A DNA stretch of 64,000 nucleotides from Bacteroides sp. (lineage in GTDB: Bacteria; Bacteroidota; Bacteroidia; Bacteroidales; Muribaculaceae). Location: contig JAAVDJ010000040.1 in assembly GCA_014801875.1 (NCBI GenBank), forward strand, positions 62,001 to 126,000, written 5' to 3'. The first letter of the stretch is position 1, and each line of letters starts with the position of its first letter. A program made the translations under genes and the position numbers. Positions 1-64,000 of the stretch are shown in pieces. The notes below the pieces were generated by a model. It was not told where the DNA came from. It searched no databases and saw only the letters and a list, made by a program, of their open reading frames with translations.

Positions 1-1029
1 TAGTGAAAGATTGGCTTCACTCGGGATGGCGAAAAGGTAATTGTTGGCGATGGTGTTCTGCACAAACTTATGTTCCCCACCGGTCAGGCTGACCACAGCC
101 CCTCCGGCTTCGGAAAAGCAGCAGCCATAGGCATCCACTTTCGCATATTTCGATTCCAGGACGGTGGTGCGGGAGTTATGAAGCCAACTGTTTGTCAATA
201 TCAGTTTACTGCGTGAAAGGTCGCCGCAGGAATCCACACGCAGACCTTCCTCCGTGGAACGCATGTCCACACACTCCATACGATTGCCAAATGAATTGGC
301 GCCGATTGAAATCCCTTTCCATTGTCCGGCCATGATGTCGTATGCCACGTCGGGAAGAACATTGTCAAGCCGGTCGCCACGGAAATCAATCTTCATGTCA
401 GGGGTGCCCACAGCCTCCAGCCGCCCTTCCACACGCATATCGGCTCCATCATGAAAAAGGAGCCGGGTGCCGGGGTCAAGGGTGAGGGTCGCTCCCTCGG
501 CTACGGTCAGCGAGCCGAAAACGACATAAGGCTGCTCGGCCGAAAAGCGGGTGTCTGAGTCTATTGTGACATCTTTCAGTCGGGTGACATTTACAGCCGT
601 CGCCTCCACCTCCACAGAGGAGACACTGCCGTTGACGGTAAACTCCAGATAATCGGTCACTGTGCGTGGCGCAGGAGAATCATCGGGAGCCACTCTGCAC
701 GCCAGAAAAAGATAGATGGAGTCGTTGCCGTTTATCTCCACATCATGGAAAACATCGCCGCTTACCCCGTCTACATTCACTGAAAAAGGGGAGTCTGGAG
801 CAAGAAACCTGATGGAGGATATACGAATGCCCTTCTTGTTATGATTGGCCACCACAAGACGCGCCGTAGGCGACACATCTCCTGTGAAGACTGTGCCGAA
901 ATCAACCGTCGGAGTGGAAAAAGAGATTTGTGCGTCAGGCGCATCCGTGAAGTCGTCACTGATGCATGAAGGAAAGAATAATCCAAAAAGGAGCGTGCAC
1001 GTCAATAAAACCGCATACTTTACGTTCAT
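1..1029 (-). CDS. Surface lipoprotein with beta-helix region, 3' end cut off by window
   Basis: The frame is open for 343 codons from an ATG at 1029 to the left edge, so the C-terminus is missing. The first residues form a lipoprotein signal (MNVKYAVLLTCTLLFGLFFPSC), with the lipobox Cys at about residue 22. Residues about 30-140 look like an ASH/DUF1573-type beta-sandwich (phrases such as STPTVDFGTVFTGD and LVVANHNKKGIRISSI). From about 155 on, the repetitive Gly/Asp/Val pattern (GSLTVAEGATLTLDPGTRL, then evenly spaced short strands) is what right-handed parallel beta-helix lipoproteins of Bacteroidota look like. A role on the cell surface is inferred; no enzyme motif is visible. It diverges from lpxB. 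I do not recognise a specific named gene. Confidence 0.75.
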   Translation of the reverse strand, partial: MNVKYAVLLTCTLLFGLFFPSCISDDFTDAPDAQISFSTPTVDFGTVFTGDVSPTARLVVANHNKKGIRISSIRFLAPDSPFSVNVDGVSGDVFHDVEINGNDSIYLFLACRVAPDDSPAPRTVTDYLEFTVNGSVSSVEVEATAVNVTRLKDVTIDSDTRFSAEQPYVVFGSLTVAEGATLTLDPGTRLLFHDGADMRVEGRLEAVGTPDMKIDFRGDRLDNVLPDVAYDIMAGQWKGISIGANSFGNRMECVDMRSTEEGLRVDSCGDLSRSKLILTNSWLHNSRTTVLESKYAKVDAYGCCFSEAGGAVVSLTGGEHKFVQNTIANNYLFAIPSEANLSL

Positions 1030-1159
1030 ATAATATAGAACGTCGTCCTCCCCCTGATATTGAACCGAAACAGGATATTTTCGGAGAAAAGACGGAGGGA
1101 AGCGCTTTGTGAAAGGCGTGACTTCAATGCCCAAAATCCATATTCATCTGAATCCGTCA

Positions 1160-2302
1160 ATGAAATATATGCTCGTAGCCGGCGAGGCATCCGGCGATCT
1201 TCATGCCTCCAACCTTATTACCTCTCTGAGAAAACTCGACCCGGACGCGGAGTTCCGCTTTTTTGGCGGCGACCTTATGGCTAAGGCTGCCCGCGTGAAT
1301 CCTGTCGTGCATTACGACCAGATGAACGTGATGGGATTTTCTGAAGTGTTCCGCAAGTTGCCCCGCCTCATGCGTCATCTGAAGACGGCTAAACAGGTGA
1401 TTGATGAATTCAGGCCTGATGTCCTCATTCTTGTGGATTATCCGAGCTTCAATCTGAAGCTCGCCAAATATGCCCACGATAAAGGGATAAAAGTGGATTA
1501 TTTCATCTCCCCGAAGGTATGGGCCTGGAAGGAATATAGAGTCAAGAAGATAAAGAAATGGGTAGACCATCTTTATTCAATACTTCCTTTTGAGGTGGAT
1601 TTCTATAAAGACCGCGGCTATACGGTGAAATACGTCGGAAATCCCTCTGTGCAGGAAATAGATTATGCCTTGGGTCACCTTCCTCCCAGAAAGCATTTTG
1701 TGGAGCGTCAGGGATTCGCTGACCGTGAGAAACCGATTATCGCTCTTCTCCCCGGCTCCCGTAAAGGGGAGATTCGCAACAATCTTCCTCTTATGATAGA
1801 GGCCGCAAAGAGATTCCCTGAGTTTCAATATGCGGTCGCTGCTGCTCCGGCTATCCCTGAGAAGTTCTATCGTGAAGTGGCTCAGGATCCGGGATTGCAG
1901 GTGGTTTTCGGCGCTACCCCCACTTTGGTGAAATATTCTCAGGCCGCGATCGTGACTTCCGGCACCGCTACTTTGGAGACTGCCCTCATAGGCACACCAC
2001 AGGTGGTATGTTATCGTGCCAACGGAAAGCGTCTGTCTTATATGATTATGGAGAAGCTCCTGAAGGTGAAATATGTCTCTCTTCCAAATCTCATAGTCAG
2101 AAACAGCATAGTGCCGGAACTCCTGGTGCATCTCTGCACAGTCGATGCCATAGCCCGTGAACTCAAACCTCTGCTGATGAAGTCGCCGCGCCGGGATGAC
2201 CAGCTCGCCGGTTATCGCACAATGCGGCGCCGGCTCGGTAATATCGTGGCCAGCGACTATGCAGCCGAGCTTATTACGGATCATCTCAAAGGGGACTCCT
2301 GA
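1160..2302 (+). CDS. lpxB: Lipid-A-disaccharide synthase
   Basis: LpxB is a GT19 glycosyltransferase at the inner membrane that joins UDP-2,3-diacylglucosamine and lipid X to make the disaccharide of lipid A. The protein (380 aa, normal for the family) opens with MKYMLVAGEASGDLHASNL, the conserved N-terminal GEASGD signature. It also carries FFGGDLM, LVDYPSFNLKLAK, PKVWAWKEYRVKKI, LLPGSRKGEI and SGTATLETAL, all typical of LpxB. Longer in-frame starts exist at 1109 and 1127, but the family begins at MKY, so I place the start at 1160. The gene stands alone and converges on the GH31 gene across a strong bidirectional terminator. The usual partner surE is not next to it here. Confidence 0.95.
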   Translation: MKYMLVAGEASGDLHASNLITSLRKLDPDAEFRFFGGDLMAKAARVNPVVHYDQMNVMGFSEVFRKLPRLMRHLKTAKQVIDEFRPDVLILVDYPSFNLKLAKYAHDKGIKVDYFISPKVWAWKEYRVKKIKKWVDHLYSILPFEVDFYKDRGYTVKYVGNPSVQEIDYALGHLPPRKHFVERQGFADREKPIIALLPGSRKGEIRNNLPLMIEAAKRFPEFQYAVAAAPAIPEKFYREVAQDPGLQVVFGATPTLVKYSQAAIVTSGTATLETALIGTPQVVCYRANGKRLSYMIMEKLLKVKYVSLPNLIVRNSIVPELLVHLCTVDAIARELKPLLMKSPRRDDQLAGYRTMRRRLGNIVASDYAAELITDHLKGDS

Positions 2303-2334
2303 ATTGCAAATCCAATAGAGTCTCAGACAAAAAA

Positions 2335-2382
2335 TAGGGTTATAAGGTGTGTGAGGTGATACCTCAACTCCTTATAACCCTA
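2335..2382. terminator. Nested bidirectional terminator between lpxB and GH31
   Basis: A perfect 13-bp inverted repeat TAGGGTTATAAGG (2335-2347) / CCTTATAACCCTA (2370-2382) encloses a second 6-bp hairpin TGAGGT-GAT-ACCTCA (2352-2366). It is flanked by A/T runs on both sides and sits between two convergent genes. Confidence 0.85.
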
Positions 2383-2427
2383 AAATATTATCGGGCCGGA
2401 GGCCTCGTGTGTTTTCCTGTCGGACGT

Positions 2428-4866
2428 TTACTTCATCTTGACGGTCAACGGGGTGTTGGCGTAGGGGAAGCGGACATAAAGCGTGCGTGTGGCCTCGTCA
2501 TAGCTCCAGCCATACTGGCGTATCATCTTGACGCTCATCATCTCAGGCATATCTGTGCCGTCTGAGAGTGTCACTTCCTTAGGCTTGGCCACATCCATCA
2601 CCTGCATGGTCAGCATCCTGACAGCGGGCATATCTTCGTATTTACCCTCGCTCTTAATTGAGATTTCAGTCTCGTTCCCTTTCACTTCCCCTGTGAACTG
2701 AGTGAGCTGATATGCTTTGTCAGCTATGGAAGTGGGGGAGATGCGGTTGTCGTCATAGAGAGTGTAGCTTGTCTTTTCCCCACTCTTTCCGGGATAGTAG
2801 CGAATGGTGAGCACTCCGGGATTATACTGGGTGACATTCTCTATCGGCATTTCAAACTGAGGAACGAACGATCCCGCCTTTACAAAGAGGGGGAGAATAT
2901 CAATAGGAGCGGGCACGGTCGCCTCCGTACCTCCCTGATAACGCTCCTTGGCATCATACCAGCTGATCCATTCTCCTGCCGGGAAGAGAACCTTGCGCGA
3001 AACCGCTCCCTGCTCCATTACGGGAGCCACAAGCACCTCGCTCCCCCAGAAATACTCGTCATCAACACGCGCATATTTCTCGCCGGGATTTGAGCCGTCG
3101 AAGTTGAGCGGACGCACCAGCGGATAACCCTTTGTAGAGTTTTCGAACGCCAGGGTATAGTTGTAGGGGAGCCATTCATATCGCATATTTATGAATTTCT
3201 TCAGAATCTCCTCGCTCTCCGGATAATGGTAGGGCTCTGCTTGATATGTGGCGTGTGTACGCATAACGGGTGTGAAAGCACCCATAGCGACCCAACGGAG
3301 ATAAAGCTCCTCGTCACGCGGATTCTTGGGGTCTACGGCAAAACCGCCAAGGTCGGAGCTCATATAGCCGAGGCCGGAAAGACCTGACGAAAGCATGAGA
3401 TTGACCTGAGGTCTGTAGCCGCCCCAGGAGCGAGACACGTCTGTGGTCCAGGGGAAAACGCTGTAACGCTGAAGTCCGGCTGTCCCGCCGCGCATCATAA
3501 GGAGAGGACGCATATCGGGATAATCCTTACGCAGACCTTCGTAGATGAGGCGGCTCCACTCATTGCCATATACGTTATGATACTGAGGTGCGGTTTCTCC
3601 GTTGGCATGAACGATTGAACGGGGATGAACCTCAGGCTCTCCAAGGTCGCCCCACCAGCCGGCAATGCCGTCGGCGGTAAGGTCTTTCAGGCGATTCCAG
3701 AGCCATTCCCTTGTTTCGGGATTGCTGACGTCTATCATTCCGGCGTCACCGACCCATGTGGTCACGTCGTGAGTGTTTCCTGCTGAATCTTTAGCCAGCA
3801 TTCCGCGCTCCGAGAGATAGTTGTAGTTGTCTATCGCTCCGATCTTGTTCATGTAAGGCTGGGAGATGGTCACGGTGTTGACGCCACGAGCCTTCAGGTC
3901 AGCGAGCATCTTCTTATGGTCAGGCCATTGCTCTTTGTTCCATTCCAGACGACCCATATCCGTCTCCTTGCCATACCAATAGAGGTCGAGCACGATACCG
4001 TCGACCGGGAATCCGGCATTCTTCAGGGAGTCGATGGCTCCGACAGTCTCTTTTTCATTGTGGTAGCCATATTTGGAAGTGATGTAGCCGAGGCTCCATA
4101 CGGGAGGAAGATCCTGACGTCCGGTCAGAAGTGTGTATCCCTCGGTGGCTCCGGCGAGTGTGCCGTTTCCGTTGATGAAATAGTATGACAGAGGTTTGGG
4201 GGTGTCGGAGGTATAGGTCACGGTGTCGCCGAGCACGAGCAAAGCCTCGTTGTAATCATCGAACAGGACGCCATACCCCTTGTCGGAGACATAGTAGGGG
4301 GCGGAGATACCCATCTGTGAGATGCGCGGGTCGCCTGCGGTATATCCGTAGTTCTGGCGGTTATACATTGTGAGGGAGTCGCCGTTGAGCACGGGGGAAT
4401 GCCCTCTCTCTCCTCCGCCATAGATAAATTCACCCTCCATTCCGGCGAGAGTCACGGTCTTGACCCCGTTGGAGTTGTCGACACCCTCCACTTCAGAGAG
4501 GATGAGGTTGCCGGCCGGGTCAAGGAAGGTCACCTTTCCGGTGGAGTGGTCTATGCGGGCGGTTGTCGTGGGGGTAGACACATAAGTGGCATCCTTCTCC
4601 ACTTTTGTTGTGGTCACAACCTCCTGAGGCTTCAGTATAGCCGATTGTGAGTGTGTGCATTTCTGCTCCGCACCCGCCGGGCGGTTAGTGACGCGGAAGA
4701 TGTCGGAGGTGAGTGGCAACACGTTGACCACCCCTTTCGAAGTCTTCACATCGACACCCTTCCCTTTGTCGCACCCCGCGCAGACGTTATGCTGTGCGAC
4801 ACTTACGGTCGAAGACAGGAGGAGGACGCTCAGCGCCACTCCTGTCAATATTATATTCTTATTCAC
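2428..4866 (-). CDS. Glycoside hydrolase family 31 (alpha-glucosidase/xylosidase type)
   Basis: This 812-aa secreted or periplasmic glycosidase starts at a GTG; an in-frame stop lies a few codons upstream and no ATG intervenes. Residues 1-25 are a signal peptide ending at VSVAQ. After an N-terminal beta-sandwich (to about 250), the GH31 barrel carries VDGIVLDLYWYG, the nucleophile region WWGDLGEPE, and FPWTTDVSRSWGGY with the likely acid/base Asp. A C-terminal DUF5110-like sandwich follows. GH31 enzymes hydrolyse alpha-glucosidic or alpha-xylosidic bonds; the exact substrate cannot be read from the sequence. No SusC/SusD pair is nearby, so it is not part of a typical polysaccharide utilisation locus. 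It lies 31 bp behind the carboxynorspermidine dehydrogenase gene and may be co-transcribed with it. Confidence 0.92.
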   Translation of the reverse strand: MNKNIILTGVALSVLLLSSTVSVAQHNVCAGCDKGKGVDVKTSKGVVNVLPLTSDIFRVTNRPAGAEQKCTHSQSAILKPQEVVTTTKVEKDATYVSTPTTTARIDHSTGKVTFLDPAGNLILSEVEGVDNSNGVKTVTLAGMEGEFIYGGGERGHSPVLNGDSLTMYNRQNYGYTAGDPRISQMGISAPYYVSDKGYGVLFDDYNEALLVLGDTVTYTSDTPKPLSYYFINGNGTLAGATEGYTLLTGRQDLPPVWSLGYITSKYGYHNEKETVGAIDSLKNAGFPVDGIVLDLYWYGKETDMGRLEWNKEQWPDHKKMLADLKARGVNTVTISQPYMNKIGAIDNYNYLSERGMLAKDSAGNTHDVTTWVGDAGMIDVSNPETREWLWNRLKDLTADGIAGWWGDLGEPEVHPRSIVHANGETAPQYHNVYGNEWSRLIYEGLRKDYPDMRPLLMMRGGTAGLQRYSVFPWTTDVSRSWGGYRPQVNLMLSSGLSGLGYMSSDLGGFAVDPKNPRDEELYLRWVAMGAFTPVMRTHATYQAEPYHYPESEEILKKFINMRYEWLPYNYTLAFENSTKGYPLVRPLNFDGSNPGEKYARVDDEYFWGSEVLVAPVMEQGAVSRKVLFPAGEWISWYDAKERYQGGTEATVPAPIDILPLFVKAGSFVPQFEMPIENVTQYNPGVLTIRYYPGKSGEKTSYTLYDDNRISPTSIADKAYQLTQFTGEVKGNETEISIKSEGKYEDMPAVRMLTMQVMDVAKPKEVTLSDGTDMPEMMSVKMIRQYGWSYDEATRTLYVRFPYANTPLTVKMK

Positions 4867-4897
4867 TTTGTGTTCGGTGTTTTTAGGTTATCGGGAA

Positions 4898-6100
4898 TCA
4901 ATCGTTGAATTCGAGGTCGCCGTCTACGATTACGTGCCAGGGGAGACCTGATTCAGCAAGCTTCTCCAGGAAAGGATCCGGATTGAACTCCTCTACATTG
5001 TGGACACCCGGCATTACCCATTTTCCTGTCAGGAACATATAGGCGCCTACCATAGCGGGAACGCCTGTGGTGTAGCTGACTGCCTGTGCACCTGTTTCCT
5101 TGTAAGCCTCTTCGTGAGAGCAGTTGTTGTAGATGTAGTAGGTAGATTCCTTACCCTCTTTGTCAAGACCTGAGATGCGGCAGCCAATGGAGGTCTCGCC
5201 GGTATAGTTCTCTCCGAGAGAACCGGGGTCGGGGAGGACAGCTTTCAGGAACTGGATAGGGATAATCTCGCGTCCCTCATACATGACCGGGTCAATGCGG
5301 GCCATGCCTATATCCTGAATCACACGAAGATGTGTGAGATACTCCTGTCCGAAGGTCATCCAGAAGCGCGCGCGTCGCAGGGTAGGATAGTTGAGCACGA
5401 GACTCTCAAGCTCCTCATGGTAGAGAAGATAAGACTCCCTCTCCCCGATATTGGGATAGTTCAGCGGGCGATGCACGGCGAGATTCTCTGTCTCGACCCA
5501 TTTCCCGTCTTCCCAGTATTTACCTTTCTGAGTGATTTCGCGGATGTTGATTTCCGGATTGAAGTTGGTCGCGAACGCTTTGCCATGGTTGCCGGCGTTG
5601 CAATCCACGATGTCGAGATAGCGCATCTCCGAGAAATGGTGTTTTGCGGCATAGGCCACGAAGACAGCCGACACACCCGGGTCGAACCCACACCCGAGAA
5701 TAGCGGTCAGGCCTGCTTTCTCGAAGCGCTCGCGGTATGCCCACTGCCAGCTGTATTCGAAATGAGCCTCATCCTCCGGCTCATAGTTGGCGGTGTCGAG
5801 ATAATTTACGCCACACTGCAGGCAAGCCTCCATGATTGTGAGGTCTTGATAGGGGAGCGCGACATTGATGCAGATGTCCGGCTTATGGCGGCGGAACAGT
5901 TCGCATAATTCCTCCACGGAGTTGGCGTCCACACGGTCAGTCGTGATATTCGGAGCCCCGATGCGCGCGGCGAGGCGGTCACATTTCTCTTTGGTGCGTG
6001 AGGCGATTACAATCTCACTGAAGACATCCGGGTTCTGTGCGCACTTGGCAGCCACCACGGTGCCGACGCCTCCGGCGCCGATAATCAATACTTTTCCCAT
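4898..6100 (-). CDS. Carboxynorspermidine dehydrogenase (saccharopine dehydrogenase family)
   Basis: The 400-aa protein begins with a Rossmann dinucleotide-binding motif (MGKVLIIGAGGVGTVVAAKC) and continues through NVALPYQDLTIMEACL, NYLDTANYEP, LGCGFDPGVSAVFVAYA and CNAGNHGKAFATNFNPEINI. That is the pattern of the carboxy(nor)spermidine dehydrogenase branch of the saccharopine dehydrogenase family. In this family NAD(P)H is used to join aspartate semialdehyde with putrescine or diaminopropane, giving carboxy(nor)spermidine, the intermediate of the alternative spermidine pathway known in gut Bacteroides. The partner decarboxylase nspC is not in this window. A true lysine-pathway saccharopine dehydrogenase is less likely, since bacteria of this group make lysine by other routes. 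An upstream -7-like box lies at 6171-6178. Confidence 0.88.
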   Translation of the reverse strand: MGKVLIIGAGGVGTVVAAKCAQNPDVFSEIVIASRTKEKCDRLAARIGAPNITTDRVDANSVEELCELFRRHKPDICINVALPYQDLTIMEACLQCGVNYLDTANYEPEDEAHFEYSWQWAYRERFEKAGLTAILGCGFDPGVSAVFVAYAAKHHFSEMRYLDIVDCNAGNHGKAFATNFNPEINIREITQKGKYWEDGKWVETENLAVHRPLNYPNIGERESYLLYHEELESLVLNYPTLRRARFWMTFGQEYLTHLRVIQDIGMARIDPVMYEGREIIPIQFLKAVLPDPGSLGENYTGETSIGCRISGLDKEGKESTYYIYNNCSHEEAYKETGAQAVSYTTGVPAMVGAYMFLTGKWVMPGVHNVEEFNPDPFLEKLAESGLPWHVIVDGDLEFND

Positions 6101-6170
6101 TATGAATATTTTGCTTGTAATTTTGAGTTATAATCTATCCGGCTGTCCGGACGGGCAACCTTTTGATGTG

Positions 6171-6178
6171 CAAAAATA
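6171..6178 (-). promoter_or_regulatory. Probable -7 box for the carboxynorspermidine dehydrogenase gene
   Basis: On the minus strand this reads TATTTTTG, matching the Bacteroidota TAnnTTTG box. It lies 71 bp upstream of the start codon. No clear -33 TTTG is found at the usual distance, so this is tentative. Confidence 0.4.
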
Positions 6179-6263
6179 ATAAAAAAAGTTGAAAAGCATA
6201 TCTCTCATTTAGTAATATTGGCAGAAGACGACTCTATTTAACTTAGATTTAAAGAAAAAGTAT

Positions 6264-6271
6264 TAAATTTG
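6264..6271 (+). promoter_or_regulatory. Probable -7 box for the tsaE operon
   Basis: TAAATTTG matches TAnnTTTG and is 31 bp upstream of the tsaE ATG. A -33 element is not evident. The 200-bp region 6101-6302 is a divergent promoter region. Confidence 0.45.
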
Positions 6272-6302
6272 CAGTCGCGGTTTAACACCGCGTCAAGGAA
6301 TC

Positions 6303-6719
6303 ATGGAAATCACTTTCACTCAAGAAGAGCTTCCGCAAGCGGCGCGTGCGTTTGTGGAGGGTATAGGAAACCGACGTCTGTTTGCCCTGCGAGGGCCGAT
6401 GGGCGCCGGGAAAACCACGCTCATTGCCGAGATATGTCGTGTCTTAGGTGTGGCCGACGACACGGGGAGTCCCACATTCAGCATCGTCAACGAATATGTC
6501 ACTCCTGAAGGAAATCCCGTCTATCACTTCGATTTCTACCGTATCGATTCCCCTCAGGATGCCCTCGACATAGGAGCCGAAGAGTATTTCTATTCAGGCG
6601 ATATCTGTCTTATGGAGTGGCCTGAGAAGGTGGAGGATATTTTGCCGGAGGAGACTGTCGATGTTGTGCTGCGTGTCAACGACGATGGCAGTCGCACCTT
6701 GATTATGCCTGACGCCTGA
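6303..6719 (+). CDS. tsaE: tRNA threonylcarbamoyladenosine synthesis ATPase TsaE
   Basis: TsaE is the small ATPase that works with TsaB, TsaD and TsaC to place threonylcarbamoyl on A37 of tRNAs reading ANN codons. At 138 aa it has the usual length. The Walker A loop GPMGAGKTT is at residues 31-39, followed by the family signatures GSPTFSIVNEY and YHFDFYRI, and by LMEWPEKV near the C-terminus. It is the first gene of a tight plus-strand series: birA begins 18 bp later, and the next genes follow with 11-bp spacing or overlaps. Confidence 0.95.
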   Translation: MEITFTQEELPQAARAFVEGIGNRRLFALRGPMGAGKTTLIAEICRVLGVADDTGSPTFSIVNEYVTPEGNPVYHFDFYRIDSPQDALDIGAEEYFYSGDICLMEWPEKVEDILPEETVDVVLRVNDDGSRTLIMPDA

Positions 6720-6737
6720 ACCGATTGCCTCTAAGAC

Positions 6738-7475
6738 ATGAAGATAATCGCATTGGATTCAGTGGATTCCACTAACTCCTGGCTTTCGCACCGGGCGAAG
6801 GATATGGATGGGGAATGTCTTGTCTATGCTCTGGAGCAGACTTGCGGACGCGGCCAAAGGGGAAATGTCTGGGAATCTGAACCGGGTGCAAACCTGACGG
6901 CCTCCCTCCTTCTTCATCCTGACGGCATTGAGCCGGCCTGCCAGTTTGTGGTGTCAGAGGCGGTAGCTCTCGCGGTGGTCGATGTGCTCCGCCCGATGGG
7001 GGTGGAAGCAAAGGTGAAATGGCCTAACGATATCTATGCCGGCGACTCCAAGATATGCGGCATCCTGATAGAGAATGCCGTCATGGGAAGGATGATTCTC
7101 CATTCCATTGCCGGAGTGGGTATCAATCTAAACCAGATGATGTTTCTCAGCGATGCCCCGAATCCGGTTTCTGTGCGTCAGCTCACCGGAAAGACCCAAG
7201 GGGTCGCGGAGGCAGCCTCTCTTCTGGCTGCCTGCGTGAGTAGCCGTTTGGGGGATGCTGTCTCCGATCCTGACAGGCTGCATCAGGAGTATCTCTCGCT
7301 TCTCTGGAGGGGCGACGGAAAGATGTATCCCTTTTCCGACCGTCTGACCGGAGAAACCTATATGGGTCGCATCCATGGGATAGCTCCGGATGGAATGCTG
7401 ACCATAGCTGACGCTGAGAATGTGCTCAGGCGTTACGCTTTCAAGGAGGTGGAGTTCCTATTGGAAAATCAATAA
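6738..7475 (+). CDS. birA: Biotin--[acetyl-CoA-carboxylase] ligase, catalytic domain only
   Basis: This enzyme activates biotin with ATP and attaches it to the lysine of biotin carboxyl carrier proteins. The 245-aa protein contains DSVDSTNSW at the start, the biotinyl-AMP loop GRGQRGNVW (residues 37-45) and KWPNDIY (94-100), then SKICGILIEN and a GVGINLNQ segment. There is no N-terminal winged-helix domain, so it is a group I ligase that should not act as the biotin repressor. It sits between tsaE and a flippase-like membrane gene. Confidence 0.95.
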   Translation: MKIIALDSVDSTNSWLSHRAKDMDGECLVYALEQTCGRGQRGNVWESEPGANLTASLLLHPDGIEPACQFVVSEAVALAVVDVLRPMGVEAKVKWPNDIYAGDSKICGILIENAVMGRMILHSIAGVGINLNQMMFLSDAPNPVSVRQLTGKTQGVAEAASLLAACVSSRLGDAVSDPDRLHQEYLSLLWRGDGKMYPFSDRLTGETYMGRIHGIAPDGMLTIADAENVLRRYAFKEVEFLLENQ

Positions 7476-7486
7476 GATGATTTATA

Positions 7487-8542
7487 ATGGTAAAGCAAAA
7501 CAAAATTGACAGCACGCCCACCCCGGGTTGGAAGAAGGGTGTCGGCATTTTGGTCAGATATGGCCTGCCGCTGGCTTTGACTGTCCTTTTGGTGGTCTAT
7601 ATGTTCCGCAAGGTCAACTTCTCCCAGATGCTTGATCTTATCAAGCATGGAGTGGACTACTGGTGGATACTTTTCGCGATGGGGATCAGCGTGTTTTCCC
7701 ATATTTTCAGGGCTGCCCGATGGAGACTTCAGCTTGACGCGCTCGGAATAAAACCCCCTTTCATGGCGCTCTGCTGCTCCATCTTCGGCTGCTATGCGCT
7801 CAATCTCGTGTTTCCCCGCCTTGGGGAGGTGTGGCGCTGCACATATGTTGCTTCCAGCCAGAAAGCATCCTTCTCCTCCGTGCTCGGCTCCATGATTGGC
7901 GACCGCCTTGCCGACACGCTGATGGTGCTTCTCCTGCTGCTTCTCTGTCTTGTCGTGGCGGCTCCGGCTCTTGAGGCTTTTCTTGCGAAATACCCGGTGG
8001 GTCGGGATTTGATGGATATGCTCTACAATCCATGGTTCTGGGTGGCCGTGGCGGGTGCTTGTGCCTTAGGGTGGGGATTGCTGAGAATTTTCCGTGACAC
8101 TACTCCGGTGAAGAAACTCAAGGAGATGGCTTTCAAGATGTGGGAAGGATTTAGTGTCGTGGCCCGTATGAAAGGACGCTGGCAGTTTCTTTTCCTTACT
8201 CTTTGCATCTGGGGCTGCTATTATTTTCAGCTTTATGTGGCTTTCTATGCCTTCCCGTTCACTCGCGAGCTTTGCCATGGGGAGGGAATGGCCTTCGGTC
8301 TGACCCCCTGTCTTGTGGCTTTCGTGCTCAGCTCAATCAGTATGGCTATTCCCTCCAACGGCGGTCTTGGCCCGTGGAACCTCGCCATCATGTTCGGCCT
8401 TTCAATCTATGGGGTCACGGATGCGGAAGGGACGGCTTTCTCGATGCTTCAATGGAGCGGGCAGACTGTCATGCTTATTCTTCTCGGTATTTATACAATG
8501 GTTTATATAGCAGTATCAAAGAAAAATGTTAATCATACCTGA
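7487..8542 (+). CDS. Integral membrane protein of the LPG synthase TM / flippase-like family
   Basis: The 351-aa protein has about eight hydrophobic segments (for example residues 21-41, 58-75, 139-160, 178-200, 232-250 and 315-340). It shows the hallmarks of the UPF0104/YbhN-like family, PF03706: AARWRLQLDALG after the second segment, NLVFPRLGEVWRC, and SSISMAIPSNGGLGPWN. Relatives include the transmembrane part of lysylphosphatidylglycerol synthase and uncharacterised flippase-like proteins. The aminoacyl-transferase domain is absent, so a transport or flipping role is possible but unproven. Its 3' end overlaps the next gene by 17 bp. Confidence 0.85.
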   Translation: MVKQNKIDSTPTPGWKKGVGILVRYGLPLALTVLLVVYMFRKVNFSQMLDLIKHGVDYWWILFAMGISVFSHIFRAARWRLQLDALGIKPPFMALCCSIFGCYALNLVFPRLGEVWRCTYVASSQKASFSSVLGSMIGDRLADTLMVLLLLLLCLVVAAPALEAFLAKYPVGRDLMDMLYNPWFWVAVAGACALGWGLLRIFRDTTPVKKLKEMAFKMWEGFSVVARMKGRWQFLFLTLCIWGCYYFQLYVAFYAFPFTRELCHGEGMAFGLTPCLVAFVLSSISMAIPSNGGLGPWNLAIMFGLSIYGVTDAEGTAFSMLQWSGQTVMLILLGIYTMVYIAVSKKNVNHT

Positions 8543-9107
8543 CGACGACGAAAAAGAGGGCACCGATTTTTTTGAAAGCGATGAGCAACCCGCTCCCGTG
8601 GTAAAGGAGCCCAAGAAACCAACTTATAAACCTGACGACCCGGCTTATTGGGAGGAGGAGGAAGGGGAGTGGGAACATCTGCGCCCACGTTCCTCTGCAC
8701 GTGTTTGGATATGGTGTGGCGTTGCTGTGGTGACGGTCGGTCTCTTTATTGCGGTCTGGCTCCGCTTTTTCTCACCCTATGTGGAAGATGCCACTCAATA
8801 CGGATATGTGGAGAATATTGAGCGACGCGGCACAATCTTCAAGACCTACGAAGGAGTCTTGATTCCTTACAAGGAGCTGATGGATACAACCCGCATCTAC
8901 CGTCGTGACTTTATCTTTACAGCTAAGAATGAAAGTATTGCCATTCAGTTGAAGAAGGCACAGTTTGATACGCGCCCTGTCAGGGTGGGGTATATACGGT
9001 ATCATGCCACAGTGCCTTGGCGTGGGTCAAGCAACATCGTGATTACTTCGGTCGATAGTGTGAGTCCATCCCGGATTCTCCCACCGGAATATGCCCCGAG
9101 CCTATGA
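8526..9107 (+). CDS. Single-pass membrane protein with acidic cytoplasmic N-terminus, function unknown
   Basis: I do not recognise a named family. The 193-aa protein has a highly charged, acidic first 60 residues (MLIIPDDDEKEGTDFFESD..., EEEEGEWEH), one transmembrane helix at about 63-82 (VWIWCGVAVVTVGLFIAVWL), and a soluble C-terminal domain of about 110 residues. That domain includes GYVENIERRGTIFKTYEGVL, a phrase typical of Bacteroidota hypothetical proteins. The type II-like topology puts the C-terminal domain in the periplasm. It overlaps the flippase-like gene upstream by 17 bp and the LRR gene downstream by 4 bp (ATGA), so the three are probably translated together. Confidence 0.8.
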   Translation: MLIIPDDDEKEGTDFFESDEQPAPVVKEPKKPTYKPDDPAYWEEEEGEWEHLRPRSSARVWIWCGVAVVTVGLFIAVWLRFFSPYVEDATQYGYVENIERRGTIFKTYEGVLIPYKELMDTTRIYRRDFIFTAKNESIAIQLKKAQFDTRPVRVGYIRYHATVPWRGSSNIVITSVDSVSPSRILPPEYAPSL

Positions 9108-9883
9108 TGTGGCGTGTGTTTGTGGTGGTATCTTTTCTTCTATCCGTTCTTCCCGTATTCTCCCGGGAAAGGTGTGACACTTTAGGAAAAGGGGAGAGGA
9201 TTATCGGGGATTACGCCTATAAGGATTGCCGGGAACTGCGTAAAGTAGTTGTGGCTTCGGGAGTAACCGAAATAGGGGAATACGCTTTCCTCGGATGTGA
9301 GGAGTTGGAGGAAATTGTGCTTCCCTCCTCCTTGCGGAAGATCGGAGAGGGTGCGGTCAGGGAGTGCCGTTCTTTAAAAAGGTTGGTCATTCCGGCAGGT
9401 GTGACGGTAGTACCGCGCTATATGTGTGCCTGGTGTGACAGTCTTGAGAGGGTTGATCTTCCTGCCGGAGTGAAAGATATAGGTTCCCATGCCTTCGCCT
9501 ACTGTGGAAGTCTTGAGGAAATTAATCTTCCGGCCGGTCTGACGCATATCGGGAGCAACGCTTTCAGTTTTTGCAGGAAGCTGAGGGAGATAGTAGTGCC
9601 CTCTTCGATGCAGGAACTCGAATCGTATGCTTTTTCCGATTGTTCTTCTTTGCGACGCGCTGTCCTGCCGTCAAACAGCAAGATGCTCGGAGAGTTGCTG
9701 TTCCTCGGGTGTCATGCTCTGGAGGAGATAGAGTGTATGAGTCCGGTCCCTCCCACTTTCGACTGCGACAGTCCGCTATTCGATTCTTCGGAAAGCGAGA
9801 TGTATATCAAAGTGAATCTAAAGATTCCTCCCTCCTCCCGAGGGCGTTACCGTAAAGCAAAAGTATGGAGCCTGTTCCCTTGA
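9104..9883 (+). CDS. BspA-like leucine-rich repeat protein, exported
   Basis: The 259-aa protein has a signal peptide (about residues 1-20, ending near VFSRE) followed by at least seven LRR_5/BspA repeats of about 23 residues. These show the characteristic G(V)TEIGEYAFLGCEELEEI and IGSHAFAYCGSLEEINLPAG patterns. The C-terminus carries the PPTFDCDSPLF-type capping segment seen after BspA repeats, then PSSRGRYRKAKVW. BspA-type proteins are usually surface or secreted proteins involved in binding; no anchor is visible here. It overlaps the upstream gene by 4 bp and ends a plus-strand unit that starts with tsaE. A hairpin terminator overlaps its stop codon. Confidence 0.88.
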   Translation: MMWRVFVVVSFLLSVLPVFSRERCDTLGKGERIIGDYAYKDCRELRKVVVASGVTEIGEYAFLGCEELEEIVLPSSLRKIGEGAVRECRSLKRLVIPAGVTVVPRYMCAWCDSLERVDLPAGVKDIGSHAFAYCGSLEEINLPAGLTHIGSNAFSFCRKLREIVVPSSMQELESYAFSDCSSLRRAVLPSNSKMLGELLFLGCHALEEIECMSPVPPTFDCDSPLFDSSESEMYIKVNLKIPPSSRGRYRKAKVWSLFP

Positions 9884-9909
9884 CCGGAATCGGCTCCATT
9901 CTTTTCTTT
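9865..9909 (+). terminator. Terminator overlapping the end of the LRR gene
   Basis: An 8-bp inverted repeat ATGGAGCC (9865-9872) / GGCTCCAT (9892-9899) spans the LRR stop codon and is followed by the T-rich TCTTTTCTTTT. This is consistent with intrinsic termination of the tsaE unit. Confidence 0.65.
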
Positions 9910-9936
9910 TATCGCGTCGCACCGGTGTGGGGTTGG

Positions 9937-9969
9937 AAAATACGCCGCCCTGCGTTGACAGTTTTGAAG
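9937..9969. repeat. Dispersed 33-nt repeat, copy 1
   Basis: Matches 31541-31573 at 28 of 33 positions (shared core GTT[G/A]ACAGTTTTGAAG). Both copies are in intergenic DNA just downstream of genes. No coding potential is seen. Confidence 0.5.
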
Positions 9970-10040
9970 AGCAGCTTAGACGATTTTGCACTTCGATATT
10001 GAATCTATATATGGAACTGTCTGTAAAGGGATACAATCCA

Positions 10041-10826
10041 CTAAAGTCCGGACTTTATTACATCATATAATGCGGCCAAGCTTACTTTGTCTTTAATGGA
10101 GCCAGAATGAATGTAAAGGATATTACCATCCTTTCCAATTACCACATTCAAGGGCATAATTCCGCTTTCACTGAACTTTTCATTGGCCTTTCGGTCTATG
10201 TCAAGATAAGTAATCTCAGATAGGTAGTGCCATTTACTGCCCAATTGACTATTGAAAAAACTATGTAAATCATCAGCGGTTGCATCTATACAAACGGGTA
10301 TGAAATGAAAAGATGACTCATCACTGAGTCTGTCTACTACTGACGGAATAAATTCCGGTTTCAATTCTTGGAGACAATTTCCACACCACGTTGCCCAGAA
10401 TGACAGCAAGTAACAATGTCCCGGGATTATCAGACTGACTGAAACACTTTCGTCCCTATATCTCAAAAGCTGAATTTGTGGAGCCTGTTCACCCACATGT
10501 ACTGATAAACTTTTTTCTCGAAGATTTCTATTCATCATGGAATACGCACGCTCCAATTCAGCTATTACCTCAGGAGACCGCATGGATAGAATATACCTTC
10601 CGTGGTTAGAAACAGAATCAATATAATGAGTAAACGGAAGCTCTCGACTTTTAATCGTAAGAGTGTCGTAATTAAATTCTCCCGAAATGTAATCGATGCT
10701 GTCCGGCATCTGATTCCAGAACGATTCGGACACTTCGATTTTCCCTACATAATATCGAGTGGGTATGGCGGCAAATAGAGTTGTCGCTAATACGGTAATG
10801 AAAAGAATAAGACAACTCTTTTTCAT
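10041..10826 (-). CDS. TlpA-type thioredoxin-fold thiol-disulfide protein
   Basis: The 261-aa exported protein has a short N-terminal signal (MKKSCLILFITVLATTLFAA) and a 110-residue N-terminal region without recognised motif. A TlpA/ResA-like thioredoxin domain follows, with the active site WATWCGNC (C148 and C151), a cis-Pro region (GIMPLNVVIGKDG) and the closing segment. Such proteins reduce or isomerise disulfides, or serve cytochrome maturation, in the periplasm. Its ATG overlaps the KilA-N stop codon (ATGA), so translation is coupled to a gene from a very different functional class. The gene is visibly AT-richer than the flanking tsaE and pro operons. Confidence 0.88.
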   Translation of the reverse strand: MKKSCLILFITVLATTLFAAIPTRYYVGKIEVSESFWNQMPDSIDYISGEFNYDTLTIKSRELPFTHYIDSVSNHGRYILSMRSPEVIAELERAYSMMNRNLREKSLSVHVGEQAPQIQLLRYRDESVSVSLIIPGHCYLLSFWATWCGNCLQELKPEFIPSVVDRLSDESSFHFIPVCIDATADDLHSFFNSQLGSKWHYLSEITYLDIDRKANEKFSESGIMPLNVVIGKDGNILYIHSGSIKDKVSLAALYDVIKSGL

Positions 10827-11626
10827 TTCAGCAGTTTTCTATCGTTGTCGCTGCTTTCAAGTACGCTCATCTGATGGATGGCTATTTGATTGAGCTTGAT
10901 CAGACGCTCCTTCTGTGGCATCCCCTGTTCAATAAACACCGCATTGAGATTCTCCATATTGGAGAGACATATAAGTTCATTGATAGAGGCGTAATCCCGG
11001 ATATTGCCTTTGAGGTCGGGATTGGCGTCATGCCACTGTTTTGCAGTCATGCCGAACATAGCCACATTCAGCACATCGGCTTCATTGGCATATATGATAC
11101 TTGCCTGAGCCTTTGTAATCTCGGCAGGTATGAGATTGTGCTTGATGGCATCGGTGTGGATTCGATAATTTATTTTGGACAACTCACGTTTCGCAGACCA
11201 GCCGAGTTGCTTCTGTTCCTCTTCCTTTAGACGTTGGAACTCCTTTACAATATAAACCTTAAACTCGGGGCTTATCCACATCGCAAACTCAAATGCAATG
11301 TCTTTATGGGCGTATGTGCCTCCATAGCGTCCGGCTTTTGCCTGAACGGATATGGCATTAGTCCGGGCAACGAATTCTTTTACGCTTATCTTGAAACTAT
11401 TAAGTCCCGACTGATTTTTAATTATGGCGAATTCGCCATAATTAAAATTGGGATTATACACCTTCTCCCAGATTCCGATAAACTCCAAGGTATTACGATT
11501 ACGAAGCCAGTCAGTAATGAAGAAATCTCCATCTTTAGCCCGTAACATATCGGTAAGACAGATATAATCCTCTCCGTTGACTTTTAGAATGTTAACCGCA
11601 GTGTCTTTTACTATTAGCTTCGCCAT
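10823..11626 (-). CDS. KilA-N domain protein
   Basis: The 267-aa protein carries a KilA-N domain, a DNA-binding module common in phage antirepressors and in large DNA viruses. It spans about residues 1-125: the TDMLRAKDGDFFITDWLRNR segment, then NFNYGEFAIIKNQSGLNSF, KEFVARTNAISVQAKAGRYGGTYAHKDIAFEFAMWISPEF and FKVYIVKEFQRLKEEE. The C-terminal 140 residues form a helical domain (KQLGWSAKRELSKINYRIHTDAIKHNL...) found in chromosomal KilA-N proteins of Bacteroidota. Its molecular job is not established. It is followed with a 4-bp overlap by a TlpA-type gene and preceded by two near-identical promoters. Confidence 0.9.
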   Translation of the reverse strand: MAKLIVKDTAVNILKVNGEDYICLTDMLRAKDGDFFITDWLRNRNTLEFIGIWEKVYNPNFNYGEFAIIKNQSGLNSFKISVKEFVARTNAISVQAKAGRYGGTYAHKDIAFEFAMWISPEFKVYIVKEFQRLKEEEQKQLGWSAKRELSKINYRIHTDAIKHNLIPAEITKAQASIIYANEADVLNVAMFGMTAKQWHDANPDLKGNIRDYASINELICLSNMENLNAVFIEQGMPQKERLIKLNQIAIHQMSVLESSDNDRKLLK

Positions 11627-11661
11627 GTCGTTTTGTAATTGTATCGAAATCGGTACATTTA

Positions 11662-11692
11662 TTGTTTGTGTTGATAAAAAGCACTACTTTTG
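11662..11692 (+). promoter_or_regulatory. Promoter-like sequence pointing against the KilA-N promoters
   Basis: TTG at 11662-11664, 20 bp, then TACTTTTG at 11685-11692 match the Bacteroidota promoter. No gene follows on this strand before proC. A weak hairpin (CCCGGTA at 11704-11710 with TATCGGG at 11728-11734) and a TTAGTTTTT tract lie right after it. Confidence 0.4.
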
Positions 11693-11697
11693 CAGTG
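11680..11697 (-). terminator. Terminator-like hairpin in the KilA-N leader
   Basis: In the minus direction the leader reads CACTGC-AAAA-GTAGTG, a 6-bp stem with one G-T pair, followed by CTTTTTATC. It lies between the two minus-strand promoters and the KilA-N start, so it could attenuate the operon. The stem is short. Confidence 0.4.
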
Positions 11698-11749
11698 TTG
11701 TTTCCCGGTACCCCTGACTCGTCAAGCTATCGGGTTAGTTTTTGATATG

Positions 11750-11780
11750 CAAAGGTAATCATTTTCATCGGATTGGGCAA
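11750..11780 (-). promoter_or_regulatory. KilA-N operon promoter, proximal
   Basis: On the minus strand: TTG (11780-11778), 20 bp, TACCTTTG (11757-11750). Transcription would begin near 11743, about 117 nt before the KilA-N ATG. The box lies inside the 17-bp sequence TGCAAAGGTAATCATTT, repeated at the distal promoter. Confidence 0.7.
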
Positions 11781-11875
11781 CAGCGAGAAAAAGGACACCG
11801 GGTTTCCCTCTCGATGTCCAACCACTAATCCACGTCAAAAATGGAACAAAAACATTATGACGTTGAATCTTATTG

Positions 11876-11906
11876 CAAAGGTAATCATTTCTGATCGCCT
11901 ACTCAA
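11876..11906 (-). promoter_or_regulatory. KilA-N operon promoter, distal
   Basis: On the minus strand: TTG (11906-11904), 20 bp, TACCTTTG (11883-11876). It repeats the proximal promoter exactly over 17 bp, 126 bp further upstream. Either promoter fits the consensus, so they look like tandem promoters produced by duplication. Confidence 0.65.
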
Positions 11907-11986
11907 CTCTATAACAAGCGAAAGTGTCAGAAATGGGGTTCACTTCACCACCCGGTGAGTTCTTTCTTCGAAGGGGTAGGGTACCC

Positions 11987-12005
11987 GGGCATTCGGCGAA
12001 TGCCC
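11987..12005. repeat. REP-like palindrome, copy 1
   Basis: GGGCATTC-GGC-GAATGCCC has 8-bp arms and a 3-nt loop. The 18-nt core GCATTCGGCGAATGCCCT recurs at 28392-28409, and a similar CACC...GGT.A.TTCTTT stretch precedes both copies. Likely a dispersed repeat family; two copies only in this window. Confidence 0.5.
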
Positions 12006-12107
12006 TAATCTCCATATCCCTACCGATACGTACCTCGTACTCGGGGCGATTGGCTTATTCATTCTCCGTTTTCTATGTAATTTTTTTCGTTTGGAGACAG
12101 AAAGTTG

Positions 12108-12115
12108 TAACTTTG
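12108..12115 (+). promoter_or_regulatory. proC -7 box, four bases before the start codon
   Basis: TAACTTTG fits TAnnTTTG and ends only 4 nt before the proC ATG at 12120. The predicted transcription start therefore falls on or next to the ATG, which would make the proCBA mRNA leaderless. The -33 region is T-rich but without a clean TTTG at 20 bp. Confidence 0.55.
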
Positions 12116-12119
12116 CGAA

Positions 12120-12902
12120 ATGAAAAAGAAAATTGCCATATTAGGTTGCGGAAATATGGGAGGTGCAATAGCCGCTTCCCTCCCGGCCGATTCTTATTCC
12201 GTGGTCTGCACTGCCGCCACTGAACAAACTGTATGTCGTGTCGCAAAGGATATTCCTACGGCGGCCTTCACCCTCGACAATGCTGCCGCAGTGGAGGAAG
12301 CCGACATCGTGGTCATTGCCGTCAAACCCTTTATCTTTCCTGAGATACTTCCCTATATCAAACCTGCTCTCAAACCGGGCGCAATAGTAATATCTGTAAT
12401 AGCCGGTCTTACTATCGCTGACCTTGACCAAATGTTAGATGCAAGGGAGAAAGATTGCACGGTTGTACGTGTCATTCCAAACACAGCCATCAGAAACCAT
12501 AAGAGCGTCACATTCGTAGCGGTCGGTGAGAACGTTCCGAAGGATAAGACAGATGAGGTGATGGAAATATTCAACCGCTCCGGAAAGGCCTTCCTTATTC
12601 CCGAGAAGAATATGGCCGCCTGCACAGCCCTCGCTTCCTGTGGCATCGCCTTCTTCCTTCGCTTCATCCGCGCCGCTGCCGAAGGAGGTGTGGAATTGGG
12701 TCTTAAACCCGGCTTCGCCACTGAAGTGGCAGCTCTCACGGCCGAGGGTGCGGCATCCCTGCTTGCCGACGGGTCACACCCCGAAGTGGAAATCGACAAG
12801 GTGACCACCCCCGGCGGAATAACCATAAAAGGGTTGAATGAGATGGAAGCACACGGTTTCACCGCGGCAGTCATTGCTGCGCTGAAGGCGACCGTAAAAT
12901 GA
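12120..12902 (+). CDS. proC: Pyrroline-5-carboxylate reductase
   Basis: ProC performs the last step of proline synthesis, NAD(P)H-dependent reduction of pyrroline-5-carboxylate. The 260-aa protein has the Rossmann loop LGCGNMGGA (residues 8-16), the VVIAVKPF segment, RVIPNTAI, and the C-terminal family signature around TTPGGITIKGLNEME. This is the normal length and domain order. It begins the proC-proB-proA operon with only 16 bp to proB. The start MKKKIAILGCGNMGG agrees with the family and lies 4 nt after the -7 box. Confidence 0.95.
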   Translation: MKKKIAILGCGNMGGAIAASLPADSYSVVCTAATEQTVCRVAKDIPTAAFTLDNAAAVEEADIVVIAVKPFIFPEILPYIKPALKPGAIVISVIAGLTIADLDQMLDAREKDCTVVRVIPNTAIRNHKSVTFVAVGENVPKDKTDEVMEIFNRSGKAFLIPEKNMAACTALASCGIAFFLRFIRAAAEGGVELGLKPGFATEVAALTAEGAASLLADGSHPEVEIDKVTTPGGITIKGLNEMEAHGFTAAVIAALKATVK

Positions 12903-12918
12903 ATATAAACCCTTTACG

Positions 12919-14034
12919 ATGAAACATTTGAACAAAGATAAAAACAGGGTGTCGACCCTTGTGGTGAAGATCGGAAGCAACGTAATCACACGCTCCGACG
13001 GCACTCTCGACGTCACCCGTATGTCGGCTCTCGTAGACCAGGTCGCCTCGCTCCACAAACGCGGGCTCAGAGTGATTATGGTGTCGTCCGGCGCTGTGGC
13101 GGCCGGTAGGAACGAAATACACCCCACCCATCGTCTGGACGCGGTGTCTGCTCGTCAACTCTATTCTGCCGTGGGCCAGGCGAAGCTTATCAACCGCTAC
13201 TATGAGCTTTTCCGAGACCACGGGCTTGCTTGCGGGCAAATCCTTACCACAAAGGAGGGGTTCGGCTCCCGCACACACTATCTCAATCAGAAACACTGCA
13301 TGGAGGTGATGCTCGCCCAAGGGGTAATCCCCATAATCAACGAGAACGACACCATCTCTGTCACTGAACTGATGTTTACAGACAATGACGAGCTTTCCGG
13401 CCTCGTCGCCTCCATGATGGATGCCGACAAACTTATAATCCTAAGTAATATCGACGGAATTTTTAACGGAGACCCTTCGTTGCCTGACACAAAAGTGATT
13501 CGCGAGGTGCCCCCCGGCACAACAGACCTTTCAGAGGTCGTCGTAGCCGGAAAATCCACTTTTGGCCGAGGGGGGATGATCACGAAATGCCGGATCGCAC
13601 TGAAGGTGGCTTCCGAAGGAATAGAAGTGATTATTGCCAACGGAAAGAAAGACAACATCCTTCTGCACCTTATTGATGACGCTGCCACACTCTGCACACG
13701 TCTGCTTCCCGGGGAAAGGGTAAACAGCAGAAGAAAATGGATGGCACATTCACATGATTTCGTGAAAGGGGTTGTTTTTGTAAATAAAGGGGCAGCTGAT
13801 GTGCTTCTTGATTCCCGAAGTGCGGGGAGCTTGCTGCCCGTCGGGATTACCGGCGTTGAGGGTAGTTTCGAGAAGGGAGATCTTCTGGGAATAATCGGAC
13901 CTGATCAGACCTCCATAGGGGTAGGTTGCAGCGAATATTCTTCGCAGGAGTTGCAGGAAGCTGTCGGTAAGAAAGGGATGAAACCTGCCATTCATTATGA
14001 TTATTTGTATATTGACCGTAACTGGATAGGATGA
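12919..14034 (+). CDS. proB: Glutamate 5-kinase with PUA domain
   Basis: ProB phosphorylates glutamate to gamma-glutamyl phosphate, the committed and usually proline-inhibited step of proline synthesis. The 371-aa protein has the amino acid kinase domain (VVKIGSNVITR at about 15-25, VMVSSGAVAAGR, NENDTIS, DNDELSGLVASMMDADKLIILSNIDG, GRGGMITK) and a C-terminal PUA domain from about 275 (RKWMAHSHDFVKGVVFVNKGA, SLLPVGITGVEGSFEKGD). Full length suggests normal feedback control. It overlaps proA by 4 bp (ATGA). Confidence 0.95.
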   Translation: MKHLNKDKNRVSTLVVKIGSNVITRSDGTLDVTRMSALVDQVASLHKRGLRVIMVSSGAVAAGRNEIHPTHRLDAVSARQLYSAVGQAKLINRYYELFRDHGLACGQILTTKEGFGSRTHYLNQKHCMEVMLAQGVIPIINENDTISVTELMFTDNDELSGLVASMMDADKLIILSNIDGIFNGDPSLPDTKVIREVPPGTTDLSEVVVAGKSTFGRGGMITKCRIALKVASEGIEVIIANGKKDNILLHLIDDAATLCTRLLPGERVNSRRKWMAHSHDFVKGVVFVNKGAADVLLDSRSAGSLLPVGITGVEGSFEKGDLLGIIGPDQTSIGVGCSEYSSQELQEAVGKKGMKPAIHYDYLYIDRNWIG

Positions 14035-15293
14035 AGAAGATTATGGATATAAAAATGATGATAGCCGGAGCCGTGGCTGCCTCCGGTTCGTTGCTTCAGC
14101 TCTCCGATGAGCGTAATGCCGCGATATTGAGGAAAGTGGCGCAGTCCCTTGTTGAAAATGAGGAATCGATCCTGGCTGCCAACCGTAAGGATTTGGAGCG
14201 GATGGATGTCTCAAACCCGGACTACGACCGTCTTCGCCTTGATTCAGGACGCCTCCGTGGGATAGCGGCCGATATGGAGGCTGTCTCCCGACTCCCCCTC
14301 CCTTGGGGAAAGGTGCTGTCAGAGACAACCCGTCCCAACGGAATGGTGATAAGGAAAGTGGCTGTGCCGTTTGGTGTCATTGGCGTGATTTATGAAGCCC
14401 GTCCGAATGTCACTGCCGATGTCTTCTCTCTCTGTTTCCGCAGCGGGAGTGCCTGTGTGCTCAAAGGGGGGCATGATGCCGATTTCTCTTCACGCGCTAT
14501 TGTGGAAGTGGTCAGGAGGGTCCTTGCAGCTGAAGGACTTCCGGAAGGGCTGTGTACCCTTCTCCCGGCAGAAAGGGAGAGCACGGCTGTCATGCTCGAT
14601 GCAGTCGGTGAGATTGATGTCATCATCCCGCGGGGAGGTAGAGGCCTGATAGATTATGTGCGTGATAATTCCCGCGTCCCGGTCATAGAGACCGGAGCCG
14701 GGGTTTGCCACACATATGTCGACACCGGGGCAGATGTGGAGAAGAGCAGGGAAGTGGTGCTGAATGCCAAGACGCGCCGTGTCAGTGTATGCAATGCACT
14801 TGACTGCCTTATTATCCATCGCGACCGTCTCGCGGACCTCCCGGAGATATGTCACCCTTTGGCCGACAAGGGGGTGAGGATATATGCTGACGCTGACGCT
14901 ATGGAGCATTTGGCCGGAAACTATCCGCAGGAGCTGCTGGCCGAGGCAGAGGAGGAACACTACGGAAAGGAATTTCGCGACTACGCGATGGCTGTCAAGA
15001 CCGTCGACACCCTTGACGAAGCCCTCAAGCATATCGCAGCTCATGGCTCCCACCATAGCGAATGCATCATGACGGAGGATACTGCCGCGGCTGCCCGTTT
15101 CCAGAGGGATGTCGATGCCTCATGCGTATATGTGAATGTCTCCACGGCGTTTACCGATGGGGCGCAGTTCGGATTCGGGGCGGAGGTAGGTATCTCGACT
15201 CAGAAACTCCATGCGAGAGGCCCTATGGGACTGCCTGAACTGACTACATACAAATATCTCATCACAGGAAACGGACAAACCCGCAACCCTTGA
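14031..15293 (+). CDS. proA: Gamma-glutamyl phosphate reductase
   Basis: ProA reduces gamma-glutamyl phosphate to glutamate semialdehyde with NADPH and cyclises spontaneously to the ProC substrate. The 420-aa aldehyde-dehydrogenase-fold protein shows VPFGVIGVIYEARPNVT, CVLKGGHDADFSS, IPRGGRGLIDYV, the catalytic Cys region RRVSVCNALDCL (about residue 250), and FTDGAQFGFGAEVGISTQKL near the C-terminus. The start at 14031 gives the ATGA overlap with proB; MDIKMM twelve bases later is an alternative. It is the last gene of the operon and is followed by an intrinsic terminator. Confidence 0.95.
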   Translation: MKKIMDIKMMIAGAVAASGSLLQLSDERNAAILRKVAQSLVENEESILAANRKDLERMDVSNPDYDRLRLDSGRLRGIAADMEAVSRLPLPWGKVLSETTRPNGMVIRKVAVPFGVIGVIYEARPNVTADVFSLCFRSGSACVLKGGHDADFSSRAIVEVVRRVLAAEGLPEGLCTLLPAERESTAVMLDAVGEIDVIIPRGGRGLIDYVRDNSRVPVIETGAGVCHTYVDTGADVEKSREVVLNAKTRRVSVCNALDCLIIHRDRLADLPEICHPLADKGVRIYADADAMEHLAGNYPQELLAEAEEEHYGKEFRDYAMAVKTVDTLDEALKHIAAHGSHHSECIMTEDTAAAARFQRDVDASCVYVNVSTAFTDGAQFGFGAEVGISTQKLHARGPMGLPELTTYKYLITGNGQTRNP

Positions 15294-15606
15294 TGAACTA
15301 TTTTCTTTTTCCCGATGTTATAATATCAGAAAGCCGCTTATGATATGCAAGATTAATAGTACGGCGGTTTTCTATTCATGATGTTAGGTTAGTTCGAAAA
15401 AGTATTATGGAAAAAGAGGAAATCGGTCGATGTGAATCGGCCGATTTTTTTGTGGGTTCGGAAATAAAAATTCAAATTTTTTATTTCCAATAAACCTTTT
15501 TTAAGAAATTCCGTTGAGATAGGAAAAGAGGGATGAATCGCTTACTACAACCTCATCATCCTCCATTATCTAATCCTTAAAATAATCTATCTTAAACTTT
15601 ATCGTT
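15294..15606. other. Intergenic region rich in hairpins after proA
   Basis: No gene is visible in these 313 bp. There are three stem-loops: 15328-15373 (AGAAAGCCGC / GCGGTTTTCT, long loop), the terminator at 15420-15452, and an A/T hairpin at 15460-15488 (GGAAATAAAAA / TTTTTATTTCC). The last two lie upstream of the small membrane protein gene. Confidence 0.55.
15420..15452 (+). terminator. proCBA operon terminator
   Basis: AAATCGGTCGAT (15420-15431), loop GTGA, ATCGGCCGATTT (15436-15447), then a T-run. The 12-bp stem has one G-T pair. It is the best intrinsic terminator after proA. Confidence 0.8.
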
Positions 15607-15966
15607 ATGTCAACAGTCTATGATCGTCACGGCTCTACAATGAGCGGTCTTATCTTTCTTATCGCCAGTGTAGTGCTCTTTTTGGGTTCGGTGGGTATCT
15701 TCATCTGGCTCCTGCTCGACACAGTGGAAGAGCATTTCATAAGGAACGTCTTCTTCGGTTCGGCCTTCCTGGTCTGCACCCTCGGTCTGCTTGTCTACGT
15801 ACTCTTTATATACCGATACCCTCGCGCCTGTTCGTTTGTCCTCTGGTCTGCTATGGCCATTGGCACTGCAGCTTTCATTTTCGGCCTTTGCATGAAGCCA
15901 AAAATTGATTACACTGCATCATTCGTTAATGCGAAATATCAGCTGGAATATGCCAGCCTCAGATAA
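15607..15966 (+). CDS. Small three-helix membrane protein, function unknown
   Basis: The 119-aa protein is mostly hydrophobic, with three predicted membrane helices at about 14-39 (LIFLIASVVLFLGSVGIFIW), 52-71 (FGSAFLVCTLGLLVYVLFIY) and 76-95. A short polar tail follows (KPKIDYTASFVNAKYQLEYA). I know no family for it. It stands alone between the pro operon and a convergent small lipoprotein gene, and a perfect 12-bp hairpin separates it from that gene. No SD sequence or clear -7 box was found. Confidence 0.65.
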   Translation: MSTVYDRHGSTMSGLIFLIASVVLFLGSVGIFIWLLLDTVEEHFIRNVFFGSAFLVCTLGLLVYVLFIYRYPRACSFVLWSAMAIGTAAFIFGLCMKPKIDYTASFVNAKYQLEYASLR

Positions 15967-16010
15967 TTTATTCAATCTTGGACTTATTTTATTAAAGACA
16001 ATAAATTAAA

Positions 16011-16044
16011 TAAAGTCGGCATTCCCGAGGGGATGCCGACTTTA
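16011..16044. terminator. Bidirectional terminator
   Basis: A perfect 12-bp stem TAAAGTCGGCAT (16011-16022) / ATGCCGACTTTA (16033-16044) with a 10-nt loop lies between the convergent genes ending at 15966 and 16059, with T/A-rich flanks on both sides. Confidence 0.85.
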
Positions 16045-16058
16045 TTTACGATAAAATC

Positions 16059-16319
16059 TTATCGATGGTTGTTTGTGCCCGGTCTCCCCGGAGCCGGTTG
16101 ATTGGGGGATGGTTGCGGTGTGGGTTTGGCGGGTGTGCCCGGTTTGCCGGGTGCGGGTTTCGGCGGCATGACCGGTCGTGGCGGAATAGGTTTGGGTGGA
16201 TTGCGATGATGGCTGAAATGTGGATTGTCATCATAAACTCTCGGCATACATCCGGTGGAGAGAATGCCGACAAGCGCTATCATCAAGATAGAACCCATGC
16301 GTGTAATTTTTCTTATCAT
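16059..16319 (-). CDS. Small proline-rich lipoprotein
   Basis: The 86-aa protein has a lipoprotein signal (MGSILMIALVGILSTGC from residue 8, lipobox LSTGC). After the Cys it is almost entirely Pro, Lys, Gly, Asn and Arg, with runs such as NPPKPIPPRPVMPPKPAPG and PTPQPSPNQPAPGRPG. Such low-complexity tails span or coat the periplasmic or outer surface; no enzymatic role is suggested. The start may be residue 1 or the Met at residue 8. It converges with the three-helix membrane protein gene. Confidence 0.65.
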   Translation of the reverse strand: MIRKITRMGSILMIALVGILSTGCMPRVYDDNPHFSHHRNPPKPIPPRPVMPPKPAPGKPGTPAKPTPQPSPNQPAPGRPGTNNHR

Positions 16320-16511
16320 AACATTTTATAATTAAACGGGGCATTCATAGCTGCCTCTAAATAATATAACTTATAAATAACATAACATCGGAATCGCAAA
16401 AATTCCTACACCCGAATTGCTGCTTTTACCTGTTTTGGGGTATAAAAGTCTAAAAGTTTGAAAATATGGATTTTTATTCCGGTCATGTAGGGGATTATCA
16501 AATTTTTTGTG

Positions 16512-16519
16512 TAGATTTG
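16512..16519 (+). promoter_or_regulatory. -7 box upstream of the glycerophosphodiesterase gene
   Basis: TAGATTTG fits TAnnTTTG. A transcription start near 16526 lies past earlier in-frame start codons and supports translation from 16541. Confidence 0.5.
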
Positions 16520-16540
16520 CAGTTGCTAAATCTAAATATT

Positions 16541-17320
16541 ATGAATTGCAATTTCTTAAAAATATTGGGTCTGGTGGCGTTTATCAGTCTTTTGCCCGGC
16601 TCCGAGGCCGAAGCGCAGACTCGCATTGTGGCTCACCGGGGTTATTGGAAAGCTCCCGGTTCAGCACAAAATTCGATTGCTTCGTTGGTAAAAGCTGATT
16701 CGATAGGGGCGTTCGGCAGCGAATTTGACGTTTGGCTCACTGCTGACGATTCGTTGGTGGTAAACCACGACCGGGTATTCAAGGGGGTTAATTTCCCCGA
16801 GGCAAGCGCTGAGGTGGTTAAAGCAATACGCCTTGACAATAGTGAGCGAGTGCCTTATCTTTCGGAATATCTGGAAGCTGCCAAGAAAGCCTCCGGTCCG
16901 CGTCTCGTGCTTGAAGTGAAAACTTTCGGCAACGACTCCCTCCGCCAGACTTTGGCTTGCGAGAAAATCACTGAAATGGTTGATGCCTCGGGTCTTCGAG
17001 ACAGAGTGGACTATATCGCTTTCTCCCTGTTTGCCTGCAAAGAGCTACATCGTCTTGCTCCGGATCGCCCCGTATATTATCTTAACGGCGACCTTTCCCC
17101 CGCGGAAATCAAGAAACTTGGTTTTGCGGGAATAGATTATTCCTATAAGGCGATGTCAGCTCATCCCGAATGGTATGACGAAGCTAAAAAGCTCGGGCTT
17201 GAAATAAATGTCTGGACTGTCGATTCCCCTGAAATAATGAAGGAACTTCTCGATAAAAAGGTGGACTATATCACCACCAATCGCCCCGATATACTTCAAG
17301 AATTAATTTCCAACCCGTGA
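16541..17320 (+). CDS. Glycerophosphodiester phosphodiesterase, exported
   Basis: GDPD-family TIM-barrel enzymes hydrolyse glycerophosphodiesters to glycerol-3-phosphate and an alcohol using a metal ion. The 259-aa protein has a signal peptide (residues 1-25, ending SEAEAQ) and the catalytic set: H32-R33 in VAHRGYW, E61 and D63 in SEFDVWLTADD, and H76 in NHDRVF. It also has VLEVKTFG, and EINVWTVDSPEIM near the end. An upstream start at 16466 would precede the likely promoter and spoil the signal peptide, so I use 16541. Periplasmic phospholipid turnover is the likely role. Confidence 0.92.
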   Translation: MNCNFLKILGLVAFISLLPGSEAEAQTRIVAHRGYWKAPGSAQNSIASLVKADSIGAFGSEFDVWLTADDSLVVNHDRVFKGVNFPEASAEVVKAIRLDNSERVPYLSEYLEAAKKASGPRLVLEVKTFGNDSLRQTLACEKITEMVDASGLRDRVDYIAFSLFACKELHRLAPDRPVYYLNGDLSPAEIKKLGFAGIDYSYKAMSAHPEWYDEAKKLGLEINVWTVDSPEIMKELLDKKVDYITTNRPDILQELISNP

Positions 17321-17408
17321 TTATCACCTCTCCATTCAGACAATTCACACTGTCTCTGAACCACAATAAGTATCATCTCAGGTCTTGAGCCTGATTAACT
17401 CAACAAAA

Positions 17409-17885
17409 ATGAAAGCAAAATATATAGTAATACTGGCCGTTTCCTCACTCTTCGCTTTTTCTTCTTGTGGAGGAAACTCTAAATCCGACACTTCTTCTGA
17501 GAATGAACAGGTCTCTTCTTCCACTCCCTCCCGGGAACTGGTGAAAGGTGTCACCCCTAAGAACAAGGGTATCTATGTCTTTGACCCCAAGGGAAACAAA
17601 ACGACAATTGCCGGATTCGGGATATACGGCGACAAAGTATGCGTTGGTGGAGCCGGTGGCCCGCAAGCTGCCATCCTTTCTGTCGGTAAAGTAGACTTCC
17701 TGAAGTCTGTCCGCGATGCTTCCTCCCTCAATTGGGAAGACGCTTCCCTTTATGTCGATGGAGGGGGCTATATAATGAGAGTGGAATATCACGGGGAGAC
17801 GACATACTATCGTATCCGCCTTTCAGATGCCCCTGACGGCGAGATTGCCTACGAATGTGAGGAATTCGTGCCGGAGAAAAAATAA
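17409..17885 (+). CDS. Small lipoprotein of unknown function
   Basis: The 158-aa protein starts at MKAKYIVILAVSSLF, with lipobox Cys in FSSC at about residue 19, followed by a Ser/Thr/Glu-rich linker (GGNSKSDTSSENEQVSSSTP). The remaining 110 residues form a compact, probably beta-rich domain (GIYVFDPKGNKTTIAGFGIY, YVDGGGYIMRVEYHGETTYY). I do not recognise a family. It is 33 bp upstream of the first of two DUF4230 genes and probably in the same transcript. Confidence 0.65.
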   Translation: MKAKYIVILAVSSLFAFSSCGGNSKSDTSSENEQVSSSTPSRELVKGVTPKNKGIYVFDPKGNKTTIAGFGIYGDKVCVGGAGGPQAAILSVGKVDFLKSVRDASSLNWEDASLYVDGGGYIMRVEYHGETTYYRIRLSDAPDGEIAYECEEFVPEKK

Positions 17886-17918
17886 CGATTGAAAACAGAA
17901 AATGAGAAAGAAAGGGTG

Positions 17919-18527
17919 ATGAAATCATATATATTGATGATTCTCGCTGTGCTCGCTTTCGTGGGGTGCTCCCCCCGGAAGGGAGACCCTACTCTGAATT
18001 TCTATGATGAGCTCCATAGTGTAAGCCGTCTTGAATTGGGGAAAATGACTGTCTCCAAGGTCGGAACCATTACCGATCCCCCTCCTGCTTCAGCCAAAGG
18101 GGTTCTGCAGAAGACGGAGGCTGTCTTCAATTCCCTCAAGGTGGGCACCCGTGTGGGAGTCTATTCTTATGATACTTACTTTGTGGCCTACATTGACCTA
18201 CAACGTCTCCAGCCGGGTGATATCACTGTCGATGAGGAGTTGAAGAAGGTCTATGTCTCTCTTCCTCCGATTGAGGTGATGACAGACGGACGGGAAGTGG
18301 AACTTCATGAGGAGCATAGCCGGGTGACCGGCTTCCGCTCCGCGATTACCCCGGCCGAACGTGCGCGCCTCAAGAGCCGTATGGCTGCTGAGGTGGAGAG
18401 GGAGGTAGCTGCTGATGCGACAAACCGGGACCGTCTCAAAGCGACTGCTGAGGCCAAGGCAAAAAAATGGATCGCTGAATTTATCCGTCAAAGGGGGTAT
18501 GAGGCGGAAGTGACAATTCCTGATTGA
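17919..18527 (+). CDS. DUF4230 lipoprotein, first of a tandem pair
   Basis: The 202-aa protein begins with a lipoprotein signal (MKSYILMILAVLAFVGC). The sequence then follows the DUF4230 pattern: an N-terminal strand region (RLELGKMTVSKVG), VGTRVGVYSYDTYFVAYIDL, the VSLPPIEVMTDGREVELHEEHSRVTGFR segment and a long C-terminal helix ending WIAEFIRQRGYEAEV. The function of DUF4230 is not known. An in-frame TTG at 17889 was passed over because it would put charged residues before the signal. It is followed after 13 bp by a second, diverged DUF4230 gene. Confidence 0.78.
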   Translation: MKSYILMILAVLAFVGCSPRKGDPTLNFYDELHSVSRLELGKMTVSKVGTITDPPPASAKGVLQKTEAVFNSLKVGTRVGVYSYDTYFVAYIDLQRLQPGDITVDEELKKVYVSLPPIEVMTDGREVELHEEHSRVTGFRSAITPAERARLKSRMAAEVEREVAADATNRDRLKATAEAKAKKWIAEFIRQRGYEAEVTIPD

Positions 18528-18540
18528 ATAAGAGTAAGAG

Positions 18541-19128
18541 ATGAAAAAAAAGATAGTGATTTTCTTTCTGCTCCTCCTCTTGGCCATAGCCATAGGGTTA
18601 GGGGGCTGGGTGTGGCATTCTGAAGAGACGCCCGATGATGGTATGCAGCTTCGCGAAGCCCGCATCAAGGGGATTAGGGAGATGATTGAACTCTGCACTC
18701 TCGATGTGCATGAAGAAATTGCAATAAAAGATTCAGTCAACGGGAAATGGCTCGTGGCGCGCCAGACATTCGAAGGGCGTGTCCGTTTTGACCTCGATAG
18801 TCTCCGGGTAGAGGAGAGGGGAGATACGCTTGTGGTCACTCTTCCTCCGGAAAGAGTGGATGTCATGGAGAGCGCTGACAAGAATGCATATAAGGTGCTT
18901 GATTCATGGGATGGTTCACGTGTGCTTTTCCCGCGCACCATGACCGCCGGAGAGGAAAATATTATAAAGCGTCGTTGGCAGAAGAAAGCTAAGGAGAGAA
19001 TCTATCAGCGTGGCTACGTGCGTCAAGCGCGTGAAGACGCAAAGAAGACTATCATCTCTCTTTTTGAGGCAACCGGGCGCCCGGTTGTCATCCTCGACCC
19101 TCTTCCCGCTTCCCAACGCCTCGAATAA
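18541..19128 (+). CDS. DUF4230-like membrane-anchored protein, second of the pair
   Basis: The 195-aa protein has an N-terminal membrane anchor (residues 3-26, IVIFFLLLLLAIAIGLGGWVW) with no lipobox. Its soluble region parallels its neighbour: REMIELCTLDVHEEIAIKDS, a VARQTFEGRVRFDLDSL segment, VVTLPPERVDVME and a long C-terminal helix. The LPPE/LPPI motif and overall order suggest the two are anciently duplicated, one lipid-anchored and one helix-anchored. Role unknown. Confidence 0.72.
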   Translation: MKKKIVIFFLLLLLAIAIGLGGWVWHSEETPDDGMQLREARIKGIREMIELCTLDVHEEIAIKDSVNGKWLVARQTFEGRVRFDLDSLRVEERGDTLVVTLPPERVDVMESADKNAYKVLDSWDGSRVLFPRTMTAGEENIIKRRWQKKAKERIYQRGYVRQAREDAKKTIISLFEATGRPVVILDPLPASQRLE

Positions 19129-19166
19129 CCCCACAATAAATTTTATAGTTTTTTATATTCTTTCCC

Positions 19167-19197
19167 TTGATTTGTATTGTAAATTGCACTATTTTTG
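19167..19197 (+). promoter_or_regulatory. Promoter of the RelB/DinJ-PIN pair
   Basis: TTG at 19167-19169, 20 bp, TATTTTTG at 19190-19197, then a start near 19204 and a short leader to the ATG at 19217. Confidence 0.65.
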
Positions 19198-19216
19198 CAG
19201 TACAAAAATTATTATT

Positions 19217-19534
19217 ATGTCACAATCAACAATTTCTATTAGAGTTGATCATACATTGAAAAGTAAGTTTGACTCACTCTGTGAAACCTTTGGCCTAACT
19301 ACTTCAGCTGCATTTCATATATTTATGAAAGCGGTAGTAAGAGAACGTCGTATCCCATTTGAGATTAAGGCGGATGAGAATGCTGATCTTAGGAAGCATG
19401 CAATGGATGCTTTTGAAAGCTTGCGGGAACAAGCTGCTGCTGCTAACTTGTCGAACATGACATTGGAAGAAATTAATGAAGAAATCAATTCTGCCCGCAA
19501 TGAAAGGAGAAAAGCAAATTTATGCGGTAATTGA
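19217..19534 (+). CDS. RelB/DinJ-family antitoxin
   Basis: The 105-aa protein opens with a ribbon-helix-helix DNA-binding domain (TISIRVDHTLKSKFDSLCETFGLTTSAAFHIFMKAVVRERRIPFEI), the typical RelB/DinJ arrangement. An acidic, helical tail (LEEINEEINSARNERR) would wrap the toxin. A longer open frame from 19010 is excluded by the promoter and by overlap with the DUF4230 gene. It overlaps the PIN toxin gene by 35 bp. Antitoxins of this type repress their own promoter. Confidence 0.9.
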   Translation: MSQSTISIRVDHTLKSKFDSLCETFGLTTSAAFHIFMKAVVRERRIPFEIKADENADLRKHAMDAFESLREQAAAANLSNMTLEEINEEINSARNERRKANLCGN

Positions 19535-19937
19535 TACTAATGTGTTGGTCTCTTCCTTATTATCTTCAAGTAAAGAATCCAATCCTGCAATAGTTATTTC
19601 AAGTATTATCAACGGAGGTATTATCCCACTATACAATGAGGAAATCCTATTGGAATATAAGGAAGTGTTGACACGGAAAAAGTTTAAATTTTCACTTCAT
19701 ACGATTGATGTCTTAATTTCAACCTTTAGAATAGTAGGTCTAAATGTAAACAGGACAAAGGTGATGAAGGAAAGTTTTCCCGATCCGGATGATATTGTTT
19801 TCTATGAAGTAAAAATGAGTGTAGATGACAGCTATCTTGTGACAGGAAATATAAAACATTTCCCACATTCGCCTTTAGTTGTGACTCCTTTCCAGATGGT
19901 GCAAATTCTAAAGGAGAAAGGAATATTAGCGAGATAA
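19500..19937 (+). CDS. PIN-domain toxin (COG1569-type)
   Basis: The 145-aa protein is a PIN-fold ribonuclease of the putative-toxin COG1569 group. It has YAVIDTNVLVSSLLS at the start (D12 is the first acidic metal ligand), an acidic residue in YNEEILLEYKEVLTR, and FPDPDDIVFYEV with VTGNIKHFP supplying the remaining acidic cluster and the C-terminal family motif. PIN toxins cleave RNA, often tRNA. It lies in the normal antitoxin-first order. I chose the ATG at 19500 because the family begins right before the hydrophobic first strand. Confidence 0.88.
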   Translation: MKGEKQIYAVIDTNVLVSSLLSSSKESNPAIVISSIINGGIIPLYNEEILLEYKEVLTRKKFKFSLHTIDVLISTFRIVGLNVNRTKVMKESFPDPDDIVFYEVKMSVDDSYLVTGNIKHFPHSPLVVTPFQMVQILKEKGILAR

Positions 19938-20058
19938 CCATCTACTTCCGGATTCTTTTCTTTTTAAATATTTCATCGTCCCTTTTGTATTTTGATGGCA
20001 CTGCTGAATTACTTAATAATTCATACTCTACCAAATATTTAATCATAAAAATATGAAA

Positions 20059-20135
20059 TTATAGAGGAATAATACCCTACATTTGAAGTTTTTATAGAGG
20101 AATAAATAGGAGTTTTAAGACTTTTTATAGAGGAA
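20059..20135. repeat. Three direct repeats with exact 33-bp period
   Basis: TTATAGAGGAA occurs at 20059-20069, 20092-20102 and 20125-20135, each start 33 bp after the last. Copies 2 and 3 extend upstream as TTTTTATAGAGGAA, and copies 1 and 2 extend downstream as GAATAA. They lie between the convergent PIN toxin and glycosyltransferase genes in AT-rich DNA. The sequence between units is not conserved. Confidence 0.75.
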
Positions 20136-20143
20136 ACACAGAA

Positions 20144-20986
20144 TTATCCTCTGCCAATCTCTTTCTCTCCTGCGGGATAAGGCTGGATTGCGGAGAGGAT
20201 ACGGCGGTTGATGGAGCGGCGTTCACGGTCGATGAGCCAGCCCCATTTGTTGAAATATTTAATCATGTTTTTGAGATGAATTGTAAACATCTTGACGTTG
20301 CGGCGTGAGGCCGCGTTGTGGTAATGGGTCACATTGACAAGAGGTAAATACATGGTTTTCCAGGCAGCATGGATACGCCGCGTCAGGTCTATATCTTCAG
20401 GATACATGAAAAAACGCTCGTCGAAGATTCCGCATTCTTTCAATGCTCGAGTACGGATGAGAAGAAAACTCCCTTGAAGATAAGCCACATTCAGACTTTT
20501 ATGATGATCATGGTCGACAAGAAGATAGCGCTCCATCCTCTTTCTTACTATAGCAGCGGGAAGGAAGCGTTTCGCGAAAAGGTCTAACGGCGTCGGAAGC
20601 AGGCGGCAAGTGTATTGCAAGACTCCGTCGCCATAGATAATCCGGGGCTGAACCATCCCCACATCACCATTATCTACCATATAATCCACAAGAGGTGACA
20701 ACGCATCCCCATCCCATTCCACATCGGCATTCATCACAAGATGAAACCCCTCCGGATTATTATCGATGACTTCCCGCAGGGCTATGTTGTGTCCTGCTCC
20801 GAAACCTCGATTGGCGATCCGGCGATAGTCTGTCAGCGGTTTTTCCGGAAGAGTCGTTGCATTAAACGGGTGTGTCCCGTTGTCAAGGAGATACACCTTT
20901 TCTATTCCTGACCGACTCAGACACTCCAGCGCTTTACGCACCTGTTTATCCGGGGTATTATGGATGACGATGGACGCAGTAAGCAT
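20144..20986 (-). CDS. Glycosyltransferase family 2 (rhamnosyltransferase-like)
   Basis: The 280-aa GT-A fold enzyme begins MLTASIVIHN and has LLDNGTHP, NRGFGAGHNIAL (nucleotide-binding region of WbbL-like enzymes), the divalent-metal motif NADVEWDGD (86-94), QGSFLLIRTRAL, and FDERFFMYPEDIDLTRRI with the ED catalytic-base region. This pattern is closest to WbbL/RfbF-type dTDP-rhamnosyl or related transferases acting in O-antigen or capsule assembly; donor and acceptor are not determinable. The upstream TTG at 20995 is an unlikely start. It is not in a polysaccharide cluster, so it is an isolated enzyme. Confidence 0.88.
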   Translation of the reverse strand: MLTASIVIHNTPDKQVRKALECLSRSGIEKVYLLDNGTHPFNATTLPEKPLTDYRRIANRGFGAGHNIALREVIDNNPEGFHLVMNADVEWDGDALSPLVDYMVDNGDVGMVQPRIIYGDGVLQYTCRLLPTPLDLFAKRFLPAAIVRKRMERYLLVDHDHHKSLNVAYLQGSFLLIRTRALKECGIFDERFFMYPEDIDLTRRIHAAWKTMYLPLVNVTHYHNAASRRNVKMFTIHLKNMIKYFNKWGWLIDRERRSINRRILSAIQPYPAGEKEIGRG

Positions 20987-21022
20987 ACTTGGCAATAAAA
21001 AATACGTTGATGAAATTATTTG

Positions 21023-21057
21023 AAAAAAAGCCGGAATCGCTTCCGATTCCGGCTTTT
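21023..21057 (-). terminator. frdCAB terminator
   Basis: A perfect 14-bp stem AAAAGCCGGAATCG (21026-21039) / CGATTCCGGCTTTT (21044-21057) with a 4-nt loop lies 24 bp past the frdB stop. On the minus strand it continues into TTTTTTT. Confidence 0.9.
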
Positions 21058-21080
21058 ACTATTTTATGATGCAGAAAGGA

Positions 21081-21839
21081 TTATTCCTTGCACTTCGCAG
21101 CAATGAAGTGGCGGTTCATGCGGCCGATGTTCTCAAGCTTGATGTTCTTGGGGCATTCAGCTGAGCAAGCACCGGTGTTGGTGCAGTTGCCGAAGCCGAG
21201 TTCATCCATCTTAGCAACCATTGCACGCACACGGCGGTCTTTCTCCACCTCACCCTGGGGGAGGAGAGCAAGCTGGCTGACTTTTGCAGAGACGAAGAGC
21301 ATAGCGGAGCCGTTCTTGCAAGCAGCCACACATGCGCCGCAGCCGATACAGCTTGCGGAGTCCATAGCCTCGTCAGCTTTCACCTTGGAGATGGGGAGGT
21401 CGTTTGCATCCTGCGCACCACCGCAGTTGAACGAAACGTAGCCGCCGGCCTGCTGGATTTTGTCGAATGCGTTACGGTCTACCATAAGGTCTTTGATCAC
21501 CGGGAAAGCAGCGGAACGCCAAGGCTCGACAGTGATGGTTTCGCCATTGGCGAAACGACGCATGTAAAGCTGGCAGGTGGTCGCGCCGGTTGCCGGACCG
21601 TGAGGATGACCGTTGATATAGAGGGAGCACATACCGCAGATACCCTCGCGGCAGTCGTGGTCGAAGACGATAGGCTCCTCGCCCTTCTCAACGAGAGTTT
21701 CGTTGAGGATGTCAAGAGTCTCAAGGAATGAGGTGTCGGGAGTGGTCTCTACGTCTGTATAAGTCACAAACCCACCCTGAGCCTTAGCGTTTGCCTGGCG
21801 CCAGACCTTGAGGTTGACCTTCATTATATTTTCTTCCAT
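21081..21839 (-). CDS. frdB: Succinate dehydrogenase/fumarate reductase iron-sulfur subunit
   Basis: Subunit B carries electrons between the flavoprotein and the membrane quinone site through [2Fe-2S], [4Fe-4S] and [3Fe-4S] clusters. The 252-aa protein has the plant-type ferredoxin cysteines C63, C68, C71 and C89 in [15 protein letters not shown] and GATTC, then [11 protein letters not shown] for the second cluster and [12 protein letters not shown] for the third. It is the last gene of frdCAB. In anaerobic Bacteroidales the complex usually works as menaquinol:fumarate reductase in succinate production; both names are used in databases. Confidence 0.95.
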
Positions 21840-21890
21840 GATTGAAATTTCTTACAGTTTTGGGGAATGATTGTTGAATCTGTTCCCGGT

Positions 21891-23915
21891 TTATGACTTA
21901 TAGTTACGTGTCTGAACCTTGATTGCCTCATAGTGGAGCGGCTCCTTGATGAGAGTCGGCGCCTTGGTGTCGCTTCCGGCGTAGTCCCAGCAGCTTACAT
22001 AGAAGCAGTTCTGGTCGTCACGCTTAGCTTCCCCTTCCTCTGTCTGGTATTCAGTGCGGAAGTGGCCGCCGCAGCTTTCGTTACGGCTGAGTGCGTCGTA
22101 AGCGATAAGCTCGCCCATTGTGATGAAGTCGTTGAGGCGGAATGCCTTGTCGAGCTCCACATTCATACCCTCCTGAGAGCCGGGCACGAAAAGATCTTTG
22201 TTGAAGACCTCACGGAGTTCGCCGAGTTTCTTGATTGCGAGTTCGAGACCCTCTTTGTCGCGAGCCATGCCGACATATTCCCACATGATGTGGCCAAGCT
22301 CTTTATGAATGGAGTCAACGGAACGTTTACCCTTGATGTTCAAGAGTTTGTCCATTTCAGCCTTACATTTGGCCTCTGCCTCGTCAAATTCGGGGAGGTC
22401 TGTGGAGAAATGGGGCACCGTAATCTGGTCGCTCAGATAGTTCTGGATAGTGTAGGGGAGCACGAAATAACCATCGGCAAGACCCTGCATGAGGGCAGAT
22501 GCGCCGAGGCGGTTTGCACCGTGGTCAGAGAAGTTACACTCACCGATTGCAAACAGACCCTTGATGGAAGTCTGGAGCTCGTAGTCCACCCAGATGCCGC
22601 CCATTGTGTAGTGGATGGCGGGGAAGATCATCATCGGGTTGTAGTAGTTCACGCCGTTTGTGGTGCGAGCGAGCTCACCGGGATTTACGTCGGTGATTTC
22701 CTCATACATATCGAAGAGGTTGCCGTAGCGCTGGCGAACCACGTCGATGCCAAGGCGGTTGATGGCCTCAGAGAAGTCAAGGAACACAGCGAGACCGGTG
22801 TTGTTAACGCCGAAGCCTGCATCGCAGCGCTCTTTGGCAGCGCGAGATGCAACGTCACGGGGCACGAGGTTACCGAACGCAGGATAACGACGTTCGAGAT
22901 AGTAGTCGCGGTCTTCTTCCGGAATGTCGCTTCCCTTGATCTGACCTTTCTGTAGCTTCTCAGCGTCTTCTTTCTTTTTGGGCACCCAGATACGACCGTC
23001 GTTACGGAGAGACTCAGACATAAGTGTCAGCTTAGACTGCTTGTCGCCGTGCACGGGGATACAGGTCGGGTGAATCTGCACGAAAGCAGGGTTTGCGAAG
23101 TATGCGCCCTTGCGGTAGCAAGCCATGGCAGCCGATACGTTGCAGCCCATTGCGTTGGTGGAAAGGAAGTAAGTGTTGCCGTAGCCGCCGGTCGCGATAA
23201 CCACTGCGTGAGCTGCGAAACGCTCGAACTCACCGGTCACGAGGTTTTTGGCGATGATGCCACGTGCGCGTTCAACCCCGTCCTTATCTTTGACGAGCAC
23301 GACATCGTGCATTTCGTAGCGGTTGAAGCTCTTCACCTTTCCTGTCTGAATCTGGCGGTTGAGGGAGGAGTAAGCACCGAGGAGGAGCTGCTGGCCGGTC
23401 TGACCCTTGGCGTAGAATGTACGGCTCACCTGCGCGCCGCCGAAAGAACGGTTGGCGAGAAGACCGCCGTATTCGCGTGCGAAAGGCACACCCTGTGCCA
23501 CACATTGGTCGATGATATTGTTGGAGACCTCAGCCAGACGGTAGACGTTTGCCTCGCGGGCACGGTAGTCGCCACCTTTCACTGTGTCGTAGAAAAGACG
23601 ATATACTGAGTCGCCGTCATTCTGATAGTTCTTGGCGGCGTTGATACCACCCTGTGCGGCGATAGAGTGTGCGCGACGGGGGCTGTCCTGTATGCAGAAG
23701 TTGAGCACGTTGAACCCGAGCTCCGCAAGAGTGGAGGCTGCTGAAGCGCCTGCAAGACCGGTGCCGACTACGATTACGTCGAGCTTACGCTTGTTGGCCG
23801 GGTTGACGAGTTTCTGATGAGCCTTGTAGTTGGTCCATTTCTCAGCGATAGGACCCTCCGGGATTTTGGAATCTGCCGGACTCATTACTTTGATAGTTTC
23901 TTTGATATTTTCCAT
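21891..23915 (-). CDS. frdA: Succinate dehydrogenase/fumarate reductase flavoprotein subunit
   Basis: The 674-aa catalytic subunit interconverts fumarate and succinate with covalent FAD. It has [15 protein letters not shown] (FAD Rossmann), [20 protein letters not shown] with the FAD-linked His, [42 protein letters not shown] and the C-terminal GESCGGHFR-like segment ([19 protein letters not shown]). The length and extended C-terminus fit the type B (Bacteroides/Bacillus-like) enzymes. It is 8 bp downstream of the cytochrome b gene and 51 bp upstream of frdB. Confidence 0.96.
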
Positions 23916-23923
23916 ATCGCTAA

Positions 23924-24931
23924 TTAGTTTTCAGGTTGGGGAGTTTCGATAGGAGCCTCTTCAGGAGCCTTCGCTGTGTTGAGATAGTCGAAGAGCACCT
24001 TGTAGCTCTTGAAGATCTTGAGCTGGGTTTCCATCTGTTTCTGAATCTCGGGACGATTCATGGTCTGAGCCTTGAATCCGGGGTCTTCGAGCTGACGGGA
24101 AATCTCCTCTACAGCCTGGGGAATGCCTGTGCTTACGTCGGAGTAGGGCATCATGGCGATTCTTTCTGTGAGCTGGATGGCATCAGGACCGAAATCTTTG
24201 TTGCACATTTCGCCTACCATCTCGATATACTGCTGACGAAGAGTCTCGTCTGTCTTGTAGTCTTCCTTGTGGGCTTTAACGGTGAAGACGATTGCCTGCG
24301 CGATGAAGAGGGCAACTACGATAGTGGCCCACCAGCAAGCGATTTTCTTGAGACGCTCGATCCAAATCTGATTGTCCCATCCGCATGACTGGAACATTGA
24401 CCAGAAACCATGGTTGAAGTGGAACCAAAGAGCTACGAAACCGATGATGTAGACAATCGGAGTGTAGACCTGAGAGAAAGCCTCCTGAATGAAAAGTGTG
24501 CCTGCTGCCGGAGGAAGAATTTCCTCTGCGCCGCGGATTTCCTGAAGCTGCATCTTTGCCCAGAACTGGATAAGGTGCACAACGAGGAATGCGAGAATGA
24601 CGATACCGAGCACGAGCATGTTCTGGCTTGACCATTCCACACCCTTGGGTGTCTTGGAAACCAGATAACGGTCGTTACCACGAGCCTTACGGTTCTGAAG
24701 AGTTAACATCACCGCGTAGATGATGTGGATGATGAGAAGCACAGCGAGACCTGCCGACGCGATGAGCGCATACCAATTGGCGCCTAAGAATTCACAGATG
24801 GAATTATAGGCAGCCGGCCAGCAGATAGCTATGGCATTCATCAAACAGTGAAATGTGACGAATAGGACAAGCGCGGCGCCGGTGAGGGCCATCACGAACT
24901 TACGTCCTACAGATGAGCTTGATAACCACAT
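23924..24931 (-). CDS. frdC: Succinate dehydrogenase/fumarate reductase cytochrome b subunit, long form
   Basis: Residues 1-222 are a type B di-heme cytochrome b with five membrane helices (for example [99 protein letters not shown]). Helix histidines such as H28, those in LIIHII and VVHLIQ, and FHFNHG are heme ligand candidates. The unit binds quinone and anchors FrdAB. The last 113 residues are an unusual hydrophilic helical tail ([20 protein letters not shown] ... TPQPEN); family members I know end near residue 230-250. It is the first gene of the operon. Confidence 0.92.
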
Positions 24932-25052
24932 AGCAGTTCTGAATTAAATTTGAGTTTGTATTTGATGTTTTTAGTTCGGTTTATCAGGTTTGTTTATCCC
25001 GCCTGTTCCCCTACATTGAGTGTGGAAAAGGGATAGGGAGGAGAATCAAATG

Positions 25053-25084
25053 CAAAATTAAGTTTTTTTAATCATTCAGACAAA
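25053..25084 (-). promoter_or_regulatory. frdCAB promoter
   Basis: On the minus strand: TTTG (25084-25081), 20 bp, TAATTTTG (25060-25053), a full match to the Bacteroidota consensus. Start predicted near 25046, leaving a leader of about 115 nt. Confidence 0.75.
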
Positions 25085-25145
25085 ATAAAACAAATTATTT
25101 TTTGGAAAAAGATTATTTCAAAATTTTACATCCATCGTGAGTCTT

Positions 25146-26309
25146 TCACTCTATCGCTCCGGCTATGGCGGCGACTACGCGCTCTGCCTCTTTTTCCCCT
25201 ACATATGGTCCGGCGGGAAGGCAGAGTCCGCGGCTGAAAAGGTCTTCGCTCACTCCGTTGACGTATGACGGAGCATCCGCGAAATAGGGCTGAAGATGCA
25301 TGGGTTTCCATAGGTGGCGAGTCTCGATGTTCTCCTTTTCGAGGGCTCGCCGCATCGCTTCGGGGCGTCCGCACCCGTCGTCTCCTTTTACTTTGATGTC
25401 GGGTCCGAACGTGATGGCACACAGCCAGAAGTTGCTGTCGAAGTCCGGGCCGGGGTTTTCATGAAGCTGTATGCCCGGAAGGTCGGCAAACAGTTTGCGG
25501 TATTGCCGCTGCACTCCTCGATGGTGGGCTATATGCTCCTCGGCTATTGTCATCTGTCCGCGCCCGATTCCGGCTGAGATGTTGCTCAGGCGATAGTTGA
25601 ACCCAAGGCGCTCGTGCTGATACCACGGTGTGGCCTCGCGCGACTGGGTGGCATAGTTGGTCACGAGGCGCGCTGCTTCCTCATCCGGACAGATAAGCGC
25701 CCCTCCTCCCGAGGTGGTGATCATCTTGTTGCCATTGAAGGAGAGGATTCCATAGCGCCCGAAGGTGCCGCAATAGCGATTTTTGTATCTTGAGCCGAAT
25801 GCCTCCGCCGAGTCTTCCACAACAGGGATGTCCCATTTACGTCCCACTGCCAGGATTTCATCGATTTTAGCGGGCATTCCGTAAAGATAGACAGGAATGA
25901 TGGCTTTAGGCTTTTTCCCTGTCTTGGCGATACGGTCGGCTATGGCGCGGTCAAGAAGGTTAGGGTCCATGTTCCAGGTCTCAGGTTCGGAGTCGACGAA
26001 GACTGGGGTTGCCCCGACATATTTCACGGGGTTTGCTGAGGCGCTGAAAGTGAAACTCTGCACCATCACCTCATCACCGGGTCCTATGCCGAGCGCGACA
26101 AGGGCAAGGTGGATTGCAGCTGTCCCGGAGGAGAGAGCCACGATGCAGTGTGTCGTGTCTGTCCCGAGGAAAAATCTTTCAAGGTCTTTCTCAAAGCCGT
26201 TGACGTTGGGACCTAAGGGGACGACCCAATTGTCGGCGAAGGCTTCGTTGATATATTTCATTTCATTGCCGCTCATGTGGCAAAGGCAAAGGAGTATGCG
26301 TTCAGCCAT
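25146..26309 (-). CDS. DegT/DnrJ/EryC1/StrS-family sugar aminotransferase
   Basis: PLP-dependent enzymes of this fold transfer an amino group to UDP- or dTDP-keto-sugars during glycan synthesis. The 387-aa protein has MSGNEMKYINEAFADNWVVP at the start, HCIVALSSGTAAIHLAL, EVMVQSFTFSASANPVKY, VVEDSAEAFGS, the PLP lysine in SFNGNKMITTSGGGAL, and FNYRLSNISAGIGRGQM. It resembles the PglE/aminosugar aminotransferases common in Bacteroidales; the sugar substrate is not determinable. It has its own promoter and lies alone, away from the single GT2 gene, which is more than 4 kb distant. Confidence 0.9.
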   Translation of the reverse strand: MAERILLCLCHMSGNEMKYINEAFADNWVVPLGPNVNGFEKDLERFFLGTDTTHCIVALSSGTAAIHLALVALGIGPGDEVMVQSFTFSASANPVKYVGATPVFVDSEPETWNMDPNLLDRAIADRIAKTGKKPKAIIPVYLYGMPAKIDEILAVGRKWDIPVVEDSAEAFGSRYKNRYCGTFGRYGILSFNGNKMITTSGGGALICPDEEAARLVTNYATQSREATPWYQHERLGFNYRLSNISAGIGRGQMTIAEEHIAHHRGVQRQYRKLFADLPGIQLHENPGPDFDSNFWLCAITFGPDIKVKGDDGCGRPEAMRRALEKENIETRHLWKPMHLQPYFADAPSYVNGVSEDLFSRGLCLPAGPYVGEKEAERVVAAIAGAIE

Positions 26310-26364
26310 ATTTGTAAAGTTTAGTGTCGAAAGTAGTTTGGTGTCGAAAAGGGGGAGAAGACTG

Positions 26365-26396
26365 CAAAATTACCTATTTACTATTATCGAAGCAAA
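26365..26396 (-). promoter_or_regulatory. Promoter of the aminotransferase gene
   Basis: On the minus strand: TTTG (26396-26393), 20 bp, TAATTTTG (26372-26365). Full consensus match, start near 26358, leader about 48 nt. Confidence 0.75.
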
Positions 26397-26404
26397 TATT
26401 CTAA

Positions 26405-26450
26405 TGATAAAACAGATGGGGAGACGCTTTCAGTCAAAGCGTCTCCCCAT
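26405..26450 (-). terminator. Terminator after the von Willebrand gene
   Basis: A perfect 15-bp stem ATGGGGAGACGCTTT (26416-26430) / AAAGCGTCTCCCCAT (26436-26450) with a 5-nt loop. On the minus strand it is followed by CTGTTTTATC. It separates the vWA gene from the aminotransferase promoter. Confidence 0.85.
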
Positions 26451-26486
26451 AAACACAAACACAACACAAATACACAACTAATCTAA

Positions 26487-27203
26487 TCAATATGGTTCAT
26501 TCACGTCTTTGTGACGATTTGAATCGGGATGGAAAAATGAGGCGGCAAGTTTTTTTCGGTAGGCAATCCGATCTTCCTTGGATAGGGTACCCTCCTCTTT
26601 TATCCGGTCTTCATGATAGGAAGCGAGACAGTCAGAAAGGGTTCCCATCATGGAGGCCATCCCTTTGGAGGAAGCCTTGAAGCTCATGCTGTTGGGTATA
26701 TTCATCTTCCTGGAAACCGCCTCCACATCTATGTTGGCTCCGATGAAGTTGAAGTTCCAGCCGAGTTCCTTGAGTTGATTGATGAGATTGGCTACTTGTT
26801 CCCAGGTGTAGTCGGTCGATGAGTTCTCATATCCGTCGGTGATGATGGTGACGGAAGCAACAGCATCTTCATGAGTGGAGGCCACCGCACGGAGGTCAAC
26901 GAGTGTGGAACCTACTGCGTCGAGGAGGGGTGTACAACCGTAAGGGCGATAGTCTTTTTCAGTGATATCCTCCACATCTTTTATCGACGCATTTTTGCAG
27001 ATATAGCGTGAGGGGAAATTCGGATTTCCTGACTGAAAGACGAAGATGCTGACGAGCTGACGCTGTGTGTCGCCATGCTTTTTGTCGAGCTCACGGATGA
27101 TGTTGAGCGTCTCGTTGCAGCCGGAGATTGTCTCCGGAGTGAGGTCAGACATGGATCCGCTTTCATCAAGGATGATGAGGTTGAAGCAAGTTGTTTTTCC
27201 CAT
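26487..27203 (-). CDS. Von Willebrand factor type A domain protein
   Basis: The 238-aa protein is essentially one vWA domain with a metal-ion-dependent adhesion site: ILDESGSMSDLTPE (DxSxS, about residues 12-16), the Thr in YGCTPLLDAVG, and TIITDGYENSS carrying the distal Asp. There is no signal peptide, so it acts in the cytoplasm. Stand-alone cytoplasmic vWA proteins of this kind resemble TerY-like or phage/stress-associated proteins, but no tellurite-type neighbours are present and I cannot assign a function. The last 30 residues are charged (EEGTLSKEDRIAYRKKLAAS). Confidence 0.85.
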   Translation of the reverse strand: MGKTTCFNLIILDESGSMSDLTPETISGCNETLNIIRELDKKHGDTQRQLVSIFVFQSGNPNFPSRYICKNASIKDVEDITEKDYRPYGCTPLLDAVGSTLVDLRAVASTHEDAVASVTIITDGYENSSTDYTWEQVANLINQLKELGWNFNFIGANIDVEAVSRKMNIPNSMSFKASSKGMASMMGTLSDCLASYHEDRIKEEGTLSKEDRIAYRKKLAASFFHPDSNRHKDVNEPY

Positions 27204-27328
27204 TTTGTTTTGTTTTGTTGAATGTTTTTCTTTTTGTTTCAGCGGAGGAGCAGCGTTGTGTGAAACTCCTTACGTATTCTAATACCGAAATGGGAAAAAG
27301 GTAAATGGTAAAAGTGTATTTTTGACAA

Positions 27329-28225
27329 TTATTTGTTGAAAAAGCCGAGAAAGTTGAAAAGTCCCTTGGTCGGACTCTCTTTAATGGGAGCGTCTTTTAA
27401 CTCCTCCGGCTCGGTCTTCTGCGACTCATTGAAAAGGGACCAATCTCTTGGCGCCTCGACCCTTTCGACGTATTGATCATAGGGCGGAATATCGGAATCA
27501 TAAATGAAATCTTCCATATCCGGGGCAAGAAGGTTGTGATTGGCACGATATAGGCGTGGCGGACGGTTGCGTGCTTTCTGCGGTTTTACATCCGTGGCTT
27601 CGACGATACCCGCTTCCTGCACAGAGCGGGTGAAGTTGCGGCGGTCATAGGTCGTGTCGTTGATGACCTCATATACTTTCTGGAGCTCCCCAAGCGAGAA
27701 GTATTTATTAAGGAGACTGAAGGCGATAGGCTTGAGCACGAGTATTTCCTTAAGGCGCTCACGCGCTTCGCACACAATCCGGTGATGGTCAAAGGCGAGA
27801 GGAGGGAGTTCGTCTGCCTTAAACCAGAAAGCTTTCGAAGCGTCGTCTCCGGCAATGACGTTATAATCCGACGGACGCACGAGGGCTATGAAAGCCATGG
27901 ACAGAACCCATCCCCGTGGGTCGCGGTCAGGATCGCTGTAAACTTTGAATTGCTCCAGATAGACATTTCGCAGATTTGTCTCCTCCCGCAATTCCCGGGC
28001 TGCACATTCTTCAATCGTCTCATCCGGACGTAGGAATCCTCCCGGGAGAGCCCATGCCCCTAAAAATGGTTTCTGGCCCCTTTCTATAAGTAGGAGTTTA
28101 AGCGCAGAGCCGTCAAAGCCGAAAATAACACAGTCGGATGCTACGGAGGGGCGAGGGTAGCGATAGACGTATCTGTTCGGTTTGGTATCAGGCTGTTTGG
28201 GTTGCTCTGGCTGTTGGTTGTTCAT
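27329..28225 (-). CDS. Nudix hydrolase with C-terminal winged-helix (NrtR-like)
   Basis: The 298-aa protein has a Nudix domain with the box GGFLRPDETIEECAARELRE at about 62-81, continuing EETNL, preceded by LLIERGQKPFLGAWALP. A C-terminal domain of about 80 residues follows (FSLGELQKVYEVINDTTYDRRNFTRSV), typical of NrtR/YjhB-like winged helix. In NrtR the Nudix part senses ADP-ribose and the winged helix represses NAD genes; many relatives are hydrolases. The last 70 residues (acidic and Pro-rich) are unique. The start at 28225 is set by the promoter that lies just upstream; a longer frame to 28315 runs through it. Confidence 0.88.
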   Translation of the reverse strand: MNNQQPEQPKQPDTKPNRYVYRYPRPSVASDCVIFGFDGSALKLLLIERGQKPFLGAWALPGGFLRPDETIEECAARELREETNLRNVYLEQFKVYSDPDRDPRGWVLSMAFIALVRPSDYNVIAGDDASKAFWFKADELPPLAFDHHRIVCEARERLKEILVLKPIAFSLLNKYFSLGELQKVYEVINDTTYDRRNFTRSVQEAGIVEATDVKPQKARNRPPRLYRANHNLLAPDMEDFIYDSDIPPYDQYVERVEAPRDWSLFNESQKTEPEELKDAPIKESPTKGLFNFLGFFNK

Positions 28226-28242
28226 ATAATGTAATTTTGACG

Positions 28243-28274
28243 CAAAGGTAACTAAAAAAGTTAATATCCCCAAA
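28243..28274 (-). promoter_or_regulatory. Promoter of the Nudix gene
   Basis: On the minus strand: TTTG (28274-28271), 20 bp, TACCTTTG (28250-28243), a perfect consensus. The start near 28237 leaves a leader of about a dozen bases and rules out the longer frame. Confidence 0.8.
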
Positions 28275-28391
28275 AAAACGCGTAAAAATCGTTGTGGTCT
28301 GCGATTCCTTCCCATCAGGATGCTGCACCCAGGTAACTTCTTTACCCATTACCCTCGGTGCGACGGGGTTGAGCAAAATTTGGAGGTTAGT

Positions 28392-28409
28392 GCATTCGGC
28401 GAATGCCCT
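28392..28409. repeat. REP-like palindrome, copy 2
   Basis: GCATTCGGCGAATGCCCT is identical to 11989-12006. The palindrome here has 6-bp arms (GCATTC / GAATGC). Confidence 0.5.
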
Positions 28410-28489
28410 TGGTACGTTACCGCATCATCGAATACCCTGGCGCGCATCAGGATACGTTTTTGCACATACATAATTTTTATAATCAATTT

Positions 28490-28521
28490 TTTGGTTATTT
28501 AATAAAATTTAATTTACTTTG
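28490..28521 (+). promoter_or_regulatory. Probable promoter of the C10 protease-serpin operon
   Basis: TTTG at 28490-28493, 20 bp, TTACTTTG at 28514-28521, one mismatch from TAnnTTTG. The start near 28528 gives a leader of about 213 nt. Confidence 0.5.
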
Positions 28522-28741
28522 CATCTGAAACAACAATTAAAACAAAGACATTATACGACGATTGTTCTAATTGCTCATCTTTTATATACTATTCGTTCCC
28601 TATGCGGATACACATGAAGTGTTACCACACTCACCACTTCAAAAGGATGAGGTCTATGTCATTCCCATATACGTGGGAAATCACCACTGTTATACTACCC
28701 TACCAACTGTAGGATTTCAAATTATTAAATAACTTTAAGTC

Positions 28742-30175
28742 ATGAAAAAATTACTTATCTTCGCAACGCTCCTTCTGTTCTTAGGAGCATGCAGCCAGCA
28801 GGAGGATATGACCCCTGACTCGCCACAGCTTGCTGAGTCTGATCCTTTCACAGGCACCGCCCACGACATATACGTGAATATCCTCACCAACCGATTCGGT
28901 GGGTATAATAAAAATAAGCCTAAGACACGTGCTGAAGCAACCTTCTCAATCATTCCCTATGTTGAGGAGGGTGATACCTTGATGTATATCGTGCAGTATG
29001 AAAAGGGATGGGAACTTTACTCTGCTTCTAAAGCCACCAACATGCTCATTTTCTCTTCCGATGAGGGGATCTTCGATATGAATGATAAAAATATGCCGGA
29101 TGGTTTGCGCACTCTGATCAAAATGAATTGTGAGAGAATCAAAGAAGCCCAACTTTATTTATCTACCAAAATAGATAATAGTTGGACTATGGAAACTTCT
29201 AAATCGAATTTAAATCAAGGAACAGCAAAAGTAAAGAAAAATGGTATTGAAAAGACAGTAGCTGTTTCCGATCTTCCCCCGGGATATTGGAGATTGGTAA
29301 AAACTGAATTAATCTCAGAAAATATAACCTATTCACCAAGACTAATTAAAACTTTTTGGGATCAAGAAACCCCTTGGAACACCTATTCTAAATATTTAAT
29401 AAATAAGAATGGCGTAAAGGAATTAGCACTGGCAGGGTGTTCCGTTATTGCTGTGGGACAATACCTTTACTATACCCATTATAAGGATAATGTACCGTCT
29501 TCTACAGTAACTACTGCGATTTCTTCATCAAATGGAATGGATTTTGATTTTTCAGGAAACAGTACAACTGTATGGGATGAAATGCCTACTTACACATCCT
29601 CAACTTCAATATCAAAGCCGGCAGCAATATTTATAGGATATATTGGTAGACAACTCAATGCAAACTACACGTTAGATGGCACCAGGGTTAGTATTCCAGC
29701 AGAACTCCAATTTCTAAAAAATGTGTTTGGTGTAAACTTTACAACATCTGCGGTCAACAAAAACTACATTATAAATTCAATAGACAAAGGATATCCTGTG
29801 CTGTCTCACGCTGAAACAAATAAATTAGAAAATGGAACTCCTATAGATAAAGATGGTCATCTTTTCTTAATTGATGGATATAAAAAGATTACAAAAGAAT
29901 ATATGTATTATTACGTTTATGAGAGAGAACCTTGGAATGGTGATGGCCCTGATCCTTGGGATGATGATGAACGTGATGAGAATGGAAATATCATTGATTA
30001 CAGTATTAAAAAAGAAGAAAGTCAATATCAGTCTACCTATGCAATCTACATGAATTGGGGCTGGGGTAAATATTCCGGGAATAACGTGGCATATTGGCCG
30101 GAAGCGGATGAATGGTTAGCCGGTTATAATTTTAATTTGAATCATTTAATCTACAAACGTGACGACATCAAGTAA
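28742..30175 (+). CDS. C10-family (streptopain-like) cysteine protease lipoprotein
   Basis: The 477-aa protein is a lipoprotein (MKKLLIFATLLLFLGAC, Cys17) with an N-terminal prodomain of about 200 residues and a C-terminal papain-fold domain. Catalytic residues match streptopain: C233 in LALAGCSVIAVGQ (cf. ATGCVATA of SpeB), H373 in DGHLFLIDGYK, and the oxyanion-side Trp motif NWGWG at 438-442, so activity is expected. C10 proteases are secreted or surface endopeptidases; the Bacteroides fragilis Bfp proteins and B. thetaiotaomicron homologues are relatives. An insertion rich in Asp/Asn (GDGPDPWDDDERDENGN) lies between His and Trp. It is AT-rich and followed after 17 bp by a serpin gene. Confidence 0.9.
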   Translation: MKKLLIFATLLLFLGACSQQEDMTPDSPQLAESDPFTGTAHDIYVNILTNRFGGYNKNKPKTRAEATFSIIPYVEEGDTLMYIVQYEKGWELYSASKATNMLIFSSDEGIFDMNDKNMPDGLRTLIKMNCERIKEAQLYLSTKIDNSWTMETSKSNLNQGTAKVKKNGIEKTVAVSDLPPGYWRLVKTELISENITYSPRLIKTFWDQETPWNTYSKYLINKNGVKELALAGCSVIAVGQYLYYTHYKDNVPSSTVTTAISSSNGMDFDFSGNSTTVWDEMPTYTSSTSISKPAAIFIGYIGRQLNANYTLDGTRVSIPAELQFLKNVFGVNFTTSAVNKNYIINSIDKGYPVLSHAETNKLENGTPIDKDGHLFLIDGYKKITKEYMYYYVYEREPWNGDGPDPWDDDERDENGNIIDYSIKKEESQYQSTYAIYMNWGWGKYSGNNVAYWPEADEWLAGYNFNLNHLIYKRDDIK

Positions 30176-30192
30176 TTAAACATCTGATTATT

Positions 30193-31458
30193 ATGAAACT
30201 TTTAAATCTTTTTTGCGGTATTGCAGTTTGCCTTCTGGGGACCACCGCTTGCTCTGATCACCATGAGCCAAACGAACTCTCTCCAAACAAACGAGGAGAT
30301 ATAGCTCTTTCTGTGAAATCGAAAGAAGCCTCAGTTGAATTATTGGATTTCTATACCGATTTTACAACTCAAGCTATTGAGATGAATCTGAATAATAAAG
30401 AGAAAACAGATAAAAACACCATTGTCTCTCCTCTGTCCACAGCCATGCTTCTGGGCATGATTGCTAATGGAATGGAGGATAAGAATGAGGTGCAAAAGAT
30501 TGCAAACTATATTGGTGTTTCTGACATGAAAGCTCTCAACGAGCTTTCCCGTACTCTCCTGACGTCACTCCCCTCTGTCGACAATCAATCAGAATTTATA
30601 CTCAAAAATGCAATATGGGCGAATAAGGATCTGAGTTTTTTCGACACTTTCTCCTCAATAATGAGTCAGGATTATCAAGCAAAGTTGGAGCTTAATGATT
30701 TCTCTAATGAAAAAGAAGTAGTGTCGACAATCAACCGATGGTGTAGTGACCAGACAAACGGTAGGATTACCACAGCTATCGACAATATAAGTGCTTCGGA
30801 TCTTGCAATCCTTATAAATGCAATTTTATTCAGGAGCAAATGGGAAAATGAATTTGAATTTGACGTTAAAGAGACTAAAAAAGCATCTTTCCATGGATTT
30901 AGTAAGCAAACAACTGCCGATTTTATGGTATCCTCCAGAAAAAGACGCTGGTATAGTGTCAGCCCAAATTTCTCAAGCTGCACTCTAAGTTTGGGCAACG
31001 GAGCCTTCTATCTAAATTTAGTTTTACCCGATGATAAAATGTCGCCTGATAAAATCAGCCATCTCTACAATAAAGAGGAAGCCATTGCATTATCAGAAAG
31101 CAGTCAGCAGTGTTCTGTAATAGTCGAAATTCCTAAGTTCAAGTTAAACGGAACATTTGATCTAAAACAGTTGCTTGAAAAAGCCGGTGTGATTTCAATG
31201 TCTGAATCAATTCTTTGGTCAATGTTTAGTCCGACTGCCGAGGGTGGGCTGATAATGAAACAGAATACAAGTTTTGAAATTGATGAAAAAGGGGCAACGG
31301 CAGCGGTTGTATCAGTGGGGGAAATGACTAATAGTGCTTTGCCGATTGATCCCAATAAAGAATACACAATGGTCTTTGACCGTCCGTTCTACTTCTTTTT
31401 ACGCGAGACAAGCACCGGCACTTGCCTTCTCTCAGGCTTGATTGCCGATATTGATTAA
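30193..31458 (+). CDS. Serpin-family protease inhibitor lipoprotein
   Basis: The 421-aa protein is a lipoprotein (LLGTTAC, Cys20) with a full-length serpin fold: NTIVSPLSTAMLLGMIANGM, LILNAILFRSKWENEF-type helix/strand (here ILINAILFRSKWENEF), VEIPKFKLNGTFDL, the hinge EIDEKGATAAVVSVG (362-376) and FDRPFYFFLRE at the C-terminus. The small-residue hinge (GATAA) is typical of inhibitory serpins. Counting from Lys366 as P16 places P1 around Ser381 and P1' at Ala382, so a small-residue-preferring protease is expected; this is inference. Position 17 bp behind the C10 protease suggests a protease-inhibitor unit. Confidence 0.92.
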   Translation: MKLLNLFCGIAVCLLGTTACSDHHEPNELSPNKRGDIALSVKSKEASVELLDFYTDFTTQAIEMNLNNKEKTDKNTIVSPLSTAMLLGMIANGMEDKNEVQKIANYIGVSDMKALNELSRTLLTSLPSVDNQSEFILKNAIWANKDLSFFDTFSSIMSQDYQAKLELNDFSNEKEVVSTINRWCSDQTNGRITTAIDNISASDLAILINAILFRSKWENEFEFDVKETKKASFHGFSKQTTADFMVSSRKRRWYSVSPNFSSCTLSLGNGAFYLNLVLPDDKMSPDKISHLYNKEEAIALSESSQQCSVIVEIPKFKLNGTFDLKQLLEKAGVISMSESILWSMFSPTAEGGLIMKQNTSFEIDEKGATAAVVSVGEMTNSALPIDPNKEYTMVFDRPFYFFLRETSTGTCLLSGLIADID

Positions 31459-31481
31459 GCTCCATCATCCGATATATTTTC

Positions 31482-31508
31482 CGACGGCGTCCTCGATGGA
31501 TGCCGTCG
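31482..31508 (+). terminator. Hairpin after the serpin gene
   Basis: CGACGGC (31482-31488) / GCCGTCG (31502-31508), a perfect 7-bp stem 24 bp past the stop. No strong T-run follows, so terminator function is uncertain. Confidence 0.4.
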
Positions 31509-31540
31509 ACTTTATGAATCCTTTTAAGACCGTTTCCCAC

Positions 31541-31573
31541 AAAATATGCGACCCTGTGTTAACAGTTTTGAAG
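31541..31573. repeat. Dispersed 33-nt repeat, copy 2
   Basis: 28 of 33 positions match 9937-9969. It abuts and slightly overlaps the long hairpin at 31571-31614. Confidence 0.5.
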
Positions 31574-31614
31574 TGAACTCCAAAAGTTTTGTGTCTAACT
31601 TTTGGGGTTCACTT
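31571..31614. repeat. 18-bp inverted repeat resembling insertion-sequence ends
   Basis: AAGTGAACTCCAAAAGTT (31571-31588) / AACTTTTGGGGTTCACTT (31597-31614), one G-T pair, 8-nt loop. The right arm read on the minus strand (GTGAACCCCAAAAGTTAGAC) looks like terminal repeats of IS3/IS150-type elements. No transposase is present, so this could be a miniature element or scar, or simply a terminator. Confidence 0.45.
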
Positions 31615-31650
31615 CACTTTTGTGTGAAGCGGTCTAAACCTAATCCTCAA

Positions 31651-31682
31651 TTTGCATATTTGAGTGGTTTTTATTACTTTTG
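31651..31682 (+). promoter_or_regulatory. pheT promoter
   Basis: TTTG at 31651-31654, 20 bp, TACTTTTG at 31675-31682, a full consensus match. The start near 31689 leaves a leader of about 48 nt and excludes the in-frame ATG at 31680. Confidence 0.8.
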
Positions 31683-31736
31683 CACCCTCGGAAACATAAC
31701 CGTTTCTTCGCTTATTTACGACACTCTCGTTTCATT

Positions 31737-34226
31737 ATGAATATCTCTTACAAGTGGCTTAAACGCTACATAGATTTTTCCCTGTCTCCACGTGAGCTCA
31801 CTGCGGCACTGACTTCTTTAGGGCTTGAATGTGACCACGTTGAGGAAGTGGAAAGCATCCGTGGAGGGCTCCGCGGAATCGTGATAGGTAAAGTCCTCAC
31901 ATGTGAGGAGCATCCAAATTCAGACCATCTCCACATCACCACCGTAGATCTCGGAGCGGGAAACGTCCAGCAGATTGTCTGCGGCGCGCCGAATGTAAAC
32001 GCAGGCCAGACTGTTGTCGTGGCGACTGTAGGAACAACCCTCTACGACGGTGACAAGGAGTTTCAGATAAAAAAATCCAAAATCCGTGGCGTCGAATCCA
32101 ACGGTATGATATGTGCCGAAGATGAAATTGGAATCGGCACTGACCATGCCGGGATAATGGTGATTTCCGAGGAAGTCGCCCCCGGTACCCCCGCGGCTGA
32201 GTTTTTCAATGTCGAAAGCGACTACTGTCTTGAGGTGGAGCTGACCCCCAATCGTGTCGATGCAGCAAGTCATCTCGGTGTAGCCCGCGATCTTAAAGCT
32301 CTCTTTACCCGCGAAGCTTTTGAGAAAAATCCCGAATCAGACCTTCCGGAAATTTGTGTGCCGGATGTTGAGAATTTCTCGGTTGACCGTCCTGACGGTG
32401 CTGTTGAGATTGTGGTCGAGGATGCCGCTGCGTGTCCTCGCTACTGTGGCGTCACAATCCGTGGCGTTGAGGTGAAGGAATCTCCCGAATGGCTCCGTAA
32501 TCTTCTTATGGCGATCGGTCAGCGACCCATCAACAATATCGTTGACATAACCAACTTCATCCTTAACGGCATCGGTCAGCCCCTCCACTGCTTTGATCTT
32601 TCTAAAGTGAAGGGTGAGAAGATTGTTGTGCGCAAATGTGCTCAGGATACGCCTTTCACCACTCTTGACGGCGTGGAGCGGAAGCTCTCTGCCGAAGATC
32701 TGATGATTTGCGATGCTGAAGAGCCGATGTGTATCGCCGGTGTCTTCGGGGGGCTCGACTCCGGAGTGACGGAAGCCACCAAGGATGTCTTCATCGAGAG
32801 CGCATATTTCAACCCTACTTCAGTGCGCCTCACAGCGCGTCGCCACGGCCTCAGCACTGACGCCTCTTTCCGTTATGAGCGTGGCGCCGACCCCTCTATC
32901 ACTGTCTATGCCGCCAAACTGGCAGCCCTTCTCATCAAGGAGCTGGCCGGAGGTGAGATTTGCGGTGATATAATGGATGTGTGTGCCGAGCCCGTGAAGA
33001 GGGCGGAGGTGGAGCTTTCCCTTGATTATTGCGCATCCCTTATTGGAAAGAGAATCCCCGAACCTCTTGTCACAGCTATCCTCCGCTCCCTCGACATTAC
33101 AGTGGAGAAGGACAGCTCCAATCCTGATATCCTCCATCTCTCAATCCCGACCTATCGTGTGGACGTCACTCGCCCCTGCGATGTTGTCGAGGAGATTCTC
33201 CGTGTCTACGGATATAATAATGTGGAGTTCGGCTCTGAGATGCACGCCAATCTCTCTCCCGAGGGGGACACAGATCTCAGCTATCGTCTTCAGCAGCTCG
33301 TCAGCAATCGTCTCACCGGCGAGGGTTTCATGGAGATTCTCAACAACTCCCTTTCCGCAGCCTCTTATTATGAAAAATCGGAACGCTTCCCCTCCGACAA
33401 CTGTGTGCGCCTGATGAATCCCCTCAGCGGAGATCTCTCCGTGATGCGTCAGACTCTGCTCTTCGGTGGTCTGGAATCGATTTCCCATAACATCAACCGT
33501 AAGGCGCCCAACCTCCGATTCTATGAGTTTGGAAATGTCTATCGCAAAGATTCTTCGAAGGAGATTTCTGAGGAGCGTCCGCTCGCTCCCTTCTCCGAAC
33601 AGATGGAGCTTGCCCTCTGGATGACCGGAGATTTCGCCCTCCCGTCCTGGAATGTCAAGGCTGCCGAAGTTTCGGTGTTCGACCTCAAGGGGATAGTTCT
33701 TAACATCTTCAAGGTGCTCGGGCTTTCAGAGAATGCCTATACCTGTACTCAGGATTCCGATGAAATTTTCTCCGCGCGCCTTGAAATCACAGCGCGCTCA
33801 GGTAAGAAAATCGGTGAGCTCGGCATTCTCCGGATGGAGCTTCTCAAGCGTTTCGACATAAGTCAGGGTGTGGTGTTCGCTCAAATCGATTGGAATAATC
33901 TCTTCCGTCTTGTAGCGAAACATCAGGTCACTTTCGCTCCCCTGCCGAAGACGCAGCCCGTCAGACGCGACCTTGCTCTCCTTGTCGACACAGATGTCAA
34001 GTTTGCCCGTATCGAGGAAACTGTCTGCAAGGCTGAGCGCAAGCTTCTCCGCAGTGTGACCCTCTTCGATGTCTACGAAGGGAAGAATCTTCCGGCCGGC
34101 AAGAAGAGCTACGCAATCTCCATCACACTTCAGGATGATGAGAAGACTCTCAACGACCGTCAGATCGACGCCGTAATGCAGAAAATAATCAACGCACTCC
34201 GCCAGATGGGTGCGGAACTCAGATAA
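31737..34226 (+). CDS. pheT: Phenylalanine--tRNA ligase beta subunit
   Basis: PheT forms the alpha2-beta2 synthetase with PheS, binds tRNA and edits mischarged Tyr-tRNA. The 829-aa protein begins MNISYKWLKRYIDFS, with the EMAP/tRNA-binding domain (about 40-150, EEHPNSDHLHITTVDLG, QIVCGAPN). The B3/B4 editing domain (RPINNIVDITNFILNGIGQP, FTTLDGVERKL, DASFRYERGADP), the B5 domain, and a C-terminal FDX-ACB domain (FAPLPKTQPVRRDLALLVD, LFDVYEGKNLPAGKKSYAIS) follow. pheS is not nearby, which is usual in Bacteroidota. yebC follows after 33 bp. Confidence 0.96.
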   Translation: MNISYKWLKRYIDFSLSPRELTAALTSLGLECDHVEEVESIRGGLRGIVIGKVLTCEEHPNSDHLHITTVDLGAGNVQQIVCGAPNVNAGQTVVVATVGTTLYDGDKEFQIKKSKIRGVESNGMICAEDEIGIGTDHAGIMVISEEVAPGTPAAEFFNVESDYCLEVELTPNRVDAASHLGVARDLKALFTREAFEKNPESDLPEICVPDVENFSVDRPDGAVEIVVEDAAACPRYCGVTIRGVEVKESPEWLRNLLMAIGQRPINNIVDITNFILNGIGQPLHCFDLSKVKGEKIVVRKCAQDTPFTTLDGVERKLSAEDLMICDAEEPMCIAGVFGGLDSGVTEATKDVFIESAYFNPTSVRLTARRHGLSTDASFRYERGADPSITVYAAKLAALLIKELAGGEICGDIMDVCAEPVKRAEVELSLDYCASLIGKRIPEPLVTAILRSLDITVEKDSSNPDILHLSIPTYRVDVTRPCDVVEEILRVYGYNNVEFGSEMHANLSPEGDTDLSYRLQQLVSNRLTGEGFMEILNNSLSAASYYEKSERFPSDNCVRLMNPLSGDLSVMRQTLLFGGLESISHNINRKAPNLRFYEFGNVYRKDSSKEISEERPLAPFSEQMELALWMTGDFALPSWNVKAAEVSVFDLKGIVLNIFKVLGLSENAYTCTQDSDEIFSARLEITARSGKKIGELGILRMELLKRFDISQGVVFAQIDWNNLFRLVAKHQVTFAPLPKTQPVRRDLALLVDTDVKFARIEETVCKAERKLLRSVTLFDVYEGKNLPAGKKSYAISITLQDDEKTLNDRQIDAVMQKIINALRQMGAELR

Positions 34227-34259
34227 TTAACACAACAACTATCATAAATCTCTCTATCA

Positions 34260-34976
34260 ATGGGAAGAGCATTTGAATATCGCAAAGCAAGAAAACTGAA
34301 ACGTTGGGGCAATATGAGCCGCACCTTCACACGCATCGGTAAGGAAATCACTATCGCAGTGAAGGCCGGCGGTCCGGATCCCGACATGAACCCCCGTCTG
34401 CGTGTGCTCATGCAGAATGCCAAGGCTGCCAATATGCCGAAAGATACTGTTGAGCGTGCTATCAAGAAAGCCACTGACAAGGATGCCGGCGACTACAAGG
34501 AAATTGTATATGAAGGATACGGCCCCCACGGAATTGCTATCGTAGTAGAGACAGCTACTGACAACAACCAGCGCACTGTAGCCAACGTGCGTTCTTATTT
34601 CAACAAGCATGGCGGTTCCCTCGGCACCCAGGGTTCTCTCTCCTTCCTCTTCGACCATAAGAGCGTTTTCCATGTGAAACCCAATGCCGACACCTCTCTT
34701 GAGGATTTCGAGCTAAATCTTATGGACTTTGATGCCGAAATCGAGGCTGAAGATGAGGAATGGCTCATTTATGGCGCTTTCGACCAGTTTGCCAACCTCC
34801 AGAATTTCCTTGAGGAGAACGGGCTTGAAATCGTCTCTGCTGAATTCGAGCGTATACCCAACGACTATAAGGAGGTGACTCCCGAACAGCGCGAAGCAAT
34901 CGAGAAGCTTCTTGAAAAATTTGAAGACGACGAAGATGTCCAGAATGTTTTCCACAACATGAAGGAAGAGGAGTAA
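34260..34976 (+). CDS. yebC: YebC/PmpR (TACO1)-family protein
   Basis: The 238-aa protein has the three-domain YebC/TACO1 pattern: MGRAFEYRKARKLKRWGNMS, FTRIGKEITIAVKAGGPDP, AANMPKDTVERAIKKATDKD, YEGYGPHGIAIVVE, TATDNNQRTVANVRSYFNKHGG and GSLSFLFDHKSVF. The family was long annotated as a transcriptional regulator; work on relatives supports a role in relieving ribosome stalling, for example at prolines. The residue W in RWGNMS replaces the more usual sequence of other phyla and is typical of Bacteroidota. It is 33 bp behind pheT and ends at an intrinsic terminator. Confidence 0.94.
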   Translation: MGRAFEYRKARKLKRWGNMSRTFTRIGKEITIAVKAGGPDPDMNPRLRVLMQNAKAANMPKDTVERAIKKATDKDAGDYKEIVYEGYGPHGIAIVVETATDNNQRTVANVRSYFNKHGGSLGTQGSLSFLFDHKSVFHVKPNADTSLEDFELNLMDFDAEIEAEDEEWLIYGAFDQFANLQNFLEENGLEIVSAEFERIPNDYKEVTPEQREAIEKLLEKFEDDEDVQNVFHNMKEEE

Positions 34977-35007
34977 TTGCCTCATAAAATAATGAGACTT
35001 ACATATA

Positions 35008-35042
35008 AAAAGGGGATTGGGCTTGTCTCAATCCCTTTTTTA
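35008..35042 (+). terminator. pheT-yebC terminator
   Basis: GGGATTG (35013-35019) / CAATCCC (35029-35035), extended by A/T pairs with one bulged G, followed by TTTTTTT. It lies about 35 bp past yebC. Confidence 0.75.
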
Positions 35043-35076
35043 TCCTTAGTATCCGCCTCAGGAAAAATCTAACAGC

Positions 35077-36612
35077 ATGATACGTATTCCCCGCAAATTC
35101 CTGATTATCCACATATTCCTCCTGATTCTGTCATTCGCTCTCTCGGCCTGTCGGGAAAATCCGGAGAAAGCAAAATTAATGGAGGGGGAGAGAATTGTGG
35201 GCCACCAACCGGATTCGGCACGGAAAATCCTGAAATCTATCGACACCACGCGCCTTTCCGCCGATGACAAAATGCTCCGCCGCTTATTCCTTCTGCAAGC
35301 GGCCGACAAACTTTACGAAGAACATAAAAACGATAAGGAGATTTCGACTCTCATAGATTATTTCATCACCCGAAACCATGTGAAAAGAGTGCATCCGCTC
35401 GTCAATTATTATGGAGGGCGCGTATATACAGACTTAGGGGATGACAAGAAGGCACTCAAATTTTTTAAGGATGCACTTAAATCCCTGCCTCCGGCAACCG
35501 ATACTGACCTGGAGGGTTGCATCCACACTCCGCTCGCTTATTTATATATGGCTCACAGAATGTATCTGCACAGTCGTAATCACATTCAGGAAGCCATACG
35601 TCTTTCCAAACAGGAGAATAATCTTGTAAATCTCATTGAAGGGAGTCTCAATCTCGCCGATTTGTATATTTACCAACAGCAGATGGATTCGGCGGAATAT
35701 GTCTATAGGAATCTTACTCCATACGTCAATGAATGTAAGGATTCAGTAACCACCAGCACTTACTATTCTCAGCTCGCCATATTCTATTTCTATGACGGAA
35801 ATCTTGAGAAAGCTGACTCTGTGCTCCGTCAGCACACTTTCGTCTATGATGATATTTCGCGGGCATCGGTGCTTTCAATCATAAATAAGATTAATCATGC
35901 GTGCCATGGGGAGAAGATTGATGAGGAGCTTTATGAAAGCCTGTTGAACGACCGCGACCAGACTCTGAGATATGCCGCTCATATCCGTCTGGCAGAGATG
36001 GCGGAGCAGAAAGGGGATGGAAAGGGGATGTTGAGATACACCAAGGGAGCCCTCCGGGAGTTGAGATCAATGCAGAAGAAGTTCAACAGGAACAGTCTTG
36101 CGGAAATGGAGAAAATGATCGATGAGAAGGAACTTGAGAACACTAATCTGCAATTGACAATCGACAATCATAAAAAGCGCAACCTCATTCTCTTCATAAC
36201 TATTCTTGCAATATTGATTATCGGAATATGTCTCGCGTTCATAATAAGGGGGCGTCTGAAGGTGATGAAGATTCAGATGGATGCCTACATGACCTTGGCC
36301 CGGGAAAAAGAGAACATCATGAGGCTTCTTTTAGATGGGAACCAGACTGTCTCGGAAACGGACTTCACACGTCTTCGGGAAGCTCTGAGAGAGGTGTATC
36401 CTAATTTTATCCTGACAATCGACGGAATGGGACTGAAGCCAAAAGATTATCAGGATGCGCTGCTGGCAAGGATCGATGTGCCTCAAAAAGTTTGTGCGTC
36501 ATTTTTCGGTGTCACACCGGGTGGAATATCTAATCAACGGCGTCGGTTGTTACAAAAATGGCAACCGGATGGACCCTTCCACACATGGAAAGAATATCTC
36601 GACTCCCTTTAG
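35077..36612 (+). CDS. TPR lipoprotein with transmembrane helix and C-terminal HTH-like region
   Basis: The 511-aa protein begins with a lipoprotein-like signal (FALSAC, about residue 25) and has tetratricopeptide-like repeats over about 50-330 (YYGGRVYTDLGDDKKALKFF, GSLNLADLYIYQQQMDSAEY, YYSQLAIFYFYDGNLEKADS). A coiled stretch, a membrane helix at about 369-388 (NLILFITILAILIIGICLAF) and a cytoplasmic tail of about 110 residues follow. The tail includes DYQDALLARIDVPQKVCASF and FGVTPGGISNQRRRLLQKW, which looks like a helix-turn-helix with a recognition helix. This is the layout of a membrane-bound sensor-regulator common in Bacteroides; the signal is unknown. No adjacent target operon is obvious. 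Confidence 0.78.
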   Translation: MIRIPRKFLIIHIFLLILSFALSACRENPEKAKLMEGERIVGHQPDSARKILKSIDTTRLSADDKMLRRLFLLQAADKLYEEHKNDKEISTLIDYFITRNHVKRVHPLVNYYGGRVYTDLGDDKKALKFFKDALKSLPPATDTDLEGCIHTPLAYLYMAHRMYLHSRNHIQEAIRLSKQENNLVNLIEGSLNLADLYIYQQQMDSAEYVYRNLTPYVNECKDSVTTSTYYSQLAIFYFYDGNLEKADSVLRQHTFVYDDISRASVLSIINKINHACHGEKIDEELYESLLNDRDQTLRYAAHIRLAEMAEQKGDGKGMLRYTKGALRELRSMQKKFNRNSLAEMEKMIDEKELENTNLQLTIDNHKKRNLILFITILAILIIGICLAFIIRGRLKVMKIQMDAYMTLAREKENIMRLLLDGNQTVSETDFTRLREALREVYPNFILTIDGMGLKPKDYQDALLARIDVPQKVCASFFGVTPGGISNQRRRLLQKWQPDGPFHTWKEYLDSL

Positions 36613-36618
36613 AACTGA

Positions 36619-36646
36619 AAAAACCACGTCGGAAGGTGTGGTTTTT
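36619..36646 (+). terminator. Terminator of the TPR gene
   Basis: AAAAACCAC (36619-36627) / GTGGTTTTT (36638-36646), a perfect 9-bp stem, followed by ATTTTG. It makes the promoter downstream an independent unit. Confidence 0.8.
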
Positions 36647-36712
36647 ATTTTGTTGTATATTATGCAGATAGGGGAGTGTAAACTAAAATGTAAACTTTTG
36701 TAAACTCAAAAA

Positions 36713-36745
36713 TTTGTCATAATCCACCGATTTTTTCTATTTTTG
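36713..36745 (+). promoter_or_regulatory. Promoter without a downstream gene
   Basis: TTTG at 36713-36716, 21 bp, TATTTTTG at 36738-36745. The next gene on this strand is more than 4 kb away, so it probably drives the non-coding transcript annotated at 36752-36966. Confidence 0.6.
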
Positions 36746-36751
36746 CCAAGT

Positions 36752-36966
36752 CGCTCTCGCCCATATTTCGCATGGGGCGGAGTCTAAGCCGTAAAAACTC
36801 ATAAAGACCCTCATATTGCAAATTTTGTCTTTCTTGGCCACGTATAAGACCTCCGGATTTTTCAAAGGAGTCTGTTATTTAGTTGGGGGGAGGGGTCAGG
36901 TTAAAAATGTATGTTTCGTCTATGTCTCGTTAAAGTTTATTTCAATGAGCCCCTCCCCTTTTTTCA
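36752..36966 (+). ncRNA. Candidate orphan non-coding RNA, about 215 nt
   Basis: The region starts at the predicted transcription start of the orphan promoter and ends in a G/C-only stem (GGGGAGGGG, 36887-36895, with CCCCTCCCC, 36950-36958) followed by TTTTTT. A 5' hairpin is formed around CGCCCATATTTCGCATGGGGCG (36758-36779 region). No reading frame longer than about 60 codons with plausible composition is present, and the flanking genes both end facing it. I could not match it to 6S RNA, SRP RNA, tmRNA or RNase P. Boundaries are approximate. Confidence 0.4.
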
Positions 36967-37010
36967 ACTTCATCTCGGGCCATTCGATTCTGTCGAGATA
37001 GATTTATGAT

Positions 37011-38243
37011 TCAGACCCCGGGGAGCTCGATGCGGAATGTGGTCCCTTTTCCGACCTCCGACTCCTTGACGAAGATGCGTCCGCCATGATAGTCTTCGAT
37101 GATTCTCTTTACGAGGGTTAGTCCGAGTCCCCACCCCCGTTTCTTTGTGGTGAACCCGGGAGAGAAGACATTGCGGAAATTTTTGCGGGGAATTCCCTTT
37201 CCTGTATCCTTCACCTCAATCCAGACTTTCTCTTTATCTTTACCGGTGGTGATAGTGATGGTTCCGGAGCCTCCCATGGCATCGACCGCATTCTTGGTTA
37301 GATTCTCCATCACCCATTCAAAAAGTGGAGCCGAGAGGAGCACGCCGTGATCATCCGGAGACATATTCATTATAAACTCCACTTTCCCTGAAACACGACT
37401 TTTCATGTATTCCAAAGAACGCAGGGCAATTTCGTTTACATATTCCAGTGCCAATTCCGGGCGTGAACCTATCTTGGAGAACCTGTCGGCGATAACTGTG
37501 AGACGATGTATGTCCTTGTCCATTTCATCGGTCACCATCGGGTCAGACCCGGAAGCCTTCAGATATTCATTCCAGGCCATGAGGGAGGAGATGGGGGTGC
37601 CGAGCTGGTGGGCTGTTTCCTTCGAAAGTCCGGCCCATACTCTATTCTGCTCCGCTTTTTTGGTGTAGACCACTGCGAAATATATGATGACGGCGAGAAT
37701 TATCATTACGCTGAGCTGTATGTAAGGGTAAAGGCTCAGGCGCTTCAGGAGAATGGAGTCTTCGTAATAGATATATTGGAATGTGTTGTGATAGATTTCC
37801 ACTCTTATGAAATGGGGGTCGGTCTCGGAGAGCTTCTTGAGCGACAGTCCCCTCCCGGCCTCCCGGAGGCGAGTGTTCAGGAAATCCTTGTTTTTCTGCG
37901 TCAGTTCCTCAAAGACCGGTTTCTCTGAATTTTCCTTGTCCGGGAGATGAAAGTTGCGGAAATCTACAATAGTATAATCCTCATCGGCCACCATGACCGG
38001 TATTGAGTTGTTCTGGCTGATGATTGCGAGAAGGAAATCGAAATCGGTGTCTATATTGGCTTTGGCAAGCTTTTCCGTAGCGCTTGCCCATATTCCCATC
38101 CTTTCCCTCTCCTGCTGGGCAAGCTCCTTGACGAGGCTGTTGCTGACGAGGAGAAAAAGAATGATGGCTATGGCGGAGACGGCGAGAAAGATAAGCTTAC
38201 CGGTGCGCCGGCGTTCGTATATTTCCGCTTTGTTAAATTTCAT
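37011..38243 (-). CDS. Membrane sensor histidine kinase, orphan
   Basis: The 410-aa protein has two membrane helices (about 17-33 and 172-192) flanking a periplasmic sensor of about 135 residues. The kinase core follows: the phosphoacceptor His212 in LSKETAHQLGTPISSLMAW, the N box NLTKNAVDAMGG, the G1 box DTGKGIP, and the G2 box GWGLGLTLV. The HQLGTP H-box (instead of HELRTP) is typical of a Bacteroidota HK subgroup. No response regulator gene is nearby. It overlaps the HAD gene by 11 bp and is the last gene of the psd-pssA operon. Confidence 0.9.
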   Translation of the reverse strand: MKFNKAEIYERRRTGKLIFLAVSAIAIILFLLVSNSLVKELAQQERERMGIWASATEKLAKANIDTDFDFLLAIISQNNSIPVMVADEDYTIVDFRNFHLPDKENSEKPVFEELTQKNKDFLNTRLREAGRGLSLKKLSETDPHFIRVEIYHNTFQYIYYEDSILLKRLSLYPYIQLSVMIILAVIIYFAVVYTKKAEQNRVWAGLSKETAHQLGTPISSLMAWNEYLKASGSDPMVTDEMDKDIHRLTVIADRFSKIGSRPELALEYVNEIALRSLEYMKSRVSGKVEFIMNMSPDDHGVLLSAPLFEWVMENLTKNAVDAMGGSGTITITTGKDKEKVWIEVKDTGKGIPRKNFRNVFSPGFTTKKRGWGLGLTLVKRIIEDYHGGRIFVKESEVGKGTTFRIELPGV

Positions 38244-39093
38244 GGGAAGATAAACGGTAGTCTGTAAGGATGAAACGAGCCACCGAATCCTCCGTGTTCG
38301 GTCCGATAACGATGTCTGCCATATCCTTCACCTCCGGAATGGCATTCTCGACAGCGACGGCTACATCCGCCTCATGCAGCATGGGGATGTCGTTGACGTT
38401 GTCGCCGAAAGCAACGATGCGTCCGGCTCCGGTAGCCCGGCGCAGGCGCTTGATTCCCTTTGCTTTCGTGGCCTCGGGAGCGAAGGCTTCAAGCACGGCT
38501 ATTTCATCGCCGTATATGTCATGATAGAACAATGGATTGCAGTCGCAGGTTGCCTTTATCTCCTCATATGCCGGACGCCCTTTCTCCGCGGGCTGAATAC
38601 TGTAGAAAAGGAGCACGGGGGGGAGGGGAGAAGGAATCTCTGACTCTCCGGAGGCGGAAATGTTGAAATGCTTGAAGCGACTCTCCCTCCCGGTCATGAA
38701 CTCGCGCTCAAGAGGGGACAGAGGGCCGTAGTGATACACCTGGATTATACCGTCGCGGAAACAATAGATGAAGACGGGTAAGGACTGGCGTATGAATATG
38801 TTCAAAATCTTCTCAGCTTCAGAGGGTGGAATGGTGACTGTGTGGTCGAAAAGACCTGTGGAGGGTTCCCAGAAAGCCGCTCCGGTCATGACTATGTAGG
38901 GGAGGGTGGAATGGATGGCGCTCATTATCGGAGCCACTGTCGAGGGGGTGCGTGCGGTGGCAATGGAGAAAAGGGCACCTTCGCGGATGGCTGTGTTTAT
39001 CATTGCGGCGGAAGCATCAGTCACTCTGCTGTCTGAGGAAAGAAGAGTGCCGTCGAGGTCGGAGATATAGAGGGTTCGGCTCATTTTTTTCAT
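38233..39093 (-). CDS. Cof-type HAD hydrolase
   Basis: The 286-aa protein has the HAD core with a type IIB cap: motif I LYISDLDGTLLSSDSRVT (nucleophile D in DLDGT), motif II Thr/Ser in SIATARTPST, the motif III lysine in EATKAKGIKRLRR, and motif IV GDNVNDIPML. Cof-type phosphatases act on small phosphorylated metabolites such as sugar phosphates or PLP; the substrate is not predictable. Start chosen at the ATG at 39093, which overlaps the DUF4834 stop codon (ATGA); the frame is open further upstream but inside that gene. It overlaps the kinase by 11 bp. Confidence 0.88.
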   Translation of the reverse strand: MKKMSRTLYISDLDGTLLSSDSRVTDASAAMINTAIREGALFSIATARTPSTVAPIMSAIHSTLPYIVMTGAAFWEPSTGLFDHTVTIPPSEAEKILNIFIRQSLPVFIYCFRDGIIQVYHYGPLSPLEREFMTGRESRFKHFNISASGESEIPSPLPPVLLFYSIQPAEKGRPAYEEIKATCDCNPLFYHDIYGDEIAVLEAFAPEATKAKGIKRLRRATGAGRIVAFGDNVNDIPMLHEADVAVAVENAIPEVKDMADIVIGPNTEDSVARFILTDYRLSSHEI

Positions 39094-39539
39094 CTTTTTT
39101 TGCGCCCCGTTTCCTCTCCGGAGGGTTTGATTTCCACCCATTCCACATCGCTGACCTGACTTTCATGATATTCCACACGTGAATTGTCGGAGAAGCGCGC
39201 ATCGATATCGGTCTGGGAAAATTCCTTTATTTCAACAAATTCCACATCTTCGGCATATTCTTTCGGGATGATAGGTCCGGAAGGGTCATAATACTCCCGG
39301 GAAGAACGGGAAGACCGATATGCGCTCGAAGCGGATTCGCGGCGGGAACCTCCGGAAGATTCTTTTTCTCTTGAAGATTTGGATTTGTCGCGTGGGGGCA
39401 TCCCTGTGGCCTTGCGGATATAATCTTCCGTGCGGTTGGCCAGAAACCGGGCTATCTTTCTGCGTATCCAGGCATTGATGCGGGAGCCGAAAATGAGCCA
39501 TATAAGGAAGAATACGACTATAACGATGACTACTGTCAT
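39090..39539 (-). CDS. DUF4834 family membrane protein
   Basis: The 149-aa protein has one N-terminal membrane helix (residues 2-17, TVVIVIVVFFLIWLIF). A Ser/Arg/Lys-rich middle (KSSREKESSGGSRRESASSA) and an acidic, Glu/Asp-rich C-terminus with repeated VEFVEIKEF and VEWVEIKP motifs follow. This matches DUF4834, a Bacteroidota-specific family without known function, often near phospholipid genes. It lies between pssA and the HAD gene with a 4-bp overlap to the latter. Confidence 0.82.
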   Translation of the reverse strand: MTVVIVIVVFFLIWLIFGSRINAWIRRKIARFLANRTEDYIRKATGMPPRDKSKSSREKESSGGSRRESASSAYRSSRSSREYYDPSGPIIPKEYAEDVEFVEIKEFSQTDIDARFSDNSRVEYHESQVSDVEWVEIKPSGEETGRKKR

Positions 39540-39592
39540 ATCTGAGATTTAAAATTATGGTAGGGTTGGGGAGAAAGGAGTCGGTAGAAAAC

Positions 39593-40291
39593 TTATCGGC
39601 AAAGAGCCAAAGAAAGGATTATATAGAAAAGAATGAACCACATTAGCCCGGCCACACCCATGAATGCACAGAATAGAACTGCGCCTACGACGAGGAGGAT
39701 TTGAGGATAGTGTGTATGAAAAGAGAATCCTTTTATCTTCAGGGAGAACATGCGCATGTTCGAATTCATCAGATAGCATTCGGCAATCAGGATAGGGAGG
39801 AAAATCCACCATATTGAAAGAGAGTCCTGACCTTGCATGAACTGCGCTGCGAGCCCAATCCAGAAAATGGCGTTTGCCGGGATGGGGAGGCCGATGAAGG
39901 TGGTGGTCTGGCGGGTGTCTATGTTGAAACGGGCGAGGCGCACGGCTCCCGAGACCGGAATGAGAAGAGTGGTCCAGCACAGCCATGCATCTATGCCATG
40001 GGCAGACAGCAGATTGAAGACTATCATGGCAGGGGCGACACCGAAAGTGACGAGGTCACAGAGGGAATCAAGTTCTTTCCCGAGGTCGGAATACGCTCCG
40101 AGGGCGCGTGCTGCAAACCCGTCGAAGAAATCAGCCACGGCTCCGATGGCGATAAAGATGAAGGCCCATTGATATGCAGGGAGTCCCCACAGCAAGAGGT
40201 CTGCCTTGGCAGCGCAGACAATCGCCATGCATCCTGAGAGCACATTTATGCAGGTGATGGAATTGGGAATATTTCTGACGAAAGCGTTCAT
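39593..40291 (-). CDS. pssA: CDP-diacylglycerol--serine O-phosphatidyltransferase
   Basis: PssA makes phosphatidylserine from CDP-diacylglycerol and serine. The 232-aa integral membrane protein has the CDP-alcohol phosphotransferase motif DGFAAR...G...D...D: D57-G58, A61-R62, G71, D75, D79 in DFFDGFAARALGAYSDLGKE. Several hydrophobic helices are present. It starts at MNAFVRNIPNSITCINVLSG (ATG 40291); the upstream TTG at 40297 is less likely. psd ends 9 bp before this start, so the phosphatidylethanolamine pathway is one transcript. Confidence 0.94.
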   Translation of the reverse strand: MNAFVRNIPNSITCINVLSGCMAIVCAAKADLLLWGLPAYQWAFIFIAIGAVADFFDGFAARALGAYSDLGKELDSLCDLVTFGVAPAMIVFNLLSAHGIDAWLCWTTLLIPVSGAVRLARFNIDTRQTTTFIGLPIPANAIFWIGLAAQFMQGQDSLSIWWIFLPILIAECYLMNSNMRMFSLKIKGFSFHTHYPQILLVVGAVLFCAFMGVAGLMWFILFYIILSLALCR

Positions 40292-40299
40292 TGTCAAGA

Positions 40300-40962
40300 T
40301 TAAGATTTGAGACGAGCCACCGGAGTGATGCCTCCTTTGACGTTTTGTTTCATCTCCACGAGAATCTCCGAGTCAAGGGGAAGGTATAGGTCTACTCTTG
40401 AGCCGAATTTGATGAACCCGAGATGGCCGTCGATGTTTGCCTCATGTCCTTTGCGTGCGTAAGTTACAATACGGCGCGCCATGGCTCCGGCTATCTGGCG
40501 CGCGGTGAGCCGTGCCCCTCCATTTGTGACGATGCCTATGGTGCTGCGTTCGTTTTCAGTGCTTGATTTGGGAAGATAGGCGGAGAGGAAGCGTCCTCGG
40601 TGGTGGCGCACATATTCCACTGTACCATCTACGGGATACCAATTGGCGTGGACGTTGAGGGGAGACATGAAAACGGAGAGCATGATTGCCTCCGATTTAA
40701 GGTATTCAGGCTCGAACACCCTCTCTATCGCCACCACACGCCCGTCGACGGAGCTGACAACCATGTTTTTTCTCGGTCCGCGATATTTCCTTTTCGGACA
40801 GCGGAAAAAATTGAATACGAAAAGATAGACCACAATGGAAATTGCGGAAAATACCCCCGGGATAGTATAGGGAGGCATAAACAGCCACACCGGTGCATTT
40901 AAGGCGGCGAGCACGATGAAGAGCAGAATAAGTATGTTGGTTCCTTCTCGATGAATCTTCAC
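40300..40962 (-). CDS. psd: Phosphatidylserine decarboxylase family protein
   Basis: Psd converts phosphatidylserine to phosphatidylethanolamine with a pyruvoyl prosthetic group made by self-cleavage. The about 220-aa protein carries KIHREGTNILILLF near the start, a membrane segment, FMSPLNVHANWYPVDGTVEYV, the N-terminal family motif VVSSVDGRVVAIERV, and the cleavage site in GFIKFGSRVDLYLP (Ser of GS becomes the pyruvoyl group). No ATG start fits: the GTG at 40962 gives MKIHREG, while a TTG at 41022 would add 20 residues and also lies inside the predicted transcript. The upstream promoter has a full consensus. Confidence 0.92.
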   Translation of the reverse strand: MKIHREGTNILILLFIVLAALNAPVWLFMPPYTIPGVFSAISIVVYLFVFNFFRCPKRKYRGPRKNMVVSSVDGRVVAIERVFEPEYLKSEAIMLSVFMSPLNVHANWYPVDGTVEYVRHHRGRFLSAYLPKSSTENERSTIGIVTNGGARLTARQIAGAMARRIVTYARKGHEANIDGHLGFIKFGSRVDLYLPLDSEILVEMKQNVKGGITPVARLKS

Positions 40963-41050
40963 GACAATTGTTATTTCCGGTTGGCGATTTTTAAGGGTTA
41001 AATCTCTGCATTTCGAATGCAAAAAGTCCGTAAAGGGGCTTTATGAACTG

Positions 41051-41082
41051 CAAATTTAAGGTTTTTATCTCTATTTCGCAAA
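41051..41082 (-). promoter_or_regulatory. Promoter of the psd-pssA operon
   Basis: On the minus strand: TTTG (41082-41079), 20 bp, TAAATTTG (41058-41051). The start near 41044 leaves a short leader, and a -7-like TAACTTTA lies close by on the other strand for the divergent gene. Confidence 0.75.
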
Positions 41083-41128
41083 TTTTTCGTAACTTTACCC
41101 ACCTTTTTTCAACCTCCAGATAGAAGAT

Positions 41129-42097
41129 ATGAAAGAAAGAAAAGCAATGCTCGTGATCAATCCGGTGGCAGGCACCCGCTCCAAGAAAGGGGTGGAGGCT
41201 TATGTGAAGGCTCGTCTTGACGAGGCGCAAATCGCTCTGACCACCCTTGAGACCACCGCGGGCGGAGACGCTGCCCGGTTTGCAGCACAGGCTGCGCGGG
41301 AAGGGTATGAAATGGTTATTTCTGCCGGTGGAGACGGCACTGTCAATGAGATTGCGGGGGCTCTTTCCCACACCGACACGGCTCTCGGAATACTCCCGCT
41401 CGGCTCCGGAAACGGACTTGCTCGCTCGCTGAATATCCCCCAGGATGTGGGCGAGGCCATGAAGATTATTTCCGACGGAAATCTGTTAAGGGCAGACCGG
41501 GGACTGGCAAACGGAAATCCGTTTTACTGCACTTTCGGCATAGGTTTCGATGCAGCAGTGAGTGAGAAATTCGCCCGGACAAAGCGTCGGGGAAAGATGA
41601 CTTACATAAGAAACGTCATTCAGGAATTCCTAAAATACCAAAGTCAGCCTTATGCCATCTCGATTGGGGGGCAGGTCGTGACGGAGCAGGCTTTCCTTGT
41701 GGCGGTTTGCAACGCACCGCAGTATGGCAATAACGCTTATATAGCACCTCAGGCAAAACTTGACGACGGCCTCCTGGACATCACCGTGATACATTCAGGC
41801 TCCCCTATATCGACAATGCTTCTCGGGGTGGATCTGCTGGCCGGTTCGCTCGACAAAAACACCCATATAGATACTTTCCGCGTTAGCTCAGCCACAATCA
41901 CACGCCTTGAGCCGGGGGCGGCTCATATAGACGGTGACCCTTTGACCATGGGGAAGGCGATAAACATACAATGTGAGCCGGGAGTGCTGAAAGTGTATGC
42001 TCCGGAAAAGCAGGAGGAATTCAAGCCTATCGTCTCTCCTCTACGCTCGATGCTTCAGGATATACGTTACGATGTGCTGGCGAAATTGAGACAGTGA
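41129..42097 (+). CDS. Diacylglycerol kinase-like lipid kinase (YegS/DgkB type)
   Basis: The 322-aa soluble protein has the DAGK catalytic fold: VINPVAGTRSKKG, the nucleotide-binding motif SAGGDGTVNE (66-74), LPLGSGNGLARSL, and later FGIGFDAAVSEKF, LDDGLLDITVI and HIDGDPLTM. These enzymes phosphorylate diacylglycerol or related lipids to phosphatidate-like products. It diverges from psd across 166 bp and forms part of a membrane-lipid neighbourhood, possibly feeding phosphatidate back into CDP-diacylglycerol. Substrate is inferred from family only. Confidence 0.9.
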   Translation: MKERKAMLVINPVAGTRSKKGVEAYVKARLDEAQIALTTLETTAGGDAARFAAQAAREGYEMVISAGGDGTVNEIAGALSHTDTALGILPLGSGNGLARSLNIPQDVGEAMKIISDGNLLRADRGLANGNPFYCTFGIGFDAAVSEKFARTKRRGKMTYIRNVIQEFLKYQSQPYAISIGGQVVTEQAFLVAVCNAPQYGNNAYIAPQAKLDDGLLDITVIHSGSPISTMLLGVDLLAGSLDKNTHIDTFRVSSATITRLEPGAAHIDGDPLTMGKAINIQCEPGVLKVYAPEKQEEFKPIVSPLRSMLQDIRYDVLAKLRQ

Positions 42098-42224
42098 CAA
42101 AATGTCTTACACTGGGAAGGGCAACTTTTATGATATTTCGTGAAACTCCAATTTTATAATTATTGAGATACTAAGCGGTTATATATTTTAACAATTTCAG
42201 AAAGTCGCAAAAAGTTATATATTG

Positions 42225-42267
42225 GTTTGGTTTAACTCGGGTATATATAACCCGAATTAAACCAAAC
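42225..42267. promoter_or_regulatory. 43-bp palindrome, candidate AbiEi operator
   Basis: Arms GTTTGGTTTAACTCGGGT (42225-42242) and ACCCGAATTAAACCAAAC (42250-42267) match with one mismatch around ATATATA. Known AbiEi antitoxins bind inverted repeats in their promoter and repress it. The palindrome is about 70 bp upstream of the -33 element, further than a simple operator. Confidence 0.5.
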
Positions 42268-42333
42268 TTAATTGTGAAATCACAAGTTGTCTTATTGGGA
42301 TATGTGAAATTGTAAATGTTGCGATGTAATCAC

Positions 42334-42364
42334 TTGTATAATTGGAAATAAAGCACTAACTTTG
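42334..42364 (+). promoter_or_regulatory. Promoter of the AbiE pair
   Basis: TTG at 42334-42336, 20 bp, TAACTTTG at 42357-42364. Start near 42371, immediately before the leader hairpin. Confidence 0.7.
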
Positions 42365-42375
42365 CGCTACATAAA

Positions 42376-42402
42376 AAGGACAATAAAGCGTTTATTGTCC
42401 TT
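42376..42402 (+). promoter_or_regulatory. Leader hairpin of the AbiE pair
   Basis: Perfect 12-bp stem AAGGACAATAAA (42376-42387) / TTTATTGTCCTT (42391-42402) with a GCG loop, inside the leader and 15 nt before the ATG. There is no T-run afterwards, so it is more likely a translational or operator element than a terminator. Confidence 0.6.
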
Positions 42403-42417
42403 CTGTAATCCGCAAAA

Positions 42418-43029
42418 ATGAAACAGGCCATAATATCGAAAGTCAATCGTAGCAGGAAGGGGACAATCTTCTTGTCGGATAGTTTTTTGCCCATTGATAC
42501 CCATTACGCCTCCAATATTTTATCGGAACTGTGTAATGCCGGTAAACTCGTCAGAGTCGCAACCGGGATATATGTTAAGCCAAAGATGTCAAGGTTTGGA
42601 CCTGTGATGCCTACAATCGGCGAAATTGCGCAAACCATAGCAAAACGTGATGATGCACAACTATTGCCAACAGGAGCTACTGCCGAGAACTATCTCGGTT
42701 TTTCAACACAGGTTCCAATGAACGCCGTATATCTTACATCAGGTACTCCTCGAAAAATAAAGATTGGCCGAAGGGCTTTGACGCTTAAACATAGTGTGCC
42801 GTCAACATTTGCCTATAAGGGTAAAATTTTGCCTATATTAGTGCTTGCACTAAAATCTATCAAGCAGTATAACATTGACACTGAAATCCTTGATATTGTT
42901 TATGGAGTATTGAAGGACAATCCTGAGGACGACACTTGGCATGAGGATATAGCCCATGCTCCACGCTGGATTAGAAAAATAGTAATCGAAACAAAAGAAA
43001 AAATCAAACGAAATGAGCAGATGGATTGA
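42418..43029 (+). CDS. AbiEi-type antitoxin (DUF6088 family)
   Basis: The 203-aa protein has an N-terminal winged-helix (GTIFLSDSFLPIDTHYASN, ILSELCNAGKLVRVATGIYV), as in AbiEi antitoxins. A C-terminal domain follows (LPTGATAENYLGFSTQVPM, VYLTSGTPRKIKIGRRAL, PILVLALKSIKQYN) typical of the DUF6088/AbiEi group of Bacteroidota. AbiE systems are type IV toxin-antitoxin modules that give abortive infection against phage; the antitoxin represses the promoter. It overlaps the toxin gene by 17 bp. Codon use is more AT-rich than in the neighbouring lipid genes, suggesting acquisition. Confidence 0.88.
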   Translation: MKQAIISKVNRSRKGTIFLSDSFLPIDTHYASNILSELCNAGKLVRVATGIYVKPKMSRFGPVMPTIGEIAQTIAKRDDAQLLPTGATAENYLGFSTQVPMNAVYLTSGTPRKIKIGRRALTLKHSVPSTFAYKGKILPILVLALKSIKQYNIDTEILDIVYGVLKDNPEDDTWHEDIAHAPRWIRKIVIETKEKIKRNEQMD

Positions 43030-44035
43030 CGCTTCGGATGCAGACCGCCAGCAGTCGGCTTACATCATAGCAACCGAAAAGAATATTAGCGAAGGTGCAG
43101 TTGAAAAAGACTGGTGGGTAACTGCCATTCTGAAAGTGCTGTTTTCTCTTTCGCCGGCTAAATATATGTTCTTTAAGGGAGGTACAAGCCTCAGTAAAGG
43201 ATGGAACTTGATAGACCGCTTTTCGGAAGATATCGACATCGCACTATATCGTGACTTCTATCTCGATATTTTGGGTAAAGAATGTGCCAAAGCATCCACG
43301 AACAATCAGGTCAAGAATCTGCGTATTGCCAATCGCGATTATATCCTTGGCGAATTTACAGAGGAATTGACTACGAAACTCAATGAAGCTGGATTGAGCG
43401 AAGGTCTGGTTGTACCGATAACGACAAAAAAGGATGGCTCACCAATCGACCACGATAGCGACCCGGTAATCATTGAAATTCATTATCCGGTTAAGATTAG
43501 CTCTGATGCCTATGTTCGCCCCGTTGTCAAGATTGAGATAAGTTGTCTTTCGATGAAAGAGCCTTACGAAGTCAAGCGCATATCTTCTCTTGTTGGAGAG
43601 GCGTTTCCTCAAATTGACGCTGAGACCATTGCCGACATTCCGACTATAATGCCAACGCGCACATTTCTTGAAAAAGCGTTTCTGCTAAACGAAGAATATC
43701 AGCGAAAGAATCCTCGTACCGAGCGCATGAGCCGACACCTATATGATTTGGAACGGCTAATGGATACACAATTTGCGGAGGCCGCATTGTCAGACATGGA
43801 TCTATATCACGAAATCATTGCACACCGTCAGCGATTCTATCATGTTGGTGGTGTCAATTATGAACTCAACCACCCGTCAACAATCACATTTTGCCCCACA
43901 GGAGATTTGCGAGAAAAGATGCGACTTGACTACGAAGCAATGAAAACCTCGATGATTTACGGCGAAAAGCTGGACTTTGAATCACTAATTGCCAGACTGG
44001 AACAACTGCAAAAGTATTTTAAATCAATCAGATAA
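43013..44035 (+). CDS. AbiEii-type nucleotidyltransferase toxin
   Basis: The 340-aa protein is a nucleotidyltransferase-fold AbiEii/AbiGii toxin: EKDWWVTAILKVLF, the substrate-binding KGGTSLSKGW (55-64) and the metal-binding pair D73/D75 in RFSEDIDIALYR. Additional family regions are VVIEIHYPVKISSDAYVRP-like (here PVIIEIHYPVKISS) and HLYDLERLMDT. Family members transfer nucleotides, in some cases to the 3' end of tRNA, and arrest growth. Partner AbiEi lies directly upstream with overlapping reading frames. Confidence 0.9.
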   Translation: MSRWIDASDADRQQSAYIIATEKNISEGAVEKDWWVTAILKVLFSLSPAKYMFFKGGTSLSKGWNLIDRFSEDIDIALYRDFYLDILGKECAKASTNNQVKNLRIANRDYILGEFTEELTTKLNEAGLSEGLVVPITTKKDGSPIDHDSDPVIIEIHYPVKISSDAYVRPVVKIEISCLSMKEPYEVKRISSLVGEAFPQIDAETIADIPTIMPTRTFLEKAFLLNEEYQRKNPRTERMSRHLYDLERLMDTQFAEAALSDMDLYHEIIAHRQRFYHVGGVNYELNHPSTITFCPTGDLREKMRLDYEAMKTSMIYGEKLDFESLIARLEQLQKYFKSIR

Positions 44036-44053
44036 CATAAGATTGAGATTTCT

Positions 44054-44134
44054 ATGAATAACATTAAAGATATAGAAGAACGTACAAAAGTTGCAGCTGC
44101 AGTCAGAAAATGCAGCGAGAATCCTATGCCTTAA
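44054..44134 (+). CDS. Possible 26-residue peptide after the AbiE toxin
   Basis: An ATG at 44054 opens a frame MNNIKDIEERTKVAAAVRKC... of 26 codons ending at 44134, starting 18 bp after the toxin stop. It could be a remnant of a third gene, a small peptide or chance. No motif is visible and no SD is expected here. Confidence 0.25.
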   Translation: MNNIKDIEERTKVAAAVRKCSENPMP

Positions 44135-44171
44135 AACTCATCAAAGTTGTGTGCACAGGGTGATAAAGATG

Positions 44172-44202
44172 AAAGAGCTAAATCTTAGCGACTTAGCTCT
44201 TT
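44172..44202. terminator. Bidirectional terminator between AbiE and the fimbrial-like operon
   Basis: AAAGAGCTAA (44172-44181) / TTAGCTCTTT (44193-44202), perfect 10-bp stem with A/T flanks, between convergent transcription units. Confidence 0.75.
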
Positions 44203-44270
44203 ATTTGTGTTGCCTTGGGAGGGTGCTCACGTAGTGGGCGCCACATAGCGGTCCCGGCATCGCAAGACTC

Positions 44271-45242
44271 TTATTCGGCATTCCAGTCGCTCTCGGGGAA
44301 AAGGTCAAGCACTATGCGATCTGTCCGCGTCGACGGGTCGGCGGGTGGTGTGGCCACAAAAGCTCCGGAGAGTGTGGTGATATAGTTCTGGCGCACCTTT
44401 ATTTTCCCGGAGTTAAACTCGGTCGATAATGGATCAAGGTCATCAGCGGCGATGGTGAATGCGAGGGGGGAAAGACCCTCCTCCCTGTTTTTGCCCGACG
44501 CCAGAGTATAGAAATAGAATATTTCCCCCGAAGTGATGTCGGAGGGGGTGACGCTCCATTTCCCTCCATCGACTTCCGCAGTGGGATAATTGTAGGGGTC
44601 GGAAGCGGTAGTAGTCTTAATCTTATAACTCATCAAAGGGGAAAGCTTGGTGATTTCGACAACCATTGGACCGCTCTGAGGTAACGTGGTGGAGATTACG
44701 CGCACCTTGGCCGTGGCGCGTGGCAGGGAAATTGACTGATGGAGTTCCTCCTCCTCCTTTTCGAGGGTGACATAAGTCGCGAAACAGTCAAAGTGGTCAT
44801 TGTTGACTATCTCTGAACCGAATGCTTTCATTTTGATATCGTCAGTGCCGGATGTGTCGTAGTAGCAATCGGGGTAGAGACCGTTTTCATCGGCTGCTGA
44901 ACCGACAGGAATATAGTCAGCAAAGAGGTTGATGGCATACGACCCTGTTTCCACGTCTTCGAACACTAACGTTGATCCGTCACTTCCTTCCAACATCTGT
45001 TTCCGTTGCACAGCTTCAAATTCGCCGCTTTTATCGTTTTTCTTGAAAAGCACGGCGTTATAGCGCAATGTGTGGGTCCCGTCCGCGCGTGTTGTCGCCT
45101 TCGGCACCAACAGAGACAGGGAAATCACATCCGAGGGACCTCCTGTGGAGCGGGGATCGTCGATGACCTCCGTTGAAGAACAACCGCACATGATGCCAAA
45201 GGCCAGGAGCGGAATGATTTGTTTGATATTCATTGTTTTCAT
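44271..45242 (-). CDS. FimB/Mfa2-like lipoprotein, first
   Basis: The 323-aa lipoprotein (signal with CGC at about residue 20-22, MCGCSSTEV) has two beta-rich domains. Phrases such as TLRYNAVLFKKNDKSGEFE, GSYAINLFADYIPVGS, YYDTSGTDDIKMKAFGSEI and SLPRATAKVRVIST are characteristic of the fimbrial accessory/anchor lipoproteins (FimB/Mfa2-like, DUF6562-type) of Bacteroidales. It is the last gene of the TPR-DUF3575-lipoprotein operon. The motif set fits a surface-exposed subunit rather than an enzyme. The family assignment is by pattern only; a main fimbrillin is not excluded. Confidence 0.7.
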   Translation of the reverse strand: MKTMNIKQIIPLLAFGIMCGCSSTEVIDDPRSTGGPSDVISLSLLVPKATTRADGTHTLRYNAVLFKKNDKSGEFEAVQRKQMLEGSDGSTLVFEDVETGSYAINLFADYIPVGSAADENGLYPDCYYDTSGTDDIKMKAFGSEIVNNDHFDCFATYVTLEKEEEELHQSISLPRATAKVRVISTTLPQSGPMVVEITKLSPLMSYKIKTTTASDPYNYPTAEVDGGKWSVTPSDITSGEIFYFYTLASGKNREEGLSPLAFTIAADDLDPLSTEFNSGKIKVRQNYITTLSGAFVATPPADPSTRTDRIVLDLFPESDWNAE

Positions 45243-45287
45243 AATATTTCTTTAGTTACTGATTTCATATTTCTGTAAATTCTTTTT

Positions 45288-46301
45288 TCATTCCTCGTCG
45301 TATTCAATCACTATCTCCCCCTCCCATTCATTCTCTACATGAAGTGGACTTTGAAAGAAATTGGATAGGAATGGACCGCGCACCACGGTTGTATGATTTG
45401 GTTTCAGTGTGAAAGATATGTCTCGAGTGCGAGATATGATGGAGCGTGCCGAGTTGTAGACAGTTATGTCGGCTGTCAGTTCCTCACCGGAGGAATCAGG
45501 AAAGAGGGGAATCTCAATCACTTTGAATGCAGAGGGGTCAGGAAGCAGGAGGGGAGTGTCAGTATGCCATCCTGAGGAATAACGCGCCGGAGACCCGGTA
45601 AGAAGATTGAATGCATCCGGAGCGGGTGTCGTAAAGGAGATTTCTATGGAAAAGACTCCCGGATTTACGGTGACTGTCGGAAAGACGGAGATGAAACGTT
45701 CCGCATCGGTTGCTTCCACTCTGAGCAGGGCTGCCGGGGAGGAACAGCTGACGGGGAGAGTGTAGTCATGGGATGTTGGAGAGGGAGTGGCACTTCCGAG
45801 AGAGAAGTCGGCCTCACCGCGCAGACAGATTGGGAAAGCGAGTTGGGCGGAAGTGGCGTAGATACTTTCCCAATATGATATCACGGAGATGGAAGAGAGG
45901 TCAGCCACATCATAATGGAGCGGATTCCGGTTTTCGCTGTCCACAAGGTGACTCCAGACCAGAATATGATAATTCCTTTCCTGAAGCGGAGTAGATATCG
46001 GCAGCAAGATCGGTTTGGAGTCATCCCCATCATATCTGATGAAATTCTCTTCGTCTGCGATTGTGCGTCCGTTTTGCAAAACGAGAACCCTGAACTGATA
46101 AATTCCGCGAGGCATCTGCACTTTTTCTGTGGCTCCGTCGGAAGAATTGGAGAAATTGATTCCGAGGTTTAACGAGAGGGTAAGGGTGATGAGGGAGGGG
46201 TCTTCCGGTTCCCCTTTGGGATATGTATGTATGCATCCTCCGCAGAAAACCGCGAGGAAAATAAGGGCAGTGCATATCCTGATGAGGGGGTGGATTCTCA
46301 T
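45288..46301 (-). CDS. FimB/Mfa2-like lipoprotein, second
   Basis: The 337-aa lipoprotein (MRIHPLIRICTALIFLAVFCGGC, lipobox Cys about 23) has a two-domain architecture like fimbrial anchor proteins: PRGIYQFRVLVLQNGRTIAD, PLQERNYHILVWSHLVDSEN, HYDVADLSSISVISYWESIY, and ALLRVEATDAERFISVF. The C-terminus LKPNHTTVVRGPFLSNFFQS is typical of Bacteroidales FimB/DUF5119-like members. It overlaps DUF3575 upstream by 4 bp (ATGA). No catalytic motif is visible. Related loci in Bacteroides have a DUF3575 gene ahead of two or more such lipoproteins. Confidence 0.7.
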   Translation of the reverse strand: MRIHPLIRICTALIFLAVFCGGCIHTYPKGEPEDPSLITLTLSLNLGINFSNSSDGATEKVQMPRGIYQFRVLVLQNGRTIADEENFIRYDGDDSKPILLPISTPLQERNYHILVWSHLVDSENRNPLHYDVADLSSISVISYWESIYATSAQLAFPICLRGEADFSLGSATPSPTSHDYTLPVSCSSPAALLRVEATDAERFISVFPTVTVNPGVFSIEISFTTPAPDAFNLLTGSPARYSSGWHTDTPLLLPDPSAFKVIEIPLFPDSSGEELTADITVYNSARSIISRTRDISFTLKPNHTTVVRGPFLSNFFQSPLHVENEWEGEIVIEYDEE

Positions 46302-46840
46302 AAATCAAAAAGATAACCGATGGAAATGGAAATTTTGTCGATGCCCCAGTAGAGAGTTCGCCTCGTGTCGGCTCTTGCTCCGTTCGGGACATTATAGAAT
46401 CTGTCGTATGAAAGGGATGCCACACCGGCGCCTATAGAAAAATCGGCCATCCAGTGTGTCGCGAATTTCAGGGAGAACCCGTAGGAGACTCCGCCTCCAA
46501 GCAAAGGGCGGCGAACGTCTTGATAACGATAGTCGCCATAGCATAGATTGAACCAGGCTACGGAGGCGTGTAGTCCGAAATAGTGGCCGAAAAAACCGGG
46601 TTTCACTCTCATTCTCAACTCCGGCTGAGAGGCGAATACTCTCAGCGCTGTCTTTTCAGTGATAAACCAGGGACACCAGTAGAGCGGAAGAGCCGCGGAG
46701 AAACGCCGGGAGAAAAAATATTCCGGCTCGACGTTCATGACGGTTATTCCCCAGGCCGGGAGATTAGTTTTCAAAGCCAGAGCAGGAGGTTCCGAATGGG
46801 GGGTGAGAGTAATCAGCAGGGGAAGGAGGAGGGAGTTCAT
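46298..46840 (-). CDS. DUF3575 outer-membrane beta-barrel protein
   Basis: The 180-aa protein has the short signal-like start and DUF3575 pattern: LALKTNLPAWGITVMNVEPEY, PLYWCPWFITEKTALRVFAS, QPELRMRVKPGFFGHYFGLH and GGGVSYGFSLKFATHWMADFSIGAGVA. It ends in a Phe/Leu beta-strand (SIGYLFDL) typical of outer-membrane barrels. In Bacteroidales, DUF3575 genes commonly precede fimbrial lipoprotein genes. It overlaps both neighbours by 4 bp, so the operon is tightly coupled. Confidence 0.82.
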   Translation of the reverse strand: MNSLLLPLLITLTPHSEPPALALKTNLPAWGITVMNVEPEYFFSRRFSAALPLYWCPWFITEKTALRVFASQPELRMRVKPGFFGHYFGLHASVAWFNLCYGDYRYQDVRRPLLGGGVSYGFSLKFATHWMADFSIGAGVASLSYDRFYNVPNGARADTRRTLYWGIDKISISIGYLFDL

Positions 46841-48057
46841 GGCTGAGGCTCGGTTATCAGGTCCGCCTTTACCGGTTTGCCGTTGTTTAACTTGATTTTG
46901 AGTTGAGTGCCTATCGGCAGATGTGGCGGAATCTTAAATCTGTGAGGATGAATCCAATAGTGCCGTCCTTCGCTGTCTGTGACCCTCCATGCCACGACAT
47001 TGCTGTTGAACCCTTTTGAGGGAGTATTCTGTGGAGGGTCTTTGTGATAAGTCTTCTTTACCTCGAGCGCCGGGATGGCATCGTAGATGAAGGAGTCGGC
47101 GATAGGTTCCACTCTTTTATACGCCGGTGTTGGGTCGGCCGGGGAGGTTCCTTCAGGGATTTGAGATAGAGTGCTGTTGAAATGTCGTGAGAGATGCCAG
47201 CCGTTTTGCTCATAGACGTGCTTGAAAGAGAGGAGTTCGTATAATGCCTGGGGGTAAGCCTTGGTGTAGATCCAGGCTTTTGCCAGGGCAAGCCTCACTT
47301 TACCCTTGAATTGTTCGGGTCCGGGGGAAGAGAGGGAGCGGAACAGGAGGGAGACGTGAAGACGGAGGTCTTTTTCGGGGGAGACAAGGGAAGCGAGACG
47401 GCTCCAAAGGTAATGTTTGGAGGGAGCGATAAGGATGGCTTTTTTCAGGAGGGGGATGGCTTGGTCGGGTTGAGTCTGTAGGATATGGAGCGAAGCTCGT
47501 TGGTAAAGGAGGGAATGGGAATCCGGGAAAAGGGAGAGGGCATGGTCGGTTATGGCGGTGAGTTCCGGAGATGGAGAAGTGTTTGTCTCCATACATTCAT
47601 CTACACAGAGAGTAATCAGTTTCTCAGCTGTTGAAGAGAGCTGTTTCCCTTCGAATTCCTTTCTTCTCCAGTCTCCGGGACGTAGGTTCTCAAGATTCCA
47701 AAGGGCAGCAAAGCGGGAGATGGAGAAACGTACCATGTCGTCGCGTTGATGGTTGAAGGCGATATTCGCGGCATCTTTATAGAGGCGTATGGCCTCTGTA
47801 AGAATCATGGAGTGAAGTTTATGGGGTTTGGCGGCACGTAGTTTCAGATATTTGGCGAGCATTCTTTTCCGGATGTCAACAGCGGAGTCGGCAGCCTGAT
47901 GAAGGGCATAATAGATTATCCAACCTGTCGGGTAATGGCTTTTGGGAGGGAGGGTGTCGTTGTCGATATGCGGGGCAACTGCATTATAGACTTCAAGAGC
48001 CTTTCCGGCTTTTGCACGGTCTACCCCGTCGGATATATATTGCGCGAGTTGGTCCAT
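46837..48057 (-). CDS. TPR-like protein heading the fimbrial-type operon
   Basis: The 406-aa cytoplasmic protein has helical tetratricopeptide-like repeats through about residue 300 (ALEVYNAVAPHIDNDTLPP, HSLLYQRASLHILQTQPDQA, QALYELLSFKHVYEQNGWHL). A C-terminal beta-rich module of about 75 residues follows (NVVAWRVTDSEGRHYWIHPHRF, GTQLKIKLNNGKPVKADLI), resembling a small OB/cold-shock-like fold. I do not know its function. The start MDQLAQYISDG is set by the promoter, whose predicted transcription start lies upstream; an earlier in-frame ATG at 48120 is too close to it. Its stop codon overlaps DUF3575 by 4 bp. Confidence 0.75.
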   Translation of the reverse strand: MDQLAQYISDGVDRAKAGKALEVYNAVAPHIDNDTLPPKSHYPTGWIIYYALHQAADSAVDIRKRMLAKYLKLRAAKPHKLHSMILTEAIRLYKDAANIAFNHQRDDMVRFSISRFAALWNLENLRPGDWRRKEFEGKQLSSTAEKLITLCVDECMETNTSPSPELTAITDHALSLFPDSHSLLYQRASLHILQTQPDQAIPLLKKAILIAPSKHYLWSRLASLVSPEKDLRLHVSLLFRSLSSPGPEQFKGKVRLALAKAWIYTKAYPQALYELLSFKHVYEQNGWHLSRHFNSTLSQIPEGTSPADPTPAYKRVEPIADSFIYDAIPALEVKKTYHKDPPQNTPSKGFNSNVVAWRVTDSEGRHYWIHPHRFKIPPHLPIGTQLKIKLNNGKPVKADLITEPQP

Positions 48058-48117
48058 GACATTAGGGAACTTTTGGGTTATATTTTGGGAAAAGTATCGC
48101 GTAAGAGAGATTGAAAG

Positions 48118-48148
48118 CAAAATTATGCAAAAAGAACTGAACCTACAA
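48118..48148 (-). promoter_or_regulatory. Promoter of the TPR-DUF3575-lipoprotein operon
   Basis: On the minus strand: TTG (48148-48146), 20 bp, TAATTTTG (48125-48118). Start near 48111, leader about 54 nt. Confidence 0.75.
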
Positions 48149-48188
48149 GTTTTGTCAACGAAAACTGCAAAAATTATTCTATGACAGG

Positions 48189-48500
48189 CTATACGGGTTC
48201 GTCGAGAGGACTACGAGTACGGTAAGTTTTTTTCGCTTTCCCCTTTCTCCCTTTCTTTTTGCGGCGCAAGGAATCCGTGTGATTCTTTCCTCCTTTTCTT
48301 ATCCTCTTCCCGGCGGTCTGAAGGGAGTCGGGGGAGAGAGTATCCGGCAAGGTTATTGTCTTCACCTCAGGTGGGGGTGTGGGGAGGGAGGAACGGTCAC
48401 ATCGGTTTGTGAGGAATGCCGTGCCGATTATGAGCAAAGCCAACGCCGCGACAACAAGTATGCCGCGGCGTTCGGATGCTGTAACAGGATTATTGGCCAT
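48189..48500 (-). CDS. Small basic single-pass membrane protein downstream of tamL
   Basis: The 103-aa protein starts at MANNPVTASERRGILVVAAL, with one membrane helix at about 12-29 (GILVVAALALLIIGTAF), a Pro/Thr/Ser linker (LPTPPPEVKTITLPDTLSP) and a very basic C-terminus (KRIRKGGKNHTDSLRRKKKGRKGKAKK). An in-frame codon at 48539 would extend into the gap after tamL. No family is recognised. The basic tail suggests nucleic acid or membrane-surface binding. It lies 50 bp downstream of tamL and is probably co-transcribed. Confidence 0.6.
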   Translation of the reverse strand: MANNPVTASERRGILVVAALALLIIGTAFLTNRCDRSSLPTPPPEVKTITLPDTLSPDSLQTAGKRIRKGGKNHTDSLRRKKKGRKGKAKKTYRTRSPLDEPV

Positions 48501-48550
48501 TATGTGTCTCGAAATGGATGTGGCGGGAAGCGGTGTCACCCCCGGGGGTA

Positions 48551-50866
48551 TCAGAATGGATAGCCGATTGCAAGGTGGAAAGCGAAGGCATCCTTGAATT
48601 TCACATTGAAATAGTGAGGAGTCCCGTTGCGGTAGGGTGTGTGGAGGCCGTAGCCAAGGTCACCGCGTATGACCATCATCCCTATATCTACACGCAGACC
48701 GACCCCGGTGCCAAGGGCTATGTCGCGTAGGAAAGTAGAACCCCGCAGAGTTCCTCCCGGGCGCATCGGGTCATCTTTCAGAAGCCATACGTTTCCTGCA
48801 TCAATGAAGGCCGCACCGTGAAGCACACTGTAAATCGGGAAACGGTATTCGGAATTGAGCTCAAGGATGAACGTACCGGTCTGGTCGAAGTAGCCATCTT
48901 TTTCAGAGTTGGGGGCACGATAGGAGCCCGGTCCGATTGAGCGCACGGTGAAAGCGCGTATTGAATTGGCACCGCCGATATAGAATTGCTCCGCGTAGGG
49001 CACCTGGCGAGAGTTGCCGTAGGCGTGTTCGGCGCCTATCTTTACCCTTGACACAAGCCATTGGTCTGTGCCTCTGATTAGACGGCGGTTGTAGACCAAC
49101 TGCACCTGTCCTTTGATGAACTGGGAGAAGGGAGTGCCGAACAGACGTTTCTCACCTTTCACTCCGCAGGCGCGGTAGATAAGGTCGAAGAGATTTCCGG
49201 CCTCCTTGAAAGAGGCTGTGAAATTGATGCCGTTGATTCTTTCTCTCTCAAGGAATTTGTCCAGTGTGTAGGTGTATGACAATTCCGGGATATACTGGCT
49301 CTGGAAACTGAGAGCTACCGCCGGGTTCTGTTCCATAATGGAGTCAAATGCATGGGTGGTGCTCATGAGTTTCGTGTAGGTAATCTTAAAGGGAGTGAGC
49401 TGATGAAGGGTGTGTTTTGTGGCGCGCCATTCATATGAGATGCCGGTGTTGAATTCGGCCAGCTTGAAGTAGTGGGGACGATTGAGAATACTTGCTCCCA
49501 GAGAGATGGTGGTCCAGTTGAGCTCGCGTTGAGTGCGTTTCACAAATTTCGGAGCCAGAAGGCGAGGGAAGGCGAGGGAGGCCGTCAGACCGAACTCGTA
49601 ACTGTTGAACACACTTCCTTTGTTTTTTCCGGTCTGCCATTCGTATTCGGCGTCAAGCTCAAGGCTAAGGCGTTCCCCTCCACCGAAAAGGTTGTTGTGG
49701 GAGAGTCCGAGCACGAGCCCCGGGCCGATATAACTGTTGGATTTCGATGTTGCGTTCACCTCGATCGACGCTTCGATAGGGTTCTCAAATTGGCAGGTGG
49801 TGTAGACATCGAGAGTGCCATGACCGTTGGAGGTGTCGGTCGGGATAGGCTGAATCTGGATGTTGCCGAAAATGCCGAGACGGGAGAGACGAGTCTGGGT
49901 GCGGTCCATATCGCGGACTGAGAAGAGTTTTCCCTTGCGGAAGGTGATACATGAAGGGATAAGATTCTTACGGAGGCGTGCCGGCTGCATGACGATCACT
50001 TCCCCTCGGTTAGTCTGAAGGGTGTCGGGAGTGCCGGGATTGCGTTTGCTCTTGCGAAGCACGGTGGTGTAGATATTCCCTACCCGATAGGGCTGTTTCG
50101 CCATCTGCGGCATATTGTCAGCCACATCAATCTTCAGGGCAATACTTCCCGGGGTTATGAGGGAGTCAGCGAGAAATTCGATATATTCCGGACGGAAATA
50201 GTAGTAACCGCGATTTCTCATACTGTTAGCAATCCTTATCCTCTCAGCCGAAAGAGAGTCGACACAGAAAATCTCACCCTTTTTCAAATAAGGGCTCTTC
50301 CGCGCCAGAGAATCGATAAACTTCGACATGCTGTCGTTGCTTCCGAGATAGATGATGGAGTCGAGGCGGTATGGCTCAGAGAGGTTGACGGTGTAATCTA
50401 TCGCGGCTTTCTTCGCATTGTGTTTCGAAGGAACGACATCGTAAGAGACCGTAGATCCGAAATAGCCGTTGTTGTCAAGAATCTGTTCCATGAGTTTCGT
50501 GCGCATTTCGGCACGCACATCGCTGACCAGCACAGGCTGCTTTACAAGCTTCTTATAGAGCCATCCTTTCAACCCTTTTGTAGAGTCGTTCCAGTTGTTG
50601 TAGACCCATAGGCCGACAGGAATCTTGATGAATGAAGCGAAGATATAGTTGTTGGCATCACAGTCTACGGCCTGGTCGATATCCGCCATAAGCGCGGAAG
50701 GCACCTTCACGTCCTTTGGTTTTATGACCTCCATCTTGCCTACGCCGGTGTAGCGCATCTCCCCCTCGGGGATACGGCGTGTTGTGGAGCAAGAGGCGGC
50801 AATTAAGCTGAGGAGAAGCAAGAGCGCTCCGGCTACCGGAGAATTATACAATCGGCATTTCATCAT
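48551..50866 (-). CDS. tamL: TamL, BamA-like lipoprotein of the translocation and assembly module
   Basis: The 771-aa protein is an Omp85-family outer-membrane protein made as a lipoprotein (LSLIAASC, Cys about 26), a Bacteroidota variation on TamA. It has POTRA-like domains in residues about 50-380 and a C-terminal 16-strand barrel region (for example PGLVLGLSHNNLFGGGERLS, the signature GGANSIRAFTVRSIGPGSY, EFRFPI-like strand and ending AFHLAIGYPF). TamL forms a periplasm-spanning machine with TamB for inserting outer-membrane proteins or moving lipids. It overlaps tamB by 4 bp. Confidence 0.93.
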   Translation of the reverse strand: MMKCRLYNSPVAGALLLLLSLIAASCSTTRRIPEGEMRYTGVGKMEVIKPKDVKVPSALMADIDQAVDCDANNYIFASFIKIPVGLWVYNNWNDSTKGLKGWLYKKLVKQPVLVSDVRAEMRTKLMEQILDNNGYFGSTVSYDVVPSKHNAKKAAIDYTVNLSEPYRLDSIIYLGSNDSMSKFIDSLARKSPYLKKGEIFCVDSLSAERIRIANSMRNRGYYYFRPEYIEFLADSLITPGSIALKIDVADNMPQMAKQPYRVGNIYTTVLRKSKRNPGTPDTLQTNRGEVIVMQPARLRKNLIPSCITFRKGKLFSVRDMDRTQTRLSRLGIFGNIQIQPIPTDTSNGHGTLDVYTTCQFENPIEASIEVNATSKSNSYIGPGLVLGLSHNNLFGGGERLSLELDAEYEWQTGKNKGSVFNSYEFGLTASLAFPRLLAPKFVKRTQRELNWTTISLGASILNRPHYFKLAEFNTGISYEWRATKHTLHQLTPFKITYTKLMSTTHAFDSIMEQNPAVALSFQSQYIPELSYTYTLDKFLERERINGINFTASFKEAGNLFDLIYRACGVKGEKRLFGTPFSQFIKGQVQLVYNRRLIRGTDQWLVSRVKIGAEHAYGNSRQVPYAEQFYIGGANSIRAFTVRSIGPGSYRAPNSEKDGYFDQTGTFILELNSEYRFPIYSVLHGAAFIDAGNVWLLKDDPMRPGGTLRGSTFLRDIALGTGVGLRVDIGMMVIRGDLGYGLHTPYRNGTPHYFNVKFKDAFAFHLAIGYPF

Positions 50867-53800
50867 TTGTCGGAATTTGAAGGAAGTGAGTCAAGGGTTG
50901 TGCGAGGGGAGGGGGCGGGGAAAGCCGGAGTCTCTTTCGGCACGGAATCTTCGGGAGCCTGGTCGTCGGCCTTGCGGCGTCGGCCGAAGCGGAAGAGGCG
51001 GCGCAGAGTGGCGAGACGGCGCTTCATGACAAAACCTACACCGGTCTCTGTAATCTCACCTTCGAGGATGCTCTCATAGCCGGTGTGACGGAAAAGACGT
51101 GCATACATGGTCATGGAGTTGGTCTGCTTGAGGATGTATTCAAAGGCTATGTCATTGATTAGATTTTCAGAGAAATTCTCATCGGCAGAGGCGTCTGTAG
51201 AATAGTTGCCTCCGACAGAAATTTTGAATCGGTTGTCGAATAAGGATTTCGACATCTGATAGCTGTAGCTTGTGGTGCTTCCGGTTTCGCCGTTGACTGT
51301 CTTGTCATATTGGTTTACGCCGAAACTGAGGTCTACACCCTTGACATGGTTTGCCATCCAGCTGTTGAGCTGCGAGGTCAGCATGCCGTAGAGAGCCCCC
51401 TGAAGCATATCGCTGCTTGCCGTCTTCACTCCCGCTCCGGAGTATTGCCCGGTCAGAAGCAGGTTGATTGCGGCCATACTCCTCTGGTCAGCGCTCATGG
51501 AAAGAAGTTCGTTCTCGATGCTCATGTCGTCGTTGGTCGAGAGATCGAAGAGCACTTTCGGAGCGGAGAGAGTGTTTGTCACAGAAAGCTTCACAAGGAA
51601 ATTGACAAGGCGGGAGTTGCCACCCTCAATCAGGTTTGTGCGCGTTTCGTCGGTGGCGACTATGCTTAGGTGTGGGTTCATAATGTCACCGTTCCAGTGG
51701 ACATAGCTTTCAGGGTCAAAAGTGAATTTCTTCTCTCCGACCACGGGGACTGAATAGCGCGCATATCCTTTCCCTATGTTTAGCTGGCCGTTGAGGCGCA
51801 TATCCCCCATATAGTTCTGGAAATAATTGAGTGTGCCGGAGGGGGAAATCTCAACTTTGCCATTGCCGGTTGTGGCTGTTCCGGGAATCTCCACCTGCAC
51901 CTGTGTGCCCGGTTGGATGGTGAGCCCGGCCACTATACGCATGGCCAGAGGAGAAGTCACACTGTCGGCTGTCGCCATCTGGGTAGTGTCGTTGAAGTTT
52001 ACGAATTTCACTACTCCGGACGCATCCTGCTGTGAGAGTTCCATCGTGGTCTGCGGGACTGAGTAAGTGACATCTGTCTTGGAAAGGACATCCACATTGG
52101 CGTTCACGTTCATGTGAGCCATCGGTCCGGTCACTCCGGCTGTCAGATTCAGGAACACTTTTCCGTAAATATCCCCTTTGCTCTTCTTGTCGTTTCCGAT
52201 GAGCTGGAAATTGGAGGCATTGGCTTGCAGGTTGAAGAGGATGTTGGAGAAGTTGGAGGCATCGACACTTCCGTTTATGACGAGTGGATTGGCGTTCTGG
52301 CCTCTGATATCGAAATTATCGAAGACCACAACGTTGTCGCGCACGGAAACGGAATCGTTGCCAAATTTCAGGGAGGAGGCCATCATGGGGATGTAGACAG
52401 CTACGGAATCGCAGGCTATACTTCCGAAGAACATCGGTTTAGTAAAAGTGCCCTTCATGTCGATAGCTCCGTTAAGGCGTCCGGAAAGCGACGCGACATC
52501 CTTGCCAAGGAAAGCATTAGCTACCTTGAGCGGGAATTCCGTCAGCTCAATTCCGAGTTTTTTCGGCACGATGGCTCCGGTGGAATCCGGGCGGAGCATC
52601 ATCTTTGCCACGAGCGCATCAGCTCCGTCAATTTTTAGGGATGCGAGTGCGCCGGTGGAGCCGTCGGTGTTATGTCCGGCTTTTAAGCCGAGGTCGAAAT
52701 CACCGACTTTAATCTTATCATATGTGAATCCCTTAATGCCTATTGTGCCGTTGCCATAGAACCATTGATTGGTATAGCCCACGTTGAGGTCAGCATTGAT
52801 GGAGGCTGTCAAGGGGGGAGCGAAGACCGACATACGGAGGAAATCCTGCACCTTGATATTGTCGAGGGCAAGGTGGATTTCATCATTGCCGTTCTGTCCT
52901 GTCTGAGTTTTCAGCAGGATGCTGCTCTCGTTGCTCTCTGCCATGAGATTAGCATCAATATGCTTGGTGAGTATATTGAGGTCGATATGGTTCTCTGCAT
53001 TGAATTGCCAGGGGAGGTAGGCGATGGTGGCTTTCAGAGGGGTGAAGTGGACAGAGACGATAGAGTCCGTGAAGGCACCTGTCATACCGAGACGGTAACC
53101 GGTTTCCCCTTTCTGATTTTTCTGTGAAAGGGAGAGGAGAAGGCGGTTGGAGCCGAGATATCCGTTGAGGTTTACGTCGGCAAACTCCCCGATGGGGTTG
53201 TTGGCCCGGTTCCCCATATGAGCGTTATAATCGAGCAGAGACCCTCTCTGAAGCATACTCAGGGTGATGGTGTCAGCCCGCATGGAGGCGTTGGAAATCT
53301 CTATAGCCCCCGCATTCATCCTGATAAGGGAATCATTGGAAACATGGGCATAAAGAGTGTCCATACTCATTCCGGTAGTGTTGAAGTATTTCCCCACGAC
53401 CCCTTTCCCGGAAGCGTTGACATCGAGAGTAAAGGCGGGAAGGGTCTTCTGGAGGAGCTCCACATTGAGGTCACGCCGGTCAATCTGTTTCATCACGGAA
53501 TCTGAGGCGATCGTGAATGAATCGATGAGGTTCTTCAGTCCGGTCGCGCTATTGAAGCGGACAGAGGTCAGGAGAGCGTCAATATCTGCCGTGACATTAT
53601 CGAGGGTGCTGGTGAAGGAGGCGGTGAGTTCTCCGGGCAAAGCGAACAACTGGTTGCCGGCGGTCCATTCAAAATTCTCCAAGCGCAGGTCTGCGTCATA
53701 GAGCCATTTGTCGGGGCTGGCGCTCCCGGTAAGGAAAATCTCACCTTTGCCGTGGTTCGCCTCTTCTGAAAGACCGAGCGAATGGAGGTCAAGGTCATCT

Positions 53801-55803
53801 ATACGGCTGACAAGGTCAAAGGTATAGTAATCGGGAGCCACGGTCCCGTGGCCGTCGAGCCGAAGTTCCGCTCCCGGATTTTTCGAAAGAGCATTCACGG
53901 TGAAAGCTCCGTTGTGGAGAGTCACATCGGCGATGATATCATGCAAGGTCTTTTTCTGGTAGACGAGAGATGTGATGTCAACACGCACATCAGTGGCGGC
54001 ATGCGTCAATGTGGGATTGAAGCCTGCACCTATGGCGGAGATACGTCCCGAGACAAGCCCTACGCCGACGCCTGGTGCAAATTGGGCTACATTGACGTTT
54101 CGCAAGGTTATATCCGCATCATATCTTTCGGAAGTCATGCTGACTTTACCATCCGCCGCCACATCACCTGCGGAGGTTAGAAGAGAGAAGTCTGCCGCAT
54201 AAGTCTGTGCGTCAGCAGAGGCAGTTCCTTCGATTTTCATTGTCGGGACCTTGAAGCCGAGGTCGCCTACGAACGCTTTCACAATAGAGGGGTCGGAGAG
54301 GGAGCCGTCGAATGTGAGGTTCGCGCGCAGTTTCTTAAAATCGAGAGCGTTTGCTGCCCGTCCGGTTGCGTTCAAGGAGAATACCCCCGGGACAGCCACA
54401 TCAAAGACCGGAATCGTGACATCGGCGAGGGTGCCGTCGGCGGAAACTGCAACGTTGAGAGGGCTTCGCCGTGGAAGCTTTGAGGTGTAGGTTTTCAGGT
54501 CAGGCATGAACGCTTCGATATCCGGAAACCCGATGCTGCCGGACAGGTCAGCCTTCAGAGGGGCTGAAGGAGCCAGTTGCATGAGGGCGAAAGGTATGCC
54601 CGCTGTCGCGGAAAGAGAGGAATAGAGGGTCTTCATTTCCACGCTTTTCAGAGCAAGCCCGGTTGAGTCAACCCCGATTGTGCCATGCCCCTCGGTGATT
54701 GCCAGCCCGCTGCGTTCCTTTGCCGAGATACGCGTGATGGGGAGTTCCACCGTGGAAGCAGCGTTATAGAAATCGCTGAGGGTTATATTGACATCCGTCA
54801 CACTGATATAGGATGGGTCGAATCCCGGCAGGGGTTTTGCATCCTTGACAGCGTAGAGAGCCTTGAAACGGTCAAGCTCTACCGTATCTCCGCGGATAAT
54901 CATTGGGGGAGAGGCTACAGCCGTGGAATCGGTTGCCGGGGCGGGGTGTGATGCGATGTATTCCGGAGTGGGTGTCAGATAGACGGCATCTCCGTCAGCT
55001 GCTCCGAGATAGTCGGCGGTGATGCTGTTTTTTCCCAAGTCTATGACTCCGTTGCGCAGAGCCAGACTCCCGGCACGCAGGGTGAGAGTGTCGATGGTGG
55101 GGAGCATAGACATAGCGAAAGTGAAGTTCTCGAGACGTACATCATTCGCTTTGATAAGGAATGGGGTGGAGGTGGTGTCTTGCGACTGCTGTTTCTTCCA
55201 GACATCCATGAAGAGTGAGACGTTTCCATCTTTCAGGGTGGCCTTGTTGAGAAGAATCTCGCTTGTGGCCATATTGGCGGAGCTTTTGTCGTCTACTTCC
55301 AGGAGACCGGCTTTCAGTTTCAGGATCATGGATGAATCGGGCGACACCATGCGGTAGCCTCCATCGATGAGCTGAAGCTTGTTTATGTCGAAATCAAGTT
55401 TGAGAAGAGGTCTCAGCTTCACATCGGCAATGACCTCTTTGGCATATACCATGGTGTCTCCGGACGCTTCTACGACACTCACCCCTTTCAGAGAGATGTC
55501 TACCGGCCATTTGAGACGAAATTTGTCGATGCTGATATCCATTCCCGTAGATTTGCGCACCATATTGCAAGCCACATTCTTTACGAATGTCTGCACCGGC
55601 GGAACATAAAGGAGCACAGGAATCAGGAGCACCACAATAATTATCCACATCAGCGTCTTGAGCAAAATGCGGAGCCATGTTGGCTTAATCAAATGTCGCT
55701 TCCTTTTTTCCCCGGCAGAAACTTCGGGAGAATCTTTCACAGTTTGTTCGCCATCGGCGTGCTGTGGAGTTTCAGGAACGGCTTTTTTATCTGAATCGTT
55801 CAT
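50863..55803 (-). CDS. tamB: TamB, translocation and assembly module inner-membrane protein
   Basis: The 1646-aa protein has a short cytoplasmic N-terminus, one membrane helix at about residues 44-68 (LLKTLMWIIIVVLLIPVLLY) and a very long periplasmic beta-taco region of repeated amphipathic strands. A DUF490 domain in the last 350 residues (GQLNIGKGYARYSVPVVGEK, MSADQRSMAAINLLLTGQYS) and a Pro-rich tail complete it. TamB-like proteins form a hydrophobic groove spanning the periplasm and shuttle phospholipids or aid outer-membrane biogenesis with TamA/TamL. The gene overlaps tamL by 4 bp, and the VanZ gene ends 33 bp upstream. Confidence 0.95.
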   Translation of the reverse strand: MNDSDKKAVPETPQHADGEQTVKDSPEVSAGEKRKRHLIKPTWLRILLKTLMWIIIVVLLIPVLLYVPPVQTFVKNVACNMVRKSTGMDISIDKFRLKWPVDISLKGVSVVEASGDTMVYAKEVIADVKLRPLLKLDFDINKLQLIDGGYRMVSPDSSMILKLKAGLLEVDDKSSANMATSEILLNKATLKDGNVSLFMDVWKKQQSQDTTSTPFLIKANDVRLENFTFAMSMLPTIDTLTLRAGSLALRNGVIDLGKNSITADYLGAADGDAVYLTPTPEYIASHPAPATDSTAVASPPMIIRGDTVELDRFKALYAVKDAKPLPGFDPSYISVTDVNITLSDFYNAASTVELPITRISAKERSGLAITEGHGTIGVDSTGLALKSVEMKTLYSSLSATAGIPFALMQLAPSAPLKADLSGSIGFPDIEAFMPDLKTYTSKLPRRSPLNVAVSADGTLADVTIPVFDVAVPGVFSLNATGRAANALDFKKLRANLTFDGSLSDPSIVKAFVGDLGFKVPTMKIEGTASADAQTYAADFSLLTSAGDVAADGKVSMTSERYDADITLRNVNVAQFAPGVGVGLVSGRISAIGAGFNPTLTHAATDVRVDITSLVYQKKTLHDIIADVTLHNGAFTVNALSKNPGAELRLDGHGTVAPDYYTFDLVSRIDDLDLHSLGLSEEANHGKGEIFLTGSASPDKWLYDADLRLENFEWTAGNQLFALPGELTASFTSTLDNVTADIDALLTSVRFNSATGLKNLIDSFTIASDSVMKQIDRRDLNVELLQKTLPAFTLDVNASGKGVVGKYFNTTGMSMDTLYAHVSNDSLIRMNAGAIEISNASMRADTITLSMLQRGSLLDYNAHMGNRANNPIGEFADVNLNGYLGSNRLLLSLSQKNQKGETGYRLGMTGAFTDSIVSVHFTPLKATIAYLPWQFNAENHIDLNILTKHIDANLMAESNESSILLKTQTGQNGNDEIHLALDNIKVQDFLRMSVFAPPLTASINADLNVGYTNQWFYGNGTIGIKGFTYDKIKVGDFDLGLKAGHNTDGSTGALASLKIDGADALVAKMMLRPDSTGAIVPKKLGIELTEFPLKVANAFLGKDVASLSGRLNGAIDMKGTFTKPMFFGSIACDSVAVYIPMMASSLKFGNDSVSVRDNVVVFDNFDIRGQNANPLVINGSVDASNFSNILFNLQANASNFQLIGNDKKSKGDIYGKVFLNLTAGVTGPMAHMNVNANVDVLSKTDVTYSVPQTTMELSQQDASGVVKFVNFNDTTQMATADSVTSPLAMRIVAGLTIQPGTQVQVEIPGTATTGNGKVEISPSGTLNYFQNYMGDMRLNGQLNIGKGYARYSVPVVGEKKFTFDPESYVHWNGDIMNPHLSIVATDETRTNLIEGGNSRLVNFLVKLSVTNTLSAPKVLFDLSTNDDMSIENELLSMSADQRSMAAINLLLTGQYSGAGVKTASSDMLQGALYGMLTSQLNSWMANHVKGVDLSFGVNQYDKTVNGETGSTTSYSYQMSKSLFDNRFKISVGGNYSTDASADENFSENLINDIAFEYILKQTNSMTMYARLFRHTGYESILEGEITETGVGFVMKRRLATLRRLFRFGRRRKADDQAPEDSVPKETPAFPAPSPRTTLDSLPSNSDK

Positions 55804-55835
55804 TGCGGTGAGTAATTATCTTTCAGGAATAGAGA

Positions 55836-56270
55836 TCATTGTTGATGATGCCGGCGGAGGAGGGGATTGACGATAAGCGCCCACCCGAGGCCACTTAAAG
55901 TTGCTCCGACAAAGTCTGCCAGCATATCTGTGTATTCAAACCCACGCCCGAGCTCCATTTTAAGCTGAGCGACTTCTATCAGACATCCGAGCAGGGTAGA
56001 GGCCACGGCTGCTGAGATTATAAAAGAACGGGATACGGGGCGCCATCTGTCGCGTCGTGTCCGGTCGAAAGCAAATATGGCTGTCAGAAAACCGAACATG
56101 AGAAAATGAGCCACTTTATCGGCCCCCGGGAAAAGACGGGGTGAATTTTCTCCAAGTGGATCCGGACTGAGGGTGAGCCAGAGGATGAGCAGCACAGACA
56201 GCACACTGAAAGCGCCGGATGGAAATGCGGCGAGCAGACGTTGAAGACGTGAAATGTCATTGCTGGGCAT
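55836..56270 (-). CDS. VanZ-family membrane protein
   Basis: The 144-aa protein has four predicted membrane helices (about 20-37, 52-70, 83-100 and 118-137). It shows the VanZ pattern: KVAHFLMFGFLTAIF (the conserved DKxxHxxxF signature), SAAVASTLLGCLIEVAQ and EYTDMLADFVGATLSGLGWAL (the RxxdxxDxxxNxxG-like site). VanZ proteins are small membrane proteins with unclear function; one reduces teicoplanin susceptibility. It is 33 bp upstream of tamB and 95 bp downstream of nudC. Confidence 0.85.
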   Translation of the reverse strand: MPSNDISRLQRLLAAFPSGAFSVLSVLLILWLTLSPDPLGENSPRLFPGADKVAHFLMFGFLTAIFAFDRTRRDRWRPVSRSFIISAAVASTLLGCLIEVAQLKMELGRGFEYTDMLADFVGATLSGLGWALIVNPLLRRHHQQ

Positions 56271-56365
56271 AGTGCGGTCAGTTTTATGAGAAATTGCCTT
56301 AACGAAGGTGTCCCGTTTCTATTTAACGCAGGGTGGAAATAAATGTTTTAACATTCTTTTATATT

Positions 56366-57115
56366 TTATATATTTCCTTTACGCCATTCTTCGATAATGA
56401 CGCGGGAAAGGGAGGGCATCGTGGGCAAAACCGGGAGATTGTCGCGGGTATAGAATCCACCGGAGGTGATTTCTCCGTCGGCGAAACGCAACTCTCCTCC
56501 GGCATAACGGGCCGTGAAACCCACCATAAGCTGATAGGGCCATGGCCAGGGTTGACTGCCGAAATAACGTATGTCTTCCACCTCGAGGTCTGTCTCCTCT
56601 TTTATTTCGCGCCGAACGCATTCCTCAAGACTTTCCCCGGTTTCGACAAAGCCGGCCACAAGCGTTTCAACTTTCGGATTGCTTAGGGTGTGAGGATGCA
56701 CAAGGAGGGCTTCCTCCCCTTTGAGCACGAGCACGACCACTGCCGGATTCAGTCGGGGAAAATATTCCCGTCCGCAGACAGGGCAACTTTTGCTTATCTC
56801 CGACGCTCGCGAGAGGGGCGCCCCGTCGCGTGGACAGAAGCGTTCGCCGGCACTCCAATTGAGAAGTTCGGCTCCTTTGACCACGGCTGCATACTTGCCG
56901 GGGGGAAGGATTGTCCACGCCTCACGCAGACCGTAATCAACCATGTCCTCCTGATTTCCTTCAGCTGCCATGATGTCGTAAGCCTTGAAACCCGGGAAAG
57001 AGAAATGTTCCGCCCCATTTCTGAGGGGGAGCTCATCTTCAAAGGGGAGGCGGAGGGTGCCACTGTCTTCCTTGAGCAGGATACGGGAGTTTCCGACAAG
57101 AATCAATTCATCCAT
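56366..57115 (-). CDS. nudC: NAD+ diphosphatase (NudC)
   Basis: NudC hydrolyses NADH and decaps NAD-capped RNA. The 249-aa protein has an N-terminal domain, a zinc-ribbon-like segment and a Nudix domain with the family-specific motif SQPWPWP right after the Nudix box (AGFVETGESLEECVRREIKE, EETDL). In the ribbon, ERFCPRDGAPLSRASE and SCPVCGREYFPR give only three Cys: the second position of the first pair is Asp (CPRD) where a Cys is usual. This might weaken zinc binding. folK starts upstream on the same strand (gap 31 bp). Confidence 0.92.
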   Translation of the reverse strand: MDELILVGNSRILLKEDSGTLRLPFEDELPLRNGAEHFSFPGFKAYDIMAAEGNQEDMVDYGLREAWTILPPGKYAAVVKGAELLNWSAGERFCPRDGAPLSRASEISKSCPVCGREYFPRLNPAVVVLVLKGEEALLVHPHTLSNPKVETLVAGFVETGESLEECVRREIKEETDLEVEDIRYFGSQPWPWPYQLMVGFTARYAGGELRFADGEITSGGFYTRDNLPVLPTMPSLSRVIIEEWRKGNI

Positions 57116-57146
57116 ATGTTTGAAAAATTAGGCCAAAACAATTATT

Positions 57147-57626
57147 TCATTCTTCCCGCTCATCCGGGAGGGCGGCGAGCATTTCAAGAGGGGTGAGCTT
57201 CAGAACAGGATGCACCCAGCCGGGTGCGATTTCCTGAAGAGGCTCCAGGACAAAACGTCGTTCCGCCATGCGGGGATGGGGAATGGTCAGAGTCGGGGTG
57301 GATAGCTCCAGGGAGTCTATGGCGATTATATCGATGTCTATCTCCCGGTCAGCATATCCTCCGTCGGGAGTGCGATGTGGAACGAAGGATATTTCTGTCT
57401 CAATTTCCTTGGCTATATCCAGAATCTCTTCGGGAGGCAGGTCTGTATTGACCGCCATGCAAAGGTTAAGAAAAGAACGGGTGGAGTCGAACCCGACAGG
57501 GTCTGACTCCACCACGTGGCTTAATTCAAAATCACCGAATCTTTCAGCGAGCATACGCACGGCGCGGCTCAGAAAGAGACGGCGGGAACCCATATTGCTC
57601 CCGATATTAAAAATCACGAAGGCCAT
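57147..57626 (-). CDS. folK: 2-amino-4-hydroxy-6-hydroxymethyldihydropteridine pyrophosphokinase
   Basis: FolK activates hydroxymethyldihydropterin with ATP in folate synthesis. The 159-aa protein has the standard signature: FNIGSNMGSRRLFLSRAVRM, SHVVESDPVGF, FLNLCMAVNTDLPPEEIL and DREIDIDIIAIDSLELSTPT with the family motif RxxDxDI(D), then LTIPHPRMAERRFVLEPL. Length is normal. It begins 1 bp before the infB stop, so it is probably co-translated with infB; a folK so close to infB is a common arrangement in Bacteroidota. Confidence 0.94.
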   Translation of the reverse strand: MAFVIFNIGSNMGSRRLFLSRAVRMLAERFGDFELSHVVESDPVGFDSTRSFLNLCMAVNTDLPPEEILDIAKEIETEISFVPHRTPDGGYADREIDIDIIAIDSLELSTPTLTIPHPRMAERRFVLEPLQEIAPGWVHPVLKLTPLEMLAALPDEREE

Positions 57627-60541
57627 CAGAGCGATTTCTTCACTTCCACTTCCTCGTAGGCCTCGATCATATCTCCCTCGCGGATATCGTTGTAGCCCTG
57701 AACGGAGAGACCGCAGTCGTAGCCGGAGACCACATCCTTGACATCGTCCTTGAAGCGTTTGAGCGAACCGAGTTCTCCCGTGTAAATCACGATGCCATCG
57801 CGAATGACGCGGACCTTGCTTGTGCGTTTGATCTTGCCGTCACGCACGATTGCGCCGGCGATAGTGCCGACTTTGGATATATGATAGGTCTGGAGCACTT
57901 CGGCTGTACCGGTGATTTCCTCCTTGATTTCGGGGGCAAGCAGACCCTCCATAGCGTCTTTGACCTCCTCGATTGCTTTGTAGATGACGGAGTAGAGTCT
58001 GATTTCCACACCCTCTTTCTCCGCTTCCTTGCGGGCGGCTCCGGAAGGGCGCACCTGGAAACCAATGATGATGGCATCTGAGGCGGCTGCAAGAGTGACG
58101 TCGCTCTCCGAGATAGCACCCACGCCCTTGTGGAGCACGTTGACCTGAATCTCCGGAGTGGAGAGCTTGATGAGGGAGTCGGAGAGAGCTTCGACAGAAC
58201 CGTCGACATCACCCTTGACCACGAGATTGAGCTCATGGAAGTCATTAAGGGCACGTCTGCGTCCGAGTTCCTCAAGTCCGGGACGTTTCTTGGTGCGAAG
58301 ACCGAGCTCACGCTGGAGCTGTTCGCGCTTGGCTGCAATCTCACGAGCTTCCTGCTCTGTCTCAAGGACATTGAAGGTGTCTCCGGCAGTCGGCGCTCCA
58401 TTAAGACCGAGGATAAGAACCGGAGTGGAGGGGCCGGCCTCGGTGATGCGCTGGTTACGCTCGTTGAACATCGCCTTGATTTTGCCATAGTGTGTGCCTG
58501 CGAGTATCACGTCACCCACTTTGAGTGTGCCGTTCTGCACGAGGACGGTCGCTACGTAGCCACGACCCTTGTCAAGACTTGACTCAATGACAGAACCGAT
58601 GGCAAGACGGTCGGGATTTGCCTTGAGTTCGAGGAGTTCCGCTTCAAGAAGCACTTTCTCCATAAGCTCGTCGACACCGATACCTTTCTTGGCTGATATG
58701 TCCTGGCTCTGATATTTTCCGCCCCATTCCTCGACGAGATAATTCATGGCTGCGAGCTGTTCCTTAATCTTGTCGGGGTTAGCGGTAGGTTTGTCAATTT
58801 TGTTGATAGCAAACACCATAGGCACTCCGGCAGCCGAGGCATGGTTGATGGCCTCGATTGTCTGGGGCATGACGTCATCGTCAGCAGCCACGATGATAAT
58901 CGCAAGGTCGGTGACTTTTGCACCACGCGCACGCATGGCGGTGAAAGCTTCGTGACCCGGAGTGTCAAGGAAAGTGATGTGGCGCCCGTCGGCCAGCTTG
59001 ACATTGTAGGCACCGATATGCTGCGTGATGCCACCGGCCTCGCCGGCTATCACGTTGGCATTGCGGATATAGTCGAGGAGAGAGGTCTTACCGTGGTCTA
59101 CGTGGCCCATGACCGTGACAATCGGAGGACGTGGAACGAGATCCTCTTCGTTATCCTCCTCCGGAGCAATCGCCTCTGTCACGTCTGCGCTGACGTATTC
59201 TGTGGTGAATCCGAATTCCTCGGCAACGATATTGATGGTTTCAGCATCGAGGCGTTGGTTGATCGACACCATAACGCCGATGTTCATACATGTGGCGATG
59301 ACGTTGTTGACCGGGACTTCCATAAGGTTGGCAAGGTCGTTTGCGGTAACAAACTCAGTGAGCTGGATAACCTTGCTCTCAGCCTCTTCGCGGCGCTTGT
59401 CTTCAAGTTCGCGGTTGTGGATGGCTTCTTTCTTCTCCTTGCGCCATTTGAGTCCCTTCTTGGGAGCTTTGTTGGTAAGGCGTGCGAGCGTCTCCTTCAC
59501 CTGCTTCTGCACATCTTCCTGGGAAGCCTCCTGACGTTGCTGACGATCGTTGCGGCGATTCTTCTGTCCGGCTCCCTCGTTCTTGCGGTCCTGGCGCTTG
59601 CCACCTTGAGCTCCGCCACCCTGAGCCTGTTTAGCCTCACCGTTTTTCTTTTTCGGACGGTCAGAACCGAAGCCTGACTGAGAGGCTGCTTTCTCGATAT
59701 CTACTTTCTCCTTGCCGATACGTTTACGTTTCTTACGGTCGGAACTCCCTTCAGCTGTAGTGGCGCCGGGAGCTGCGGAACGATTCTTATCGCCACGGCG
59801 ACGGTCGTCCTTGCCGCGTTTTTTCGGCCGGGTGCTCTGGTTGAGGGAAGAGAGGTCGATTTTGCCAAGCACTTTCAGCTCGGGTTTCTCGGCAGGAGTG
59901 CTGAGACGGAACACATTGCTTTCAGATTCAGAAGCAACGTTCTCCTCCTCTTTCTTTATCTCCTTAGATTCCTTAGCTTCCTTTACTTCAGGCTCTTTTG
60001 GTTTATGGGGTGCCTCCGCGGGAGTAGGGGAAGGTTTCTCCACCTTCTTCTCCTTGTGGACCTCTGGAGTCACAGTTTTTTTCTGCACGTTTTCTTCAGA
60101 TTCGGAGCGGTTGGGAGCTGTCTGCGGCTGAGACGGAGCAGCCGGTTTCTCCTCATGGGTCGGAGCCGGAGCCGGACGACGATCGGCCGGTTTTTGAGAA
60201 GACTGATTGTTTTGACGCCCGTTGCGGCCCCCTCTCGAGGTGGCGCTAAGGTCGATTTTCCCGAGCACTTTCAGCCCCGGCGCCTGAGGCGCGGCCGAAG
60301 AATTTTCGGAACGTTGGTTTTTCTCTTTTTTCGCATCCTTACGCTTCTGAATGTTGCCGTCGACTTTCTGCTTGTCAGCCTTGTCATTGCTGAATTCATT
60401 CATCAGCAGGGAGACGGCGCTGTCATCGATGCGGGTGTTGGGGTTGTTTTCAACAACAATGTTATGCCTGTTGAGGAATTCAACCACCGTGCCCACTCCG
60501 ACATTTAAATCTTTTGCTACTTTGCTTATTTTCGTGCGCAT
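57626..60541 (-). CDS. infB: Translation initiation factor IF-2
   Basis: IF-2 is the GTPase that brings fMet-tRNA to the 30S subunit. The 971-aa protein has an N-terminal IF2_N domain ([20 protein letters not shown]), a long Lys/Glu/Arg/Pro-rich linker with several repeats (two KVLGKIDLS phrases, at about 95 and 226), and a second IF2_N (residues about 390-450). The GTPase domain follows: [39 protein letters not shown]. Domains II-IV end at [20 protein letters not shown]. It lies downstream of nusA, 56 bp apart, in the rimP-nusA-infB order. Confidence 0.96.
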
Positions 60542-60597
60542 ATATTGGTGAAGGGTTGTATTCTATAGATTGGATTGAGAAGAGAGGGGAAGGTGGG

Positions 60598-61845
60598 TCA
60601 GTCTTCAAACTCGGCCCTGATGACATCAAGCACCTGCTGGACGGTGTCGTCTTCAAGGTCAGCCTGGTCAAGCTTCTCTTTGGAGGCATTGAGGACTGCC
60701 TTGGCTGTGCCGAGGCCGATGTTCTTGAGCTGCTCGATAACCCATCCGTCGATTTCATCACGGAATTCATCGAGATAGATATCTTCCTCGCCTTCCTCTA
60801 TGTCGCGGTAGACATCAATAGTATAGCCGGTCAGCATAGTTGCAAGGCGTATGTTGAGACCACCCTTGCCGATAGCGAGGGAAACTTCCTCGGGATGGAG
60901 GAAAACCTCCGCTTTCTTCTCCTCCTCGTTGAGGCGGATTGAAGAGATGCTCGCGGGGCTGAGGGCACGCTGGATGAAGAGCTGGGGGTTGGCTGTGTAG
61001 GATATGACGTCGATGTTCTCGTTGCGCAGCTCGCGGACGATGCCGTGGATACGGCTCCCCTTTATGCCGACGCAGGCGCCCACGGGATCGATACGGTCGT
61101 CATAGCTTTCCACAGCAATTTTGGCGCGTTCACCGGGGATTCGTGCCACGGAACGTATCGTGATGAGTCCGTCGTGGATTTCAGGCACCTCCTGCTCGAA
61201 GAGGCGGCGGAGGAAGCGCTCGTCGGTGCGCGACACAATGACCTTGGGGTTATTGTTGTTGTTGTCCACACGTTTCACAACGGCCTTTACCATGTCGCCT
61301 TTATGGAATGAGTCGCTTGGAATCTGCTCGTCTTTGGGCATGATGAGCTCGTTCTGGTCTTCATCAATGAGAAGCGCCTCGCGTTTCCACACCTGATGGA
61401 CTTCCCCCGTGATGATTTCACCCTCGAGATTCTTGAAGCGGGAAGATATAGCCTCTTTCTGGAGGTCAAGAATCTTCGACTGAAGGGTCTGGCGGAGATT
61501 GAGGATTGCCCTGCGGCCAAATTTCTCGAAGAATATCTGCTTCGAGACATCCTCTCCGATTTCACATTCGGGGTCGATTTCGCGGGCTTCCGAAAGTCCT
61601 ATCTCCATATCCTTATTGGCCACCTCTCCGTCGGCCACGACCTTGAGGTTCTGATATATTTCGCAGTCGCCTTTGTCAGGGTTCATGATAACATCGAAAT
61701 TCTCATCGGAGCCGAACATTTTCGTAAGAACGTTGCGGAATGACTCCTCGAGGACGCTGATCATGGTGGTTTTATCGATATTCTTGAGCTCCTTGAACTC
61801 TGCAAACCGGTCGACCATATTGACCGTCTCTGCTTTCTTTGCCAT
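60598..61845 (-). CDS. nusA: Transcription termination/antitermination factor NusA
   Basis: NusA binds RNA polymerase and controls pausing and termination. The 415-aa protein has the N-terminal RNAP-binding domain, an S1 domain (SRFKNLEGEIITGEVHQVWK), KH1 (VVKRVDNNNNNPKVIVSRTD... RRLFEQEVPEI) and KH2 (DPVGACVGIKGSRIHGIV; ERALSPASISSI), and a C-terminal helical part (LDEFRDEIDGWVIEQL). The E. coli type C-terminal AR repeats are absent. rimP lies upstream with 6 bp between them. Confidence 0.95.
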   Translation of the reverse strand: MAKKAETVNMVDRFAEFKELKNIDKTTMISVLEESFRNVLTKMFGSDENFDVIMNPDKGDCEIYQNLKVVADGEVANKDMEIGLSEAREIDPECEIGEDVSKQIFFEKFGRRAILNLRQTLQSKILDLQKEAISSRFKNLEGEIITGEVHQVWKREALLIDEDQNELIMPKDEQIPSDSFHKGDMVKAVVKRVDNNNNNPKVIVSRTDERFLRRLFEQEVPEIHDGLITIRSVARIPGERAKIAVESYDDRIDPVGACVGIKGSRIHGIVRELRNENIDVISYTANPQLFIQRALSPASISSIRLNEEEKKAEVFLHPEEVSLAIGKGGLNIRLATMLTGYTIDVYRDIEEGEEDIYLDEFRDEIDGWVIEQLKNIGLGTAKAVLNASKEKLDQADLEDDTVQQVLDVIRAEFED

Positions 61846-61851
61846 AAGAAT

Positions 61852-62316
61852 TTAGAATTGTAGTAGGTATTTGGTGTATTTTACATCGCCGTAGGGGAAA
61901 GTGCGCTCCACTTTCTCCACCACGGGCTTTTTCGCGCCTTCGGGTTTCACTTTCTCTTCCGAGATGATGGTGAAGCCATTATCATCGGCGCCTTTCAGCA
62001 ATCCTTTCATCTTTTTCCCATCCTTTGTGAGAAGCTCCACTTCATGTCCGATATTCTTGACATACTGACGTGGAATTTTGAAAGGGGATGTCAGACCTGA
62101 AGAGCCGACTTCAAGCTCATAGTCTTCCACATCGCGGTCAAACTCGGCCTCGATTTCGCGGGTGAGCTTTATGCAGCTGTCTATGTCTACACTGGTGTCG
62201 GAATCTATCTCCACCTTTATCTCGTTGCCTGAGCTGATCTCAAGCTCCACAAGGTAGAGGTCGGTGCCTTCGAGCTGGCGCTCTATGAAGGCGGCAAGCG
62301 CGGTCTTGTCAATCAT
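61852..62316 (-). CDS. rimP: Ribosome maturation factor RimP
   Basis: RimP assists 30S assembly. The 154-aa protein shows MIDKTALAAFIERQLEGTDL, YLVELEISSGNEIKVEIDSD, CIKLTREIEAEFDRDVEDYE, EVGSSGLTSPFKIPRQYVKN and GHEVELLTKDGKKMKGLLKG. The start is placed at 62316 (MIDK); the frame is open to 62394 but that region is the promoter and leader. It is the first gene of the rimP-nusA-infB operon. Confidence 0.92.
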   Translation of the reverse strand: MIDKTALAAFIERQLEGTDLYLVELEISSGNEIKVEIDSDTSVDIDSCIKLTREIEAEFDRDVEDYELEVGSSGLTSPFKIPRQYVKNIGHEVELLTKDGKKMKGLLKGADDNGFTIISEEKVKPEGAKKPVVEKVERTFPYGDVKYTKYLLQF

Positions 62317-62348
62317 CTCTATTGTCCTTTCTTTTTTGGGGTTGGGGT

Positions 62349-62380
62349 AAAAAACGCGGAGGAGACTGATGTCCCCTCCG
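62349..62380 (-). terminator. Terminator-like hairpin at the start of the rimP-nusA-infB transcript
   Basis: On the minus strand: CGGAGGGGAC (62380-62371), loop ATCA, GTCTCCTCCG (62366-62357), then CG and TTTTTT (62354-62349). The stem is 10 bp with one G-T pair. It lies about 5 nt after the predicted start, before the rimP ATG, but could also serve to end dnaX transcription. Confidence 0.7.
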
Positions 62381-62391
62381 GAAAGCTTTTG

Positions 62392-62399
62392 CAAAGATA
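62392..62399 (-). promoter_or_regulatory. -7 box of the rimP-nusA-infB operon
   Basis: TATCTTTG on the minus strand fits TAnnTTTG. No clean -33 TTTG is seen 20 bp upstream. Predicted start near 62385. Confidence 0.55.
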
Positions 62400-62497
62400 A
62401 TAAATAATTATGGTTTTACGGGCTTCGTAGGGTGGATGTGTCCGATATTCTCCCTTAAATTAATAATATTTAACATTGGGAAATAAAGATTAACACC

Positions 62498-64000
62498 TTA
62501 GACAAGCTCTCCGTTAATCTCCTGAAGCACCCGCGCAATCACCGGATTTGACTCCACCACCTGCTGCAGAAACTCCTTCGGGGGGAGCTGGCGCACCCCG
62601 GGAGCTGCTTCGGCAACCTCCACATTCAGGGTGAGCAAATCGTTGGCGAGATAGTCTCGGAGATATTCGATCAGGCGTGGCATCGAAAGTTCGAAAGCCT
62701 GAAGCTGAGCCGGATGATCAACCATGATACGGTAAGCATTTTCTCCCGCAGACTGTGGCTGAGCTCCTCTCATGGCGTTGACCAGAATATGGAGGGAGGG
62801 ATTGCGCACAATGAATTCATTCCATGCCGTTGCGAATCGTGCCGGATCGATCGGGGTGGTGCGTTGCTCAAGACGTCCTGCGGAGGGAGTGCCTGCAGAG
62901 TGGCTTTCATTAAGGCGGAAAGCGGATGGACGGGGAGAGGCCTTGAGGGGTCGCTTAGGCTGGGGTGGGGCAGTCTTCGGCGATGCTGGTGGGACGGTAG
63001 CCGGACGCGAGGAGGGAGCCGCGGGAGGTTGCTGAGGAGTCTGAGGTGCCTGAGGTTGCTGGTGAGGTGCCGGCTGAGGGGAGGGGGGTGGTGTGGAGGT
63101 CGGTTGAGGGGAGGATGTGCCGCGTGACGGAGCCGGATCGCCGAGCGGCACCGGGCGATCCAGAGAATCAAAAGGGGGAGTGGCGGGTTTGAGAAGCTGG
63201 CAGAGGCGAATCAAGGTTAGTTCCACGAGGAGACGTTTGCTTGTGGCCGTGCGATAATTGAGATCGCAGTCGTTGAGCAGCTTCATTGCCGCATAATACC
63301 ATTGCAGAGGCAAGGATTTCGCCTGCTCAGTGTATTTCCCGGCTATCTCTTCGGAGGTTTCAAGGAGCGGTATGGTCCGCGGGTCAGCGGCGACCATGAG
63401 GTCGCGCACGTGTGCGGCCAGTCCGTTTATGAGGAACAGTGAGTCGAAACCTTTGTCTCGGATTTCTTTATAGATGAGAAGTGCTGTCGAGACATCCCCT
63501 GCGCGGAAGGCATCTATGAGTCGGAAATAGAAGTCATAGTCGAGCACATTGAGATTGTCAATCGTGTTCTGATATGTCACCACGCCGCGTGAGGAGGCCG
63601 TCACCTGGTCGAATATTGAGAGTGCGTCGCGCATGGCTCCGTCTGCTTTCAGGGCTATGACTCCAAGTGCGTCGCGCTCGGCGGTCACCCCTTCCTCTTT
63701 GGCGACATATTCGAGATGGTCGATCATGTCGTTGACGGTGATACGCTTGAAATCGTATATCTGACAACGGCTCAGGATGGTGGGGATGACTTTGTGTTTC
63801 TCGGTCGTGGCGAGGATGAAGACCACATTTCTCGGCGGCTCCTCAAGGGTCTTGAGGAAAGCGTTGAATGCAGCGTTAGAGAGCATGTGTACCTCATCGA
63901 TTATGAAGACGCGGTATTGCCCGTTCTGCGGGGGGACGTTTACCTGCTCGGTGATTGCCCGGATATCATCGACGGAGTTGTTGGAGGCGGCATCGAGCTC
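62498..64000 (-). CDS. dnaX: DNA polymerase III subunits gamma/tau, N-terminus cut off by window
   Basis: DnaX is the clamp-loader ATPase. The frame is open to the right edge (500 codons). The visible part begins within the AAA+ domain: ELDAASNNSVDDIRAI, VFIIDEVHMLSNAAFNAFL, LKTLEEPPRNVVFILATTE, KVIPTILSRCQIYDFK, MRDALSIFDQVTASS (sensor 2 region). The Pro-rich linker (PQPTSTPPPSPQPAPHQQPQ) follows residues about 285-360 and a C-terminal tau-type domain ends at VARVLQEINGEL. The Walker A lies outside the window. The ATG at 63886 is internal, not the real start. Confidence 0.93.
   Translation of the reverse strand, partial: ELDAASNNSVDDIRAITEQVNVPPQNGQYRVFIIDEVHMLSNAAFNAFLKTLEEPPRNVVFILATTEKHKVIPTILSRCQIYDFKRITVNDMIDHLEYVAKEEGVTAERDALGVIALKADGAMRDALSIFDQVTASSRGVVTYQNTIDNLNVLDYDFYFRLIDAFRAGDVSTALLIYKEIRDKGFDSLFLINGLAAHVRDLMVAADPRTIPLLETSEEIAGKYTEQAKSLPLQWYYAAMKLLNDCDLNYRTATSKRLLVELTLIRLCQLLKPATPPFDSLDRPVPLGDPAPSRGTSSPQPTSTPPPSPQPAPHQQPQAPQTPQQPPAAPSSRPATVPPASPKTAPPQPKRPLKASPRPSAFRLNESHSAGTPSAGRLEQRTTPIDPARFATAWNEFIVRNPSLHILVNAMRGAQPQSAGENAYRIMVDHPAQLQAFELSMPRLIEYLRDYLANDLLTLNVEVAEAAPGVRQLPPKEFLQQVVESNPVIARVLQEINGELV

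Follow-up and report, generated by a model that had tools for sequence, protein, structure and literature searches.

A serpin lipoprotein gene follows a compact C10 protease gene in Muribaculaceae and may encode its inhibitor

INTRODUCTION

Why would a surface cysteine protease gene be followed directly by a serpin gene? Peptidase family C10 genes are known to be cotranscribed with small inhibitor-like genes (PMC3462683). Inhibition of papain-fold proteases by serpins is established in general (PMC8233489, PMC8201313, PMC7863939): gingipain K is inhibited by miropin and papain by a C. thermocellum serpin (PMC8201313), and staphopains are inhibited by SCCA1 (PMC7863939). A pairing of C10 and serpin was not found in the portions of open-licence PMC papers that were searched. 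Streptopain homologues are discussed in the S24-7 genome paper, whose main text does not contain the word "serpin". The pair studied here lies in a window of 64,000 nucleotides (contig C40, positions 62001 to 126000, of a 2.14-Mb genome that is 76% complete). We asked whether the serpin could be a dedicated inhibitor of the protease beside it.

RESULTS

The protease gene (positions 28742 to 30175, forward strand) encodes a 477-aa lipoprotein with a signal peptide and lipobox in aa 1 to 17 (LGAC-SQQ, by inspection), a propeptide-like region at aa ~38 to 190, and a streptopain-fold catalytic domain at aa ~195 to 477. It matched the Pfam model Peptidase_C10 (PF01640) with 70.5 bits (cut-off, 26) and conforms to the fold of the streptopain zymogen. 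On the same strand lie the codons for the catalytic Cys233 (TGT, 29438 to 29440) and His373 (29858 to 29860) and for the NWGWG motif, Asn438 to Gly442 (30053 to 30067). C233, H373, and N438-W439 were invariant across 9 aligned window-type C10s. All 27 C10-like proteins with a length of ≥300 aa retained the catalytic Cys column and likewise the lipobox cysteine; of the 25 C10-like proteins that reach the later columns, 24 retained His and 23 retained Asn. The window protein is clearly a member of family C10 with intact active-site residues, and it is predicted to be proteolytic. The initial annotation of a streptopain-family lipoprotein with these residues was thus upheld.

The serpin gene begins 17 bp downstream on the same strand (30193 to 31458) and encodes a 421-aa protein with its own lipobox (TTAC-SDH, by inspection) and a match of 193.4 bits to the Pfam model Serpin (PF00079; cut-off, 27). 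The best PDB match of the modeled protein was native miropin (5ncs; E value, 3.7e-29). Its hinge, EKGATAAVV (aa 365 to 373; 31285 to 31311), starts at E365 and departs from the inhibitory consensus ExGTEAAAA (PMC8233489) in having Ala for Thr at P14 and Val at P10 and P9. By inspection against this consensus, the hinge is of the inhibitory type. The variable reactive-center loop follows at aa 374 to 392 (31312 to 31368), with a predicted P1-P1' of Ser-Ala when lined up with miropin. The conserved C-terminal tail (89 bp) and the 57 bp 3' of the gene (together 31370 to 31515) are shared with a second locus described below, and a stem-loop was seen by inspection in those 57 bp (31482 to 31508). 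With both a serpin fold and such a hinge, the protein is a candidate suicide inhibitor. Coordinates, Pfam score, lipobox, and hinge all agreed with the earlier description of a full-length, inhibitory-type serpin lipoprotein 17 bp after the C10 gene.

To see how often the two genes go together, we built a profile from the window C10 and its counterpart at the second locus and ran it on 397 family genomes, 116 of which matched at an E value of ≤0.001. We examined the 19 Muribaculaceae-like genomes with a best C10 match of at least 55 bits. A serpin gene lay next to the best window-type C10, downstream and on the same strand, in 17 of the 19, counting one locus in which the serpin (L048) and one in which the C10 (L058) is split by a stop. 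A scan of named organisms found a serpin next in 9/9 loci, 8 of which belong to genomes already included (only L194 was new); the named relatives were uncultured Muribaculaceae/Porphyromonadaceae metagenome-assembled genomes (MAGs), a Duncaniella MAG with two loci, and a MAG carrying the name Bacteroides sp., which makes a gut bacterium of the Muribaculaceae type the most likely host of the window. For the sampled loci, gene calling relied on open frames, profiles of our own, and a simple pattern for the lipobox (inspection by eye for L285, L333 to L336, and L339); 20 family loci were chosen as window-type.

The view from the serpins was different. Of 297 family genomes, 124 contained serpins and 273 contained C10s. 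We sampled 60 serpins, taking approximately every second one of the matches listed for the 397 genomes below the window-type clade (once two neighboring ones). A C10 sequence lay directly upstream on the same strand in 13 of these 60 (binomial P = 2.9e-19 at an assumed chance rate of 0.4% per gene and 3.3e-14 at 1%) and in the same cluster in 18 (the 13 plus L127, L135, L138, L147, and L171); the clusters of the other 42 sampled among the matches listed held none. Five of the 60 (L135, L142, L156, L159, and L164) have <500 bp of upstream DNA, and the 13 include a C10 N-terminal piece only (L180), a partly masked C10 (L162), and a shortened C10 404 bp away (L141). Across the order, a C10-like gene was found in 0 of the 30 top-scoring serpin loci (mostly with ~1.3 kb of upstream DNA, a few with less) and in 0 of 20 chosen among lower-scoring listed matches. 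An order-wide spread of the pair was thus not seen in the 50 loci sampled. The initial annotation had held that serpins lying mostly apart from C10 genes would refute a protease-inhibitor unit, and this test gave a divided result. Most sampled serpins do lie apart, in the family as in the order, but nearly all window-type C10s examined have one, so the link is protease-centered, and the unlinked family loci indicate that serpins have other uses there too. We conclude that the link is real and, as sampled, limited to this family.

We then turned to what follows compact C10 genes that have no serpin. In other Bacteroidales families, all 8 compact C10s taken (each the best of its genome; L284 to L291) had a lipoprotein gene ≤69 bp downstream. 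Six of these partners belong to one divergent family of 155 to 180 aa with a "GNDLL" motif, found in three tandem copies in L287, and the other two are lipoproteins of 276 and 242 aa. Nine partner proteins from this set were scanned, and none scored above a Pfam or NCBIfam cut-off. A fresh check of 7 further C10 frames of <500 aa yielded 5 compact lipoproteins (L333 to L336 and L339; L335 and L339 contain an internal stop) and 2 large C10s cut by a contig end (L337 and L338), which were dropped. The next gene encoded a lipoprotein in 5/5, of 295 aa in one, of the GNDLL type by eye in three (155, 160, and 156 aa), and of 177 aa, twice in tandem, in one; tandem partner copies were thus seen in L287 and L336. 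In total, 13 of the 13 compact C10s examined in other families adjoin an exported lipoprotein gene. The four window-family compact C10s that lack a serpin (L061, L063, L067, and L069) each have an exported gene ≤55 bp downstream, two encoding secreted proteins and two encoding lipoproteins. Around large C10s, a lipoprotein gene within 100 bp was found in 0/20 and a secreted non-lipoprotein gene in 3/20; for 6 of the 20, no same-strand downstream gene was found within the stretch examined. Where no serpin is present, unrelated exported proteins occupy the slot. This suggests a requirement of the protease itself, and no other observation hints so strongly that the gene downstream of a compact C10 serves it.

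We compared the divergence of the two proteins in 29 linked pairs. Distances between C10 catalytic domains correlated with distances between serpins (r = 0.68; 0/5,000 shuffles), a figure that includes shared species ancestry, and propeptide distances did so as well (r = 0.71). The identical nearest neighbor was indicated by C10 and serpin in 13 of the 29 pairs; the window pair is not among them. Reactive-loop distance tracked catalytic-domain distance only weakly (r = 0.15; 26/5,000 shuffles), and we set aside loop covariation as a test of specificity. The loop (aa 376 to 392) was the least conserved of six serpin regions in these 29 serpins (mean pairwise identity, 0.14); the hinge (aa 364 to 375) and the C-terminal tail were the most conserved (0.43 each). 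In one linked serpin, that of L135, the hinge is broken. The C10-like proteins of diverged copies are only 19 to 51% identical to the window C10, and gene order and adjacency are kept.

The genome from which the window comes contains four serpins and several C10s, as judged by a profile search of the genome. Its large C10s are on contigs C10, C11, C20, and C43, none of which was found to carry a serpin, and both of its compact C10s (contigs C40 and C18) adjoin serpins. The second, diverged pair, L015, has the order two TPR/DUF6377-like genes, 116-aa secreted protein, serpin A, C10, and serpin B. Its C10 had no match in hmmscan yet scored 44.3 bits in the genome search. At their 5' ends, the two loci are 82% identical in DNA across a 404-bp stretch that begins 43 bp before the C10 start and ends at approximately aa 119. 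The catalytic-domain sequence and the greater part of the serpin gene gave no DNA match. Similarity then returns (78%) in the final 89 bp of the serpin gene and the 57 bp that follow, stem-loop included (31370 to 31515 against L015 9072 to 9220, 77.9% over 154 columns). By codon, aa 1 to 40 are alike in DNA (11/13 fourfold sites), aa 41 to 120 mainly as protein (5/16), and the core at neither level. A similar break occurs between the two pairs of G300 (41/60 fourfold sites up to aa 190 and 15/40 after). Among five two-pair genomes compared, the mosaic was clear in two (G000 and G300), partial in G215, and absent in G128 and G294.

The shared DNA also extends upstream (28457 to 28742, forward strand), with 77% identity over 167 bp (L015 4281 to 4447) and 76% over 93 bp (L015 4652 to 4743), and runs into a decayed small gene. 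In L015, the intact counterpart (4379 to 4729) encodes the 116-aa secreted protein, which had no Pfam match at an E value of ≤0.1; in the window, a remnant lacking ~200 bp is left (28555 to 28726, forward strand). An intact small inhibitor gene of about 116 to 138 aa was not found at the window locus. The initial annotation that no Spi/staphostatin-type inhibitor is visible therefore holds for intact genes, but a small-gene remnant, at most that of a candidate inhibitor, precedes the C10 gene. We considered assigning the small upstream proteins to DUF3244 and rejected this, since one of five tested (L144) reached the Pfam model. That protein, a small secreted DUF3244 protein in a serpin locus (L144 10164 to 10520), scored 28.7 bits (cut-off, 25). 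The sequence TTACTTTG at 28514 to 28521 is presumably promoter-like, as judged by inspection.

Base composition had suggested acquisition of the pair. The C10 gene (37.4% GC) and the serpin gene (39.7%) are indeed AT-rich compared with the window (49.6%); within the pair, GC content is 44.7% for C10 aa 1 to 120, 34.9% for the rest of C10, and 46.7% for the serpin tail. However, the C10 gene was more AT-rich than its flanks in all 11 other pairs measured, so AT-richness is a family trait that says little by itself about acquisition, and we rejected it as the sole argument for a recent event. The site offers a second clue. A PheT search of 41 genomes of the genus gave a match in 39. G329, the closest relative sampled by this measure (86%), has the block aminotransferase, vWA protein, Nudix, YebC, PheT, TPR protein, and kinase without the pair; a C10-serpin pair of that genome is located elsewhere (L114). 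The absence of the pair from this site weakly supports acquisition of the window pair.

Other features lie around the pair. The pheT-yebC segment (31737 to 34976) is inverted relative to G329, and the C10-serpin pair lies at one of its borders. A TPR protein resembling DUF6377, below the Pfam cut-off, is encoded at 35077 to 36612 (forward strand) and is possibly a regulator linked with the pair. TPR-type proteins were found ≤4 kb from the serpin in 12 of 81 serpin-bearing loci, a count in which four of these loci had supplied the five seed proteins. In L015, the two TPR/DUF6377-like genes (797 to 4226) lie directly upstream of the locus. From the list of open reading frames, we take two genes at 42418 to 44035 to resemble an AbiEi/AbiEii-type toxin-antitoxin pair and those at 19010 to 19937 to resemble a RelB/DinJ-type antitoxin and a PIN-domain toxin.

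Broken copies were also seen. In seven clusters, a full-length serpin follows a C10 remnant or a truncated C10. A C-terminal C10 remnant precedes the serpin in L107, in L121, in L110 and L111 (the latter nearly a copy of the former), and in L114, whose small gene continues into the C10 tail. Serpin A of L015 is preceded by such a remnant as well, a short one of 14 bits. The C10 of L125 lacks the Cys part, and that of L180 is reduced to its N-terminal part. The reverse case, an intact C10 with a broken serpin next to it, occurred once (L108). Other broken serpins were present in the clusters of L054, L115, and L194; both genes are broken in L123, and L126 has a broken C10 without a serpin. Because the assemblies are drafts, a single stop may be an error; a large deletion is less easily explained in that way.

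DISCUSSION

We put a probability of about 0.5 on the reading that the serpin serves as the inhibitor partner of a surface C10 protease, the two genes forming an operon of protease and dedicated inhibitor. The window C10 would be made as a self-inhibited zymogen and would mature at the outer membrane. The neighboring serpin would present its loop as bait on the same membrane and trap protease that turned on the producing cell, replacing the Spi/staphostatin-like inhibitor that known C10 operons encode. The initial annotation proposed just such a unit with a replaced inhibitor class; the recurrence of the pair, the correlated distances, and the other exported partners in the slot favor it, and the predominance of unlinked serpins does not. 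We also count in its favor the conserved hinge beside a highly variable loop and the seven clusters with a damaged C10 before a full-length serpin, against one of the reverse kind. A serpin is consumed 1:1 and is thus a costly guard. We also count against a guard the four compact C10s of the window family that lack a serpin, the weak loop correlation, the agreement of nearest neighbors in only 13 of 29 pairs, the broken hinge of L135, the broken serpins of some clusters, and the 3/20 large C10s that have a secreted non-lipoprotein gene close by.

In the main rival reading, the serpin acts on foreign proteases, from the host gut or from neighboring cells, and the C10 on foreign proteins, the shared operon bringing together surface tools for one niche. 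We consider this a doubtful but serious possibility. Miropin, the best structural match, inhibits host proteases and plasmin (PMC8201313, PMC8233489). Most sampled serpins, in family and order alike, stand apart from C10s, loop distance tracks catalytic-domain distance weakly, and serpins are kept once the protease is lost; such retention would also be expected if only the serpin were useful. Yet a serpin aimed elsewhere would less readily explain why it follows nearly every window-type C10 examined when the serpins sampled across the order show no C10 link, why unrelated exported proteins occupy the slot in its absence, or why the distances of linked pairs correlate.

Two further explanations fare less well. 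A contact-type weapon, in which the surface C10 attacks related neighbors, the serpin confers immunity, and cassette exchange diversifies the pair, would fit the mosaic of the two pairs in the source genome (DNA-alike ends around a core without a DNA match), the similar 5' pattern in G300, the orphan serpins with C10 tails, and the tandemly repeated partner genes of L287 and L336. We regard it as improbable: the mosaic was clear in only two of five two-pair genomes, lipoprotein anchoring limits reach, and degradation of host proteins is what the related C10s SpeB and interpain are known for (PMC4936053). Least probable of all, in our judgment, is that the two genes are operon neighbors without functional interplay, held together by coregulation and gene conversion. 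Any gene pair could be spread by the sequences that the loci share upstream and at the 3' end, but order and adjacency persist across strongly diverged copies, and the partner-slot rule speaks against this explanation too.

The reading of a dedicated inhibitor can be extended. Compact surface C10s of Bacteroidales may form a class with a required but exchangeable exported partner as immunity protein, a serpin in Muribaculaceae and the 155- to 180-aa GNDLL lipoprotein and others elsewhere, with a core that diversifies by cassette recombination. We offer this tentatively and think it unlikely to hold in full. If it did, serpins would be among the immunity proteins of bacteria. The conserved pairing in itself gives each linked serpin a candidate target and allows the question to be tested for each pair separately. 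It would also show that different inhibitor folds can be recruited to one slot by bacterial C10 proteases, and it predicts that the unassigned lipoproteins beside other compact C10s are inhibitors.

Several known systems resemble the locus in part. The window C10 is 16 to 20% identical, over the aligned part, to the zymogens of interpain A and SpeB and differs in being a compact lipoprotein with a serpin next to it. Polymorphic toxin-immunity cassettes also combine a conserved 5' end with a variable core and downstream partner and leave orphan partners with remnants; window-type pairs differ in that the mosaic is clear in only two of five genomes and in having no known delivery apparatus. Miropin of Tannerella forsythia, besides being the closest solved structure, has a similar E-M at P5-P4 of the loop. 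It is a broad inhibitor of host proteases and gingipain K, and the excerpted description gives no C10 neighbor (PMC8201313), whereas the window serpin adjoins a C10 gene. The closest parallels are bfp/bfi and btp/bti of Bacteroides and SpeB-Spi, in which a C10 gene likewise adjoins a cotranscribed inhibitor-like gene (PMC3462683). The known Bti partners are small (116 to 138 aa) with predicted beta-sheet structure, whereas the window partner is a 421-aa serpin lipoprotein with a decayed small gene upstream of the pair. Like a Spi/staphostatin-type operon, the window locus places a gene of an inhibitor class beside the protease gene on the same strand, and we read the C10-serpin pair as a version of the known protease-inhibitor operon.
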